The notes under the pieces are model-generated. The model did not search any database. It saw only the letters and a program-made list of their open reading frames with translations, and was not told the DNA's origin. A stretch of 64,000 bases of DNA, taken from Sulfuritalea hydrogenivorans sk43H (GTDB lineage Bacteria > Pseudomonadota > Gammaproteobacteria > Burkholderiales > Rhodocyclaceae). Positions within the stretch are counted from its first letter, which is position 1. Every line of letters begins with the position of its first letter. Both the position numbers and the translations under genes were made by a program. The DNA lies in assembly GCF_000828635.1 (NCBI RefSeq), contig NZ_AP012547.1:1240001-1304000 (forward strand). Reading direction: 5' to 3'. Positions 1 to 64,000 of the stretch are shown here, one piece after another.

Positions 1-133
1 ATTTCGTCAGTTCCAGTTGCACGATGGTGGGCACGATGCATTCTGTTCTGTCCGGAATCTCTCGCGCCAGCTTCTTGCCCAAGGGGCTGTCGATCAGCCA
101 TTCGATCCAGACTGAGGTGTCAATGACGCGCAT
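1..133 (-). CDS. vapC: VapC-family PIN-domain ribonuclease toxin (3' end cut by window edge)
   Basis: Only the first 44 residues are in the window. The N-terminus reads MRVIDTSVWIEWL, the typical first strand of a PIN domain with the first catalytic Asp at residue 5. PIN toxins of this type cleave RNA, often initiator tRNA or rRNA. The start codon overlaps the stop of the upstream antitoxin gene (TAATG), the usual translational coupling in vapBC modules. The family call is good; the RNA target cannot be judged from this fragment. Confidence 0.85.
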   Translation of the reverse strand, partial: MRVIDTSVWIEWLIDSPLGKKLAREIPDRTECIVPTIVQLELTK

Positions 134-345
134 TAATAGCGATCCTGCCGGTCTCGATATCCGTCAGCGTTTGCGCCATGGGCAATGCCGGCGAGTTGTT
201 TCAGATCGGGAACGGGCATGAGCAGCACGCCCTTGCCCTTGAGAATGAAAACGAACTCCTGCCCGGCTTCCCAATGAAGATCGTCGCGAATCGCTTTGGG
301 AACTGAAATCTGATATTTGCTGGACAGGGTGGCGGTCGGAGTCAT
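133..345 (-). CDS. vapB: AbrB/MazE-type antitoxin of the VapBC pair
   Basis: This 70-residue protein opens with a swapped-hairpin AbrB domain (TATLSSKYQISVPKAIRDDL), the DNA-binding fold of many VapB antitoxins. Its C-terminal tail is the part expected to cover the toxin active site. The stop codon overlaps the vapC start by one base. A GAGG ribosome-binding site lies just upstream. The upstream AT-rich stretch (about 346-400) contains GATATC/ATATCAAT half-sites that could be the autoregulatory operator; this last point is inference. Confidence 0.85.
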   Translation of the reverse strand: MTPTATLSSKYQISVPKAIRDDLHWEAGQEFVFILKGKGVLLMPVPDLKQLAGIAHGANADGYRDRQDRY

Positions 346-430
346 TGTCTTACCTCATATGTATCGATATCAATTGGGTAAGAATATCATGCCGATATCC
401 GCAATGCCAGCGGTGGAGCTTCCTTTCTCA

Positions 431-3298
<2,868 letters not shown>

Positions 3299-3306
3299 GG
3301 CGGCCT

Positions 3307-3693
3307 TTACAGCGTGGCGTCGTAGGCGGCGGCGTCGAGCAGGGCGCCGAGTTGCGTCGCGAGTTCCGCCGCGCCGGCGGGCTTGATGCGGAACAGCCAG
3401 GCACCGTAGGCGTCGGCATTGATCGACTCCGGCGCGTCGGCGGCGGCTTGGTTGATATCGATCACTTCGCCGGACACCGGCGAGTAGATGTCGGAGGCGG
3501 CCTTGACCGATTCGACCACGGCGCATTCCTCGCCGGCCTTGACCACGCGGCCGACGGCCGGCAGTTCGAGGAAGACGATGTCGCCCAGCGCTTCCTGGGC
3601 GTGGTCGGTGATGCCGATGGTGACGCTGCCGTCGGCTTCCGCGCGGGCCCATTCGTGGGAGGCGGCGTATTTCAGGTTGGTGGGGGTGGTCAT
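3307..3693 (-). CDS. gcvH: Glycine cleavage system H-protein
   Basis: This 128-residue lipoyl carrier shuttles the aminomethyl group between the P-, T- and L-proteins. The lipoylated lysine is K64 in VESVKAASD, the standard H-protein motif. The N-terminus ([12 protein letters not shown]) is also family-typical. It lies between gcvT (11 bases upstream) and gcvP (8 bases downstream). Length and all motifs are normal. Confidence 0.97.
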
Positions 3694-3704
3694 TTGCTGG
3701 CTCC

Positions 3705-4802
3705 TCAGAGTAAGGGGGTTCCGTTGCGGACAAAACTGGGTTTGACGACGCGCGCCTTGAGGCGCTTGTCGCGGATTTCGACCTCGACTTCGCTGCCGAG
3801 GGCCACGCCCACCGGCAGGCGGGCCAGCGCGATCGACTGGTTCAGGCTGGGCGAAAACGTGCCGCTGGTGATTTCGCCCTCGCCCTGCGGCGTGATGACT
3901 TTCTGGTGGGCGCGCAGCACGCCGCGGTCGAGCAGCAAGAGGCCGGCGAATTGGTTGCGTACTTGCCGCGCATTTGCACCCTCCAGCGCCGACTTGCCGA
4001 TGAAGTCACGCGCGGCGTCCTTCAGGTCGACCGTCCATTTGAGTCCGGCCTCATAGGGCGAGATGCTCTCGTCCATGTCCTGGCCGTAGAGATTCATGCC
4101 GGCTTCGAGGCGCAGCGTGTCACGGGCACCGAGGCCGCAGGGCTTGACGCCGGCCTCCAGCAGCTTCTGCCAGACCGGTCCGGCGTCGGCGGCCGGCAGC
4201 GCGATCTCGAAGCCGTCTTCGCCGGTGTAGCCGGTGCGGGCGACCAGCCAGCCGTCCACTTCGGCGGCCTGGAACACGCCGAGCATCACGGTTGCGCCGC
4301 GCATGGCGGGGAAGGCGGTCCAGAAGCGTTCGCGGGCGTTTGGCCCCTGCACCGCGATCATGGCCAGCGCATCCTTGCCCTCGCGGCGCTGCGTCAGCGT
4401 GGCCTTGAATCCGGTCAGCTGCGCGCGCATCCAGGCGATGTCCTTGTCGGCGGTGCCGGCGTTGACCACGATGCGGAAGTGTTCGGGGGTGAAGAAATAC
4501 ACGATCAGGTCGTCGATCACGCCGCCATCTTCCTTCAGCAGGCAGGAATACAGCGCCTTGCCCGGCACGGTCAGCTTGGCCACGTCGTTGGCCAGGAGAT
4601 GCCGCAGCCAGCGCGTGGCATCGGGGCCGACGAGGTCGAGCGCGCACATGTGGGAGACGTCGAACATGCCGGCGTCGCGGCGCACGGCGTGGTGCTCCTC
4701 GATCTGCGAGCCGTAGTTGATCGGCATCTCCCAGCCGGAGAAATCGACCATCTTGGCGCCGGCGGCGAGGTGGGAGTCGTAGAGCGGGGTGCGCAGCGGC
4801 AT
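3705..4802 (-). CDS. gcvT: Aminomethyltransferase, T-protein of the glycine cleavage system
   Basis: This 365-residue folate-binding enzyme releases ammonia from aminomethyl-GcvH and forms 5,10-methylene-THF. The start [27 protein letters not shown] and the folate-binding stretch with [12 protein letters not shown] are characteristic. It is the first gene of the operon; its start codon lies 54 bases after the glycine riboswitch, so glycine sensing should control the whole operon. Confidence 0.97.
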
Positions 4803-4856
4803 GGCGGTCCTTGGAGCTTGAGCGATCAGGGGCGCGACGGGGCTCCGTCACGTCCC

Positions 4857-5022
4857 CATCTGTCCTTGGCGCCTGAGAGATTTACTCCGTCGGCGGGCAG
4901 GCTTCACGTGCTGCAATGAGCTGCCGCTCTCCAGATTTGTGCTGCGTCGTCGGCCCTTTTGCCTGAGCGGTTCCTGGGGGTTGCGCCTTCGGCGGTGACG
5001 GTGGGAGTCACTCTCTCCCGAC
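4857..5022 (-). promoter_or_regulatory. Tandem glycine riboswitch
   Basis: Read on the minus strand, two consecutive glycine aptamers can be recognised. The first runs from CGGGAGAG through GCCGAAGGCGCAA and CUCAGGCAAAAGGGCCGACG. The second runs from UCUGGAGAG through CGCCGACGG and AAUCUCUCAGGCGCCAAGGAC. These are the hallmark motifs of the gcvT-type riboswitch, which normally turns the glycine cleavage operon on when glycine is plentiful. It sits directly upstream of gcvT. Boundaries are approximate. Confidence 0.95.
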
Positions 5023-5068
5023 GACCGGCACGAATTATCCTACAAACGCGTGCGTCGCGCTTGGGCCG

Positions 5069-5956
5069 TCAATCTTCCGCCTCTATTACCGGCAGTGCCT
5101 CGGCGAGGATGCCGTCGATGTCGTCTTCGGTGATGTCCAGCAGGCGCAGGCAGCCGTCGCCGAGCTTCTGCCATTCGTGGGTATGGCTCAGCCCGGTATG
5201 GCGCTGCACCAGGTGTTCGGCGAACTGCGCCATGGCGATGCGATAGCGGCTGGTGAGAGGCGGGGTGATGGAGGGCGTCTCGATCACCGCGGTATCGTGG
5301 TGATGGCGAATGGCAAGGCAGAGTTCTTCCGGCAACCACCAGCTTTGTGCCAGCAGGCAGCCGACCATGGCGTGGTTGGTCGGCAGTTGCGCATCTTCGA
5401 CGGCGGTAAAGCTGCGGCTGTCTTCGCTGTTGGCCCTGGCCAGGATTTTTTCGTAGCCGGGAAAGCGCAACAGCAGCACCGGGATGCCGGCGTCGCGAAA
5501 CAGGCCGAAGGTATAGGCATCATCCGGTCGCAGCTTGTTGTGGCCCACGTGCTGCGCCAGCCAGCCGGACAGGCGCGCGATGCGCGCCGAGGCATCCCAG
5601 AAGCGTTCGAGGTGGAGCGAGTTGGGAAAGGTCTTGCGCAGGATGATGCCGGCGATCGCCCGGCTGGCCACATCGAGGCCGAGCATCATCAGCGCCTCGT
5701 TGACCGAACGCACCCGGTTGCGGAAGCCGAAGAAGGGCGAATTGGCGGTCTTGATCAGGGCTGCCGAAAGGCTGACGTCGGCGCCGATGACATTGGCCAG
5801 GCGCTTGTAGTCGGGCTCGTCCTGCAGCATTTCGCGCGAGATGCGGTCGAGAATGGTCGGCCGCGGCGGGATTCCGATGTCCTTGAGCGAGCCTTCCAGC
5901 AGTGCGTCGACCGATGGCGGCGGTGGCGGCGTCGACTCGTCGTCGGTGCTTCTCAT
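5069..5956 (-). CDS. HDOD-domain signalling protein
   Basis: This 295-residue protein is almost entirely an HDOD domain, a degenerate HD-superfamily output module that usually lacks phosphodiesterase activity. It starts with a proline-rich tail (residues 10-15) and continues through ADVSLSAALIKTANSPFFGFRNRVRSV, typical of the family, to RHHHDTAV. Its start overlaps the stop of the upstream GGDEF-EAL gene by ATGA, so the two are translated together. A joint role in c-di-GMP signalling is inferred from that coupling. No metal-site prediction is attempted. Confidence 0.9.
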   Translation of the reverse strand: MRSTDDESTPPPPPSVDALLEGSLKDIGIPPRPTILDRISREMLQDEPDYKRLANVIGADVSLSAALIKTANSPFFGFRNRVRSVNEALMMLGLDVASRAIAGIILRKTFPNSLHLERFWDASARIARLSGWLAQHVGHNKLRPDDAYTFGLFRDAGIPVLLLRFPGYEKILARANSEDSRSFTAVEDAQLPTNHAMVGCLLAQSWWLPEELCLAIRHHHDTAVIETPSITPPLTSRYRIAMAQFAEHLVQRHTGLSHTHEWQKLGDGCLRLLDITEDDIDGILAEALPVIEAED

Positions 5957-7254
5957 CTTGTTTTCCTTTTTTGAAACCAGCTCAGGAGCGCCTCTTCAGG
6001 CATGGCATGCGCATGAATATACCCCTGAATCGCGTCGACGCCCGCTTCCCGCAGGGAATCGAGTTGCGACTGTTCCTCGACGCCCTCGGCCACCACGGTC
6101 ATGCCCAGCTCGCGGCCGAGCTGCGACATCGCCTTGATCACGGAAAAGGCGCGGCGATCCTGGGGCAGCACGATGACGAAGGCGCGGTCGAGCTTGAGCT
6201 TGGTGGCCGGGATGTCCTTCAGGTTGGCCAGGCAGGAATAGCCGGTGCCGAAATCGTCGATGGCGAGCCCGACCCCGGCTTTCTGCGCGGCGTTCAAATT
6301 GCTCTGCACCGTTTCCGAGATGTCCATGAACAGCGATTCGGTCAGCTCCAGCTCGATCAGCTCCGGATGGACGTTGGCGCACAGCAGCGCGGCATGCAGG
6401 GCCTGGGCGAACTTGGGCGAAGCCAGCTGCGCGCGGGAAACGTTGATCGCGACCTTGGTGCGGTAGCCGGCCTGGTCCAGCTGGCTGGCGTAGCGCGCGC
6501 CGGCGAGCAGGCTCCATTCGCCGAGGCGGATGATCAGGCCGGTCTTTTCGGCCACCGGAATGAACCGGGCCGGCGGAATCAGTTCGTTGTCGAAGGTGCA
6601 GCGCATCAGCGCCTCGACCGCCTCGACGCGGCCGTCGAAGCCGACGATCGGCTGGTAGTGCAGGCTCAGTCCGCCATTTTCGAGGGCGAGGTGCAGCTTG
6701 TTCTCGATCGCCAGTTCCTCGCGTGCGAGCAGGATGCCCAGCCGCCCCGGCATCGGCTCCTCGCCGGAAGCCACGGCGCGCCCGCCGCCCTGGCGCTTGG
6801 CGGTGCTCATGGCGCGGTCGGCGCGTTCGAGGAAGGCGAAGGGATCCTCGTCCTGTTCAAGAATGGCGATGCCGATGCTGGCCGAAGGGTGGAGGAACAG
6901 CTCGCCGAAGCGCAGCGGCGCCTCGATCGCCTGCAGCAGGTCCTGTGCCAGTTGCCGGGTGTGTTCCGCGTCGCAGTTGGGGATCAGGCAGACGAACTCG
7001 TCGCCGCCCATGCGGCACCATTCGCCGCGCCCGGCCGATTTTTCGCGCAGGCGCTGGGCGATCTGGGTGATGACCAGGTCGCCGCCGAGGTGGCCGAAGG
7101 ATTCATTGACCTGCTTCAGGCGACTGAGATCAATCCAGAGCGCCGCCAGCAATTGATTGCCGGCGGCCGCGCTGAACGCGAGTTTGCTTACCAGTTCCAG
7201 GCAACTGCTGCGGTCAAGAAAGCCGGTGCCCGGATCGATACCATGGGTCTGCAT
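5953..7254 (-). CDS. GGDEF-EAL bifunctional c-di-GMP signalling protein
   Basis: This protein has about 433 residues when started at MQTHGIDPGTGFLDR; further in-frame sequence upstream has no family character. The GGDEF domain comes first (MGGDEFVCLIP, canonical catalytic motif). The EAL domain follows with VEALMR, IELELTES and DDFGTGYS, so both cyclase and phosphodiesterase chemistry look possible. No membrane segment or sensor domain is visible, so it should be cytosolic. It is coupled (ATGA) to the HDOD gene downstream and divergent from lexA. Confidence 0.93.
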   Translation of the reverse strand: MQTHGIDPGTGFLDRSSCLELVSKLAFSAAAGNQLLAALWIDLSRLKQVNESFGHLGGDLVITQIAQRLREKSAGRGEWCRMGGDEFVCLIPNCDAEHTRQLAQDLLQAIEAPLRFGELFLHPSASIGIAILEQDEDPFAFLERADRAMSTAKRQGGGRAVASGEEPMPGRLGILLAREELAIENKLHLALENGGLSLHYQPIVGFDGRVEAVEALMRCTFDNELIPPARFIPVAEKTGLIIRLGEWSLLAGARYASQLDQAGYRTKVAINVSRAQLASPKFAQALHAALLCANVHPELIELELTESLFMDISETVQSNLNAAQKAGVGLAIDDFGTGYSCLANLKDIPATKLKLDRAFVIVLPQDRRAFSVIKAMSQLGRELGMTVVAEGVEEQSQLDSLREAGVDAIQGYIHAHAMPEEALLSWFQKRKTR

Positions 7255-7487
7255 GCGGGATCTCGGTACAAATGACTGTTTCGGATCATAGATAACTGCA
7301 GTACGGCGACAGGCTGGCAATTGTCGGCAATATACCGGCCTGTTTGCCCTATTGAACCGTCGGGATGGGGAGTCGCCACCCTTGATGAAGGGGCGCTCCT
7401 GCGTTTCCGCCTGGGGGAATCCGGCTCCGGGCGATCGGGCCATCCGTTCTGTCGCAAGCGACTGGCGCTTGCGACGGTTTTCATGTA

Positions 7488-7503
7488 CTGTACGGATAAA
7501 CAG
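7488..7503 (+). promoter_or_regulatory. SOS box (LexA operator) of lexA
   Basis: The sequence is CTGT-N8-ACAG, an exact match to the consensus LexA half-sites with correct spacing. It ends 15 bases before the lexA start codon, so it should mediate LexA autorepression. Confidence 0.85.
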
Positions 7504-7518
7504 CTACCGGAGCATGCC

Positions 7519-8124
7519 ATGGCCGACGATCTCACTTCCCGCCAGCGGGAAATTCTTGATTTCATCCGCAACAGCCTGGAAGTCTTCAGCGTGCCGCCGA
7601 CGCGCGCCGAAATTGCCAGCGCGTTTGGTTTCGCCTCGCCCAATGCCGCCGAAGATCACCTCAAGGCGCTGGCCAAAAAGGGCGCGATCACGCTGGAACA
7701 CGGTTCCGCGCGCGGCATCCGGCTGGTGGAGCAGCTCGGCCTGCCGCTGATCGGCACCGTTGCCGCCGGCAGCCCCTTGCTGGCGGTGGAAAACCGCCTG
7801 GGCCAGTTGCGCATCGACCCCGGACTCTTCACGCCGCAGGCAGATTTCCTGCTGCGCGTGCGCGGCCTGTCGATGATCGAGGCCGGTATCCTCGACGGCG
7901 ACCTGCTCGCCGTGCATCGCACCTCCGAAGCCGCCAACGGCCAGATCGTCATCGCCCGCATCGGCGACGAAGTCACCGTCAAGCGCTTCAAGCGGCGCGG
8001 CACCATGGTCGAACTGATCGCCGAGAACCGCGACTTCGCCCCCATCCTGGTCAATACGCGCAAGGAATCCTTGACCATCGAGGGCATTGCGGTAGGCCTC
8101 ATCCGCGACGGCCGGACCTTGTAA
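7519..8124 (+). CDS. lexA: LexA repressor
   Basis: This 201-residue SOS repressor has an N-terminal winged helix ([12 protein letters not shown] and [13 protein letters not shown]) and a C-terminal S24 peptidase domain. The self-cleavage site is Ala83-Gly84 in VAAGSP, and the Ser-Lys dyad is Ser118 (RGLSMIEAG) and Lys155 (EVTVKR). The ATG at 7519 gives a normal-length LexA; the frame is open upstream but holds no LexA sequence. An SOS box lies immediately upstream. Confidence 0.97.
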
Positions 8125-8219
8125 CCGCGCTTGTGAGTTCCGCCCCGTTCGGGTGCGGAAGCGCAGCGGCATTCCAGCAGGGCGGCCGCGCCTAGGCAGC
8201 GGCTATCGCCGCAAAGGCC

Positions 8220-9047
8220 TCAGCGATTCGCCGTGTCGCCATCGCCGACTTTGCGGCAGACCGTAGCGACATGCTCCGGCGCAAGCTCCAGGCCGAAACT
8301 CTCGTTCAGAATCCGACGCATCTCCTCATCGCTTTCCAGCGTGCGCGTCGTCACGATGTCGCCGTGATCTTCGACGAGTTCGCGGTTGCGCAGGATCATG
8401 CGTTTCTCCGGATGCGGCAGTTGCACGGTCAGGGTCTGCACGAAGCGCGACTTGGGGTGCGTTGCGGTGTAATGGTTGGCGAGCTCGTAATCGACGGCCT
8501 GCTGCGGCTCCAGCGTGAACGCATAGAGGTCGCACCACGAACCGTCGCGCAGGGATTGCAGGACCCACTGGCCGTCGGCTTCCTTGATGACGCGATAGCT
8601 CCAGGCGTAATGCCGCACCTCTGCACCGGAACCGAAGGGAACCGGCAGCAGCAGGCCTTCGCCGCCGAAGCCGACATCGGCCAGCCAGCGGCTGCCTTCG
8701 GCCTCGACCAGCAGCAGCATGTGGGTGCGCGGCAGCACGGCGGTAGTGCGATAGCGCACGCGCGCGGCGAGCTGGGTGACGCCGAAGCCGAACTCGCGCA
8801 GCACGGCCGCCAGCAGCAGGTTGTGTTCGAAGCAGTAGCCGCCGCGGCGCCGGCCGACCAGCTTGGCCTGAAGGCTGGCCAGGTCGAGCGCGATCGGCCG
8901 GCCGAGCAGGATGTCGATGTTCTCGAAAGGGATATGCGTCGCATGCGCCAGATGCAACGCCTCCAGCGCCTGCCGGGTGGGGGCGATGGCGCCGGTATAG
9001 CCGGTGCGGGCCAGGTAGGCCGCAAGGTCCAGCGTGTCAGTGTTCAT
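8220..9047 (-). CDS. nat: Arylamine N-acetyltransferase
   Basis: This 275-residue NAT transfers acetyl from acetyl-CoA to aromatic amines or hydrazines. The catalytic triad is visible: Cys72 (RRGGYCFEHN), His109 (LPRTHMLLLV) and Asp124 (LADVGFGGEG). It is divergent from iorA with about 100 bases between them. The last residues (KVGDGDTANR and the stop) are encoded by a copy of the dispersed repeat, so the natural C-terminus has been formed or replaced by it. Confidence 0.95.
   Translation of the reverse strand: MNTDTLDLAAYLARTGYTGAIAPTRQALEALHLAHATHIPFENIDILLGRPIALDLASLQAKLVGRRRGGYCFEHNLLLAAVLREFGFGVTQLAARVRYRTTAVLPRTHMLLLVEAEGSRWLADVGFGGEGLLLPVPFGSGAEVRHYAWSYRVIKEADGQWVLQSLRDGSWCDLYAFTLEPQQAVDYELANHYTATHPKSRFVQTLTVQLPHPEKRMILRNRELVEDHGDIVTTRTLESDEEMRRILNESFGLELAPEHVATVCRKVGDGDTANR
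8229..8254 (+). repeat. Dispersed 26-bp repeat, copy 2 (3' end of nat)
   Basis: Forward-orientation copy containing CCGTGTCGCCATCGCCGACT. On the gene strand it encodes Val-Gly-Asp-Gly-Asp-Thr-Ala, just before the nat stop codon. Confidence 0.8.
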
Positions 9048-9151
9048 CGATCCGACTTTTTTGAATAGCTGTTAGAACCATTATTGCATGCAGGAATTCG
9101 GTGTTCCGGCGTAAGGTTGCAAGGGTCCGGTTTTTCACGCGAAAGGCAGCA

Positions 9152-11305
9152 ATGGAGGTTTCCTTCAGCAGGGAGGTGGAGCAGTTGCGCCAGGGCGCCG
9201 GCGAGACTTTCCACGGCGAGGGCATACTCGCGATCACCAAGGCGCTGCTGCAATCGGGCGTGGCCTATGTCGGCGGCTACCAGGGCGCGCCGGTGTCGCA
9301 CCTGCTCGACGTCATGGTGCAGGCCGGGGACTACATGGCCGAGCTCGGCGTGCAGGTCGAGGCCTGTTCCAACGAGGCCTCGGCGGCGGCGATGCTGGGC
9401 GCCTCGATCCACTATCCGCTGCGCGGCGCCGTGACATGGAAATCCGTGGTCGGCACCAACGTCGCTGCCGACGCCTTGTCCAACCTCGCCTCGCCGGGCG
9501 TGGTCGGCGGCGCGCTGATCGTCGTCGGCGAGGATTACGGCGAGGGTGCCAGCGTGATCCAGGAACGCACCCATGCCTTCGCCATGAAGTCGTCCCTGCT
9601 GCTGCTCGATCCGCGGCCGCAACTGCCGAACATGGTGCGCATGGTGGAGCACGGCTTCCAGCTTTCCGAGGCCTGCAACACGCCGGCCATCCTGCAGTTG
9701 CGCGTGCGCGCCTGCCACGTGCGCGGCAGCTTCGAATGCGCGGACAACCGCGCGCCCGCCATGTCGCGCAAGGCCCTGCGCGACGAACCGGCCAACTTCG
9801 ATTACGAGAAGCTGGCGCATCCGCCGGCAACCTTCCGCCAGGAAAAACTCAAGACCGACCAGCGCCTGCCGGCGGCGCGGCGCTTCATCGTCGAGCGCGG
9901 ACTCAACGAAATTTTTGCGGGGAAACGCGAGGACATCGGCATCATCGTGCAGGGCGGCCTGCACAACGCGCTGGTGCGCGCGCTGCAGCAGTTCAATCTC
10001 GCCGATGCCTTCGGCGACGCCGAGTTTCCCATCCTCGCGCTCAATGTCACCTATCCGCTGGTGTCCGAACAGATTGCCGATTTCTGCCGCGGCAAGCGCG
10101 CCGTGCTGGTGGTCGAGGAGGGCCAGCCCGAGTTCATCGAGCAGGAAATCGCCACCGTCCTGCGCCGCATGGATGTGAACACCGCGATCCACGGCAAGGA
10201 CCTGCTGCAGATGGCCGGCGAGTACACCGTCGAAGTCATCGCGCAGGGGCTGCTCAAGTTTCTCGTCCGCCATGCCGCCGATGTATCGGTCGCCGGCGCG
10301 CAGGACTGGCTGGCTGCCAACGCCATGCGGCGCAAGGTCGTTGCCGAGCAGCTCGCCGCGCCGCTGCCGCCGCGCCCGCCGCAGTTCTGCACCGGCTGTC
10401 CCGAACGGCCGGTGTTTTCCGCCTTGAAGCTGGCACAGCAAAACGTCGGCCCGGTGCACATCGCAGCCGACATCGGTTGCCACTCGTTTGCCACCTTCGA
10501 GCCCTTCGGCTTCGGCCACACCATCCTCGGCTACGGCATGAGCCTGGCCAGCCGCGCCGGCGTCTCGCCCATGCTCAAGCGCCGCGCGCTGGCGGTGATG
10601 GGCGATGGCGGCTTCTGGCACAACGGCCTGCTCACCGGCGTCGAGTCGGCGCTGTTCAACAACGACGACGCCGTGTTGCTGATCATGAAGAACGGCTATA
10701 CCTCGGCCACCGGCACGCAGGACATCATCTCGACGCCCGACGACGAGACCAAGGCCACGGCGGAAAACAAGCACCAGAGCCTGGTCGACCGCAACCACAC
10801 CATCGAGGACACGCTCAAGGGCATCGGCGTCACGTGGCTGCGCACGGTGCCGAGCTACGAAGTCGATGGCATGCGGCGCACGCTGGAGGAGGCCTTCACC
10901 ACCGATGTCGGCGGCCTCAAGGTCATCATCGCCGAAGGCGAATGCCAGCTCGAACGGCAACGCCGCGTCAAGCCCTGGCTGGCGGGGCTGCTCAAGGCGG
11001 GCAAGCGCGTGGTGCGGGTGAAGTACGGCGTCGATGAGGATGTCTGCTCGGGCGACCATTCCTGCATCCGGCTTTCCGGCTGCCCGACGCTGACGTTGAA
11101 GGACAGCGGTGATCCGCTGAAACTCGATCCGGTCGCCACGGTCATCGATGGCTGCGTCGGCTGCGGCCTGTGCGGCGAGAACGCGCATGCCGCGACGCTG
11201 TGCCCGTCGTTCTATCGCGTCGACATCGTGCAGAACCCCGGCCTTGGCGAACGGCTGCTTTCCGCGCTGCGCCGCGGCATCATCGGAATGTTCCGGAAAT
11301 CATGA
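9152..11305 (+). CDS. iorA: Indolepyruvate:ferredoxin oxidoreductase-type alpha subunit
   Basis: This subunit of about 717 residues belongs to the 2-oxoacid:ferredoxin oxidoreductases that turn aryl pyruvates into aryl-acetyl-CoA, CO2 and reduced ferredoxin. The N-terminal pyrimidine-binding domain includes GYQGAPVSHLLDVM. The TPP-binding core has CTGCPERPVF and GDGGFWHNGL. The C-terminus is a two-cluster ferredoxin domain (GCVGCGLCGENAHAATLCPS near the end). The start is set at the ATG preceded by GAAAGG; a start 51 bases earlier is possible. Its stop overlaps iorB (ATGA). The exact aryl pyruvate is unknown; context suggests phenylalanine or tyrosine-derived acids. Confidence 0.92.
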   Translation: MEVSFSREVEQLRQGAGETFHGEGILAITKALLQSGVAYVGGYQGAPVSHLLDVMVQAGDYMAELGVQVEACSNEASAAAMLGASIHYPLRGAVTWKSVVGTNVAADALSNLASPGVVGGALIVVGEDYGEGASVIQERTHAFAMKSSLLLLDPRPQLPNMVRMVEHGFQLSEACNTPAILQLRVRACHVRGSFECADNRAPAMSRKALRDEPANFDYEKLAHPPATFRQEKLKTDQRLPAARRFIVERGLNEIFAGKREDIGIIVQGGLHNALVRALQQFNLADAFGDAEFPILALNVTYPLVSEQIADFCRGKRAVLVVEEGQPEFIEQEIATVLRRMDVNTAIHGKDLLQMAGEYTVEVIAQGLLKFLVRHAADVSVAGAQDWLAANAMRRKVVAEQLAAPLPPRPPQFCTGCPERPVFSALKLAQQNVGPVHIAADIGCHSFATFEPFGFGHTILGYGMSLASRAGVSPMLKRRALAVMGDGGFWHNGLLTGVESALFNNDDAVLLIMKNGYTSATGTQDIISTPDDETKATAENKHQSLVDRNHTIEDTLKGIGVTWLRTVPSYEVDGMRRTLEEAFTTDVGGLKVIIAEGECQLERQRRVKPWLAGLLKAGKRVVRVKYGVDEDVCSGDHSCIRLSGCPTLTLKDSGDPLKLDPVATVIDGCVGCGLCGENAHAATLCPSFYRVDIVQNPGLGERLLSALRRGIIGMFRKS

Positions 11306-12795
11306 ATACCAATCAGCCGATCACGATACTGATCGCCGCACTCGGCGGCGAAGGCGGCGGCGTGCTGGCCGAGTGGCTGGTCGAACTCGCCATCCGCGCC
11401 GGCCACCCGGCGCAGGCCACCTCGATCCCCGGCGTCGCGCAGCGCACCGGTGCCACCACCTACTATGTCGAGATCCATCCGCAAACCGTGGAAGAACTCG
11501 GTGGCCGCAATCCGGTGATGAGTTTGTCCCCGGTGCCGGGTTGCGTCGACCTGATGGCCGCTTCGGAATTGCTGGAGGCCGTGCGCGCGATCCAGAACGG
11601 CTTCGTCTCGCGCGAACGCACGCTGCTGCTGACCTCTTCGCAGCGCACCCTGACCACTTTCGAAAAGCTGGTGCCGGGCGACGGCCGCTTCGATTCGCAA
11701 CGTCTGCTGGAGGTCGCCGCAAGCAACAGCCGACAACTGGCGACCTTCGATGTCGAGGGCACGGCACGCACTGCCGGCACCGTGCCGAGCGCCGTGCTGT
11801 TCGGCGCCATTGCAGCGAGCGGTGTGCTGCCCTTTGAGCGTAGTGCCTTCGAAGAAGTCATTCGCGCTTCCGGGCGCGGCGTCGAGGCCAGCCTGCGCGG
11901 CTTCGGCATGGCCTGGGAGCGTTGCCGCGCGGCGCTAGGTGACGCTGGCGCCGTCCCGCCGGCGCCGACTCCCGATCTCGTCGCGCTGGGCCACGCCCGC
12001 GTCGTCGAATTCCAGGATGCCGCCTACGGCGAGCTTTACCTGCAACGGGTCGCGCGCCTGCGCGCGGCAGAGCAGGGCGCCGATCCGCAGGGGCGGCACG
12101 CTGGTGCGCTGACCCGCGAAGGCGCGCGCTTCCTCGCGCTGTGGATGGCCTTCGACGATGTCGTGCGCGTGGCCGACCTCAAGAGCCGCTCCAGCCGATT
12201 TGCCCGCGTGCGCGCCGAGGCCGGTGCCAAACCGGGCGACATCGTGCGCATCGCCGACCATTTCAAGCCGGGGCTCGCCGAACTGGCCGGGCTGCTGCCG
12301 GAGTCGCTCGCACAGCGCTTATTGGCCATCGAGAGTCGGCGCTGGCGGAACGGCGATCCGCCGCTGGCAATTGCCGTGAAATTGCGCGCCGACAGTCTGT
12401 CGGGATTCCTTCTCCTGCGCCTGATGGCATCCCTGCGCGGGATGCGCCGTCGCGGCCGGCGTTACGCCGAGGAACAGGCGCTGATCGAGCGCTGGCTGTC
12501 CGCGGTGGAAGCCGCCGCCAGTCGAGGCTGGGAGCATGGCTTCGAACTGGCGCTGTGCGCGCGGTTGATCAAGGGCTACGGCGCGACCAACGAGCGCGCC
12601 AGGGAGGACCTGCGCCACATTGTCGAACATCTGTCGGGCGGGGATGCCGTGGACATTCGCCGGGCGCGCGAAGCCGCACTGGCCGACGAAGCCGGCACCG
12701 CGCTGGATTTGGCGCTGCGACAGGCCGGCGCGCCGCCGCGGCCGATCAGGGCGGTGCCGGTGAAATGGATCAGACACGCAAGGAGCAGGCAATGA
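11302..12795 (+). CDS. iorB: Indolepyruvate oxidoreductase beta-type subunit with long C-terminal extension
   Basis: This 497-residue protein has the gamma/beta oxidoreductase domain at residues 1-200 (ALGGEGGGVLAEWLVELA, SIPGVAQRTGATTYYVE). A C-terminal extension of about 300 residues follows, as in IorB-family proteins carrying DUF6537. It pairs with IorA, whose stop it overlaps, and overlaps the thioesterase gene downstream (ATGA). Two copies of the dispersed repeat lie inside it (11949-11974 and 12330-12355), in opposite orientations and different codon registers, both in the extension. Confidence 0.9.
   Translation: MNTNQPITILIAALGGEGGGVLAEWLVELAIRAGHPAQATSIPGVAQRTGATTYYVEIHPQTVEELGGRNPVMSLSPVPGCVDLMAASELLEAVRAIQNGFVSRERTLLLTSSQRTLTTFEKLVPGDGRFDSQRLLEVAASNSRQLATFDVEGTARTAGTVPSAVLFGAIAASGVLPFERSAFEEVIRASGRGVEASLRGFGMAWERCRAALGDAGAVPPAPTPDLVALGHARVVEFQDAAYGELYLQRVARLRAAEQGADPQGRHAGALTREGARFLALWMAFDDVVRVADLKSRSSRFARVRAEAGAKPGDIVRIADHFKPGLAELAGLLPESLAQRLLAIESRRWRNGDPPLAIAVKLRADSLSGFLLLRLMASLRGMRRRGRRYAEEQALIERWLSAVEAAASRGWEHGFELALCARLIKGYGATNERAREDLRHIVEHLSGGDAVDIRRAREAALADEAGTALDLALRQAGAPPRPIRAVPVKWIRHARSRQ
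11949..11974 (+). repeat. Dispersed 26-bp repeat, copy 3 (inside iorB)
   Basis: Forward copy containing CCGTCCCGCCGGCGCCGACT; it encodes Ala-Val-Pro-Pro-Ala-Pro-Thr. All 26 bases are identical to the intergenic copy at 52754-52779. Confidence 0.8.
12330..12355 (-). repeat. Dispersed 26-bp repeat, copy 4 (inside iorB)
   Basis: Reverse-orientation copy containing AGTCGGCGCTGGCGGAACGG. It is the only coding copy in a different register, encoding Glu-Ser-Arg-Arg-Trp-Arg-Asn-Gly. Confidence 0.75.
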
Positions 12796-13250
12796 ACAAA
12801 GCAGCAGCAACGCAGGAAGCCGCCACACCGGCAGCGCACCGACATATCCAGCACTACCGCATCGCGTTTTCCGATTGCGACCCGGCGCAGATCGTGTTCT
12901 TCGCCAACTACTTCAAGTGGTTCGACACCGCCAGTCGCGAGTTCTTCACCGCCTGCGGCATACCGAGCTGGCGCGACACCGAACGCGAGCGCGGCATCAT
13001 CGGCACGCCGCTGCTGGATGCACAGGCAAAGTTCCTGAGTTCCGCCACCTACGGCGAGGACATCGAGATCGAAACCTTCGTCGAGCGCTGGAGCAACCGC
13101 AGCTTCGTCATGCACCATGTCGCGCGGCGCGGCGACACCGTGCTGGTCGAGGGCCGCGAGGTGCGCATCTTCGCCATCCGCGATCCGGACGATGCGAAGC
13201 GCATCAAGGCGATCCCGATTCCCGAGGACATCAAGGCCGCCTGCTGCTGA
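12792..13250 (+). CDS. Acyl-CoA thioesterase, 4-hydroxybenzoyl-CoA thioesterase family
   Basis: This 152-residue hot-dog-fold protein has the family signature FSDCDPAQIVFFANYFKWFD, whose Asp is the catalytic residue in 4-hydroxybenzoyl-CoA thioesterase. It is the last gene of iorA-iorB-thioesterase, coupled by ATGA. The likely role is release of the aryl-acetyl-CoA made by IorAB as free acid, or CoA recycling; this is inference from the operon. No signal peptide is present. Confidence 0.88.
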   Translation: MNKAAATQEAATPAAHRHIQHYRIAFSDCDPAQIVFFANYFKWFDTASREFFTACGIPSWRDTERERGIIGTPLLDAQAKFLSSATYGEDIEIETFVERWSNRSFVMHHVARRGDTVLVEGREVRIFAIRDPDDAKRIKAIPIPEDIKAACC

Positions 13251-13332
13251 TGGCATCGCGGGTTCCGTTCGCGAAGGGCGGCCCCACAGTAGAATCCGGC
13301 ATTTCCGAAAACAGGCGCGTGCCGGTTTGACC

Positions 13333-14490
13333 GTGATTACCGAACTCATCGATCCGCGCACCTTCCTGCTCGTCGCCAACCTGCTGGGGATGTTCTGCGC
13401 GCTGGTGCTGTGGGTGCAGGCGAGAAGCTTCCCCGAAGACATCAAGGGGCTGCGCGACTGGGCACTGGCGGTCGTGCTCATCGGCTGTGCATCGGGGCTT
13501 GCTTCGATGCGCGGAATCATTCCCGACTACCTTGCCATCGTCGCCGCGAGCGCCGCGCTCCTGCTGGGACAATTCCTGCTCATCGTCGGCCTGCAACGCT
13601 ACGCGGGACAGCAGCCCAAGTGGCGCCCCGCGCTGGACGGCATCGGCGCGGTGGTGATCCTGATCGTCTGGTTGACCTACGGCAGCCACCACTACCAGGG
13701 CCGCATTTTCATCATGTCGCTGGCGCACATCGGCCTGTTCTCCGCCGGCGCGGTGCTGGCGTGGCACGCCAGGCCGACGGGGCTGGGCAGCCGCTTCCTG
13801 TGCGCGTTCTTCGTGCTCGGGGTGGCCGTCGCGGTGTGGCGGATCACCACGCTGAGCACGGCGCTTGACCAGGCCGACGAGATCTTCGACCGCAACCTGA
13901 TCCAGCAGGTGTACCTCGGCATGTTCTCGCTGGGCGTGCTGGGCCTGTCGGTCGGATTCATCCTGCTCGCCAACGAACGCCTGCACGCCGAACTGGAATT
14001 CATGGCGACGCGCGATCCGATGACCGGCGCCTTCAACCGTCGCGCGTTTTTCGCCCAGGCCGCGGTGGAGTGGGCGCGCAGCATGCGCACCCAGCGGCCG
14101 CTGGCCGCCATCACGTCCGACATCGATTTCTTCAAGAAGGTCAACGACCAGCATGGCCACCATGTCGGCGACCTGGTGATCAAGGACTTCACCGTTCGTG
14201 CGGCGCAGATGCTGCGTCTGCCGGATGTCCTTGCGCGTTTCGGCGGGGAGGAATTCGTCATCCTGCTGCCCGACACCGGCATGGTCGAAGCGAAGAACGT
14301 CGCGGAGCGAATCCGGCGCGAGATCGAAACCCATCGCGACAAGGCATTGCCGGCCTACACGGTGAGCCTCGGCCTCTCGGTGGCGCAGGGCGATGTCGGG
14401 CAGGCCGCCGACATCGAGGCGCTGATCGCCGAGGCGGATGCGGCGCTTTACCGGGCCAAGCAGCGGGGCCGGAACCGGGTCGAGACATAG
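13333..14490 (+). CDS. Membrane-anchored diguanylate cyclase (GGDEF)
   Basis: This protein has about 385 residues. The first 210 form roughly six or seven hydrophobic segments (for example TFLLVANLLGMFCALVLWVQ and GVLGLSVGFILLANE), and a C-terminal GGDEF domain follows. The active site reads FGGEEF, competent for c-di-GMP synthesis, with DIDFFKKVNDQHGH preceding it. A GTG at 13333 is the best start; upstream in-frame sequence overlaps the thioesterase gene and is not membrane-like. The signal sensed by the membrane part is unknown. Confidence 0.9.
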   Translation: MITELIDPRTFLLVANLLGMFCALVLWVQARSFPEDIKGLRDWALAVVLIGCASGLASMRGIIPDYLAIVAASAALLLGQFLLIVGLQRYAGQQPKWRPALDGIGAVVILIVWLTYGSHHYQGRIFIMSLAHIGLFSAGAVLAWHARPTGLGSRFLCAFFVLGVAVAVWRITTLSTALDQADEIFDRNLIQQVYLGMFSLGVLGLSVGFILLANERLHAELEFMATRDPMTGAFNRRAFFAQAAVEWARSMRTQRPLAAITSDIDFFKKVNDQHGHHVGDLVIKDFTVRAAQMLRLPDVLARFGGEEFVILLPDTGMVEAKNVAERIRREIETHRDKALPAYTVSLGLSVAQGDVGQAADIEALIAEADAALYRAKQRGRNRVET

Positions 14491-14592
14491 GGATCGACCG
14501 GCGGAAGGCGAGCCCCTGCCGGTGTCGCGCGCCACGTGTAAGTTTGCGGCATCTTGATCGACTATTCTTTACCCCGTTCCCTGGAGTCAACG

Positions 14593-15483
14593 ATGAGCCT
14601 CTTGAAAGACATTTCCCGCATGCTGGGTGGCACGGATGGTTTGCGCCATCAGGAGGATTTGTTGACCACGCTATTGGTCATGGCCTGGATGGTCGAAGCC
14701 CGCGATCCTTACACCGGCGGGCATCTCTGGCGCGTATCGCGTTTTTCGCGCTTGCTGGCCACGGAAGCGGGATTGCCGGATACCGACGTGGCGCGCATCG
14801 CCGTCGGCGGATTCCTGCACGATCTTGGCAAGATCAGCATTCCCGACCATATCCTCGGCAAGAAGGATCGGCTGACCGACGACGAATATGCCGTGATCAA
14901 GACGCATCCGGATGTCGGCTGGCGCATGCTGGCCAGCCATCCGCTCGCGGCGCTGGCCGAGGCGGCCGTGCGGGCGCATCATGAAACACCCGACGGCGGC
15001 GGTTATCCGCGCGGTCTTGCCGGCGAGGCGGTGCCGATCGATGCGCGCATCGTCGGCATCTGCGATGCCTTCGATGCGATGACCAGCACGCGCCCCTACC
15101 GGCGCGGAATGCCGATCGAAAAGGCGCTCGCCATCATCGAGGAGAACTTCGATCGCCAGTTCGACCGCGGCTTCGGCCTGCGCTTCGTTGCGCTGGGGCG
15201 CGCTGGCCGGCTCGATCACATCGTCGGCCACAGCGATGACGGCATCCCGCTGCACGAGTGCGTGATGTGCGGGCCGACGCTCGTGCTGCGGCGGGACCAG
15301 AAAGCCGGCGACAGCGTTTATTGCCCTGCCTGCACCGGCGAGTATGCCGTCGAGTCAGGCGATGGCGCACTGGTGACGAGCTTCACCGGGCGCAAGGCAA
15401 CACCTGCCCAGCTCGAACCCGAGGCCGACACCCTGCTGATCGCCTGCGTGGTGCGCGAGTCGGCGCGGGCGCTGCTGGCCTGA
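14593..15483 (+). CDS. HD-GYP phosphodiesterase with C-terminal zinc-ribbon-like tail
   Basis: This 296-residue protein has an HD-GYP domain at about residues 25-200: GGHLWRVSRFS, the HD pair in FLHDLGKISIPD, the HH in RAHHETPDGGGYPRGL and the CDAFDAMTSTRPYR loop. Such enzymes degrade c-di-GMP. The motif reads HHETPDGGGYP, close to canonical HHE...GxGYP. After the catalytic domain come CVMCGP and CPACTG, two CxxC pairs that could bind zinc; this tail is less usual. It follows a diguanylate cyclase in the same direction. Confidence 0.9.
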   Translation: MSLLKDISRMLGGTDGLRHQEDLLTTLLVMAWMVEARDPYTGGHLWRVSRFSRLLATEAGLPDTDVARIAVGGFLHDLGKISIPDHILGKKDRLTDDEYAVIKTHPDVGWRMLASHPLAALAEAAVRAHHETPDGGGYPRGLAGEAVPIDARIVGICDAFDAMTSTRPYRRGMPIEKALAIIEENFDRQFDRGFGLRFVALGRAGRLDHIVGHSDDGIPLHECVMCGPTLVLRRDQKAGDSVYCPACTGEYAVESGDGALVTSFTGRKATPAQLEPEADTLLIACVVRESARALLA

Positions 15484-15484
15484 G

Positions 15485-16036
15485 CTAAACGCTACCCAGG
15501 TATTCGCCGCGTGCCGGATAGTCGTTCTTGACGACAAAATCGATGGCACCGAGGATCTCGTCGAAATGCGGACGGGCGAAGGGCATGGTCTGGGTGGAGC
15601 CCCAGTAGAGCGTCCCGTCCGGCTTGACCAGGAACAGCCCCGGCTCGGAGAACAGGGCCGGCTCGTCGATGCCGATCGAGGTCTTGCCGCGCGATGTCGA
15701 GATCGTCAGTCCCCAGGCGCGGGCGGTCGACAGGGGCAGGTCGTGGCAGAACTTCAGCTTCGCGGCATTTATCTTGCGGGCCATGGCCTCCGCCCGTTCG
15801 GCGTTGTCCGAGCTGATGGCCAGCGGCAACACGCCGCGCTGGACGAAGTCATCGTGCAGCCGTTCCAGCTCGATGAGATATTTGGCGCACAGGGGGCAGT
15901 GCAGCCCGCGATAGAACACCAGCAGGTTGAAAGTCGGCGCCGGCGACACGGCGAGGTTGAAGTGTCCGCCGCCCAGCACGGGCGCATCGAGTGCCGGCAC
16001 CGGCTGGCGGGGAATCAGAACGCGCGGCGGATTCAT
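15485..16036 (-). CDS. Peroxiredoxin-like AhpC/TSA-family protein at the end of the peptide operon
   Basis: This 183-residue thioredoxin-fold protein carries FYRGLHCPLCAKYLIELERL, with a CPLC motif where peroxiredoxins have the peroxidatic cysteine. No signal peptide is visible. Its start overlaps the anti-sigma gene (ATGA), so it is the last gene of the ECF-controlled operon. A thiol-handling or oxidant-defence role next to a cysteine-rich peptide is inferred. Residues 29-36 (LAVSPAPT) come from a dispersed repeat copy placed just before the first core strand. Confidence 0.85.
   Translation of the reverse strand: MNPPRVLIPRQPVPALDAPVLGGGHFNLAVSPAPTFNLLVFYRGLHCPLCAKYLIELERLHDDFVQRGVLPLAISSDNAERAEAMARKINAAKLKFCHDLPLSTARAWGLTISTSRGKTSIGIDEPALFSEPGLFLVKPDGTLYWGSTQTMPFARPHFDEILGAIDFVVKNDYPARGEYLGSV
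15928..15953 (-). repeat. Dispersed 26-bp repeat, copy 5 (inside the peroxiredoxin-like gene)
   Basis: Reverse-orientation copy containing AGTCGGCGCCGGCGACACGG; the gene strand reads Ala-Val-Ser-Pro-Ala-Pro-Thr. Confidence 0.85.
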
Positions 16037-16233
16037 GGTTGAATCTCCTTGTCATCGGTCAGCGTCGCCTTGTAGCCTTCGCAGGCGCGGCGCAGGAAGG
16101 CCATCTGGTCGCGGTAGTTGCGGCAACCCTTGCAGAGCAGGATGTGCATTTCCAGGGCCAGCTTCTCCTTCACCTTCAGGGAGCGGTCCTCCGCTTCCGA
16201 AATCAGGTGGGTGGATTCCTTGCAATTCAGCAT
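16033..16233 (-). CDS. Small zinc-finger anti-sigma factor
   Basis: This 66-residue protein has a zf-HC2-like centre HILLCKGC (His-x3-Cys-x2-Cys), the zinc motif of many anti-ECF sigma proteins. It lacks a membrane segment, so it would be a soluble redox- or metal-responsive type. The start overlaps the sigma gene end by 7 bases and its stop overlaps the peroxiredoxin-like gene. It should hold the sigma factor inactive until a thiol or metal signal; the signal is inferred from the operon content. Confidence 0.82.
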   Translation of the reverse strand: MLNCKESTHLISEAEDRSLKVKEKLALEMHILLCKGCRNYRDQMAFLRRACEGYKATLTDDKEIQP

Positions 16234-16805
16234 GACGATTCTCCGGGACCGAACCAGGTCTGCTCCAGGCAGCCACGCAGCCTGTGGCGTGCCCGGTGCA
16301 AAATGACATAACAATTCTTCGAGCTGATCGCCAGCTCGGCGCAAATCTCGTCGACATCGAAGTCGAGGAACTCGCGCATCATGAAGACGCGTCCCGAATT
16401 GGCGGGAAGATGATTCAGGCAGGCGTCGAAGACGGCCCAGAACTGCCGCTGCCGCAAGGCTTCCTCCGGGTCTTCCCAGGTGGACGGCTTGTTGACCGGC
16501 GTCCAGTGGCCATTCGCCTTGAACAACGCGTCGAAGGTTTGCTCGAAGCTGCCATCCTCTTCGGCCAGCGCGGAAACATTGACGGAACGATTCCGCATGC
16601 GAATGGCATCGATGATCCTGTTGCGCAGGATCGAGAAAACCCAAGTCTTGAGGGCGGACCGGCCGGCGAAATCCTCGACCGCGGCAAGCGCGGCGATCAA
16701 CGTCTCCTGGACCACGTCCTCGGCCAGGTGGTCGTCGCGCAGCTGGAGCCGGGCGAAGCGAAGCAGGTCGGAACGGAAACCGGCGATCTGGTCCGCGACG
16801 ATCAC
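16227..16805 (-). CDS. ECF-family RNA polymerase sigma factor
   Basis: This sigma-70-like protein of about 192 residues has region 2 (DDHLAEDVVQETLIAALAAVEDF then LKTWVFSILRNRIID) and region 4 (FMMREFLDFDVDEICAELAISSKNCYVILHRARHRLRGCL). The GTG start is chosen because it overlaps the doxX stop as GTGA, like every other junction here. It lies inside the operon it probably transcribes. Groups of this kind are known beside DoxX/DUF692/DUF2063 genes and respond to metal or oxidative stress in other bacteria. Confidence 0.92.
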   Translation of the reverse strand: MIVADQIAGFRSDLLRFARLQLRDDHLAEDVVQETLIAALAAVEDFAGRSALKTWVFSILRNRIIDAIRMRNRSVNVSALAEEDGSFEQTFDALFKANGHWTPVNKPSTWEDPEEALRQRQFWAVFDACLNHLPANSGRVFMMREFLDFDVDEICAELAISSKNCYVILHRARHRLRGCLEQTWFGPGESSC

Positions 16806-17293
16806 CGCAGGACGCGCCGCCGGACCAGTGCATCGACCGAGAGCCGGCCCGGACCGCTGAGTATCAGCGGCAGCAGCATCGCCATGAAGATCACCGGCAG
16901 CTTGAAGTTGCCGTGCCCCTGGTCGGTGATGGCATAGCCCTTGAGCAGGCTGCCGACGGTGCTCCAGTCCGCCGGCCAATGCACGCTGGCGATGGCGACG
17001 ACGGTGAGCATGAACAGCGACACGCCGAAGAAGCGCGTCGCCAGCCCGATCACCAATGCGATGCCGCCCGCCAGTTCGAACCAGGTGGCCATCTGCCAGC
17101 TGACGGCCGGCGGCACGATGTTGAAGGGCCAGGGGAACTTGTCCTGGATGTCGAAGAACCAGTTTTCGCCGCGGAATTTCTCGACGCCGGATTCGAAGAA
17201 CTCCCAGCCGAGGATGATGCGCAGGGCGAGCAGGCCCAGCCAGAGACCGGCGAGGTCAATGGCCGACAGGGTGGTGCCGAGAAGTTTTTTCAT
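16802..17293 (-). CDS. DoxX-family membrane protein of the peptide operon
   Basis: This 163-residue protein has about four membrane segments (GLWLGLLALRIILGWEFFESG, FELAGGIALVIGLATRFFGV, SLFMLTVVAIASVHW, KLPVIFMAMLLPLIL), the DoxX pattern. DoxX proteins commonly accompany DUF692-DUF2063 pairs. Its job in the bufferin-type systems is not settled; a membrane redox or export step has been proposed. Both ends overlap the neighbouring genes by four bases. Confidence 0.9.
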   Translation of the reverse strand: MKKLLGTTLSAIDLAGLWLGLLALRIILGWEFFESGVEKFRGENWFFDIQDKFPWPFNIVPPAVSWQMATWFELAGGIALVIGLATRFFGVSLFMLTVVAIASVHWPADWSTVGSLLKGYAITDQGHGNFKLPVIFMAMLLPLILSGPGRLSVDALVRRRVLR

Positions 17294-18024
17294 GGGCGGA
17301 TTCCGAGGATGGCGCCGATTGCCCGCAGCTCTTCCAGCAGCACTTTACCGTGCGCGAGCAGCGTTGCGGGGTCGGCGTGGTTGATTTCCCGCGCCGCGGC
17401 GAGGCAGGCGGACTTGCCGGAATGCCGGCCCTCCTGCAGCAAGGCCATCAGCCGGGCGCTGACCGCGCTCAACTCGACGAAGCGAATCTCGTCGCCGTGG
17501 TCGCGAAACACCAGCAGATGGGTGGCCCGTGGCTTGCGCGGGCGCCAGTCCGGGCCGATCCGGTGCACCGGCCAGGCGTAGGCGAGGTTCATCAGCACCG
17601 GCGCCGGAACCGGAATGCCGTCCAGCAGGTCGCCATCCGCATCGCATTCAGGGGTATCAGCGTCCATTACGTCGAGCGCCAGTTCCACCCATTCGTAATG
17701 GGCGAGCTCCGCCAGCCAGGGCGGGCCGGGAAGCCGCTCCGCCGCCTGCAGCCAGGCGAGGAACTCGCGCGGGATCTCGCGAAAATACGGTGTCCGGCAG
17801 CGTGCCTCGCGAAAGAAGGCGCGGACCAGGCGGGGCCAGCGCCGGTCGCCGACGATCCGGCGCGTGATTGGAAAGCAGGCGAGCAGAAAGCCTTCCAGGT
17901 TGTTGTAGGGCAGCTCGTTGTAGATCGCCATGCGCCGCGCCGGCACGCCGGCGGGCCGGGCCGTGCCGCGGGGATCGCGAACGTGGCGGCCGAAGTCCTG
18001 CTGGAAGTGCTGGAAGGCGAGCAT
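17290..18024 (-). CDS. bufC: DUF2063 partner protein (BufC/HvfC-like)
   Basis: This 244-residue protein has the DUF2063 N-terminal region (FQQDFGRHVRD, RRMAIYNELPYNNLEGFLLACFPITRRIVGD) and a C-terminal domain with VFRDHGDEIRFVELS. DUF2063 proteins act as the recognition partner that presents the precursor peptide to the DUF692 iron enzyme. It overlaps the DUF692 gene by one base (TGATG) and doxX by four. The symbol is used by analogy with the bufferin nomenclature. Confidence 0.88.
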   Translation of the reverse strand: MLAFQHFQQDFGRHVRDPRGTARPAGVPARRMAIYNELPYNNLEGFLLACFPITRRIVGDRRWPRLVRAFFREARCRTPYFREIPREFLAWLQAAERLPGPPWLAELAHYEWVELALDVMDADTPECDADGDLLDGIPVPAPVLMNLAYAWPVHRIGPDWRPRKPRATHLLVFRDHGDEIRFVELSAVSARLMALLQEGRHSGKSACLAAAREINHADPATLLAHGKVLLEELRAIGAILGIRP

Positions 18025-18869
18025 CAGGCGGCCTCGCGCACCGGCGCTGCGATGCGACGCTGGGCGGCGGCGATCCGGCCGACTTCGACGGCCAGTTCGT
18101 CCAGTGGCGGAATGTTGAAGTCGCGCTCCAGGCAGGTCGGCAGCGGTCCGACGCGCGCATAGGCGGCGTCGAGCAGCGCCCAGACCGGATCGATGACAGC
18201 CGCGCCGTGCGTGTCGACCAGCACGCCATCGGCTTCGACGTAGTGGCCCGCCATGTGCAGGTAGCAGGTGCGTTCAAGCGGCAGGGCCTCGATGAACGCG
18301 AGCGGATCGAAGCCGAAGTTGCGGCTATTGACATAGGCGTTGTTGACGTCGAGGTGCAGCAGGCAGTCGGCCTCCCCGATCACGGTGCGGATGAACGCAG
18401 CTTCGTCCATCTCCGCGCCCGGCGGCGCGATATAGCGGGAGGCGTTCTCGATGCCGATGCGCATGCCGAGGATGTCCTGCGCCTGGCGAATGCGGCCGGC
18501 GACCCAGCGCGCGGCTTCATGGGTGCACGGCATCGGCAGCAAGTCGTAGAGATGGCCGTCATCCCCGCACCAGGACAAGTGTTCGGTATAGAGCGTCATG
18601 CCGTGCTCGCGCATGAAGCCCTTGATGCGTTTCAGCAGCGCGACATCGAGCGGACGCGGTCCGCCCAGGTCGAGGGAGAGGCCGTGGCAAACGAAGGGGA
18701 AGCGTTCGGTAAACGAGCGCAGGTCCTTTGCCGAGCGCCCGCCCACGTCGGCCCAGTTCTCCGGCGCCAGTTCGAAAAAGCCGATGGCGGAAGGCACCCC
18801 AGCCTTCAGGTCGGGAATGATCTCCCGCCTGAAGCCGAGGCCGGCGCCGGAAATCCCGGGGGATTTCAC
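18024..18869 (-). CDS. bufB: DUF692/MNIO multinuclear iron oxidase (BufB/HvfB-like)
   Basis: This 281-residue TIM-barrel protein has the family landmarks GAGLGFRREI, FFELAPENW, VCHGLSLDLGG, TEHLSW, IENASRY and DVNNAYVNS, which hold the metal ligands. MNIO enzymes use a two- or three-iron centre to oxidise cysteine residues of ribosomal peptides, giving thiooxazole- or oxazolone-type groups that bind copper. The gene is 9 bases after the cysteine-rich precursor and overlaps the DUF2063 gene. This pairing is the core of a bufferin/HvfA-type pathway. Confidence 0.92.
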   Translation of the reverse strand: MKSPGISGAGLGFRREIIPDLKAGVPSAIGFFELAPENWADVGGRSAKDLRSFTERFPFVCHGLSLDLGGPRPLDVALLKRIKGFMREHGMTLYTEHLSWCGDDGHLYDLLPMPCTHEAARWVAGRIRQAQDILGMRIGIENASRYIAPPGAEMDEAAFIRTVIGEADCLLHLDVNNAYVNSRNFGFDPLAFIEALPLERTCYLHMAGHYVEADGVLVDTHGAAVIDPVWALLDAAYARVGPLPTCLERDFNIPPLDELAVEVGRIAAAQRRIAAPVREAA

Positions 18870-18878
18870 CGGATCGCC

Positions 18879-19220
18879 TTACTTCTTGGCGCCGCAGGAA
18901 CCGTCCTTGGCCTTGGCTCCGCCACAGGAACCATCCTTCTTCTTGCTGTCGGCCTTGGCCGCGCCGCAGGAACCATCCTTGGCCTTGCCGGCGCCGCAGG
19001 AGCCATCCTTCTTTTTTTCCTCGACCTTCTTGGTGGCGCCGCACTTGCCTTCGCCGCATTTGCCGTCGACCTTCTTGTCGGCCTGGGCCAGCTGGTAGCC
19101 GGCACCGAGCGTTTGCATGCTGAAAGGATTGTCGGCGGCCAGGGCCACCGGGGCAAACGCAACCGTGGCGGCGAGGGCGGCGCCTGTCGCCAGCTTCAAA
19201 TGGGAATTTCTGGTTTTCAT
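18879..19220 (-). CDS. bufA: Cysteine-rich secreted peptide precursor (bufferin/HvfA-type)
   Basis: This 113-residue protein has a Sec signal peptide of about 29 residues (LKLATGAALAATVAFAPVALA) and a lysine-rich, low-complexity mature part. All six cysteines (55, 60, 75, 85, 99, 109) sit in [D/E]G[K/S]CG motifs: one DGKCG, one EGKCG and four DGSCG. EGKCG is the modified motif known from HvfA. The start is the ATG with AGGAG seven bases upstream; an in-frame GTG two codons earlier is less likely. It is first in the operon, as expected of a RiPP precursor. The four Ser-for-Lys motifs are unusual. Confidence 0.88.
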   Translation of the reverse strand: MKTRNSHLKLATGAALAATVAFAPVALAADNPFSMQTLGAGYQLAQADKKVDGKCGEGKCGATKKVEEKKKDGSCGAGKAKDGSCGAAKADSKKKDGSCGGAKAKDGSCGAKK

Positions 19221-19260
19221 TTTCACTCTCCTGTTGTTGGGGTAAGGGGATGCGCTGATA

Positions 19261-19287
19261 TTGACGGGCGGGGTCCGTATTTCTTAC
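19261..19287 (-). promoter_or_regulatory. Putative ECF-sigma promoter of the bufA operon
   Basis: On the minus strand GTAAGA and CGTCAA are separated by 15 bases, about 40 bases before the bufA start codon. The pair resembles the GTAA/CG-type elements used by ECF sigma factors found with DUF692 genes. It is inferred from sequence only. Confidence 0.5.
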
Positions 19288-19302
19288 AGGCGGGGCACAA
19301 AT

Positions 19303-19331
19303 AAAAAAGGCAGGCCCGCGGGCCTGCCTTT
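19303..19331 (-). terminator. Intrinsic terminator after the TRAP operon
   Basis: A 12-bp perfect stem (AAAGGCAGGCCC / GGGCCTGCCTTT) with a 2-base loop is followed on the minus strand by TTTTAT. It sits 24 bases after the dctP stop and before the bufA promoter, separating the two minus-strand operons. Confidence 0.9.
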
Positions 19332-19354
19332 CAATGGCGTCGGAATTTATTTTC

Positions 19355-20389
19355 TTACATGCTGCCGTGCTTCTTCAGCAATGCGACCGCCTCGTCGTAG
19401 AGCGCCTTGCCGTTGGCGCCCTTGGCGGCGGCTTCCTTGTACCAGGCGTCGTCGACCAGGTCGGTGGCCTTCTTCCAGCGCGCGTATTCGGCCGGCGTGA
19501 TGGTGATGAAGGTGTTCTTGCGGTCCTGGGCGATCTTGCGCGCCTCGACTTCGGGCTGGTCGAAGATCTTGCCGGCCCACTTCGAGGTTTCGAGGCCGCT
19601 GTTGGCGTCGATCACCTTCTTCAGGTCGGCCGGCAGGCTGTCGTACTTGGCCTGGTTCATGACGAAGGCGAAGATCGAGTTGCCCGGCTTGGGCATGCCC
19701 TTCGGCACCTCGACGTGGAACCTGGTGATCTCCTGCAGCTTGAACGGGGTCACCACTTCCCAGGGAATGTTGGCGCCGTCGACCACGCCCTTGGCGATGG
19801 CTTCCGGAACCTGCGGCGCCGGCATCGGCACCGGCACCATGCCCAGCGCCTCGATCATCTTGCCGCCGAGGCGGCTGGGGGCGCGCACCTTGAGGCCCTT
19901 GAGTTCCTCCAGCGTCTTCGGGCCGACCTTGCCGAAGTGGAACACGGCGCCGTCGTGCATGTGCATGAAGATGGGCTTGACGCCCTTGAACTCGTCCAGC
20001 GCGTTCTTCTGCACGTATTCCCACAGCGCCGGGCTGGCCGTGGTCGCGTTGAGCGTGAGGAAGGGCAGCTCGAACACCTCGGACTTGGTGAAGCGGCCGG
20101 CCTGGTAGGTCGGCAGGGTCCACACCAGGTCGGCGACCCCGTCCTTGGCCTGGTCGAACAGTTGCGGCGGCGTGCCGCCGAGCTGCATGGCCGGGTAGAT
20201 CTGGCACTTGAGGCGGTTGTTCGATTCCTTGGCGATCTTGTCGCACCAGGGCACCACCAGGTTGGCGTGGGCGTTGCCACTGGGCGGCAGGAAGTGGTGC
20301 ACCTTGAGGGTGATCTCCTGCGCCAGTGCGCCGCCGGCAACCGTGGCAAGCGCGGCGGCTATGAGTCCGGTAAGTTTGCGAGTTTTCAT
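19355..20389 (-). CDS. dctP: TRAP transporter solute-binding protein
   Basis: This 344-residue periplasmic DctP-family receptor has a signal peptide (LTGLIAAALATVAGGALAQ). Family stretches include LKVHHFLPPSGNAHANLVVPWCDKI and GVKPIFMHMHDGAVFHFG, plus the conserved arginine region VRAPSRLGGKMIEALG that binds carboxylates. It is last in marR-dctQ-dctM-dctP. The substrate is probably an aromatic or other organic acid, inferred from the aromatic neighbourhood. Confidence 0.93.
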   Translation of the reverse strand: MKTRKLTGLIAAALATVAGGALAQEITLKVHHFLPPSGNAHANLVVPWCDKIAKESNNRLKCQIYPAMQLGGTPPQLFDQAKDGVADLVWTLPTYQAGRFTKSEVFELPFLTLNATTASPALWEYVQKNALDEFKGVKPIFMHMHDGAVFHFGKVGPKTLEELKGLKVRAPSRLGGKMIEALGMVPVPMPAPQVPEAIAKGVVDGANIPWEVVTPFKLQEITRFHVEVPKGMPKPGNSIFAFVMNQAKYDSLPADLKKVIDANSGLETSKWAGKIFDQPEVEARKIAQDRKNTFITITPAEYARWKKATDLVDDAWYKEAAAKGANGKALYDEAVALLKKHGSM

Positions 20390-20415
20390 CTGTGGGTCTC
20401 CTCTGTTGAAGCTCG

Positions 20416-21741
20416 TTATTGGAAGGTGTGCACCAGGTACAGCGAAATGACGGGGAAGTACAGCAGCAGCGCGATGCGGATGAAATCCGAGGCCAGGAAA
20501 GGCATCACGCCCTTGAAGGTCTCCACCAGCGGCACGTCCTTCGCCAGGCGGTTGATGATGTAAACGTTCATGCCCACCGGCGGATGCACCAGGCCGATCT
20601 CAACCACCATCAGTGCGAGGATGCCGAACCAGACCGACTTGTCGACCTGCGACATGCCCCAGTAGTCCAGCCCCATCACCATCGGATAGAAGATCGGGAT
20701 GGTGAGCAGGATCATCGCCAGTGAATCCATCACGCAGCCCAGCAGCACGTAGATCAGCAGGATCATCAGCATCACCAGCATCGGCGAGAGGCCGCTGTCC
20801 TTGACCCAGGCCGCCAGCTCGGTCGGCATCTGCGACACGGCGAGCGCGGTGTTGAGCATGTCGGCGCCGAGCAGCACGAGGAAGATCATCGCGGTGGTTT
20901 GCGCCGTGCCGACGATGCTTTCCATCAGGCCCTCGAAGCGCATGCCGCCGGTGACCACGGCGAGGATGCCGCAGGCCATGGCGCCGACCGCGGCGGCCTC
21001 GGTCGGGTTGGCCCAGCCGCCGTAAATGCCGACGATGACGATGACGAATACCAGCAGCACCGGCAGCACGGCGACGAAGCTCTTGAGCTTTTCCGCCCAG
21101 CTCGTCGCCGGGCCTGCCGGGCCGGCCGCCGGATCGAGGGTGACGATGATGCGGATCACGATCATGTAGCCGAGCATGGCGATGATGCCGGGCAGCACGG
21201 CGGCCATGAACAGCTTGCCGATCGACTCCTGCGTCAGGATGGCGTAGATCACCAGCGGTACCGAGGGCGGGATCATGATGCCCAGCGTGCCGCCGGCGGC
21301 CAGCGCGCCGGTGGACAGCGAGCCCGAGTAGCCGAAGCGCTTGAGTTCGGGCAGCGTCACCTGGCCCATGGTCGCGGCGGTGGCCAGCGAGGAGCCGCAG
21401 ATGGCGCCGAAGCCGGCGCAGGCACCGATCGCGGCGATGGCGACGCCGCCCTTGAAGTGGCCGAGGAAGGCCGAGACGAAGCGGAACAGCGCTTTCGACA
21501 GGCCGCCGTGGGTGGCGAACTGGCCCATCAGCAGGAACAGCGGAATCACCACCAGGTCGTAGTTGGAGAGCCGCGCGTAGGCGAGGTTCTTCAGCGAATT
21601 GAGCAGCGGCAGGGTATCGCCGACCAGATACACATAGCCGCCGGCGCCGACCATGAACATCGCGATGCCGATCGGGATGCGCACCACCAGCAACGCCATG
21701 AGGATGCCGAACATCAGGAAACCGAGGCTCATGCCGCTCAT
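20416..21741 (-). CDS. dctM: TRAP transporter large membrane subunit
   Basis: This 441-residue DctM-family permease has about 12 membrane segments, including GMSLGFLMFGILMALLVVRI, AIAAIGACAGFGAICGSS and GTLGIMIPPSVPLVIYAIL, the conserved GxxxPPS region. It imports the ligand delivered by DctP using an ion gradient. The 112-base gap from dctQ carries three hairpins, unusual within a TRAP operon. Confidence 0.94.
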   Translation of the reverse strand: MSGMSLGFLMFGILMALLVVRIPIGIAMFMVGAGGYVYLVGDTLPLLNSLKNLAYARLSNYDLVVIPLFLLMGQFATHGGLSKALFRFVSAFLGHFKGGVAIAAIGACAGFGAICGSSLATAATMGQVTLPELKRFGYSGSLSTGALAAGGTLGIMIPPSVPLVIYAILTQESIGKLFMAAVLPGIIAMLGYMIVIRIIVTLDPAAGPAGPATSWAEKLKSFVAVLPVLLVFVIVIVGIYGGWANPTEAAAVGAMACGILAVVTGGMRFEGLMESIVGTAQTTAMIFLVLLGADMLNTALAVSQMPTELAAWVKDSGLSPMLVMLMILLIYVLLGCVMDSLAMILLTIPIFYPMVMGLDYWGMSQVDKSVWFGILALMVVEIGLVHPPVGMNVYIINRLAKDVPLVETFKGVMPFLASDFIRIALLLYFPVISLYLVHTFQ

Positions 21742-21853
21742 GGGACGACCCTCCCCCCAGCCCCCTGCCCAAGGCAGGGGGTGACGGTGGTTCGCCGCTG
21801 CGCGGCTCCATGCATTGGCTGCGCTCCCCTTGGGGCGGCCCGGCGGGGAGCGC
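21742..21853. repeat. Cluster of three hairpins between dctQ and dctM
   Basis: The gap contains a 9-bp stem (21761-21769 with 21773-21781, CCCCCTGCC/GGCAGGGGG), a short GCCGC/GCGGC stem at 21794-21806, and a 9-bp stem (21821-21829 with 21845-21853, GCGCTCCCC/GGGGAGCGC). The first lies about 20 bases before the dctM start, next to a G-rich ribosome-binding site. No T-run follows, so these look like inserted extragenic palindromes or mRNA-stability elements rather than terminators. Confidence 0.7.
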
Positions 21854-22414
21854 TCATTGCCGCTCCTTGGCCGCCATGCGCAACTGATGGCCGAACATGT
21901 AGAAGCCGGCCGCCGCCAGCACGAGGAAGCCCGGCACCATGAAGGCCTGAGGAATCCACACCGGCCAGGCCAGGATCATCGACGTCTCGCCGGCTTCCTT
22001 CACCGTCATTGCGCCGGCCCAGGAGCGCCAGGCCACCAGGGCGCCGAACAGGCCAACCAGCAGGGAGCCGAAGGCATCCATGATCCACAGCGTCTTCTGC
22101 GGCAGATTGTGGGTGAAGAAATCGACCTTGATGTCGCCGTGGCGCAGGTGGCAATAGGGGAAGAAGGAGGCCGCGGCGCATGCCGAGAGCATCTGCAGCA
22201 CCTCGACGTCGCCCGGCACGACGAAACCGACCGTCTTGCGGCCGACGATGGAAATCACCGACATGACGACCAGGCCGACGAAGATGACGCCGCCGATGAT
22301 CGCCATCAGCCGCGCCAGGAAGTGAATGAATTTTCCCAGCGGGCCGAAGCTGTCGTGCAGCGCATACGGGGTTGCCGGTTGCGGTTCTTGCATGCGATGC
22401 CTCTCCTCGGCCAA
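21854..22414 (-). CDS. dctQ: TRAP transporter small membrane subunit
   Basis: This 186-residue DctQ-family protein has four predicted membrane segments (FIHFLARLMAIIGGVIFVGLVVMSV, MLSACAAASFFPYCHL, LWIMDAFGSLLVGLFGALVAWRS, WIPQAFMVPGFLVLAAAGFYMF). The HGDIKVDFFT stretch is typical. It works with DctM and DctP. The gap to marR is 174 bases. Confidence 0.92.
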   Translation of the reverse strand: MAEERHRMQEPQPATPYALHDSFGPLGKFIHFLARLMAIIGGVIFVGLVVMSVISIVGRKTVGFVVPGDVEVLQMLSACAAASFFPYCHLRHGDIKVDFFTHNLPQKTLWIMDAFGSLLVGLFGALVAWRSWAGAMTVKEAGETSMILAWPVWIPQAFMVPGFLVLAAAGFYMFGHQLRMAAKERQ

Positions 22415-22588
22415 GCCTATTGGTATGGGCGCATTTTTGCAGGCAAGGGGGGCCCCGCATAGGGACTATGGCTACTACTAGCTATCTCATTTTGTTATGG
22501 CTTTGCGCCATCGTGGAGGGAAGGGGTGCGGCGGAAGAGGCCGGCGCGGCGATGCCTGCCGGATCGTTTCCGGGCGCCATGCGGCGTG

Positions 22589-23038
22589 TCAGGTCCTGGG
22601 TTTCCTGAAGCGCCCGAGCAGGTCCAGCAGCAACTTCTTCTCGGCGATCGTAAAGGGCTTGCAGACCTCCTTCTCGTGCTCGCTGGCACGGCGGGTCGCC
22701 TCGGCCAGAAGCTCGCGTCCCGCATCGGTGAGGTGCAGGTGGTTGTGGCGGCGGTCGGTGGTCGATGCGCGGCGTTCGACCAGTCCGCGTTTCGCCAGCT
22801 TGTCCAGCAGCGGCACCACCGAGGATCGATCCAGGCTCACCGTGGCTGCGAGTGTAGACTGGGTGATGCCATCGTTTTGGTGCAGGACTTCGAGCACGGA
22901 GAAGATCGCGGGCGAAACGTCGATCTCGCCGAGGCGGCTCTCGAAACGCTCGAACACCGCCAGTTGCGCGAGCCGCAAGTGGAAGCCGACGTGGCCGGCA
23001 AGGCAACCGAGGGCAGGGCTTTTCCGACTGGAGGGCAT
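22589..23038 (-). CDS. MarR-family transcriptional regulator
   Basis: This 149-residue winged-helix regulator has STLAATVSLDRSSVVPLLDKLAKRGLVERRASTTDRRHNHLHLT, the MarR recognition helix and wing. It heads the TRAP operon and diverges from the ABC transporter/feruloyl-CoA synthetase operon. MarR proteins in this setting (CouR of Rhodopseudomonas, HcaR/FerR-type) sense hydroxycinnamoyl-CoA and repress the catabolic genes. Two matching operator-like sites lie in the divergent region. Confidence 0.9.
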   Translation of the reverse strand: MPSSRKSPALGCLAGHVGFHLRLAQLAVFERFESRLGEIDVSPAIFSVLEVLHQNDGITQSTLAATVSLDRSSVVPLLDKLAKRGLVERRASTTDRRHNHLHLTDAGRELLAEATRRASEHEKEVCKPFTIAEKKLLLDLLGRFRKPRT

Positions 23039-23079
23039 GGTGTCGCAAGCAGGAAGGTTTCGAACAGTGTGCCAGATAA

Positions 23080-23092
23080 TTTTATATCAAAC
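23080..23092 (+). promoter_or_regulatory. Putative MarR operator, site 1
   Basis: TTTTATATCAAAC, an exact inverted copy of the site at 23188-23200, lies 42 bases upstream of the marR start, where it could overlap that promoter. Confidence 0.6.
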
Positions 23093-23187
23093 AAGTATTA
23101 CGGATGCCGGGACCAAAACCGCTTAAGTCAGAAAAGGTATTGAAAAGCAATGTATTAGAAAACTATTATTTACACAAAGCTGAAATA

Positions 23188-23200
23188 GTTTGATATAAAA
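23188..23200 (-). promoter_or_regulatory. Putative MarR operator, site 2, next to the liv promoter
   Basis: GTTTGATATAAAA is the exact reverse complement of site 1. It ends four bases before a TTGACG element at 23205-23210, a possible -35 box of the liv operon with a weak CAGAAT -10 seventeen bases later. Binding here could block polymerase. Confidence 0.6.
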
Positions 23201-23318
23201 CCAGTTGACGGCAACACAGTCAGGCGTCAGAATCCGTTCGCACTCGCCGCCGCCGAGCCAAGGATTTGGCAGCTCGGACAGGGGGCGAGGCCAACAATAA
23301 ATAATGCTTGGAGGAGCA

Positions 23319-23408
23319 ATGAACACAAACCGCCAGGGGCGGCCGCGGCGCAAGCACGCCGGTTTCGAAGCCGAGTGGCCGCGCACGTGGATGCATCGGT
23401 TGCCCTGA
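23319..23408 (+). CDS. Possible 29-codon leader peptide overlapping livH
   Basis: A short frame, MNTNRQGRPRRKHAGFEAEW and nine more residues, starts eight bases after a strong GGAGGAG ribosome-binding site. It ends with TGA inside the first codons of livH in another frame. livH itself has no good ribosome-binding site, so this frame may serve for translational coupling. It could instead be the remains of an older livH start displaced by a frameshift. The peptide is very basic and resembles nothing recognised. Confidence 0.4.
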   Translation: MNTNRQGRPRRKHAGFEAEWPRTWMHRLP

Positions 23409-24424
23409 TCCTGGCCCAGGACGGCATCACCAACGGCGCGATCTACGCGCTGTTGTCGCTGGCCCTGGTGCTGGTGTTCGCCGTCACGCGCGTCATCTTC
23501 ATTCCGCAGGGCGAGTTCGTCGCCTACGGCGCGCTGTCCATGGCGGCGATCCATGCCGGCCTGCTGCCGCCGACGATGTGGCTGGTGGTCACGCTGGGCA
23601 TCGCGGTGGCCCTGGTCGAATGCGTCGCGGCGCTGCGCGAAGGCGCGGCTGCGCGCCTGCCGCTGATCGTGGCGAGGAACGCGATGCTACCCGCCGTCGC
23701 GGCGATTGCGGTGCACTTTCTGCCGCTGAAGAGCCTGGCCTATCCGCTGCAGGCAGCAATCGCCCTGCTGTTCGTCGTCCCGCTCGGGCCGCAGATCTAC
23801 CGCCTGGCCTTCCAGCCGGTGGCCGAAGCCTCGGTGCTGCTGCTGCTGATTGTCTCGGTCGCGGTGCATTTCGTGCTGCTCGGCCTCGGCCTGTATTTCT
23901 TTGGCGCCGAGGGCGGCCGCACGCCGGCATTCACCGATGGCGGCTTCGATCTCGGGCCGACCTACATCCAGTTCCAGACGCTGTGGATCGTCGGCATCGC
24001 GGCGCTGCTGATTGCAGGCCTGGCGCTGTTTTTCGAGCGCTCGATCTACGGCAAGGCGCTGCGCGCGACGGCGATCAACCGTACCGGCGCGCGCCTGATG
24101 GGCATCTCCGCCGACCTCGCCGGCAAGCTCTCGTTCACGCTGGCGGCGCTGGTCGGCGCCTTCTCCGGCATCCTCGTGGCGCCGATCACCACCATCTATT
24201 ACGACACCGGCTTCCTCGTCGGCCTCAAGGGTTTCGTCGGCGCCATCATCGGCGGCCTGGTGTCCTATCCGCTGGCGGCGGCGGGCGCGATCCTGGTCGG
24301 ACTGATCGAGTCCTACTCGTCCTTCTACGCCTCGGCCTACAAGGAAGTCATTGTCTTCACGCTGATCATTCCCGTGCTGTTATGGCGTTCGCTGACCACG
24401 CACCACGTCGACGAGGAGCACTGA
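23375..24424 (+). CDS. livH: ABC transporter permease, branched-chain amino acid type (LivH-like)
   Basis: This permease has about 349 residues and eight or nine membrane segments. It begins near VALILAQDGITNGAIYALLSLALVLVFAVTR and has the family motif FTLAALVGAFSGILVAPITTIYYDTGFLVGLKGF. Starts are GTG at 23375 or GTG at 23387; neither has a good ribosome-binding site, so coupling to the leader frame is likely. In aromatic-acid operons this family imports hydroxycinnamates or benzoates rather than amino acids. Confidence 0.88.
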   Translation: MAAHVDASVALILAQDGITNGAIYALLSLALVLVFAVTRVIFIPQGEFVAYGALSMAAIHAGLLPPTMWLVVTLGIAVALVECVAALREGAAARLPLIVARNAMLPAVAAIAVHFLPLKSLAYPLQAAIALLFVVPLGPQIYRLAFQPVAEASVLLLLIVSVAVHFVLLGLGLYFFGAEGGRTPAFTDGGFDLGPTYIQFQTLWIVGIAALLIAGLALFFERSIYGKALRATAINRTGARLMGISADLAGKLSFTLAALVGAFSGILVAPITTIYYDTGFLVGLKGFVGAIIGGLVSYPLAAAGAILVGLIESYSSFYASAYKEVIVFTLIIPVLLWRSLTTHHVDEEH

Positions 24425-24425
24425 G

Positions 24426-26203
24426 GTGGTGCTGATCACGCCCAACCGCGCCCTGATCGCCTTCATGCTGGCTGTTTCCCTGGTGCCGCTGTTCGCCGCA
24501 CCATTCACCGTCACGCTGACCAACTACATCGGCCTCTACGCGCTGGTGGCGCTGGGCCTGGTGCTGCTGACCGGCATCGGCGGCCTGACCTCCTTCGGCC
24601 AGGCGGCCTTCGTCGGCCTCGGCGCTTACGCCACGGCCTACCTCACCACGCGCCACGGCATGTCGCCCTGGGGTACCCTGATCGTCGGCATGACCCTCAC
24701 CACCGCGGTGTCGCTGGCGCTGGGCTTCATCACCCTGCGCCTGTCCGGACACTTCCTGCCGCTGGGCACCATCGCCTGGGGCATTTCGCTCTACTTCATC
24801 TTCAGCAACCTCGAAGCCCTGGGCGGCCACGGCGGCATCGACGGGATTCCGCCGGTGGACCTCTTCGGCCTCGAACTTGGCTCCGGCCGCGCCTTCTTCT
24901 ATGTGATCTGGGCCACGCTGCTGGCGGCCATCGTCACCACCCAGAACATGCTCGATTCGCGCGAAGGCCGCGCCATGCGCTGCCTGCGCAGCATGACCAT
25001 GACCGAGGCGATGGGCATCAACACGCTCTGGTACCGCATGGTGCTGTTCATGATCGCGGCGCAGTTCGCCTGCGTCTCGGGCTGGCTCTACGCCCACCTG
25101 CAGCGCTTCGTCAATCCGACGCCGTTTTCGCTCGGCCATGGCATCGAGTACCTGTTCATGGCCGTGCTGGGCGGCGCCGCGGCGGTCTGGGGCGCAGTGT
25201 TCGGGGCGACGGCGGTGACCTTCCTCAAGGAGTGGCTGCAGGACCTGCTGCCGAAACTGCTCGGTGCCACCGGCAACTTCGAGATGGTGGTGTTCGGCCT
25301 GCTGACCATCATTGTTTTGCATCGCGCCCGCGACGGCGTGTGGCCGATCCTGATGCGCGCCTTCGGCAACCGGGTTCCGCAGCGGGAACAGGCGAAGACC
25401 GTCGAGCCGGCCCTGCCCCTGCCGCGCCGCGACATCCCGGCGCGCGGTCGCGAAGTGCTCCTGGTGAGAAATGTCACCAAGCGCTTCGGCGGCCTGGTCG
25501 CCAACAACGCCATGAACCTCACCGTACGGGCCGGCGAAGTGATGGCCTTGATCGGTCCCAATGGCGCCGGCAAGAGCACCCTGTTCAACTGCATCTCCGG
25601 CGTCAGTCCGGCGAGCGAGGGCGAGATTCATTTCATGGACCAGCGCATCGATGCCCTCGCTTCGCGCGAGATCGCCAAACTCGGCATCAGCCGGACCTTC
25701 CAGCATGTGCGCCTGAACCAGGACATGACGGTGCTGGAAAATGCCGCCATCGGCGCCCACCTGCGCGGGCGGAAGAATTTCGTGCAGTCGGCCTGGCGCC
25801 TCGATCGCGAGGAGGAACGCCGCCTGCTCTGGGAGGCCGCGCACCAATTGCAGCGCTGCGGCCTCGGCGAGCACCTGTTCGATGCGGCCGGCAGCCTGCC
25901 GCTGGGCAAGCAGCGCATCGTCGAAATCGCCCGCGCCCTGTGCAGCGACCCGACCCTGCTGCTGCTCGACGAGCCTGCCGCAGGCTTGCGCCACCTGGAA
26001 AAGCGCGCGCTGGCCGAACTGCTGGACAAGCTGCGCGGCGAGGGCATGGCGATCCTGCTGGTCGAGCACGACATGGATTTCGTCATGGGCCTGGCCGATC
26101 GCGTCGTCGTCATGGAATTCGGCGAACACCTGGCCGAAGGCCTGCCGCAGGAAATCCAGGCCAATCCGAAAGTGCTCGAAGCCTACCTGGGCGGGGTGGA
26201 CGC

Positions 26204-26207
<4 letters not shown>
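24426..26207 (+). CDS. Fused ABC permease-ATPase (LivM-LivG-like)
   Basis: This 593-residue protein joins a LivM-type permease (residues about 1-310; GLTSFGQAAFVGLGAYATAYL) to a LivG-type ATPase (about 340-593) by a proline-rich linker. Walker A is GPNGAGKST and Walker B is LLLLDEPAAG. The signature region reads LPLGKQRIVEIARAL instead of LSGGQ, within LivG variation. Start is GTG at 24426, one base after livH; GTG 24429 is an alternative. It overlaps livF by ATGA. Such fusions keep permease and ATPase in fixed ratio. Confidence 0.93.
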
Positions 26208-26971
<764 letters not shown>

Positions 26972-27049
26972 TTCCGTACCGCTTTGTCGTTGTCATCCGC
27001 AAGTCGATATACCCGGATTCATTTCAAACCAACAACACGAGGAGAAAGC

Positions 27050-28195
27050 ATGAAAACCAAACTGTCCATCAAGCCGCTGGTCATCGCCCTGTCGCTGATC
27101 GGCTCCGGCGCCGCTCTGGCCGACATCAACATCGGCGTCAGCGTTTCCGCCACCGGTTCGGCCGCCGTGCTCGGCGGCCCTGAAAAGAACACGGCCGAAC
27201 TGATGCCGACCAGCATCGGCGGTGAAAAAGTGAACTGGATCATCCTCGACGAGGCCTCCGATCCCACCGCCACGGTGAAGAACGTTGCCAAGCTGATCAA
27301 CGAACACAAGGTGGATCTGCTGATCGCCGGCTCCATCACCCCGGCCGCAATGGCCGCCGCCGGCGCCGCCGCCGAGTCGAAGACGCCGCTGATCGCGCTG
27401 GCGCCGAACCCGGCCGACGGCGAAAAGCTGAAGTGGACCTTCACCACGCCGCAGAACTTTGCGCTGATGGCGGAAGGCATCCTCGAGCACATGAAGGCCA
27501 ACAACCAGAAGACGCTCGGCTTCATCGGCTTTGCCGACGGCTATGGCGAAACCTGGATCAAGGCGCTCGACGCCGTGAAGGCCAAGTACGGGGTTACCGT
27601 CGGCCCGATCGAGCGCTTCCAGCGTACCGACACCTCCGTCACCGGCCAGGCCGTCAAGCTGATCGCCGCCAAGCCCGATGCCATCCTCGTCGTCGCCTCC
27701 GGCGCGCCCGCGGCGATGCCCCACAGCACGCTGGTCGAGCGCGGCTACAAGGGCCAGATCTACCAGACCCACGGCGCTCCCTCGCCGGCCTTCCTCAAGA
27801 TCGGCGGCAAGAACGTCGAAGGCGGCATCCTGGTTGCCGGCCCGCTGATCGAGTGGGAGCAACTGTCTGACTCGCACCCCTCGAAGAAGGCCGGCGCCGA
27901 GTACGCCAAGCTATATGAAGGCAAGCATGGCGCCGGCTCGCTGTCGTCCTTCGGCGGCCACGTGTGGGATGCCTGGGCGCTGGCCTCGCGCGCCATTCCG
28001 GCGGCCAAGAAGAAGGCCAAGCCCGGTACCGCGGAATTCCGCGCCGCGTTGCGCGACGCGATCGAAAGCGAGAAGGATGTCGTCGGCGTGCATGGCGTGT
28101 TCAACATGAGCCCGACCGACCATTCCGGCCACGACCGTCGCGCCCGCGTGCTGTTGCAGGTGCAGAACGGCGCTTTCAAGGTCATTTCCAAGTAA
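27050..28195 (+). CDS. livK: ABC transporter periplasmic substrate-binding protein (LivK-like)
   Basis: This 381-residue type I periplasmic binding protein has a signal peptide (SIKPLVIALSLIGSGAALA) and a mature start DINIGVSVSATGSAAVLG. It has strong GAGGAGAAAG initiation signals. The family binds amino acids, but members next to aromatic-acid genes bind hydroxycinnamates or benzoates; that substrate is inferred here from the CoA ligase directly downstream. Confidence 0.92.
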   Translation: MKTKLSIKPLVIALSLIGSGAALADINIGVSVSATGSAAVLGGPEKNTAELMPTSIGGEKVNWIILDEASDPTATVKNVAKLINEHKVDLLIAGSITPAAMAAAGAAAESKTPLIALAPNPADGEKLKWTFTTPQNFALMAEGILEHMKANNQKTLGFIGFADGYGETWIKALDAVKAKYGVTVGPIERFQRTDTSVTGQAVKLIAAKPDAILVVASGAPAAMPHSTLVERGYKGQIYQTHGAPSPAFLKIGGKNVEGGILVAGPLIEWEQLSDSHPSKKAGAEYAKLYEGKHGAGSLSSFGGHVWDAWALASRAIPAAKKKAKPGTAEFRAALRDAIESEKDVVGVHGVFNMSPTDHSGHDRRARVLLQVQNGAFKVISK

Positions 28196-28229
28196 GCCGC
28201 GTCACCGCCACAAAGCAAAAGGACGTCGC

Positions 28230-30104
28230 ATGAGCCCCATCGCCCGCAAGCCGGCCGAGCTGTTCGTCGATCCGGCCGTGATTCTCGAAGCCCGGCCGGA
28301 CGGCAGCCGCCTGTTCCGTTCGGCCCTGACGCTGCCCGACTACTCGCGCTGTTCCGGCGAGTGGCTGGAACGCTGGGCGGGCGAGACGCCGGATGCCGTC
28401 CTGATCGCCGAGCGCGGTCTGGATGGCGAATGGGTCAAGGTGACATACGGGCAGGCGCTCACGCGCGTGTATCGCATCGCCACCTGGCTGCTCGGGCAGA
28501 ATCTCTCGCCCGAGCGGCCGGTGCTGGTGCTCTCCGACAACGGCATCGAACATGCGCTGCTGATGCTGGCCTGTCTGCATGTCGGCGTGCCGATCAGTCC
28601 GGTGTCGCCCGGCAATTCGCTGCTCTCCAGGGATTTCCTCAAGCTCAAGGCCAACGTCGAGCTGCTGCGTCCCGGCGTCATCTTTGCCGATTCCATCGAA
28701 CGTTTCCTGCCGGCGCTCAATGCCATCGCCGGGCTGCATGACGGCGTCGTTGTCGCCGGCAGCCGCAGCCAGCCCCAGCCGGGAACGCTGCCCTTCGCCG
28801 ACATCGAGAAAGTTATGCGAAGCGGTATCCACTCGGACGGCGCTGACGACACGGCGGTGAAGGCCGCGTTTGCGGCAATCACTCCCGACACCATTGCCAA
28901 GTTCCTGTTCACCTCGGGTTCCGTGGGCGCGCCCAAGGCGGTGATCACCACGCAGCGCATGATGTGCTCAAACGTCGAGATGAAGTCGGTGATCTGGCCT
29001 TTCCTCAACACGCAGAAGCCCGTCATCTGCGACTGGCTGCCCTGGAGCCACGTCTTCGGCGGCAGCCACAACTTCAACAAGGTGCTGCGCTTTGGCGGCA
29101 GCCTCTACATTGACGATGGCAAGCCGCTGCCGGCCTTGCTGCCGAAGACGGTGAGGAACCTGACCGACATCTCCCCCACCATCTATTTCAGCGTGCCGCT
29201 GGCCTATGCGCTGCTGGTGGCCGAGCTGCGCGACAACGCCGCCTTGCGCAAGAGTTTCTTCTCGCGCCTGCAGATCATTTTCTACGCCGGTGCCGCCCTG
29301 CCGCAGTCGACCTGGGATGAACTCGAACGCCTCGCGGTCATGGAGCTGGGCCATCCCGTGGTCATGCTCTCGTCCTGGGGCTCCACCGAAACCGCGCCGG
29401 CCTGCACCGATTGCCACTTCCAGGCGGTGCGCTCCGGCGTGATCGGCGTGCCGATTCCGGGCACCACGCTGAAGCTGGTACCCGTGGCGGACAAGCTGGA
29501 AGTGCGGGTCAAGGGTCCCAACCTGTTTCCCGGCTACTGGAAGCAGCCCGCGCTGACCAAGGCGGCCTTCGACGAGGAAGGCTTCTACATGATCGGCGAC
29601 GCCGTGTCCTTCGTCGATCCGGCAAAGCCCGAGCAGGGCCTGCTGTTCGACGGCCGCGTCGCCGAGGACTTCAAGCTGCTGTCGGGCACCTGGGTCCATG
29701 TCGGCAGCATCCGCGTCGCCGGCATCAGCGCGCTTTCGCCAATTGCCCAGGACATCGTGCTTACGGGACATGACCGCGACGACATCGGCTTCCTGGTGTT
29801 TCCGAACATCGCGGAATGCCGCCGCCTGGCAAGCCTTGGCGACGACGCTCCCGCGGCCACGGTCATCGGCCATCCGGTGATCAAGGAGCGCATGCGCGAA
29901 GGCCTGATGCGCCTCAAGCAGCAGGGAGGTGGTTCTTCGACCTATCCGACGCGCGCCCTGCTGATGGCCGAGCCGCCGTCGTCCGAGCATGGCGAACTCA
30001 CCGACAAGGGCTACATCAACCAGCGCGCCGTGCTCACGCGCCGCGCCGACCGCGTGCTGGAACTGTATTCCGACGTCCCCGATGCGGCCGTCATCTTCAT
30101 CTGA
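28230..30104 (+). CDS. fcs: Feruloyl-CoA synthetase-type acyl-CoA ligase
   Basis: This 624-residue AMP-forming ligase has FLFTSGSVGAPKAVITTQRMM (ATP-binding loop), SSWGSTETAPACT and FYMIGDAVSF. Length and these motifs match bacterial feruloyl-CoA synthetases that activate ferulate, p-coumarate or caffeate. It follows the ABC transporter and precedes a crotonase, as in hydroxycinnamate clusters. A diverged dispersed-repeat copy lies at 28831-28856. Substrate range is inferred. Confidence 0.85.
   Translation: MSPIARKPAELFVDPAVILEARPDGSRLFRSALTLPDYSRCSGEWLERWAGETPDAVLIAERGLDGEWVKVTYGQALTRVYRIATWLLGQNLSPERPVLVLSDNGIEHALLMLACLHVGVPISPVSPGNSLLSRDFLKLKANVELLRPGVIFADSIERFLPALNAIAGLHDGVVVAGSRSQPQPGTLPFADIEKVMRSGIHSDGADDTAVKAAFAAITPDTIAKFLFTSGSVGAPKAVITTQRMMCSNVEMKSVIWPFLNTQKPVICDWLPWSHVFGGSHNFNKVLRFGGSLYIDDGKPLPALLPKTVRNLTDISPTIYFSVPLAYALLVAELRDNAALRKSFFSRLQIIFYAGAALPQSTWDELERLAVMELGHPVVMLSSWGSTETAPACTDCHFQAVRSGVIGVPIPGTTLKLVPVADKLEVRVKGPNLFPGYWKQPALTKAAFDEEGFYMIGDAVSFVDPAKPEQGLLFDGRVAEDFKLLSGTWVHVGSIRVAGISALSPIAQDIVLTGHDRDDIGFLVFPNIAECRRLASLGDDAPAATVIGHPVIKERMREGLMRLKQQGGGSSTYPTRALLMAEPPSSEHGELTDKGYINQRAVLTRRADRVLELYSDVPDAAVIFI
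28831..28856 (-). repeat. Dispersed 26-bp repeat, copy 6 (inside fcs, diverged)
   Basis: Reverse copy containing GACGGCGCTGACGACACGGC; about 18 of 26 bases match the consensus. It keeps the usual register, encoding Asp-Gly-Ala-Asp-Asp-Thr-Ala. Confidence 0.6.
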
Positions 30105-30330
30105 TGCTCGTTGCTTGCAAGCGCCAACCGCCGAGGATGAAACCCGCGAAAACAAAGTTACAGTGGAGGCTAACGCCGGCATCATCGGCGTTAAGCGCAG
30201 CGGCCGTAACTAAAAATCATCATTCGCCCGCCCCCCTTCCCCCCTCGCGGGGGGTTACTGATCGGCGCGCTGCGCGCGTCAGTTACGAGGGGCTCCGAAC
30301 CAAGTATTCAGTGCCGCAAAGGAACACCCC
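30105..30330. repeat. Intergenic region with nested palindromes
   Basis: No gene is seen. A perfect 8-bp hairpin (30171-30178 with 30186-30193, TAACGCCG/CGGCGTTA) is followed by CCCCCC-TCGC-GGGGGG at 30239-30254. Alternatively CCCCTCG at 30241-30247 can pair with CGAGGGG at 30286-30292, enclosing an imperfect GC-rich stem. The ribosome-binding site for the crotonase (AAAGGA) lies at the end. The palindromes resemble extragenic repeats of GC-rich proteobacteria; a terminator role for fcs is possible but no T-run is present. Confidence 0.6.
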
Positions 30331-31101
30331 GTGACAGACAAACTCGTAACACACTCGACTGATGGCCTCGTTTACACCATCACGCTGAATCGTCCGGCCA
30401 AGCGCAACGCCATCAGCGACCGCCTGCTCGACGCGCTGGACAAGGCATGGGAAGAGCGGCCCGCCGAAGCCCGGGTGGTGATCCTGGCCGGCGCCGGCGA
30501 CCACTTCTGCGCCGGACTCGACCTCAGCGAGCACCAGCACCGCGAACCCTTCGGCGTCATGCTGCATTCGCAGGGCTGGCATCGCCTGTTCAACAAGATC
30601 CAGATGACCGGCATCCCGGTGGTGGCGGTGCTGCACGGGGCCGTGATCGGTGGCGGCCTCGAACTCGCCACGGCAACCCATGTGCGCGTCGCCGAGCCCT
30701 CGGTGATGTATCAACTGCCCGAAGGCCGTCACGGCATCTTCGTCGGCGGTGGCGCCTCGGTGCGCGTGGCGCGCATCGTCGGCCAGGGGCGCATGGCCGA
30801 AATGATGCTGACCGGCCGCATCCTGAATGCCGAGGAAGGCCAGGCCCTGGGGCTGTCGCACTATCTCGTCGGCAAGGGCGAGGGCATGGCCAGGGCGCAG
30901 GAACTGGCGGCGCGCATCGCCGAGAACGCACCGATGGCCAACTACGCCATGGTCACGGCGATCCAGCGCATCGGCAACATGTCCACCGACGACGGCTTCT
31001 ACGTCGAGTCGCTGACCGCCGCCCTGACGCAGACCAGTCCCGAAGTGGTCGCGCGCATCGGCCAGTTTCTGAACCGCAAGGGCAAGGGGCCGCAGACGTG
31101 A
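30331..31101 (+). CDS. Crotonase-family enoyl-CoA hydratase
   Basis: This 256-residue protein starts at GTG after AAAGGA. It shows the oxyanion-hole motifs DHFCAGLDLSEH and GAVIGGGLELATATH, and retains one active-site glutamate in YQLPEGRHGIFVGGGA. Beside a feruloyl-CoA synthetase it could hydrate and cleave hydroxycinnamoyl-CoA to the aldehyde, or act only as hydratase in a beta-oxidation-like route. The sequence does not decide between them. It overlaps the next gene as GTGA. Confidence 0.85.
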   Translation: MTDKLVTHSTDGLVYTITLNRPAKRNAISDRLLDALDKAWEERPAEARVVILAGAGDHFCAGLDLSEHQHREPFGVMLHSQGWHRLFNKIQMTGIPVVAVLHGAVIGGGLELATATHVRVAEPSVMYQLPEGRHGIFVGGGASVRVARIVGQGRMAEMMLTGRILNAEEGQALGLSHYLVGKGEGMARAQELAARIAENAPMANYAMVTAIQRIGNMSTDDGFYVESLTAALTQTSPEVVARIGQFLNRKGKGPQT

Positions 31102-31970
31102 ACCTCAACGAACTCGTCGCGATCGACACCCACACCCACGCCGAAGTCTCCTGCTGCCAGCCGAAAGACCCGTATTTCGAGCCCTACGAACGCGCCGCCG
31201 ACAAGTATTTCAAGAACGCAAACCGGCCGACCATCGCGGAGACGATCGCCTATTACCGCGAACGCAAGATCGGCCTGGTCATGTTCAGCGTCGATTCCGA
31301 ATCGCACATCGGCAACCGGCGCATCCCCAACGAGGAGGTCGCCGAAGCCGCGCAGCAGAACAGCGACATGATGATCGCCTTCGCCAGCATCGACCCGCAC
31401 AAGGGCCGCATGGGCGCGCGCGAGGCGCGCAAGCTGATCGAGGATTACGGCGTCAAGGGCTTCAAGTTCCACCCGACGGTGCAGGGCTTCAATCCGCAGG
31501 ACCGCATGGCCTGGCCGCTGTATGAAGTGATCGCCGAGTACCAGCTGCCGGCGATCTTCCACAGCGGCCATTCCGGCATCGGCAGCGGCATGCGCGGCGG
31601 CGGCGGGCTGCGCCTGGAGACTTCGAACCCGATGCTGCTCGACGGCGTCGCGGTTGATTTTCCGGACATGCAGATCGTCATCGCCCATCCCTCGTGGCCC
31701 TGGCAGGACGAGGCGCTCTCGGTCTGCCTGCACAAGCCCAATGTCTGGATCGACCTCTCAGGCTGGTCGCCGAAATATTTTCCGCCGCAACTGGTGCAGT
31801 ACGCCAATACTTTGCTCCGCGACCGCATATTGTTCGGTTCCGACTTTCCGCTGATCGCGCCCGACCGCTGGCTCGAGGATTTCGAACAGGCCGGGTTCAA
31901 GGATTCGGTCAAGCCGCTGATCCTCAAACAGAACGCCATCCGCCTGCTCAAGCTGGATCAGCCGGCATGA
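31098..31970 (+). CDS. Amidohydrolase-family protein (COG2159 type)
   Basis: This 290-residue TIM-barrel protein has metal ligands DTHTHAE near residue 10, FHSGHSG, AHPSWPWQDEAL and GSDFPLIAP. The family includes decarboxylases and hydrolases of aromatic acids (ACMSD, gamma-resorcylate decarboxylase). GTG start overlaps the crotonase stop. In this operon it could hydrolyse or decarboxylate an aryl intermediate; the reaction is not known. Confidence 0.82.
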   Translation: MNLNELVAIDTHTHAEVSCCQPKDPYFEPYERAADKYFKNANRPTIAETIAYYRERKIGLVMFSVDSESHIGNRRIPNEEVAEAAQQNSDMMIAFASIDPHKGRMGAREARKLIEDYGVKGFKFHPTVQGFNPQDRMAWPLYEVIAEYQLPAIFHSGHSGIGSGMRGGGGLRLETSNPMLLDGVAVDFPDMQIVIAHPSWPWQDEALSVCLHKPNVWIDLSGWSPKYFPPQLVQYANTLLRDRILFGSDFPLIAPDRWLEDFEQAGFKDSVKPLILKQNAIRLLKLDQPA

Positions 31971-32016
31971 ATACCGGTGCTGCGAGGCTCGCGCCGAGGT
32001 AGTCCTCGCGCAGCAT

Positions 32017-32042
32017 CGCCGTACCGCGAGCGCCGACTCTTA
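32017..32042 (+). repeat. Dispersed 26-bp repeat, copy 7 (intergenic)
   Basis: Forward copy ending CGAGCGCCGACTCTTA, 15 bases before the acyl-CoA dehydrogenase start, in the 86-base gap after the amidohydrolase gene. Confidence 0.75.
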
Positions 32043-32056
32043 CACGACACGCGACC

Positions 32057-33844
32057 ATGACCGATTACACCGCACCGCTCGCCGACATGCGCTTCCTGCT
32101 CAAGGAGGTCGCGGAATTCGGCGCGGTCTCGCGACTGCCCGGCTGCGAGGAGGCGACGCCCGACCTGGTCGATGCCGTGCTCGAGGAAGCCGGAAAGTTC
32201 GCCGCCGGCGTGCTGGCGCCGCTCAACAGCGTCGGCGACCGCGCCGGTTGCCGCCTCGAAGACGGCAAGGTCATCACCCCGCCGGGCTGGACCGAGGCCT
32301 ATCAACAGTTTGCCGCAGGCGGCTGGGTGGGGCTCGGACTCTCGCCCGACTACGGCGGCCAGGGCCTGCCCAAGTGCGTGGCGACGCCGGTCTGGGAAAT
32401 GTGGTTCTCCGCCAATACCGCATTCACCATGCTGCCGCAACTCAACACCGGCGAATCCGAGGCGATCCTGCTCGCCGCCAGCGACGAACTCAAGGCCACC
32501 TACCTGCAAAAGCTGGTCACGGGGGAGTGGGGCGGCACCATGAACCTTACCGAACCGCAGGCCGGCTCCGACCTCGCCGCGATCCGCACCCGCGCCGAGC
32601 CGCAGGCGGACGGCAGCTACCGCATCAGCGGGCAGAAGATATTCATCTCCTACGGCGACCACGAAATCACGCCCAACATCGTGCATCTGGTGCTGGCGCG
32701 CCTGCCCGATGCGCCGCCGGGCGTGAAGGGCATTTCGATGTTCCTCGTGCCAAAATTTCTGGTCAATCGTGATGGCAGCCCCGGCGCGCGGAACGACGTG
32801 CGCTGCGTCGGGCTCGAACACAAGCTGGGCATCCACGGCAGCCCGACCTGCGCCATGAGCTTCGGCGACGCAGGTGGGGCGACGGGCTGGATCATCGGCG
32901 AGCCGAACCGCGGCCTCGAATACATGTTCATCATGATGAACGAGGCGCGCTTCGGCGTCGGCGTACAGGGCATCGGCATCGGCGAGCGCGCCTACCAGCA
33001 GGCGCTGGCCTTCGCCCGCGAGCGCGTGCAGGGGCGCGACGCGGTCACCGGCGCGGTGGGCCAGAGCATCATCAACCATCCCGACGTCAAGCGCATGCTG
33101 CTGACCATGCGCGCCCGCATCATGGCGGCGCGCGCGCTGGCCTACACGGCGGCCGGCTGGTTCGACCTCGCGCGCCATTCGCCGGACACGGCGGCGGCGG
33201 ACAAGTCCAAACGCTACGTCGACCTGCTGATGCCGGTGGTCAAGGGCTGGAGCACCGAGCTGTGCCAGCAGGTCTGCTATGACGCGATCCAGGTGCACGG
33301 CGGCATGGGCTTCGTCGAGGAAACCGGCATCGCCCAGCACACCCGCGATGCGCGCATCATCACCATCTACGAAGGCACCACCGGCATCCAGGCCAACGAC
33401 CTGGTCGGCCGCAAAGTGCTGCGCGAAAACGGCGCAACCCTGCGCGAACTGATCGTTGAAATGCGCGGCGTTGCCGCCGAACTCGCAGCGGCCGAGGGCA
33501 TGCAATCAATGGCCGTGCGTTTCGCTGAGGACATCGCCGCGCTGGAGCGTGCGCTGGACTGGATCCTCGCCAACGGGCGCGAGCGCCTCGCCGCCGTGCT
33601 GGCCGGCGCGGTGCCCTTCCTGCACCTGCTGGGTTCGGTCTGCGGCAGTTGGCAACTGGCGCGCGTGGCGCTTGCGGCGGCCAAGCCGACCGCAGCGGAA
33701 GCCTACGGCGCCGACTACCTGCGCGGCCTGATCGAACTCGCGTGTTTTCACGCCCACGCCCTCGCGGTGCAGGCCCCGGCGCTGGCGGCGGCAATAGTCG
33801 GCGCTGGCGAGACGGCGACTGCATTCGCGCGGGACGTCGAGTAA
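32057..33844 (+). CDS. Acyl-CoA dehydrogenase (large, C-terminally extended type)
   Basis: This 595-residue flavoprotein has TMNLTEPQAGSDLAAIRTRA and the catalytic glutamate in IYEGTTGIQANDLVGRK. Its C-terminal helical extension is typical of the 590-residue subfamily that includes DmdC and FadE-like enzymes. In the hydroxycinnamate setting it may oxidise aryl-propionyl-CoA to the cinnamoyl-CoA. A repeat copy near the C-terminus (33792-33817) encodes IVGAGETATA. Confidence 0.9.
   Translation: MTDYTAPLADMRFLLKEVAEFGAVSRLPGCEEATPDLVDAVLEEAGKFAAGVLAPLNSVGDRAGCRLEDGKVITPPGWTEAYQQFAAGGWVGLGLSPDYGGQGLPKCVATPVWEMWFSANTAFTMLPQLNTGESEAILLAASDELKATYLQKLVTGEWGGTMNLTEPQAGSDLAAIRTRAEPQADGSYRISGQKIFISYGDHEITPNIVHLVLARLPDAPPGVKGISMFLVPKFLVNRDGSPGARNDVRCVGLEHKLGIHGSPTCAMSFGDAGGATGWIIGEPNRGLEYMFIMMNEARFGVGVQGIGIGERAYQQALAFARERVQGRDAVTGAVGQSIINHPDVKRMLLTMRARIMAARALAYTAAGWFDLARHSPDTAAADKSKRYVDLLMPVVKGWSTELCQQVCYDAIQVHGGMGFVEETGIAQHTRDARIITIYEGTTGIQANDLVGRKVLRENGATLRELIVEMRGVAAELAAAEGMQSMAVRFAEDIAALERALDWILANGRERLAAVLAGAVPFLHLLGSVCGSWQLARVALAAAKPTAAEAYGADYLRGLIELACFHAHALAVQAPALAAAIVGAGETATAFARDVE
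33792..33817 (-). repeat. Dispersed 26-bp repeat, copy 8 (3' end of the acyl-CoA dehydrogenase)
   Basis: Reverse copy containing AGTCGGCGCTGGCGAGACGG; encodes Val-Gly-Ala-Gly-Glu-Thr-Ala, nine codons before the stop. Confidence 0.8.
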
Positions 33845-33965
33845 GGCAGCCCACCGCGCGGCAGCGCCAAGTACCGTGGCCGTGTCCAGCGCGAGCTAGA
33901 ATAGGCCGCGAGGTCGATTGTTCATGTGATGACCTCACCGATGTCGTGCATGCTCCGGTGGCTCA

Positions 33966-34919
33966 ATGAACCTCAAGCAACTCGAATACTTCGTGCGCGT
34001 CGCCGAGCTGGGCAGCTTCAGCAAGGCGGCGCTGATCCTCAACATCGCGCAGCCGGCGCTGTCGCGCCAGGTGCGGCTGCTGGAAACCGACCTGCACGTG
34101 ACCTTGCTGATGCGCAACGGCCGCGGCGTGGTGCTGACCGAGGCCGGCAAGCGCCTGTTCGACCACAGCATCGGCATCCTGCAACTGATGTCGCGGGTAC
34201 GCGAAGACCTGGAGACCACGCGCGGCGAGCCGGCCGGGCGCATCGTCGTCGGCCTGCCGCCGAGCATGGGCCGGCTGCTGACGCTGCCGCTGGTCGAAGG
34301 CTTTCGCCGCAGCCTGCCGAAGGCGCGACTGGCCATCGTCGAGGGCTTGTCCACCCATCTGGCGGAATGGATCTCCACCGGCCGCGTCGATGTCGGCCTG
34401 CTGCACAACCCGGAATCGCAGGCCGCGCTCGAACTCACGCCCGTGCTGGACGAACCGCTGGGCATGGTCAGCCCGGCCGGGGCGAAGCCGAAGAAGAAAG
34501 TCGGCGCTGGCGACACGGTGACGCTGGCCGAGTTGACTGCTTTCCCGCTGATCCTGCCCGAACGCAGCCACGCCATCCGCAAGCTGCTGGAAACCCAGGC
34601 CGCGCTGGCTGGCCACAAGCTCAATGTGGCGCTGGAAATTTCCAGCGTGCAGTCCATCCTCGAACTGGTGCGCGCCGGCCACGGCCACGCCATATTGACG
34701 CCGACCGCGCTGGCGGCCTCCGGTTCGCCCGAGGCCTTCGTCCTGCGCAAGCTGGTCGAACCGCGCCTGACCAGCACCCTGTGCCTCGCGGTGTCGGCGC
34801 ACAAGCCGTCGACGCCGCTGACCAAGCACGTGCTGCGCCTGCTGCGCGAGCTGATCCTGGCGGCGGCGGAGCCCGTGCCGCCAGCCATTCCCAGTCGCAC
34901 CCATAACAAAACGCGATAG
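33966..34919 (+). CDS. LysR-family regulator of the protocatechuate 4,5-cleavage cluster
   Basis: This 317-residue LTTR has the N-terminal winged helix (MNLKQLEYFVRVAELGSFSKAALILNIAQPALSRQV) and a periplasmic-binding-like effector domain. It heads the ligJ-ligK-ligI-ligABC gene string in the same direction, a position typical of LigR/PmdR-type activators. The peptide KKKVGAGDTVTL in the hinge region (34495-34520) comes from the dispersed repeat and follows a lysine run. The effector is presumed to be a pathway intermediate. Confidence 0.9.
   Translation: MNLKQLEYFVRVAELGSFSKAALILNIAQPALSRQVRLLETDLHVTLLMRNGRGVVLTEAGKRLFDHSIGILQLMSRVREDLETTRGEPAGRIVVGLPPSMGRLLTLPLVEGFRRSLPKARLAIVEGLSTHLAEWISTGRVDVGLLHNPESQAALELTPVLDEPLGMVSPAGAKPKKKVGAGDTVTLAELTAFPLILPERSHAIRKLLETQAALAGHKLNVALEISSVQSILELVRAGHGHAILTPTALAASGSPEAFVLRKLVEPRLTSTLCLAVSAHKPSTPLTKHVLRLLRELILAAAEPVPPAIPSRTHNKTR
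34495..34520 (-). repeat. Dispersed 26-bp repeat, copy 9 (inside the LysR gene)
   Basis: Reverse copy containing GTCGGCGCTGGCGACACGGT; encodes Val-Gly-Ala-Gly-Asp-Thr-Val between the two effector subdomains. Confidence 0.85.
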
Positions 34920-34994
34920 CTAGTAGTGCCCGTGGCGGCTAGGCCCGCCAGCGCGGTTTTGTCAAAATGCTCGCATCGATTTTGGGTGGTGCAC

Positions 34995-35687
34995 ATGCAG
35001 ACTCCGGTCATTCGCGGTATCTCGTCGATGGCGACGCGCCAGGTGCTGGCTGAACTTGCCGCTGCGTATCGAATGCAGCGTGGCGTCGCGGTTTCCTTCG
35101 AATCGGTCGGCGGCGTCGATGCGGCCAAACGCGTGCAGGCCGGCGAGCCCTTCGACCTCGTGGTGCTGGCCGCCGATGCAATCGACCGGCTGGTCGCCTC
35201 GGGACATGTCGTGGCCGACAGCAAGGCCGACTTGGTGAGATCAACGGTGGCGATCGCCGTGCGTGCGGGCGCCGCGCGGCCGGACGTCGGATCGGAAGGG
35301 GCACTGCGCCGTGCCGTGCTGGCCGCGAAGACGCTGGGTTATTCGACCGGCCCCAGCGGCACGGAACTCATGAAGCTGTTCGAGCGCTGGGGCATCGCCG
35401 ACGAAGTGCGCGAGCGCGTGGTGCAGGCGCCGCCCGGCGTGCCGGTGGCCCAACTCGTCGCCGAGGGAAAGGTCGAGCTCGGTTTCCAGCAATACAGCGA
35501 AATGGCGCATGCCTTCGGCATCGCCGTGGTCGGCACCATGCCGCCCGGCTGCGAGATCGTCAGCACCTTCGCCGGCGCCCTGTGCGCCGCTTCGACCCAG
35601 CCCGAGGCCGTGCGCGACTTGCTCGACTTCATGCGCTCGCCCGAGGCCGCCCTGACCAAGCGTCGCCAGGGCATGGAACCCGCCTGA
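34995..35687 (+). CDS. ModA-like substrate-binding-domain protein without signal peptide
   Basis: This 230-residue protein has a type II periplasmic-binding-protein fold like molybdate-binding ModA: GISSMATRQVLAELAAAYRM, VAVSFESVGGVDAAKRVQAGEPFDLVVLAADAID and YSTGPSGTELMKLFERWGI. It begins MQTPVIRG with no hydrophobic leader, so it should be cytosolic. It lies between the LysR gene and ligJ, with no transporter partner. Its function in the pathway is unknown; sensing or holding an intermediate, or a tautomerase-like role, are guesses. Confidence 0.75.
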   Translation: MQTPVIRGISSMATRQVLAELAAAYRMQRGVAVSFESVGGVDAAKRVQAGEPFDLVVLAADAIDRLVASGHVVADSKADLVRSTVAIAVRAGAARPDVGSEGALRRAVLAAKTLGYSTGPSGTELMKLFERWGIADEVRERVVQAPPGVPVAQLVAEGKVELGFQQYSEMAHAFGIAVVGTMPPGCEIVSTFAGALCAASTQPEAVRDLLDFMRSPEAALTKRRQGMEPA

Positions 35688-35704
35688 TTCCCGGAGAAAC
35701 CACC

Positions 35705-36733
35705 ATGATCATCGACATCCACGGCCACTACACCACCGCGCCCAAGGCGCTGGAAGACTGGCGCAACCGCCAGATCGCCGGCATCAAGGACCCGGCGCTG
35801 ATGCCCAAAGTCTCGGAGCTGAAGATCAGCGACGACGAACTGCGCGAGTCGATCGAGACCAACCAGCTGAAGAAGATGAAGGAACGCGGCTCCGACCTCA
35901 CCGTGTTCTCGCCGCGCGCCAGCTTCATGGCCCACCACATCGGCGATTTCAACGTCAGTTCGACCTGGGCGGCGATCTGCAACGAGCTGTGCTTCCGCGT
36001 TTCGCAACTCTTCCCCGACAACTTCATCGGCGCCGCGATGCTGCCGCAGTCGCCCGGAGTCGATCCGAAAACCTGCGTCGCCGAGCTGGAAAAGTGCGTC
36101 AAGGAATACGGCTTCGTCGGCATCAACCTCAACCCCGATCCTTCCGGCGGCCACTGGACTTCGCCGCCGCTCCATGATCGCCACTGGTATCCGATCTACG
36201 AAAAGATGGTCGAGCACGGCATCCCGGCCATGGTCCACGTCTCGACCTCCTGCAACGCCTGCTTCCACACCACCGGCGCGCACTACATCAACGCCGACAC
36301 CACGGCCGTGATGCAGTTGATCCAGGGCGACTTGTTCAAGGACTTCCCCGAGCTGAAGTTCATCATCCCGCACGGCGGCGGCGCCGCGCCCTACCACTGG
36401 GGCCGCTACCGCGGCCTGGCGCAGGAGTTGAAGAAGCCGCTGCTCAAGGACCACCTGCTGAACAACGTGTTCTTCGACACCTGCGTCTATCACCAGCCGG
36501 GCATCGACCTGCTGACGAAAGTGATTCCGGTGGACAACATCCTGTTCGCCTCGGAAATGATCGGCGCGGTGAAGGGCATCGATCCAGAGACCGGCTTCAA
36601 TTTCGACGATACCAAGCGCTATATCGAAGCGACGCTCAACCTCGGCGCGGAAGACCGCTACAAGGTGTACGAAGGCAATGCGCGGCGCGTCTATCCGCGA
36701 CTGGATGCGGCGCTCAAAGCAAAGGGGAAATGA
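35705..36733 (+). CDS. ligJ: 4-oxalomesaconate hydratase
   Basis: This 342-residue amidohydrolase-superfamily enzyme matches LigJ in length and motifs: [11 protein letters not shown] (metal HxH), [12 protein letters not shown] and [17 protein letters not shown]. It hydrates 4-oxalomesaconate to 4-carboxy-4-hydroxy-2-oxoadipate in protocatechuate 4,5-cleavage. It starts 17 bases after the ModA-like gene and one base before ligK, in a tight operon. Confidence 0.93.
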
Positions 36734-36734
36734 C

Positions 36735-37418
36735 ATGTACGAACTGGGCGTCGTCTATCGCAACATCGAACGCACCGGGGCGAACATCGCCGACGGCCTC
36801 GCGCGCTACGGCAGCGCCACGGTGCATGAAGCCATGGGTCGCGTCGGACTGATGCAACCTTATATGCGGCCGATTTACGCCGGCGCGCAGGTGTCGGGCA
36901 CCGCCGTCACCGTGCTGCTGCACCCCGGCGACAACTGGATGATGCATGTCGTCGCCGAGCAGATCCGGCCCGGCGACATCGTCGTCGCGGCGATCAGCGC
37001 ACCGTGCAGCGACGGTTACTTCGGCGACCTGCTGGCCACCAGCTTCATGGCCCGCGGCGCGCGCGCCCTGGTCATCGACGCCGGCGTACGCGACGTGAAG
37101 ACGCTGACCGGGATGGGCTTCCCGGTCTGGAGCAAATGCATCAGCAGCAAGGGCACGATCAAGGCCACGCTCGGCTCGGTGAATATCCCCGTGGTCTGCG
37201 CCGGCATGCTGGTGACGCCCGGCGACGTCATCGTCGCCGACGACGACGGCGTGGTCTGCGTGCCGCGCGCGATGGCTGCTGCGACGCTGGAAGCCGCCGC
37301 GAAGCGCGAGGCCAACGAGGGCGCCAAGCGCGAGAAGCTGGCGTCCGGTGTGCTCGGCCTCGACATGTACGACATGCGCCCCGCGCTGGAAAAGGCCGGG
37401 CTCAAGTACATCGACTGA
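36735..37418 (+). CDS. ligK: 4-carboxy-4-hydroxy-2-oxoadipate aldolase
   Basis: This 227-residue RraA-fold class II aldolase cleaves CHA to pyruvate and oxaloacetate. The catalytic Arg-Asp pair is in [17 protein letters not shown]. It overlaps the next gene start by one base (TGATG). Length and order after ligJ are those of known lig, pmd and gal clusters. Confidence 0.93.
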
Positions 37419-38350
37419 TGAGCATTCCCGCCAATCCATTGCAGTGGTCCATCGGCCTCGTCGGTTACGGCGAGGTCGGGCGCATCCTCGCCGAGGACTT
37501 GCGCGCGCGCGGCGTCGAAGACATTTTGGCCTACGACATCAAGTTCGGCACGGCTGACGACGCGCCGCTGCTGGCTCATGCGGCGCAATACGGCGTGCGC
37601 CCCATGACCAGCCATGCCTTCCTGGCGCGAGCCGCCGACCTGGTGATTTCCGCCGTCACGGCCGACCAGACGCTCGCGGTCGCCGTGTCCTCGGCGCCGA
37701 CTCTCAAGCCGGGCGCCTGGTTCCTCGATTTCAACTCCGCGTCCCCCGGCGCCAAGATCAAGGCCGCCGGCATCGTCGATGCGGCAGGGGGGCGCTATGT
37801 CGAGGGCGCGGTGATGACCTCGATTCCGCCCTATCGCAGCCGCGTGCCGCTGCTGCTGGGCGGGGCAGGGGCCGCCGAGCTGGCGCCGCTGCTCAAGGTG
37901 CTGGGTTTCGAGGGCAAGGTCGCCAGCGAAAAGCTCGGCGTCGCCTCCGCCACCAAGATGTGCCGCAGCGTGATGATCAAGGGCCTCGAAGCCATGGTGA
38001 TCGAAAGCTTTACCGCGGCGCGCGCCTATGATGTCGAGGACCAGGTAGTTGCCTCGCTCTACGAAACCTTCCCCGGCATCGACTGGGAAAAGCAGGGCGC
38101 CTACTTTTTCCAGCGCGTCATCGAGCATGGCCGCCGCCGCAGCGAGGAAGTGCGCGAAGTTGCCGCGACAGTACGCGAAGCCGGCCTCGTGCCGTGGTCG
38201 GCGCAGGGCACGGCGGAGCGCCAGGCCTGGGTCGCCGACCTGGCCGACGCCGGCGTGTTCGGCAAGAGGGGCAGCGCCGGCTTCGCCCGCAGCACCGACT
38301 GGCGCGTCGAGGCCGACCGCATCCTGGCCAACGTGAAGCCGAAGGACTGA
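37418..38350 (+). CDS. NAD(P)-binding oxidoreductase of the 6-phosphogluconate dehydrogenase-like (DUF1932) family
   Basis: This 310-residue protein has an N-terminal Rossmann motif GLVGYGEVGRILAEDL and the C-terminal DUF1932-type helical domain (ATKMCRSVMIKGLEAMVIESFTAARAYDVEDQV). It resembles 3-hydroxyisobutyrate dehydrogenases. It lies between ligK and ligI, yet no dehydrogenase step is known at that point. A repeat copy encodes AVSSAPTLK at 37681-37706. Confidence 0.82.
   Translation: MSIPANPLQWSIGLVGYGEVGRILAEDLRARGVEDILAYDIKFGTADDAPLLAHAAQYGVRPMTSHAFLARAADLVISAVTADQTLAVAVSSAPTLKPGAWFLDFNSASPGAKIKAAGIVDAAGGRYVEGAVMTSIPPYRSRVPLLLGGAGAAELAPLLKVLGFEGKVASEKLGVASATKMCRSVMIKGLEAMVIESFTAARAYDVEDQVVASLYETFPGIDWEKQGAYFFQRVIEHGRRRSEEVREVAATVREAGLVPWSAQGTAERQAWVADLADAGVFGKRGSAGFARSTDWRVEADRILANVKPKD
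37681..37706 (+). repeat. Dispersed 26-bp repeat, copy 10 (inside the DUF1932 gene)
   Basis: Forward copy containing GTGTCCTCGGCGCCGACTCT; encodes Ala-Val-Ser-Ser-Ala-Pro-Thr. Confidence 0.8.
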
Positions 38351-38352
38351 GG

Positions 38353-39266
38353 ATGGAATTCCAGAAAACTCCCGGCTGGCTCGACTGGTTCGCCGTCCCG
38401 TCAGCGCCGACTTTCAAGCTGCCCGCCGGCGCGGTCGACGCGCACTGCCATGTCTTTGGCCCCGGCGCCGAGTTTCCCTATGCGCCGGAGCGCAAGTACA
38501 CGCCTTGCGACGCCTCGAAAGCCCGGCTCTATGCGCTGCGCGACCACCTCGGTTTCGCCCGCAATGTCGTGGTGCAGGCCACCTGCCACGGCGCCGACAA
38601 TCGCGCCATGGTCGATGCGCTGGTGCATTCAAATGGCAAGGCCCGTGGCGTCGCCACGGTGCGGCGCACGGTGAGCGATGCCGAATTGCAGCAGATGCAC
38701 GCGGCCGGCGTGCGCGGCGTGCGTTTCAACTTCGTCAAGCGGCTGGTCGACTTCACGCCGAAGGACGAGCTCATGGAAATCGCCGCGCGCATCGCGCCGC
38801 TGGGCTGGCATGTGGTGATCTATTTCGAGGCGGTGGACCTGCCCGAACTGTGGGACTTCTTCACGGCGCTGCCGACCACCATCGTGGTCGACCACATGGG
38901 CCGCCCCGACGTGAGCAAGCCCGTCGACGGGCCCGAGTTCGAGCTCTTCGTCAAGTTCATGCGCGACTACCCGAACGTCTGGAGCAAGGTCAGTTGTCCC
39001 GAGCGCCTGAGCCTCACCGGGCCGAAGGCCTTGAATGGCGAGCAGAATGCCTATCGCGACGTGGTGCCCTTTGCCAAGCGCATCGTCGAGACCTTCCCCG
39101 ACCGCGTGCTGTGGGGCACCGACTGGCCGCACCCCAATCTCAAGGACCACATGCCCGATGACGGCCTGCTGGTCGACTTCATTCCGCACATCGCGACCAC
39201 GCCCGAATTGCAGCAAAAACTGCTGGTGGACAACCCGATGCGCCTGTATTGGCCGGAGGAAAAATA

Positions 39267-39267
<1 letters not shown>
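38353..39267 (+). CDS. ligI: 2-pyrone-4,6-dicarboxylate lactonase
   Basis: This 304-residue amidohydrolase opens the lactone ring of 2-pyrone-4,6-dicarboxylate to 4-oxalomesaconate. It has VDAHCHVFGPG (metal HxH), VVVQATCHGADN and LWGTDWPHPN. The stop overlaps the ligA GTG start. Residues 15-21 (AVPSAPT) come from a dispersed repeat copy ahead of the first barrel strand. Confidence 0.94.
38391..38416 (+). repeat. Dispersed 26-bp repeat, copy 11 (inside ligI)
   Basis: Forward copy containing CCGTCCCGTCAGCGCCGACT; encodes Ala-Val-Pro-Ser-Ala-Pro-Thr. Confidence 0.82.
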
Positions 39268-41531
<2,264 letters not shown>

Positions 41532-41554
41532 GATGAAACCTGTTGTCCGTTCCG

Positions 41555-41662
41555 CGAGCGGGCCGGCCGGGTGCTCTGCGCCGCTCATGTCACCCGTCGC
41601 CGGCTTTAGGCCGTCGCCTCCTTCTTTACTTCGCTCTGCAGAGCACCCGGCCGGCCCGTTCG
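41555..41662 (-). repeat. Structured palindromic element, unit 1
   Basis: Arms of 25 bases (41555-41579 and 41638-41662) are inverted repeats with one mismatch. Between them, on the minus strand, lie GCGAAGTAAAGAAGGAGG (41617-41634), a GC hairpin, and GGGTGACATGAGCG (41582-41595). The same two core motifs recur in unit 2 in the opposite direction, with unrelated arms. Confidence 0.8.
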
Positions 41663-41715
41663 GGACACGCCTTGGGTGTTTGGCGGTTCAGAACCGCGGG
41701 CGTACCCCGCCGCGG

Positions 41716-41805
41716 GTGGCAGGGGGCCGACATGGCGAAGTCAAGAAGGAGGATCGGGCGCAGCCCGGTCCGGGTGACATGAGCGATGGCGGCCCCCTGG
41801 CGCCC
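41716..41805 (+). repeat. Structured palindromic element, unit 2
   Basis: Arms around GGCAGGGGGCCG (41718-41729) and CGGCCCCCTGGC (41790-41801) pair, extending with mismatches to 41716-41734/41787-41805. Inside are GCGAAGTCAAGAAGGAGG (41735-41752), a CGGGC-GCA-GCCCG hairpin (41755-41767) and GGGTGACATGAGCG (41772-41785). The cores match unit 1; the stems do not match but are self-complementary. The whole 353-base ligC-AKR gap holds no convincing gene. Confidence 0.8.
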
Positions 41806-41884
41806 TCGGCACCCTCTGCCTCCCTCCAACGAACTTGGCGTGCCGTGCGTCGCGGATGCCGCAATGCGTGGTGGAACAACTGAC

Positions 41885-42886
41885 ATGCAGCATCGTCGCC
41901 TCGGCCCCTTCACGGTCTCGGCCCTCGGCCTGGGCTGCATGAACCTCAGCCATGCCTATGGAACGCCGCCGGCGCCCGAGGCGGCCGAAGCGCTGCTGCT
42001 GCGTGCGCTCGACAGCGGCATCACATTCTTCGACACCGCCGCGCTCTACGGCTTCGGCGCCAACGAGACGCTGCTCGGCCGCGTGCTCAAACCGCACCGG
42101 CACAGGATCGTGCTCGCCAGCAAATGCGGCATGACCGGGGTCAATGGCAAGCGCGTCATCGACGGCCGGCCGCAAAGCCTCAAGCGCGACTGCGAGGCCA
42201 GCCTCGCCCGCCTGCAGACCGACGTCATCGACCTCTACTACCTGCACCGCTGGGACAAGCAGGTGCCGATCGAAGACAGCATCGGCGCGCTGGCCGACTT
42301 GGTGCGCGAGGGCAAGGTGCGCAGCATCGGCTTGTCCGAAGTGTCGGCGCTGACGCTACGGCGCGCACATGCCGTGCATCCGGTCACCGCGCTGCAATCC
42401 GAGTATTCGCTATGGACGCGCGAGGCCGAAATCGCCACGCTCGCCGCCTGCCGCGAACTGGGCGTGGCCTTCGTCGCCTTCAGCCCGCTGGCGCGCGCCT
42501 TCCTCACCGACACCCTGCACGATCCGGAGGCGCAACTGGAGGCGAAGGACATCCGCCGCCAGATGCCGCGCTTCGAGCCGGCCAATTACGCGAAGAACCT
42601 CGAACTGCTGCCCGAGTACCTGCGCATTGCCGCCGAAGCCCGCTGCACGCCGGCCCAACTGGCGCTGGCCTGGCTGCTGGCGAAGGGCGAGGACATCATC
42701 CCCATCTTCGGCACGCGGACGCTTGAGCATCTCGACGAGAACGTTGCCGGTGCCGACGTGCAGCTCGATCGGAAAACGGTCGAACGGCTCGACGCCCTGA
42801 TCAACCAGCAGACCGTAAGCGGGCCGCGCTACAACACGGCCACGCAACTTGAAATCGACACCGAAACATTTCCGATCGCAGCCTAG
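41885..42886 (+). CDS. Aldo/keto reductase
   Basis: This 333-residue NADPH-dependent reductase has the catalytic tetrad in FFDTAALYG (Asp, Tyr), LASKCGM (Lys) and YYLHRWD (His). The start is taken at MQHRRLGPFTVSALGLGC; the upstream in-frame sequence runs into the structured element. It sits between ligC and the second dioxygenase pair. Aromatic aldehyde reduction is a guess; the pathway does not need it. Confidence 0.88.
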   Translation: MQHRRLGPFTVSALGLGCMNLSHAYGTPPAPEAAEALLLRALDSGITFFDTAALYGFGANETLLGRVLKPHRHRIVLASKCGMTGVNGKRVIDGRPQSLKRDCEASLARLQTDVIDLYYLHRWDKQVPIEDSIGALADLVREGKVRSIGLSEVSALTLRRAHAVHPVTALQSEYSLWTREAEIATLAACRELGVAFVAFSPLARAFLTDTLHDPEAQLEAKDIRRQMPRFEPANYAKNLELLPEYLRIAAEARCTPAQLALAWLLAKGEDIIPIFGTRTLEHLDENVAGADVQLDRKTVERLDALINQQTVSGPRYNTATQLEIDTETFPIAA

Positions 42887-42896
42887 GAGTCAGGAC

Positions 42897-43253
42897 ATGA
42901 ACAACGGCAAGCAGAAGCGCGTGATACCCGGCACCACGATGTTCGACGGCGACATGGCACGCAAGGGCTACGCCCTGAACAAGATGTGCTTTTCCTTCAA
43001 CTCGGCCGAGAACCGCGCCGAGTACCTCAAGGACAAGGAGGCCTACTGCGACAAGTACGGCCTCAACGCGCAGCAGAAGAAGGCCGTGCTGAGCCTGCAG
43101 GTGCTGGACATGCTGGCGGCCGGCGGCAACGCCTACTACCTGGCGAAGCTCGGCGGCATCTTCGGCCTCGACATGCAGGACATCGGCGCGCAGCAGACCG
43201 GCATGAGCAAGGACGAGTTCAAGGCGAAGCTCGTCGCCGCGGGGAGGAACTGA
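42897..43253 (+). CDS. Second protocatechuate 4,5-dioxygenase-type alpha subunit (PmdA-like)
   Basis: This 118-residue small subunit has VIPGTTMFDGDMARKGYALNKMCFSF and YYLAKLGGIFGLDMQDIGAQQTGMS. These resemble my memory of Comamonas PmdA more than LigA. It starts 10 bases after the aldo/keto reductase gene and ends two bases before its beta subunit. It differs clearly from the alpha subunit at 39267, so this is not a recent duplication. Confidence 0.88.
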   Translation: MNNGKQKRVIPGTTMFDGDMARKGYALNKMCFSFNSAENRAEYLKDKEAYCDKYGLNAQQKKAVLSLQVLDMLAAGGNAYYLAKLGGIFGLDMQDIGAQQTGMSKDEFKAKLVAAGRN

Positions 43254-43255
43254 TC

Positions 43256-45287
<2,032 letters not shown>

Positions 45288-45313
45288 GCCCGGCGACCCG
45301 GCACCGACTCTTG
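45288..45313 (+). repeat. Diverged copy of the dispersed repeat
   Basis: CCCGGCACCGACTCTT matches the 3' half of the repeat well and the 5' half poorly. It follows the pobA stop directly. Confidence 0.45.
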
Positions 45314-45372
45314 CGCCGAATGCCGAGATGCGATAGCATCACCGCATCACATCACGCTACGGGATCGGCATC

Positions 45373-45621
45373 ATGCGAACCACGCTCGAAATCGACGACG
45401 ATGTTCTGCATGCCGCCAAGGAGCTTTCCCGTCGCGGCGGGACAACGGCCGGGCGGGTGATTTCCGACCTGGTGCGGCAGGCGCTGACGCAACCGGCGGC
45501 AAGCACGGCCAATGGCGTCAGGGAACCGGCGGCGGTGTATGGCTTTCGCCCGTTTCCGTCGCGCGGCAGCGTGGTCACCAACGATCAGGTCGACAAGCTG
45601 CGCGACGAAGAAGGCGCCTGA
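45373..45621 (+). CDS. VapB-like antitoxin (ribbon-helix-helix type)
   Basis: This 82-residue protein opens MRTTLEIDDDVLHAAKELSRRGGTTAGRVISDLVRQAL, a ribbon-helix-helix-like DNA-binding N-terminus. Its acidic C-terminus (VDKLRDEEGA) suits toxin binding. It overlaps the PIN toxin gene by one base (TGATG), as in vapBC modules. Confidence 0.85.
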   Translation: MRTTLEIDDDVLHAAKELSRRGGTTAGRVISDLVRQALTQPAASTANGVREPAAVYGFRPFPSRGSVVTNDQVDKLRDEEGA

Positions 45622-46049
45622 TGCGCGCCTTGCTCGACGTCAATGTGCTGATCGCCCTGCTCGACAGCGATCATCTGCATCACGCGCGCGCCAGGGCGTG
45701 GCTGAAGGAGAACATCAAGGCCGGCTGGGCGTCCTGCCCGCTGACGCAGAACGGCTGCATCCGCATCATGGCGCAACCCGGCTATCCCAACGCGTTGCCA
45801 GCGGCGGCGGTGGCGGAACGCCTGACCGCCGCGACGGCGACCACGCATCACGCCTTCTGGCCGGACGCCGTCAGCATGCTCGATGCCGGACGCATTACCT
45901 GGAACGCCGTGCTCGGCGCCCGCCAGGTGACGGATGTCTATCTGCTGGCGCTGGCGGTGGAGCAGGGCGGACGGCTGGTCACGCTGGATCGGGCGGTGCC
46001 GCTGAAGGCGGTACCCGGTGCCAAAGCCCGGCATCTTGTGGTGATCTGA
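45621..46049 (+). CDS. PIN-domain toxin (VapC type)
   Basis: This 142-residue PIN domain has the first acidic residue in ALLDVNVLIALLDSDHLHH, the conserved TQNGCIRIM stretch and the last acidic cluster QVTDVYLLALAVEQGGRLVTLDRAV. It belongs to the TA-associated TIGR00028-like PIN group. It forms a pair with the antitoxin upstream. The module is bracketed by two repeat copies in opposite orientation. Confidence 0.88.
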   Translation: MRALLDVNVLIALLDSDHLHHARARAWLKENIKAGWASCPLTQNGCIRIMAQPGYPNALPAAAVAERLTAATATTHHAFWPDAVSMLDAGRITWNAVLGARQVTDVYLLALAVEQGGRLVTLDRAVPLKAVPGAKARHLVVI

Positions 46050-46119
46050 ATCCCGCATTCGACAGCCGATTGGCCGGTTGTTGCCGGGCAGTCCGCGGCA
46101 TGGTCATCGGGCAGGGTTT

Positions 46120-46145
46120 GAAGAGTCGGCGCCGGCGACACGGCG
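46120..46145 (-). repeat. Dispersed 26-bp repeat, copy 12 (intergenic)
   Basis: Reverse copy containing AAGAGTCGGCGCCGGCGACA, in the 110-base gap between the vapC-like gene and the convergent AEC gene. Confidence 0.85.
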
Positions 46146-46159
46146 CCCGGTGCCCGCAG

Positions 46160-47113
46160 CTACATCAGCCCCATGCTCTTCAGCACCACGATGCCGGCGC
46201 TGGTGAAGAACAGCGATCCGACGGTGGTCAGGGCGATGATGTTGGCCGCCAGCACGGCATTGCCGCCCATCGCGCGCACCATCACATAGCCGGCCGCCGC
46301 GCTCGGCGCCGAGGACATCAACAGCAGGATGCCGAGGTCCATGCCGCGAAAACCGAGGGCGATGCCGCCCAGCACGAACAGCAGGGGCACCGCGACCAGC
46401 TTGCCGGCGGCGGCCAGCACCGCATCGCGCGGGTCCTCGCGCAGGCTGCGAAAGTCCAGCGCGGCGCCGGTGCACAACAGGGCCAGCGGCAGGGTCATGC
46501 GCGCGAAGTATTCGCCCGACTGGATCACGATGCCGGGCAGGCGCAGCCCCGCGATCGAGATCGGCAGCGCCAGCACGATGCCGATGATCAGCGGATTCAG
46601 GGCCACCGAGCGCAGCACCTGCCCCACGTTCTGGCTGGCGTGCAGCGAGGTGCTCAGGCTGATCACCGCGAGTATGTTGAACACGATGGTGACCAGCCCG
46701 ACATAGAGCGAAGCCGCGGCCATGCCCGCGTCGCCATAGGCATTGACGCAATAGGCCAGCCCGATGATCGCCATGTTGGAACGGAACACGCCCTGCACCA
46801 CCACCCCGCGGTCGCGCGGCGCGCGCACGGCAAGGCGCGCCAGCAGTTCGCTCGCGCCCCACGCCAGCAGCGTCGCCGCGATGCCGAAGCCGATCAGCGA
46901 AAAGTTCGCCGAGGTGTCGAGGTGGGTCTTGCTCACGCTGATGAACAGCAGGGCCGGCAGGGTGACGTTGAACACCAGCCGCGAACCCACCTCGATGAAG
47001 GCGTCGTTGATCATGCCGATGCGGCGCAGCCAGCCGCCGAGGCCGAGGATCACGAAGATCGGGCCGGTGACGGAAAGCGAGAATTCGAGCGTGTCGAGGA
47101 ATTCGGAAATCAT
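46160..47113 (-). CDS. AEC-family permease (auxin efflux carrier-like)
   Basis: This 317-residue protein has about ten membrane segments (for example TGPIFVILGLGGWLRRIGMIN and MSSAPSAAAGYVMVRAMGG), the AEC/BART fold. Bacterial members carry carboxylates such as malate or malonate. It ends convergently with the toxin-antitoxin module. Substrate unknown. Confidence 0.88.
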   Translation of the reverse strand: MISEFLDTLEFSLSVTGPIFVILGLGGWLRRIGMINDAFIEVGSRLVFNVTLPALLFISVSKTHLDTSANFSLIGFGIAATLLAWGASELLARLAVRAPRDRGVVVQGVFRSNMAIIGLAYCVNAYGDAGMAAASLYVGLVTIVFNILAVISLSTSLHASQNVGQVLRSVALNPLIIGIVLALPISIAGLRLPGIVIQSGEYFARMTLPLALLCTGAALDFRSLREDPRDAVLAAAGKLVAVPLLFVLGGIALGFRGMDLGILLLMSSAPSAAAGYVMVRAMGGNAVLAANIIALTTVGSLFFTSAGIVVLKSMGLM

Positions 47114-47424
47114 CGCGCCGCACTATGACACAGTCGACTGCGGCAGGGGCGCGACGTGGTTCTGATCACTGTGAAAGTCGGCGCTGGCGGGACGGCGGCT
47201 GTTCGGTCGGAACGGCCATGCGACCGGTTAGCCGATTTAGTCAGCAATACATCGGTAAGCAGTCTGTCGCCGCGAAATTATTTCGACGGATGTCTCTCTA
47301 TGTGGTGACGGCATACTCCGGTCCCTGCCGTTCAATTGAGGTGTTGACAGTAGTTCCGAGAGATCCCGCGACCACTGCGTTATGTAGGCTCTTTCTGAGG
47401 AATAGCAGCAAATGGCAACAGCTA
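47114..47424. other. Intergenic boundary of the low-GC segment
   Basis: No gene is seen in these 311 bases. The first 85 are GC-rich and carry repeat copy 13; from about 47210 the composition drops visibly and stays lower to about 52700. This marks the likely left edge of acquired DNA. No tRNA or direct-repeat attachment site was found. Confidence 0.6.
47173..47198 (-). repeat. Dispersed 26-bp repeat, copy 13 (left border of low-GC segment)
   Basis: Reverse copy containing AAAGTCGGCGCTGGCGGGAC, intergenic, just before the composition change. Confidence 0.8.
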
Positions 47425-48909
47425 CTAATGGTCGCTAGAGCCAGGATCTGCTCCTTGGAATTTTTCGCATGCAGCACGCGTTCTCGGATATCGAATGAGT
47501 TGCTCCCAAGAGAGAGCCGGATTCACGCGCAATATGGATTCCTGACCCTTCACGCCAACCACGAATATCTTCGCGTGTCCCGATGCCGGATCGAGGCTTT
47601 TCCAAACAATATCCAGCGGCGTATCAGTGGCCTCAGCAACTATTTTCGCTAGCGCATGCCAATCCGGCGCGGTGAAAGACCTGCCTTCCGAAATGACGGT
47701 CAGCAGCTTTGCCAGGAAAGAATCTACATGCGCGAACTCAGAGCGCCGGGTAGGAGAATTCGACAAAACATCAAACGCCTCCAGTGAGGACGACGCAACC
47801 GCCTCTACCATTGAGAGAGGTGCCGGTGCCCGTACTTCGGACGTTGGTGTGACAGGGTCTGGTGCGCTTGGCGCAGCGTTCTGTACGGATTGGCTCGCCG
47901 CTTTGGCTGCACGCTTTTCGGCACGTTTCTGATCAGCTAAGGCCTGACGGTTGGCTGCCGCATCTGCATATTTCTGTAGCAACATATTCAGGCCATCAAA
48001 GTCCACACCCTCCCAAGATTTAGTCGAAGGTGGATTCTCCACCGACCAGCGAGCCGGCGAGTCATCCTCTTCATCATCGTCCTCGTCTGCCTCTCTTCGT
48101 TGGGGGCTATGCTTTTCCCTGACAAGCCATTCTGTGCGTGCTCTCGGAAATAACTTGAACCTCCCAGTCCAATCAAAGGACCCATCGAGAAGGTAGTGCG
48201 GAAGTTCCCCCGGGATGTCGACCAGAATCAAAAATCCAGAGTTGAGCAATTCAGCCACCAGAATCACCTGTTCAGCACCCCTAAAGCCCGTATCTGATTC
48301 GAGAGCTTCCTCAAATGGAAGTTCCTGCGCCACATGGAAATCCAGACAGCCGATTAGTGTCACAAGGAAGGCATCAAACGAAGCGAGGGCTCTAGGTAGT
48401 GTTTCGCGCGTGGATTGCGCAAAGCGGCCATCAGTCAGCGTTAGCCGATTCTGTGTGTCTTCCACGAAGACCGAGCGCAGGTGATTTGCACAGTGCTGCA
48501 CTAAGAGAAAGTAAATCTCGCGGAGGCCAGCTCCGCCAAATTCCCGCCGTGTCTCTTCAACTAGTTGCCCAAAGGTGAAGCTACCTCTTGCCGTACATTT
48601 GTCGATGGCTACCTCTAAGGCCGCCTCAAGGGAGTCATAGCGCTTCTGATCTTCCTGCACGGCAGCCTGGGCGACAATGCCCAAGTCGAGCACTGTGGCC
48701 GGCACGGGCACAGTGTTTGGCAGGTCTAACTTGACAAGCCTGGCACGAACTTTTCGACTGTCGGACGAGAGCGAAAAGCGCGGCCGCCTTGTAGGGATCT
48801 GAGCCGCCTCCTCGTCCAACCATTGCACGAAAGCGTTACCTTCATCGACGGCAGGCGGAGTAGTTGCAAGCCACTGGGCATCAAACCAATTGCACAACTC
48901 AGACACTAG
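47425..48909 (-). pseudogene. C-terminal part of a PLD-like gene split by an IS element
   Basis: This open stretch of about 494 codons continues the frame of the PLD fragment at 50101-50482. Removing the IS and one CTAG joins LLDDKAL to VSELCNWFDAQW without a stop. The part contains an acidic run (EADEDDDEEDDS), a Lys/Ala-rich predicted coil (QKRAEKRAAKAAS) and a flexible linker, but no domain I recognise. It could still be translated from the GTG at 48906, without its catalytic half. Codon use is lower-GC than the surroundings. Confidence 0.8.
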
Positions 48910-50100
48910 GGAATCGCTGAATAAGCCACCGCAAAATGCGACAGCGAATTGAAATCGAGACGGAATTGTGATGGCAATGTCATGTGCATTGGATAGTGGG
49001 CCGTATTCAAGCCTGGATTCGGGGAATTCTCCCGATTCCTGCTCATGCCGGACGCACCTCTCCCATCAGAGGTCGGCCCCATTTGCTGATGTTGAGCATC
49101 GCCAGCATGGCGAAAGCGCGGTTGGCATTCTTCGCCAAGCCGCGATAGCGAACCTTGGCAAATCCCCACAGGCGCTTCAAGGTAAGAAACGGGTGCTCGA
49201 CCTTGGAACGCACACTGGACTTGCGCCGGTTGGTTTCCTTGTCGGCTTCGCTCAAGGGATGATTCTTGTAGGCGCGTTTGTTGGTGAAGTCTTTCGCCTT
49301 CGGCGCAATGTCCTTGAGTCGTTCCCGCTGCTGCTTGCCCCGGTAGGCACTGTCACCGTAGAAACGGGTTTCCTCGCCATGCAGCAGGTTCGGCACTTGG
49401 TGGCTGTCATGGACATTCGCCGCAGTGACGCTCGCGCTATGAACCAGGCCCGTCTGACTGTCGGTGCCAATGTGCAGCTTCATGCCGAAGTGCCACTCGT
49501 TGCCCTTTTTGGTTTGATGCATCTCGGGGTCACGGCGTTTCTCTTGATTCTTGGTCGAGGGGGGCGCAGCGATCAGTGTGGCATCGACAATCGTGCCACC
49601 GGACAGCTTCATGCCGTTGGCCAGCAGCAATTCGCCCACCTTGGCGAACAGCGCCGCGCCCAGCTTGTGCTCTTCCATCAAGTGACGAAAGTGAAGCAAG
49701 GTCGTCGAATCGGGCGCCCGTTCGCGGCCAAAATCGAATCGGCAGAAGTCTCGAAACACGGCCACGTCGTAGAGCGCGTCTTCGCAGGCTTCGTCGCTCA
49801 GGTTGAACCAATTGGCCACGCAGTACATCCGCAGCATCCGCTCTACACCCACCGGCGGACGGCCATTCCCGGCCTTCGGGTAATGCGGCTCGATCAACGC
49901 ACAGAACTCGGCCCACGGCATCAAGCCGTCCATTCTCGCCAGAAATTCCGCCTTGCGCGTCGTTCGGCCGTGCTTCTCGAATCCTTTCACTGCCGCCAGC
50001 GTCATCTGCTTCATCGTCTTGTCTCCTGTGATCACAACCCTTTGTCTGACTCCATGACAAAGAAATCGTTCACGGCGTTTGTACCTTATTCAGCGTTTCC
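48910..50100 (-). mobile_element. IS5-family insertion sequence, intact
   Basis: The element is 1191 bp long. Its ends read GGAATCGCTGAATAAG and (reverse complement) GGAAACGCTGAATAAG, 15 of 16 matching. It is flanked by the 4-bp target duplication CTAG at 48906-48909 and 50101-50104, the YTAR target typical of IS5. One transposase gene fills it. The perfect duplication and intact transposase suggest a recent insertion. Confidence 0.95.
49043..50014 (-). CDS. IS5-family transposase
   Basis: This 323-residue DDE transposase has Asp144 (TIVDATLIAAP), Asp221 (FYGDSAYRGK) and Glu273 (RSKVEHPF), so all catalytic residues are present. The DUF772-type N-terminal domain includes RMLRMYCVANWFNLSDEACEDALYD. 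The ATG at 50014 has AGGAGAC upstream; a GTG 21 bases earlier is possible. Confidence 0.95.
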   Translation of the reverse strand: MKQMTLAAVKGFEKHGRTTRKAEFLARMDGLMPWAEFCALIEPHYPKAGNGRPPVGVERMLRMYCVANWFNLSDEACEDALYDVAVFRDFCRFDFGRERAPDSTTLLHFRHLMEEHKLGAALFAKVGELLLANGMKLSGGTIVDATLIAAPPSTKNQEKRRDPEMHQTKKGNEWHFGMKLHIGTDSQTGLVHSASVTAANVHDSHQVPNLLHGEETRFYGDSAYRGKQQRERLKDIAPKAKDFTNKRAYKNHPLSEADKETNRRKSSVRSKVEHPFLTLKRLWGFAKVRYRGLAKNANRAFAMLAMLNISKWGRPLMGEVRPA

Positions 50101-50482
50101 CTAGCGCTTTGTCGTCCAACAGAACGCCAAGCTCGGTGCGGCCTAGGATGCCCTTTTGCGTGAGATTTGCACTGCCCAAGACCGCAAGCGAATCTGAGAT
50201 AACAGCTTTGGCGTGTATGTCGGGGATGTGGTGAATCTGGGCAAGGTTTTCGCGTACAAATGACCAAGCACTTGGGCGATCTCGCGTGGAAAGTGCCCGC
50301 AACCATTCGGTCACGTCGGAGAGCATGCGCCAATCAGTTGTGACGCTAAGAATGCGCCGCAGGTATTGAACCCCGACATAGGGGCTCACGATCCGCACTG
50401 GACCGCTGAACGCAACGCGTAAGACCGCCGAATCAAAAGGTGATTCAGTGTCGGTGTCAGAGTGGTAGAGAAGTTTCGCCAT
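50101..50482 (-). pseudogene. N-terminal catalytic part of a PLD-like gene split by an IS element
   Basis: The first 127 codons encode a phospholipase D-fold domain with a complete HKD motif (His90, Lys92, Asp97 in HAKAVISD) followed by GSANLT. Only one HKD is visible, as in dimeric PLD nucleases. The reading frame enters the IS and stops after LGKR. The intact gene would have encoded about 620 residues. Lying beside a KAP NTPase gene, it was probably a defence nuclease; that role is inference. Confidence 0.85.
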
Positions 50483-50669
50483 GATCGCCAGTAAAGACCG
50501 GTCACATTATGCGCTAGGGCATGGCTATGACGAGGAGATGGAATTCGGTATGTCCAGATTTAACGGACAACCTGACGGGCTAGTCCTCGGCCTGGACGGC
50601 CGTTGGACATGCGACTCGTTTCGTCAGCAGTCCGTCGGAAAGCCGCCGTCAACGATTGATCGCCAGCCT

Positions 50670-52406
50670 TCAGGGTCGCTGTGCCTGAGCGGTCGGTGGC
50701 TGCGGAGCGAGTTCAGAGGCTAGGGCAGTGCCACTGAACAGGCGCTGAATCAGATCTGCCAACCTAGGCGACGCCGCATCATTGGCAATTTTTCGGCAAG
50801 CCTCCACAAATCGTTCTGTGGCCGTGCCGAAATTGGGATCGTAGGTTTTCCGTTGAAGCCGCATCTCGATCATGCGGCGCATGAAGCGGCGAAGCTTGTC
50901 GAGGTCCTCCATGCCGCGGATAGCAGCCTCGAAATCAGCTGCCGTGGCGCGCTGCATCGCCACTTGTTGCAGGGTCCCCCAGCCACTGTTCTCGATGATG
51001 TAGATGCACGCGTCGACCACTGTGGCGTTGGCCTCGGCGTTTGCATTAATTTTCGCGAACTCGGCTTGGATCTTTGGATGGAGCGGGTTATTGAAGGGGT
51101 TGTCGTCATTCACCGTGGTTGGCTTGCTCGCCTTGAAGGCCTGAATCCAGCCTTCGACGATCGCCTCGCCAATAGCCGCCCCTCCCGGCATTTTCGTGAG
51201 TACCGAGTCGAGCTGCGTTGCGACGAATGGATCGAGCAGGCCTGAGCGCGCGGGAAACGAAGCGGCTTCGGCCACCAACTGCGCCTCGTCGACACGATGA
51301 TCCCAATAGACCCGTTTGAGGAATTCTTGCGCGGATTCTCTCGCCTCCATGGCTTCCGTTTCCGCCACATAGCGATCGATGATCGTTTCGATACTGCCGG
51401 CCTCAAATAGGCCTGATTCCAAAAACTCGACCAGTCGTTTCTCAAATTCGTCGCAGCTGTGGATGCCCAACTCTTGCATAAGCATCCGCCAACCGTCCTC
51501 CCGTTTCTCCTGTAAGGTCGGCTCCTTGTTGCTGTCCCTGACGAAGGCAGTCCAGTCCGGATTGCCAGCATTCAACGCGAACTTGAAGTCCGGTCCATCC
51601 GCCAAGCCTCGATAGTGGATGGCAGAAAACAGGACAATGGATGGAATCACACGCGCTTGGATGGCATTCTTCAAGTCGCGCTCCGCCAAGATCAGATTGG
51701 CGACACGAATGACTTTAATGACGATCCGGATGTTGGTAAGGCCGCAGGCAACGGACGCTCGTTTGATCGCTTCCGCATATTTCGATGGCACGAGCATGTT
51801 GGCAATGGAAAATGTTTCGTCGGCGGAGGTCGATAGCCTGATCTCTTGGTCAATCACCTTCTCCCGAAACGTCGCCCAGAGCTTTTCTTGGTCACCCTTG
51901 CTGGATAGCTGGTCGTCGTTGAGCACGAGGACGAATCGCGAGTAGTGCTGTTTTGAATATTCGTCGATGAAGCCCAGCACCTCGTCGATGCCCAACTTCT
52001 CGTGCTTGCGCTCGATATCGTCGATGACGATTACCTTGCCTCGAAGCACCACAGGCGCCATCAACAGCACATTCAGGTCATTAAGGGCTGCCAACGCCTT
52101 GTAGTGCGTCGAAAGAGCCTTCACGCCGACCCTAAACAGGCCCTTGATCCCATCAAACACGCCGCCGTGGGACTCCACGCCAGGGATGGCAGCTTCGATG
52201 AGCTTGCGTTTGATATGGTCGATACTCGACAGGCCGAATAGCGACACATAGAGGGCTTTCTTGACCTTGTCATCGCTGGATTCATTCTTGACCTCATTCC
52301 AAAGGTGGGTCTTTCCGGTACCCCATTTGCCCGACAAGGCGATCACGTTGTTGTCAGCTTGTCCTAGGAGTTTGACCAGCTGATCTCTTGTCTTTTTCAG
52401 CGACAC
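50670..52406 (-). CDS. KAP-like P-loop NTPase, probable defence component
   Basis: This 578-residue protein has Walker A GKWGTGKT (residues 26-33) and Walker B VIVIDDIER (125-131), with the layout of KAP-type NTPases. The rest is helical with no recognised domain and no clear membrane segment. It is 187 bases upstream of the PLD gene, same strand, and both share the lower GC. NTPase plus nuclease pairs are common in phage-defence islands. With its partner disrupted, it may now be an orphan. Confidence 0.8.
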   Translation of the reverse strand: MSLKKTRDQLVKLLGQADNNVIALSGKWGTGKTHLWNEVKNESSDDKVKKALYVSLFGLSSIDHIKRKLIEAAIPGVESHGGVFDGIKGLFRVGVKALSTHYKALAALNDLNVLLMAPVVLRGKVIVIDDIERKHEKLGIDEVLGFIDEYSKQHYSRFVLVLNDDQLSSKGDQEKLWATFREKVIDQEIRLSTSADETFSIANMLVPSKYAEAIKRASVACGLTNIRIVIKVIRVANLILAERDLKNAIQARVIPSIVLFSAIHYRGLADGPDFKFALNAGNPDWTAFVRDSNKEPTLQEKREDGWRMLMQELGIHSCDEFEKRLVEFLESGLFEAGSIETIIDRYVAETEAMEARESAQEFLKRVYWDHRVDEAQLVAEAASFPARSGLLDPFVATQLDSVLTKMPGGAAIGEAIVEGWIQAFKASKPTTVNDDNPFNNPLHPKIQAEFAKINANAEANATVVDACIYIIENSGWGTLQQVAMQRATAADFEAAIRGMEDLDKLRRFMRRMIEMRLQRKTYDPNFGTATERFVEACRKIANDAASPRLADLIQRLFSGTALASELAPQPPTAQAQRP

Positions 52407-52814
52407 AGTTTTCTCCCGATAGATTCAAGCTGGCGTGGTCCGCTGAACCATCGATGAAACGCCCTATCGACGCACAGCGAGCTGGTAACTCTGGCGATGC
52501 CGATCCACCAAAAACTATTCGCATTTAACCAGACAAAGAAAGGAGACGCGACGCTATCTGGGTCAATGGTAGAGATGTGACACCTGTCATGTAACCCGAG
52601 CGTGTGGGAACTGCTACTCAGATATGAAACACGCCGGATGGCGGCAGTAGATGAGATCGCGGCCGCTCGCGCTGCGGAAGCTGAACGGCCGTTCCGGCCG
52701 AACATCGGACCAACAATCCTCGGCATCGTGCTGCCTTTGTCGCGGCATGAATCGCCGTCCCGCCGGCGCCGACTCCCGTTTTGTTTCTACCGTTTGCCGC
52801 CCAGTTGCTCGCCC
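52407..52814. other. Intergenic right border of the low-GC segment
   Basis: No gene is convincingly seen. Frames on both strands look coding in short patches (for example MAAVDEIAAARAAEAERPFR near 52638) but match nothing I recognise and run into the repeat at 52754. Composition returns to high GC at about 52640-52750. Confidence 0.5.
52754..52779 (+). repeat. Dispersed 26-bp repeat, copy 14 (right border of low-GC segment)
   Basis: Forward copy containing CCGTCCCGCCGGCGCCGACT, base-for-base identical to the copy inside iorB at 11949-11974. Confidence 0.82.
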
Positions 52815-53039
52815 TCAGGCCCCTTCGCGCTCCGCGAGGCGCCGCAGCACCAGCGGAAATGCCCCGGTCAGGAAACAGGCGACGGCCGAGACGATCAGGG
52901 CCCAGCCGGCCATGTCGTCGTTGAACAGCGGGTGGACGCCCTTGAGCATTCCCGCCAGCGCCGCGCCGCCGGCCAGCAGCAAGACGAGGCCGAGCAGGGT
53001 GAAGGCGATGAAGGTCCAGGGCCAGTGGTGGGGTTTCAT
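52815..53039 (-). CDS. Small two-helix membrane protein, unknown function
   Basis: This 74-residue protein has two clear membrane helices (FIAFTLLGLVLLLAGGAALAGML and WALIVSAVACFLTGAFPLVL) and a basic tail. It is divergent from the ankyrin-repeat gene. I do not recognise its family. Confidence 0.6.
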   Translation of the reverse strand: MKPHHWPWTFIAFTLLGLVLLLAGGAALAGMLKGVHPLFNDDMAGWALIVSAVACFLTGAFPLVLRRLAEREGA

Positions 53040-53176
53040 GGTTCGTTCCGGTGGGGCGGTGTCGCAGTGCTTTTCATGATGGCATGAAAGGGACGGGTAC
53101 GGCCGGGCGCGGCACGGATAGTCGGCGCAGGGGCTTTCCGGGGCAAAATGGCGGCTGTGATTTCGCAGGAGCCGCA

Positions 53177-53854
53177 ATGAACCCGACCCGAACGCCCGTT
53201 ATTCGACACGCCTTGCATGGCCTTGCGGCGCTGTGCGCCGCCGCGCTGCTCGCCGCCTGCGGCAAACCCGAGTCGGCCTCGGCGCCGTCGGTCGCCGCGC
53301 CGCCGGCCGGCACCCCGTGCGTGCTGCCGCGCATTGCGCCGAATGCGGAATTCAGCAAGAGCGATGACGAGCTGTTCGCCGCCGCGGTGGCCGGCAATGT
53401 CGGCGCGGCGGTACAGGCGCTCGAAGCCGGCGCGAAGGTGGATGCGATCGGCGCGCTGAAGCGTACGCCGCTGTTTGCCGCTGCCTTCTGCGATCGTCCG
53501 GAGATGGTGAAGCTGCTGCTGGAGAAGGGCGGCAAGCACGAGCTGGCCGACGCCAACGGCATGCTGCCGCTGCATGCGGCCGTGGTGGTCGGCGGCGCGG
53601 AGACGGCCAGGGTGCTGCTCGCGAGCGGCGCGAACGTCAATGGCCGCGATGCCGCCGGGCGTACCGCGCTGCATCTGGCGGCGGCCACCAACCAGCCGGC
53701 GATGGTCGAATTGCTGCTGGCCGCGAAGGTCAACTCGACGGCGAAGGACAAGCATGGCATGAGTGCCGCGGCGGTGGCCGCCGACAATGGCCATTCGGCG
53801 CTGGCTGCGTCGATCAGGAAATGGCAGGAGCAGCACAAGGCGCCGAAGCCCTAG
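53177..53854 (+). CDS. Ankyrin-repeat lipoprotein
   Basis: This 225-residue protein has a lipoprotein signal (LHGLAALCAAALLAACGKP, lipobox LAAC) and then about four ankyrin repeats, e.g. RTPLFAAAFCDRPEMVKLLLEKGG and RTALHLAAATNQPAMVELLLAA. It should sit at the outer membrane or periplasm and bind a protein partner. Diverged repeat-like sequence (AGTCGGCGCAGGG) lies about 55 bases upstream. Confidence 0.88.
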   Translation: MNPTRTPVIRHALHGLAALCAAALLAACGKPESASAPSVAAPPAGTPCVLPRIAPNAEFSKSDDELFAAAVAGNVGAAVQALEAGAKVDAIGALKRTPLFAAAFCDRPEMVKLLLEKGGKHELADANGMLPLHAAVVVGGAETARVLLASGANVNGRDAAGRTALHLAAATNQPAMVELLLAAKVNSTAKDKHGMSAAAVAADNGHSALAASIRKWQEQHKAPKP

Positions 53855-53991
53855 CGCGGTGGCTCGCCGCGCGCAATGTCAAGCCGCGGGGGCCGCAACT
53901 ATTTTTCCGGGGTGGGCGTGGAACCCCGCCATCGCGATCGGCTTTCATCGAAAATGAGTCCGTCGCCACCTGTCCATCGGGATGCAGTGAA

Positions 53992-54810
53992 ATGAAGATC
54001 GTAGTCGTTGATGACAATGAATCCATGCGCAAGGTATTGCGCGCCGTCTGCGAGGGCGAAGGGCATCAGGTCATCGCCGAGTTCGGCGACGGCACGGGTT
54101 TGCTGGACTACGTAAAGAAGCAGCGTCCCGATGTCGTCTGCCTCGACTTCGAGCTGCCCGGCAAGAACGGGCTCGAACTGCTCGTGCAAATGGATGCCGC
54201 GGCGAACCAGGTGGACGTGGTCATGATTACCGGCTCCGAAGATCCGGAGTTGAAGGGGCATGCCGCCGATCTGGGCGCCACGGGCTTCATTCAGAAGCCG
54301 TTCGAGCAGGCGCAGGTGATCGACGAACTGAGGGAGATCGCCAAAACGCGCGCAATTGCCGCTCGCGCCGCGGCGATCCCGGTGGTGGCCGAGCCGACCC
54401 CTGCGGCACCTGCCGGGTCCGCGCCGCAGGTGGCGACCGGGGTGGTGCCGCGCTCCGCCGTCATCGTCGATGACAGCGGATCGATCCGGCTCCTGTTGAA
54501 GGGCATCCTCGGCGAACTCGGCATCAAGGTGCTTGGGGTTGCCGCCAGCGGCCGCGAAGGCATCGAGGTGGTGCAGAAGTTTCGCCCGGCCCTGGTCTGC
54601 CTCGACGTCGACATGCCGGGCATGACCGGTGTCGAGGCATTGCCGCAGATCCGCGCCGCCAGCCCGCAAACGAAGGTGGTGATGATCACGGGCAATGCCG
54701 GTCGCCCGATTGTGGAAGCGTCGGTGGCCGGCGGCGCCAAAGGTTATTTCCTGAAACCGATCCGCCCGGCCAGGGTCGAGGAATTCATCAAGAAGCTGCT
54801 TCAGCTTTAG
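53992..54810 (+). CDS. Tandem receiver-domain response regulator
   Basis: This 272-residue protein has two receiver domains (about 1-120 and 155-272) joined by an Ala/Pro-rich linker, with no output domain. The phospho-acceptor Asp is in VVCLDFELPGKNG of the first and LVCLDVDMPGMTG of the second. Lysines in FIQKPFE and YFLKPIRP complete both sites. Such double-receiver proteins act as phosphate relays or sinks; no histidine kinase is adjacent. Confidence 0.9.
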   Translation: MKIVVVDDNESMRKVLRAVCEGEGHQVIAEFGDGTGLLDYVKKQRPDVVCLDFELPGKNGLELLVQMDAAANQVDVVMITGSEDPELKGHAADLGATGFIQKPFEQAQVIDELREIAKTRAIAARAAAIPVVAEPTPAAPAGSAPQVATGVVPRSAVIVDDSGSIRLLLKGILGELGIKVLGVAASGREGIEVVQKFRPALVCLDVDMPGMTGVEALPQIRAASPQTKVVMITGNAGRPIVEASVAGGAKGYFLKPIRPARVEEFIKKLLQL

Positions 54811-54839
54811 CGCGGAGCGGTTGCATCATCCGGCGCGCC

Positions 54840-55202
54840 TCAGGGCCCCGTGCCGCCGCGGCTGCGGTCCCTGAACGAGCAGTCCGCGGCATGGATGTGG
54901 CCCGGGTAATGCTGTTCGAAGGTGCGGCAGATGTCCGGCTTGAACAGCCACTCCTGCTCCGGCGTGGTGAACAACTTCGCATCGATGATCACTTCCCGTT
55001 CCCGGTACACCTCGAATATCTCCACTCCGGGCGGTGCTATCCGGTTGCGGCTCAGGTGCTCGATCAGGCCGCAGATCGTGTCGGAGAAGTAGGACTTGTA
55101 CTCGTTGCCTTCCTCGAACATGCGTATCCGCGCCTCATAGGTGTAGGGCAGTCCGCTGTCGTATTTCGACTTCGGGCCGAGAACTTTGCTCAGCAGGTTC
55201 AT
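54840..55202 (-). CDS. Conserved-looking small protein, unknown function
   Basis: This 120-residue soluble protein starts MNLLSKVLGPKSKYDSGLPY with AGGAGA upstream. It contains IFEVYREREVIIDAKLFTTPEQ and ends Gly/Arg-rich. I do not recognise it. It converges with the response-regulator gene and diverges from the CWC gene. Confidence 0.6.
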   Translation of the reverse strand: MNLLSKVLGPKSKYDSGLPYTYEARIRMFEEGNEYKSYFSDTICGLIEHLSRNRIAPPGVEIFEVYREREVIIDAKLFTTPEQEWLFKPDICRTFEQHYPGHIHAADCSFRDRSRGGTGP

Positions 55203-55342
55203 GGCTGATCTCCTTGAGGAGGATTGACCTGGCAACAATGCTACCCCAAGAGCTTCCGTCCGGCACGCAATCGCGCGCCGCCGGTGTTCGCGGCTCCTCA
55301 TCGGATTTGCCCGGCATGCCCGTCGTGCGTCAGAATGCGCGC

Positions 55343-55597
55343 ATGAGATCCGACTCCCCAGGCGCATTGAATGCCGCCGTGTCGCCAGCGCCGACCAGCG
55401 TCTGTCCGCAATGCGGCGCGCAGTTTCGCTGCGGCATGGAGGGCGGCGACGCGACGTGCTGGTGCGCGAGCCTGCCGCCCTTGCTGCCGGTGCCGCCGAA
55501 ATCCGCCGGGATTGTGCCCGCGGCAAGCTGCCTCTGCCCTGCCTGCCTGGCGACCAGGCTTGATTCGGCCGCAAGGAAAATGGACGCTCCGGGCTAG
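55343..55597 (+). CDS. Cysteine-rich CWC-family protein
   Basis: This 84-residue protein has CPQCGAQFRCGMEGGDATCWC and CLCPACLA, the pattern of the cysteine-rich CWC family, probably zinc-binding. A repeat copy at its N-terminus encodes AAVSPAPT, so the original start may have been further downstream or the N-terminus was replaced. Role unknown. Confidence 0.78.
   Translation: MRSDSPGALNAAVSPAPTSVCPQCGAQFRCGMEGGDATCWCASLPPLLPVPPKSAGIVPAASCLCPACLATRLDSAARKMDAPG
55375..55400 (+). repeat. Dispersed 26-bp repeat, copy 15 (N-terminus of the CWC gene)
   Basis: Forward copy containing CCGTGTCGCCAGCGCCGACC; encodes Ala-Val-Ser-Pro-Ala-Pro-Thr. Confidence 0.82.
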
Positions 55598-55686
55598 TAA
55601 TCCATGTTGTTCGTGTGGATATTTGCTAGGATGGCGAAAATAGTCCGAAAGGCATATGTCCCTTGAGCACAAGCCGCCTCGCTTCG

Positions 55687-57543
55687 ATGAAACTGAAGGA
55701 CAAGATACTGGTGTTCTTCGTCGGCATCATGGCCGTGCTGGTCGTGGTGCTGACCGTTTTCTCCGCGCTGGGCTTTCGCCGGTTCTCGATCTACAACACC
55801 GAGCGCCATGCGCGGTCGGTTGCCGACACGGTCAAGGTCGGTCTGACCGAAAGCATGATCCACGGCACGATCGACAAGCGCCAGCAGTTTCTGGCGCGGC
55901 TCTCGTCGGTTGCCGGCGTCAAGCAGGTGCGTGTCGTGCGCGGGCCGGCGGTGGTCAGGCAGTTCGGACCGGGCCTGCCCGGCGAGGGAGTTGCCAACCC
56001 AAATGTCATGACGGTGCTGGCGACGGGCAGGGAAGCGTTCGATATCGCCGAAGCGGATGACGACCTGATCTTCCATGCGGTGATTCCCTATGTCGCCAAT
56101 GACCAGGGCGTCCCCAATTGCCTGCAATGCCATCAGGTTGCCGTCGGCACGGTGCTGGGCGCGGTGAGCATCGACATTTCGCTGGCCGAAGTGCGGCGCC
56201 AGGGAATCATCGCGGTGATCGTGGTGAGCCTGGCCGTGTTCCTTGTCGCACTGGTGGCACTGGCGCTGTTGCGCCGCATGATGGCACCGCTGTCGGCAAC
56301 CGCGGAGGCCGTGCAGAACGTCACCTTGCAGGCCGTGGGAGGCAATTTCGCCGGTCGCATCAGCCAGCACAGGAACGACGAAGTGGGCGACATAGCGCTC
56401 AACATCAACCGGCTCATGGAGTTTCTCGAGCGCGAGATGACGACCATCCGCACCCGCGTCGGCCAGTTGATGGGACATCAGGTAACCGAAGGTGGCAACC
56501 AGCTGGTGCATACCACCGAGATGGTCGAAAGCCTGGTCGAGGTTTCCCAATTCAAGCAGGCCATCGAGGAAGACCAGACCAAGCTCGAAATCTACCAGCG
56601 ACTGGCGGACATGCTGCAGCGCAAGTATGACTTCAAGCGTTTCTCCATCTACGAGATCGCGGCGAGCAAGAACCGCATGACGCCAATTCTGGTCGACGGC
56701 GAACTCGGCGCCGCATGCCGCCATTGCGACCCGCAGGTAACCATCGATGCGAACTTCTGCCGCGCCCGCCGCACCGGCCACGAAGTGGATGCGGTGGATT
56801 TTCCGGGCCTGTGCACCATGTTCCGCCCGGGCGCGGCAGGCGATACCCACATCTGCCTGCCCATTACCCAGTCCGGTTCCGCCGGTTGCGTGGTGCAGAT
56901 CGTCATTGCGGCCGACGAAACCGGATTGGCGGGCCTGATGGCTCCTTTCGTTTCCGTCTATCTGCGCGAAGCCGGTCCCGTGCTGGAAGCCAAGCGCCTC
57001 ATGGAGCATCTGCGCGAGAACGCCCTGCGCGACTCCCTGACCGGCCTCTACAACCGGCGGTTCCTGGAGGAATATGTCGGCACCATGGTGAGCGGCAGCC
57101 AGAGGCGCAAGAGTGCCTTCTCGGTGCTGATGCTCGACCTCGATTTCTTCAAGCAGGTGAATGACACCCACGGCCACGAGGCGGGCGACAAGGTGATCAA
57201 GACCCTTGCCGATATCCTGATGCGCAATGTGCGTACTTCGGACATGGCGGTGCGCTATGGCGGCGAGGAATTCCTGCTGTTGCTGATGGATACCGGCGGC
57301 GACGCGGCGATGAAAGTGGCCGAGAAGATTCGCGGCGAAGTCGAGGCGACCAAAATTCCCCTACCAGGCGGAATGCTGCAAAAAACCATTTCGATCGGCG
57401 TGGCGGAATTTCCGAATGATTCGGACACCTTCTGGCAGGTGGTCAAATTCGCCGACGTGGCCCTGTACAAGGCCAAGTCGGGCGGTCGCAACCGGGTGGT
57501 GCGCTTTCTGCCGGAAATGTGGGACGCCAGCGAGAACTATTAG
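55687..57543 (+). CDS. Membrane diguanylate cyclase with CxxCH periplasmic motif
   Basis: This protein has about 618 residues: a membrane helix at 8-30, a periplasmic domain with CLQCH (Cys145, Cys148, His149; a c-type haem-binding motif), a second helix near 171-195, HAMP, a GAF-like domain, and a C-terminal GGDEF with YGGEEF. The GAF-like part has a cysteine cluster (AACRHCD, NFCRARR, GLCTMF). A TTG start at 55663 is an alternative. Redox or gas control of c-di-GMP synthesis is likely but inferred. Confidence 0.88.
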   Translation: MKLKDKILVFFVGIMAVLVVVLTVFSALGFRRFSIYNTERHARSVADTVKVGLTESMIHGTIDKRQQFLARLSSVAGVKQVRVVRGPAVVRQFGPGLPGEGVANPNVMTVLATGREAFDIAEADDDLIFHAVIPYVANDQGVPNCLQCHQVAVGTVLGAVSIDISLAEVRRQGIIAVIVVSLAVFLVALVALALLRRMMAPLSATAEAVQNVTLQAVGGNFAGRISQHRNDEVGDIALNINRLMEFLEREMTTIRTRVGQLMGHQVTEGGNQLVHTTEMVESLVEVSQFKQAIEEDQTKLEIYQRLADMLQRKYDFKRFSIYEIAASKNRMTPILVDGELGAACRHCDPQVTIDANFCRARRTGHEVDAVDFPGLCTMFRPGAAGDTHICLPITQSGSAGCVVQIVIAADETGLAGLMAPFVSVYLREAGPVLEAKRLMEHLRENALRDSLTGLYNRRFLEEYVGTMVSGSQRRKSAFSVLMLDLDFFKQVNDTHGHEAGDKVIKTLADILMRNVRTSDMAVRYGGEEFLLLLMDTGGDAAMKVAEKIRGEVEATKIPLPGGMLQKTISIGVAEFPNDSDTFWQVVKFADVALYKAKSGGRNRVVRFLPEMWDASENY

Positions 57544-57835
57544 TTTTTCGCAATTGAGGAATCCGGCGGAATTGCAGGGTTGGTGCCGGCGAAGCGCGGG
57601 CCTTGGTTCCTGTCGGGCAGGCGCGGGCAGTGCGGGTCGAGGCAGGAACAGTCGTCAGCCGCGAATGAAGATTGACGGCGGATGCCGATGCCGGGGATAC
57701 TCCGCCACATGCGCTTGAACTTTCTCTCCCTTCCTGAATGAAGACAACGCCAGGCACGGAAATCGACCTGCTTGTGGTTGGCGGATTGTTTCAGCGCGAG
57801 GCGGGACATTTCATCGCCGCCCGGACGGCAGAGGA
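57544..57835. other. Intergenic region before the HAD gene
   Basis: No gene is confidently seen. A diverged repeat copy (TTGGTGCCGGCGAAGC) lies near 57573-57597. A minus-strand frame of about 90-100 codons with DDCSCLDPHCPRLPD is open through the region; its coding status is doubtful. Confidence 0.5.
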
Positions 57836-58654
57836 ATGAACTCCACGTCAAGAATGCGGCCGCTGGCCGAGTTGTCGTCCCAGGTACGATCGCGGATCGT
57901 CGGCGTGCTGGCGGACATCGACGATACGATCACCAGCGACGGGCGCCTGACGGCGGCCGCCTATATGGCGCTGGAGCGCCTGTACGCCGCCGGCATCATG
58001 GTGATTCCGGTCACCGGGCGGCCCGCCGGCTGGTGCGACCACATTGCGCGCATGTGGCCGGTGGATGCCGTGATCGGCGAGAACGGCGCTTTCTGGATGC
58101 GCTACGACGGGAAAGCGAAGCGGCTCAGGACGGTCTTCGTCGGCCAGCCGCCGGCGGACCGCCAGTCGCGGATCGAAGCGATCGCGGCGGAGATCCTCGC
58201 CGCGGTGCCGGGTTGCGCGCTCGCCTCCGACCAGTTTTGTCGCGTTGCCGATCTCGCGATCGACTTTTGCGAGGACGTCGCGCCCCTGCCGCGGGCCTCC
58301 GTCGACGCCATCGTGCAGCGCATGGAAGCCGCTGGAATGCGCGCGAAAGTGAGTTCCATTCACGTCAATGGCTGGTTCGGCGATTACGACAAGCTGAGCA
58401 CGACGCGACGCATGCAGGCCGAGGAATTCGGCATTTCGCTGGAGAACCCGGTGGAGCGCGAGCGCTGGATCTTTGTCGGCGATTCGCCCAACGACGTACC
58501 GATGTTCGGCTTCTTCCCCAATTCGGTCGGCGTCGCCAATGTGCTCGATTTCGCTGATCGGCTGGAAGCCACGCCGGCGTGGATCACCGGCGCCCGCTCG
58601 GGGGCCGGATTCGTCGAACTTGCCGAGGCGCTGCTGGCGGCGCGCAAAGCCTAG
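57836..58654 (+). CDS. HAD-superfamily phosphatase (Cof/IIB type)
   Basis: This 272-residue HAD-IIB hydrolase has motif I DIDDTITSDG, motif II VIPVTGRPAG and motif IV GDSPNDVPMF. It resembles mannosyl-3-phosphoglycerate or sucrose-phosphate phosphatases, but no matching synthase is nearby. It probably dephosphorylates a sugar phosphate; substrate unknown. Confidence 0.85.
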   Translation: MNSTSRMRPLAELSSQVRSRIVGVLADIDDTITSDGRLTAAAYMALERLYAAGIMVIPVTGRPAGWCDHIARMWPVDAVIGENGAFWMRYDGKAKRLRTVFVGQPPADRQSRIEAIAAEILAAVPGCALASDQFCRVADLAIDFCEDVAPLPRASVDAIVQRMEAAGMRAKVSSIHVNGWFGDYDKLSTTRRMQAEEFGISLENPVERERWIFVGDSPNDVPMFGFFPNSVGVANVLDFADRLEATPAWITGARSGAGFVELAEALLAARKA

Positions 58655-58718
58655 TCGCTGGTGTCATACTTCGCAGCAATGCGGCGGCATGCCCGAGATA
58701 CGCACCGGGAATGAACTC

Positions 58719-59990
58719 ATGACGGAATCTGCGGTAGCAAGCATCAACTTCAGGGAAGCGGCGCTCAAACTGCTGCCCGAGGGCGCCAACTTCGAGGCCT
58801 GCCTGACCTGCGGGCTTTGCTCCTCGGGCTGTCCGGCCTCGGGGATCGAGAACATGGACCCGCGCAAGTTCATCCGCATGGCCCTGCTGGGCATGGACGA
58901 GGAGCTCTCGACCACGCCCTGGATCTGGTGCTGCACGCTGTGCAAGCGCTGCCAGTACGTCTGCCCGATGAGCATCGACGTCTCGCAACTGGTTTACCTC
59001 GCCCGCGGCAACTGGCCCGAGGACAGGAAGCCGTCCGGCATCGTGCGCTCCTGCCAGCTCACCCGCTCCAGCGATTCGACCAGCGCCATGGGCATGCCGC
59101 CCGCCGACTTTGTCTCCGTGGTCGAGGAGGTGCTGGCGGAGGTCCGCGCCACACAACCCGGTTTCAGTCAATTGCGGGCGCCGATCGACAAGAGGGGCGC
59201 GCACTTCTTCGTCAACCAGAACTCCCGCGAACCGATGAACGAGCCGGAGGAAATGGTGCCGCTGTGGAAGATCTTCGACGTCGTCGGCGCCGACTGGACC
59301 TATGCTTCGAAAGGCTGGGCGGCGGAGAATTTTTGCATGTTCTCGGGCAACGAGGAGGCCTGGCGCGAGGTGATCCGCAAGCGGGTCGAAGCGGTCAATG
59401 AACTCGGCTGCGAGGTCTGGCTGAATACCGAATGCGGCCACAGCTACTACTCGATGTGGCAGGGCATCGAGCGCTTCGGCCTGCGGGCCAATTTCCGCCT
59501 CGAAAGCATCGTTACGTACTACGCCAAATGGATACGCGAAGGCAAGCTGCCGATCGATTCGCGCTGGAACACCCATGGCATCAAGTTCACCGTGCAGGAC
59601 CCGTGCATGATCGTGCGCAAGGCATACGGCGATGCCATCGCCGAGGACATGCGCTTTGTCGTCAGGACCCTCGTCGGCGAAGAGAACTTCGTCGACATGC
59701 AGCCCAACCGCAGCGCCAACTATTGCTGCGGCGGCGGTGGCGGCTTCCTGCAGGCCGGTATGACCGACCACCGGCGGGCCTACGGCAAGCGCAAGTTCGA
59801 CCAGATCGCCGCCACCGGCGCCGCCTACGTCCTCACGCCCTGCCACAACTGCCATTCGCAGATGCATGACATCGGTCACTATTACGGCGGGCACTACGGG
59901 GTTGTCCATCTGTGGACGCTGATCTGCCTCTCCCTCGGGATACTCGGCAAGAACGAGCGCATCTACCTGGGCCCGGACTTGCGCGGCTGA
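58719..59990 (+). CDS. glpC: Iron-sulfur subunit of anaerobic glycerol-3-phosphate dehydrogenase type (GlpC/HdrD-like)
   Basis: This protein of about 423 residues has two N-terminal [4Fe-4S] motifs (CLTCGLCSSGCPAS and CTLCKRCQYVCPMS) and C-terminal cysteine-rich CCG domains (NYCCGGGGGF, TPCHNCHSQM). An in-frame ATG 30 bases upstream is an alternative start. It passes electrons from GlpA/GlpB to the quinone pool. The gene order C-A-B differs from E. coli A-B-C. Confidence 0.85.
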   Translation: MTESAVASINFREAALKLLPEGANFEACLTCGLCSSGCPASGIENMDPRKFIRMALLGMDEELSTTPWIWCCTLCKRCQYVCPMSIDVSQLVYLARGNWPEDRKPSGIVRSCQLTRSSDSTSAMGMPPADFVSVVEEVLAEVRATQPGFSQLRAPIDKRGAHFFVNQNSREPMNEPEEMVPLWKIFDVVGADWTYASKGWAAENFCMFSGNEEAWREVIRKRVEAVNELGCEVWLNTECGHSYYSMWQGIERFGLRANFRLESIVTYYAKWIREGKLPIDSRWNTHGIKFTVQDPCMIVRKAYGDAIAEDMRFVVRTLVGEENFVDMQPNRSANYCCGGGGGFLQAGMTDHRRAYGKRKFDQIAATGAAYVLTPCHNCHSQMHDIGHYYGGHYGVVHLWTLICLSLGILGKNERIYLGPDLRG

Positions 59991-59992
59991 AC

Positions 59993-61576
59993 ATGTCCTC
60001 CGACGCAACGACACTGGAAACCGAAGTCCTCATCATCGGTGGCGGCGTGACCGGCACCGGCATCATGCGCGACCTCGCGCTGCGCGGCATCCACAGCCTG
60101 CTCATCGACAAGCGCGACCTGTGCGCCGGCGCCTCCGGCGGCAACCACGGCCTGCTGCATTCGGGCGGCCGCTATGTGTCGACCGATCCCGCCGCGGCGA
60201 TGGAATGCCGCCAGGAAAACGCGCTGCTCAAGCGGCTTGCGCCGCAATGCATCGAGACAGCCGGAGGCTTGTTCGTCGCCGTCGAGGGGGATGATCCGGC
60301 GTTCGCCGAGCAGTTTCCGGCCTTGTGCCGGAACGCCGGCATCGACTGCGAGGAACTGAGTCCCGCCGAGGCGCGCAGGCTGGAACCCGTGCTCTCGGAC
60401 AAGCTGTTCAAGGCCTGTCGCGTGCCCGATGCCACCATCGATCCCTTTCACCTGGCGCTGCTGAACGTCGATCACGCCCGGCTGATCAACGGCAGCGTCT
60501 ATCGTCCGCATACCGAGGTCCTGCGCTTCGAAATGGCGGACGGAGAAATCCGCGCGGCGATCTGCCACGACCATCTGCACAAGCGACAGATCACCATACG
60601 CGCCAGGCAGTTCGTGAACGCCGGCGGCGCCTGGGCCATGAACATCGCGCGGCTGGCGGATTGTGCCGACGTGCGCCTGCTCTACGCCAAGGGGACCATC
60701 CTTGTCAGCAACGACCGCCTGGCGCACCACGTCATCAACCGGCTGCGGCCGCCCGGCGACGGCGACATCCTGGTCCCGGGTGGCACGGTTTCCCTGCTCG
60801 GCACCACCTCAACCCGCGTCGACGATCTCGAAAACGTCGGGCCCACCGCGGAGGAAGTCGACCGCAACATCCGCGAGGGGGCGGCGATGATTCCGGCGCT
60901 GGCCGAGGCCCGCTACATCCGGGCCTTTTCGCGGGTGCGGCCACTGCTGCAGGCCGCCGGGAATTCCAGCGACCGCACCGCATCGCGCGGCTTTGCGCTG
61001 CTCGACCACGCATCGCAAGGACTCGGCAACTTCTGCACCATCACCGGCGGCAAGCTCACGACCTTCCGCCTGATGGCCGAAAAAGCTTCCGATCTCGTCG
61101 CCGGCCGGCTCGGCAACCGGCAGGCCTGTCTGACTGCCAGCGAGCCGCTGCCGGATGACGAAGCCTGCAGCTGGACCGAGCCCGCCACTGCGCTGAAGCA
61201 CTGGCATCGCGACCGGGATGCCGACGACATGATTCTCTGCGAATGCGAAATGCTGCCGCAGTCGGCGATCGAGCAGATCTTCGCCGGCTCGCCGGGCAGC
61301 GAGCAGGAGCGCACCATCGAAGCCGTGGCCCTGCGTTCCCGCGCGGGGAAGGGCCCCTGTCAGGGATCGTTCTGCGGCATCCGCATCGGCTCCTGGCTGT
61401 ATGACCAGGGCCATTACCGTGATGCTACCGGCCTTGCGCACATGCGCGACTTCTTCGACGAGCGCTTCAAGGGCCAGCGCTGCGTGATCTGGGGCCAGCA
61501 GGCGGCGCAGATGGAACTGGCGGAAGCCCTGCATTGCGGGCTGCTCGGTCTCGACACGCTGAAAGAAGACGGGTGA
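59993..61576 (+). CDS. glpA: Glycerol-3-phosphate dehydrogenase, GlpA type
   Basis: This 527-residue FAD protein has LIIGGGVTGTGIMRDLALRG (dinucleotide fold), GASGGNHGLLHSGGRYVSTD and ITGGKLTTFRLMAEKASD. A C-terminal BFD-like part carries CECEMLP and GKGPCQGSFCG. It oxidises glycerol 3-phosphate to dihydroxyacetone phosphate. It starts two bases after glpC and overlaps glpB as GTGA. Confidence 0.92.
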   Translation: MSSDATTLETEVLIIGGGVTGTGIMRDLALRGIHSLLIDKRDLCAGASGGNHGLLHSGGRYVSTDPAAAMECRQENALLKRLAPQCIETAGGLFVAVEGDDPAFAEQFPALCRNAGIDCEELSPAEARRLEPVLSDKLFKACRVPDATIDPFHLALLNVDHARLINGSVYRPHTEVLRFEMADGEIRAAICHDHLHKRQITIRARQFVNAGGAWAMNIARLADCADVRLLYAKGTILVSNDRLAHHVINRLRPPGDGDILVPGGTVSLLGTTSTRVDDLENVGPTAEEVDRNIREGAAMIPALAEARYIRAFSRVRPLLQAAGNSSDRTASRGFALLDHASQGLGNFCTITGGKLTTFRLMAEKASDLVAGRLGNRQACLTASEPLPDDEACSWTEPATALKHWHRDRDADDMILCECEMLPQSAIEQIFAGSPGSEQERTIEAVALRSRAGKGPCQGSFCGIRIGSWLYDQGHYRDATGLAHMRDFFDERFKGQRCVIWGQQAAQMELAEALHCGLLGLDTLKEDG

Positions 61577-62853
61577 GCGCCGAGCCGCGACATTTCACCA
61601 CGCAACTGGCGGTGATCGGCTCGGGGATCGCCGGCTTTGCCGCGACTATCTTTGCCATCAATCGCAAGATCGTCACCGCGCAAGTCGGCAACACCGGGGC
61701 GGTGGCTTATACGACCGGCTACCTGGATTTGATCGGCAGGTGCGGCGGTGCCGCCGTCACCGACCCCTGGCAGGCGCTGGCAAGCTTGCGCGAAACGGAA
61801 CCGACGCATCCGCTGTGCAGGATTCCTGCCGACGATATTCAGCGGGCATTCACCGAATTCACGGACTTTCTCGGCGCCTGCGGGCTGGCCTACAGTGCGC
61901 CGGGGCGTTCCAATATCACGGCGCTGACTCCGGTCGGCACCCTGAAGCAGACGCTCTGCGTGCCGGCCACCATGGTCGCTGGGCCAAGCGCGCTGGCCGC
62001 CAATGCGCTCTGCGTGATCGTGGATTTCAAGGGTCTGAAGGGCTTCAGCGGCGCCGAGGTGGTGGCCAATCTGCGCGATCGTTGGCCGCGCCTGAGTACG
62101 CAACGCATCGTCTTTCCCGGCATGGAGCGCGGCGAGCTCTATCCCGAAGTCATGGCCCGGGCGCTGGAGGTTCCGGCCACGCGGGAAAAGCTGGCCGTGG
62201 CCTTGAACGCTGTTGTTGGGTCGGCACGGGTGATAGGCCTCCCGGCAATCCTCGGTATGCATCGTCCCGACCACGTGCTGGCCGAGCTGGAGCGCCTCAC
62301 GGGCCGCGAGATATTCGAAATCCCCACCATGCCGCCGTCCGTGCCAGGCATCCGCCTGCGCGAGCTGTTTCAGCAGGCCCTGCCGCAGCGGGGGGTGACC
62401 CTGATTCCCCAGCAAAGGGTCACCTCGCTGAGCTTCGACGGCGATGGCGCGACCCTCGCCCTGAGCGACAGCTACGGCCCGATCCGCGTGCATGCGCAGG
62501 CGGTCATCCTGGCCACCGGCCGTTTCCTCAGCGGCGGCCTCGAAGCGCATCCCGCGGGCATCCGCGAGCATTTGCTGGACCTGCCGGTGACGCAGCCGGC
62601 AGGCAGAGTCGACTGGTACCGCGAACGCTACACCGACCCGCGCGGCCACGCTATCCACCGCGCCGGCATCGAAGTCGATGATTCATTCCGGCCCTTGACC
62701 CGTGAGGGTCGCCGCTACGACGAGCGCCTGTTCGCCGCCGGGGTCATCCTCGCCCACCAGGACTGGATACGCAGCCGCAGCGGGGCGGGCATCGCCATCG
62801 CCACGGCTTTCAAGGCGGTGGTGGAAGCGGAACGGTTCCTCGCAGGCCGCTGA
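61573..62853 (+). CDS. glpB: Glycerol-3-phosphate dehydrogenase, GlpB-like subunit
   Basis: This 426-residue flavoprotein has LAVIGSGIAGFAATIFAINR and the C-terminal GAGIAIATAFKAVVEAERFL. GTG start overlaps the glpA stop. It fits the GlpB subunit in length and context. The end converges with ugpC, linking glycerol-3-phosphate oxidation to its uptake. Confidence 0.85.
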   Translation: MSAEPRHFTTQLAVIGSGIAGFAATIFAINRKIVTAQVGNTGAVAYTTGYLDLIGRCGGAAVTDPWQALASLRETEPTHPLCRIPADDIQRAFTEFTDFLGACGLAYSAPGRSNITALTPVGTLKQTLCVPATMVAGPSALAANALCVIVDFKGLKGFSGAEVVANLRDRWPRLSTQRIVFPGMERGELYPEVMARALEVPATREKLAVALNAVVGSARVIGLPAILGMHRPDHVLAELERLTGREIFEIPTMPPSVPGIRLRELFQQALPQRGVTLIPQQRVTSLSFDGDGATLALSDSYGPIRVHAQAVILATGRFLSGGLEAHPAGIREHLLDLPVTQPAGRVDWYRERYTDPRGHAIHRAGIEVDDSFRPLTREGRRYDERLFAAGVILAHQDWIRSRSGAGIAIATAFKAVVEAERFLAGR

Positions 62854-62887
62854 GGTCGCCCGTCATTCCGGGCAGGGCGCCCGCAAC

Positions 62888-63898
62888 TCAGTCCTCGATG
62901 CGCAGTCCGCTCGCGGCGTCGAAGTGGTGTTCGTTTGCCCGGTCGTAGCGCAGCGCCAGCTTGCCGGTGTGCGCGGCAAAGGATTGATGCAGGCGGACTG
63001 CGACGCGCGTGCCGTTCGAGCCCCCGGCGAGGCGGCCATAGACCAGCGTATCGCTGCCGAGCGGCTCCAGCAAATCGACGTCCACCGTCAGCATCGCATC
63101 GCCCGGCGCGCAGGGTTCGAGGTGCTCCGGGCGGATGCCGAGCAGGATGTCCCTCCCGTTGCGCTGCTCGGGGATCAGGTTCATCGGCGGCGAACCGATG
63201 AAGCCGGCGACGAAGGTCGTGGCCGGTTTGGCATAGACATCGAGCGGCGCGCCGATCTGCTCGGCGCGGCCGGCGTTCATCACGATCATGCGCTGCGCCA
63301 TGGTCATGGCCTCGACCTGGTCGTGCGTGACATAGAGGCTGGTGGTCGCCAGCCGGCGGTGCAGCGCCTGCAGTTCGGCGCGCATCTGCACCCGCAGCTT
63401 GGCGTCGAGGTTCGACAGCGGTTCGTCGAAGAGGAACACCGCCGGCTCGCGCACGATGGCGCGGCCCATGGCGACGCGCTGGCGCTGGCCGCCGGAAAGT
63501 TCGCGCGGCTTGCGATCGAGGTAGGGGCCGAGTTCCAGGATCTCCGCCGCCCGTTTGACGTGGGCCTCGATGTCGGCCGAGGACATGCGGCGGATTTTGA
63601 GGCCATAGGCCATGTTCTGGCGCACCGACATGTGCGGGTAGAGCGCATAGTTCTGGAACACCATGGCGATGTTGCGATCCTTGGGTTCGAGGTCGTTGAC
63701 CACGCGCCCGTCGATCGCGATCTCGCCGGAGCTGATCGTTTCCAGCCCCGCCACCATGCGCAGCAGCGTCGACTTGCCACAGCCCGAAGGCCCGACCATC
63801 ACCACGAACTCGCCATCGGCGATGTCCACGTCGATGCCCTGGATCACCTTGACGGCGCCGAAGGACTTGTGAACCTTGCGGATCGATACGCTGGCCAT
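62888..63898 (-). CDS. ugpC: sn-glycerol-3-phosphate ABC transporter ATP-binding protein
   Basis: This 336-residue CUT1-type ATPase has Walker [10 protein letters not shown], signature [13 protein letters not shown], Walker [17 protein letters not shown] and a C-terminal TOBE/MalK-like domain. UgpC rather than MalK is chosen because of the glp neighbours. It follows ugpE by 10 bases. Confidence 0.9.
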
Positions 63899-63908
63899 TA
63901 TCGCTTGC

Positions 63909-64000
63909 TCATTTTTCGGTTTCCACGAGTCCCTTGACGAACCACTTCTGCATCAGCAGAACCACCGCCGCCGGCGGCAGCATGGCCAGCATCGCGGTGG
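63909..64000 (-). CDS. ugpE: ABC transporter permease C-terminus (UgpE-like), cut by window edge
   Basis: Only the last 29 or so residues are present ([20 protein letters not shown] then KGLVETEK). They match the end of CUT1 permeases such as UgpE (QKWFVKGL). It sits upstream of ugpC in the same operon. Confidence 0.8.

Follow-up and report, generated by a model that had tools for sequence, protein, structure and literature searches.

MITEs and similar elements, among them Correia/NEMIS, RUP and ERIC, are short, gene-less repeats dispersed between bacterial genes. The attC sites of integrons are recombination substrates in which the folded single strand is conserved rather than the sequence. 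REP units of 20-35 nt, which carry at their foot a GT(A/G)G head directly followed by a short GC palindrome, occur mainly as inverted doublets, and these REP doublets, REPINs or BIMEs are presumed to be mobilized in trans with the involvement of RAYT (PMC2817692). Here we analyze a twin-hairpin element found in a 64,000-nucleotide stretch of the Sulfuritalea hydrogenivorans sk43H genome (hereafter, the window).

The element fills the gap between the TAG stop codon (41529-41531) of a gene that we take, judging from its sequence, to encode a Gfo/Idh/MocA-type oxidoreductase and the ATG start codon (41885) of a gene for what is presumably an aldo/keto reductase, and thus occupies the exact stop/start junction of an operon (Table 1). 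The two units together make up a single element. In each of them an outer stem of 24-25 bp is followed by an internal loop, where the fixed motifs GAAGTAAAGNNGG / GGNNGACATGAG lie, and by an apical hairpin. Within the window, GAAGTNAAGAAGGAGG is found only at 41617-41632(-) and 41737-41752(+), where 0.05 occurrences are expected with two mismatches allowed, and GGGTGACATGAGCG is likewise limited to one site per unit. The arms of unit 1 (41548-41579 with 41638-41669) are 88% complementary over 32 nt, and those of unit 2 (41709-41736 with 41783-41810) are 82% complementary over 28 nt. The small hairpin between the units is nested in a weaker inverted repeat (41661-41671 / 41699-41709), and in copy L006 this outer repeat, CGGGATACGCC/GGCGTATCCCG, pairs perfectly. 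A previous sequence-only reading of the locus had delimited the structure at 41545-41815, which proved too short for the whole element with its central hairpin.

Table 1. Coordinates of the twin-hairpin element and its neighboring genes in the window
Feature	Position	Strand	Basis
Whole element, ~350 bp	41533..41884		Filled versus empty sites (TGAAATG) in related species; ends common to copies at other loci
Left end, ATGAAAC	41533..41539	+	In relatives, the outer arm is followed by the reverse complement GTTTCAT and then by the stop codon that ends the upstream gene
Hairpin unit 1 (outer stem, internal loop, apical hairpin)	41556..41658	-	Covariance model match, 81.7 bits; fold
Unit 1 core motif, 5' loop strand, GAAGTAAAGAAGGAGG	41617..41632	-	Motif search
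Unit 1 core motif, 3' loop strand, GGGTGACATGAGCG	41582..41595	-	Motif search
Small central hairpin between units, GCGGTTC-A-GAACCGC	41683..41697		Sequence
Hairpin unit 2	41711..41811	+	Covariance model match, 84.4 bits; fold
Unit 2 core motif, 5' loop strand, GAAGTCAAGAAGGAGG	41737..41752	+	Motif search
Unit 2 core motif, 3' loop strand, GGGTGACATGAGCG	41772..41785	+	Motif search
Right end, GTGGTGGAACAACTGAC before ATG, Shine-Dalgarno-like; consensus of relatives, GTGGAGCAACTGAN-ATG	41868..41884	+	Comparison of ends
Upstream gene, 319 aa, ends at the element	40572..41531	+	ORF
Downstream gene, 333 aa, begins directly after the element	41885..42886	+	ORF

Two further features of the window were recorded. 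Two gene pairs that resemble each other (39249-40575 and 42849-44095) stand in tandem, one on each side of the oxidoreductase and reductase genes, and both pairs end in predicted LigB extradiol dioxygenase-type proteins. The sole Rfam match in the window is a glycine riboswitch aptamer (RF00504, 66.4 bits) at 4941-5030 on the minus strand.

The proposal of twin units with shared motifs and paired arms is confirmed by the motif search and arm complementarity, as well as by folding and by a covariance model. Compared with dinucleotide shuffles, the two window units reach z-scores of -6.8 and -5.3 when folded as RNA, and of -7.3 and -6.2 when the motif strand is folded as DNA. When a covariance model trained on 32 units from other genomes was run over the whole 3.80-Mb, single-contig genome, it identified exactly two sites, both of them the window units (E ~3e-14 for unit 1 and ~7e-15 for unit 2); neither this model nor the motif search found further copies in this genome.

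Covariation was assessed in 32 diverse units belonging to a single length class; their outer arms pair position by position without gaps. In this sample 94.1% of the outer-arm cells are paired and both sides have changed in 31 of the 32 base pairs, so that the arms are conserved in pairing and not in sequence, as had been anticipated together with the conserved core motifs. The covariation score is 0.769 compared with 0.213 in shuffled data, and 272 compensatory cells are observed versus 73 (none of 500 shuffles was as high in either case); sliding the pairing partner abolishes the signal, and RNAalifold recovers essentially the same structure. Over 311 units the median number of Watson-Crick pairs is 25, and it drops to 13 if each arm is matched with one from another unit.

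The stem foot is variable, and the conserved bases sit in the internal loop, which also covaries. The loop positions N1N2 change together with M1M2 (GA/GG in 143 units, GG/AG in 38 and AA/GT in 27), with specific couplings of N1 to M2 and of N2 to M1 in mostly non-Watson-Crick combinations. The purine-rich AAGAAGGAGG had been suggested as a possible ribosome-binding site. Its two G/A positions covary with two positions of the opposite loop strand, and the Shine-Dalgarno-like sequence of the element lies at the right end instead, so this assignment is abandoned. The two loop strands show a weak mirror resemblance (AAGTAAAG versus reversed GACATGAG). At several loci (L009, L012, L013, L020 and L210) one of the two units has an apical hairpin extended by a similar piece of ~50-60 nt (CGGAGCAGTGCTCCGCG / TGCCATGCAGGGCAA), which looks like the insertion or exchange of an additional hairpin.

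Further copies are numerous in related genomes. Using a pattern with two loop positions loosened, we found them in 17 of the 31 genomes of the genus and in 7 of the 68 genera of the family. Relatives that carry the elements include Sulfuritalea and Sulfurisoma-type records of the Rhodocyclaceae/Rhodocyclales. Copies also occur in at least 120 stretches from other genomes, mostly of Burkholderiales (including Rubrivivax, Hydrogenophaga, Rhodoferax, Variovorax, Methylibium, Paucibacter and Caldimonas), with Luteimonas and Pseudoxanthomonas of the Xanthomonadales as gammaproteobacterial hosts among the matches listed. Reversed-pattern controls gave no match, and a single match in Algoriphagus, where the outer arms are absent, is probably due to chance. 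Most genomes hold few copies, as does the genome of the window with its one pair, but the number reaches 82 units, or ~41 near-identical twin elements, in Luteimonas terricola. The geometry of the pair is fixed: neighboring units are divergent in 83 of 84 pairs, and 46 pairs have their cores spaced by exactly 106 nt.

No match to the pattern was found in viral contigs, and the element of the window is absent from plasmid and phage records; the consensus unit occurs among plasmid records only in three Variovorax replicons (megaplasmids) and one Burkholderia plasmid. Rfam 15 contains no family that matches at the gathering score, a permissive threshold yielding only weak chance matches to hairpin precursors, and literature searches on the core strings and related repeats returned nothing relevant. 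We regard the twin-hairpin family as real and without earlier description in the sources searched, and our confidence is high in the conservation, the structure and the dispersal of the element.

Comparison of orthologous loci shows how the element came to lie in the operon. In several related species the same junction is empty, stop and start nearly touching in TGAAATG, whereas in others it is filled as TGARATG-[element]-ACTGAAATG. The filled state is found in six species, and many related species keep the operon without the element. Five of the six form a clade with 100/100 support in the gene tree; the genome of the window falls outside this clade, and the arms of its element are of another type, one also found in copies at other loci in other species. 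The arm type and the tree position together indicate that the element of the window was likely inserted independently at the same junction, although horizontal exchange or losses may also explain the pattern. Dispersed hairpin repeats of other kinds are also present near these genes in relatives (L203, at ~1360-1500 in gene direction, and L205): in G010 one of the CCTGAGCCTGTCGAAGG type occupies the same stop/start junction, and in G004 one of the GTCATCCCCGCG..GCGGGAATGAC type is located downstream of the reductase gene.

The fit to gene boundaries extends to other loci. Of 44 twin elements of the family, about half adjoin a stop codon on the left, with an end that reads GTTTCAT outward, and finish on the right in (GT)GGAGCAACTGAN, after which comes the ATG of the following gene. 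The right end thus contains a Shine-Dalgarno-like sequence, which would drive translation of the downstream gene. The many copies and the filled and empty sites uphold the idea of a small hairpin-bearing mobile unit. The copies insert at new intergenic sites and carry no gene of their own; that they are mobile by a dedicated mechanism is a conclusion we hold with moderate confidence.

Strand asymmetry of the stems indicates which molecule folds. On the motif strand (the strand with AAGTAAAG), the outer stems contain 489 G-T versus 73 A-C oppositions, the excess being spread along the whole stem. A duplex cruciform would give no such asymmetry, which means that one folded strand is kept. Relative to the flanking co-directional genes, the G-T to A-C ratio is 104:13 in sense units and 106:11 in antisense units, and read-through host mRNA is therefore not its cause. 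Selection acts on the folding of one particular strand per unit, regardless of the direction of host transcription. The apical loops are distinctive as well: of 151 triloops, 123 are GNA, almost always with C-G closure (C-GNA-G), compared with GNA or its complement TNC in 11 of 142 background hairpins, and 21 of 28 tetraloops are GNNA. When closed by G-C pairs, loops of the GNA and GNNA types are known to form extraordinarily stable DNA mini-hairpins (PMC4686876). When folded as DNA, the motif strands of the two window units reach -42.7 and -39.1 kcal/mol, versus -40.0 and -28.1 kcal/mol for their complements. Of the two readings proposed originally, the small mobile unit is supported; as to a structured RNA, the orientation-independent asymmetry and the DNA-stabilizing apical loops favor single-stranded DNA instead. 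The chances that folded single-stranded DNA is the working form appear to us about even.

The main rival to the single-stranded DNA reading is a structured RNA, which we consider possible, if on the unlikely side. The units would be transcribed outward from the center as two divergent small RNAs, or on both strands by chance, and the folded RNA would bind a protein via its internal loop. Covariation and an excess of G-U over A-C are likewise expected of an RNA, the loop couplings are of a non-Watson-Crick kind, and AGUA opposite GAC resembles, by its sequence, a loop-E type motif. On the other hand, the asymmetry is equal in both orientations to host genes, the triloops are GNA rather than the usual RNA tetraloops, inspection of the GC-rich center reveals no obvious promoter, and no Rfam family responds at its gathering score.

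We find it improbable that the element is an ordinary MITE moved by a DDE transposase, with hairpins that block read-through or act as bidirectional 3'-end/terminator elements and so render insertions tolerable. Such an origin would be consistent with the terminal inverted repeats GGTTCATCTCCCAACT of the Luteimonas terricola copies, with the 9-11 bp A/T-rich direct repeats of several Luteimonas copies, which lie next to terminators (for example CCACGAAAAA in L307 and CACAAAAAA in L289), and with the avoidance of divergent gene pairs (23 elements in convergent, 35 in co-directional and 2 in divergent context). However, the copies of Caldimonas mangrovi, which end in CGGCCATTTGCAGACG and GACTGCATCGGGTCG, have imperfect inverted ends and no visible duplication, and a search of Luteimonas terricola for an autonomous transposon with the Luteimonas ends returned only twin elements or their remnants and no intact transposon. 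The invariant loop motifs, the loop covariation and the strand asymmetry in antisense units are also left unexplained by this model. In the lineage of the window a duplication amounts to at most ATG. The ends thus differ across Luteimonas, Caldimonas and Rhodocyclaceae around a constant twin-hairpin core, so the hairpins may be carried as cargo instead of forming the ends. The outer flanks in Rubrivivax and Rhizobacter (e.g. L081, L083 and L171) often hold AACGTCCGCAACNTGCCG, which resembles the Caldimonas end CGGCCATTTGCAGACG read outward and may be the element end in these genera. In two Luteimonas copies (L310 and L311) the left hairpin is mostly or wholly missing between short direct repeats, as expected from deletion across a hairpin.

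A host regulatory element that acts in the operon mRNA by switching translation or processing between one gene and the next is very improbable, despite the exact stop/start placement with its own Shine-Dalgarno-like end and the same junction being filled in six species, and we reject it because the asymmetry is equal in sense and antisense units, the mRNA-antisense unit being equally well kept, the neighbor genes varying between copies, and many related species having the same operon without the element.

Analysis of candidate mobilizing enzymes covered neighbor genes, Y1/RAYT proteins and the transposons of Luteimonas terricola, and yielded no candidate. No protein recurs beside the elements except for the same genes at orthologous loci. 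The Y1 transposase domain PF01797 is absent from Luteimonas terricola with its 82 units and from G082, G219, G153, G435 and G018, and beside the RAYT genes of the genus and of high-copy hosts there are isolated core-like matches but no core pair. A RAYT/Y1 protein was therefore rejected as the mobilizer, being missing in several rich hosts and not flanked by units where present.

The explanation we favor, to which we give an even chance, is that of a widespread non-autonomous REPIN-like mobile repeat of two divergent hairpin units, in which the folded single DNA strand is functional and which is moved in trans; the last point is deduced from the absence of an element-borne gene. Replication or transposition would unpair either DNA strand and leave exactly one correctly oriented hairpin on each. 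An enzyme supplied in trans might then bind the internal loop (AAGTAAAGNNGG / GGNNGACATGAG) and cut or move the element, a step modeled on the proposed handling of REP doublets by RAYT. In the lineage of the window, where the element lies between stop and start, the Shine-Dalgarno-like sequence of the right end would keep the downstream gene translatable. The folding of the units, the covariation of their stems and the fixed geometry of the pairs are observed directly, and from these and the strand data we infer single-stranded DNA to be the functional form. Points that count against this explanation are the failure to find a mobilizing enzyme, the lineage-specific ends, a strand asymmetry that an RNA would share, the low copy number of most genomes and a unit sample that is partly related by descent. 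It is a doubtful extension that the family represents an undescribed mobile class, in which a hairpin on each strand is recognized as folded single-stranded DNA through its covarying loop by a novel enzyme, with ends that vary by lineage and that in one lineage are fitted between stop and start with a ribosome-binding site of their own.

This repeat family spans two proteobacterial orders with exceptionally clear covariation of its stems, and it is not accounted for by any gene, RNA family or transposase. Should the folded single strand be the working form, the loop with its paired NN/MM variants would constitute a specificity code for a DNA-processing enzyme. The copies at operon junctions provide a natural experiment on insertion that avoids breaking the translation of the next gene.

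Among known systems, the candidate RNA motif 'Burkholderiales-1', which by its description belongs to Burkholderiales and has no Rfam accession, may overlap with the present family (Weinberg 2010, PMC2864571). The MITEs share with it the short, gene-less, dispersed and intergenic nature and, in Luteimonas, the terminal inverted and direct repeats, but differ by lacking a conserved covarying twin-hairpin core common to elements with different ends and the fixed-orientation fit into operon junctions seen in one lineage. Integron attC sites are similar in conserving a folded single strand rather than a sequence, and differ in their conserved R'/R'' boxes and in the arrangement of cassettes and cognate integrase, which is not seen here, where two opposite hairpins are present. 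The REP doublets, REPINs and BIMEs resemble the family most: in both, two inverted hairpin units at a fixed distance form one dispersed non-coding intergenic element with one properly folded hairpin per strand and presumed mobilization in trans, and their prevalence of inverted doublets is paralleled by the nearly universal divergence of close pairs. Unlike REP sequences, the units are ~100 nt long, their conserved sequence lies in an internal loop instead of at the foot, their stems vary freely, and several rich hosts have no RAYT gene while existing RAYT genes have no flanking units. The twin-hairpin family is closest in logic to the REPINs, yet lacks the RAYT association and the head-and-palindrome structure that define them.
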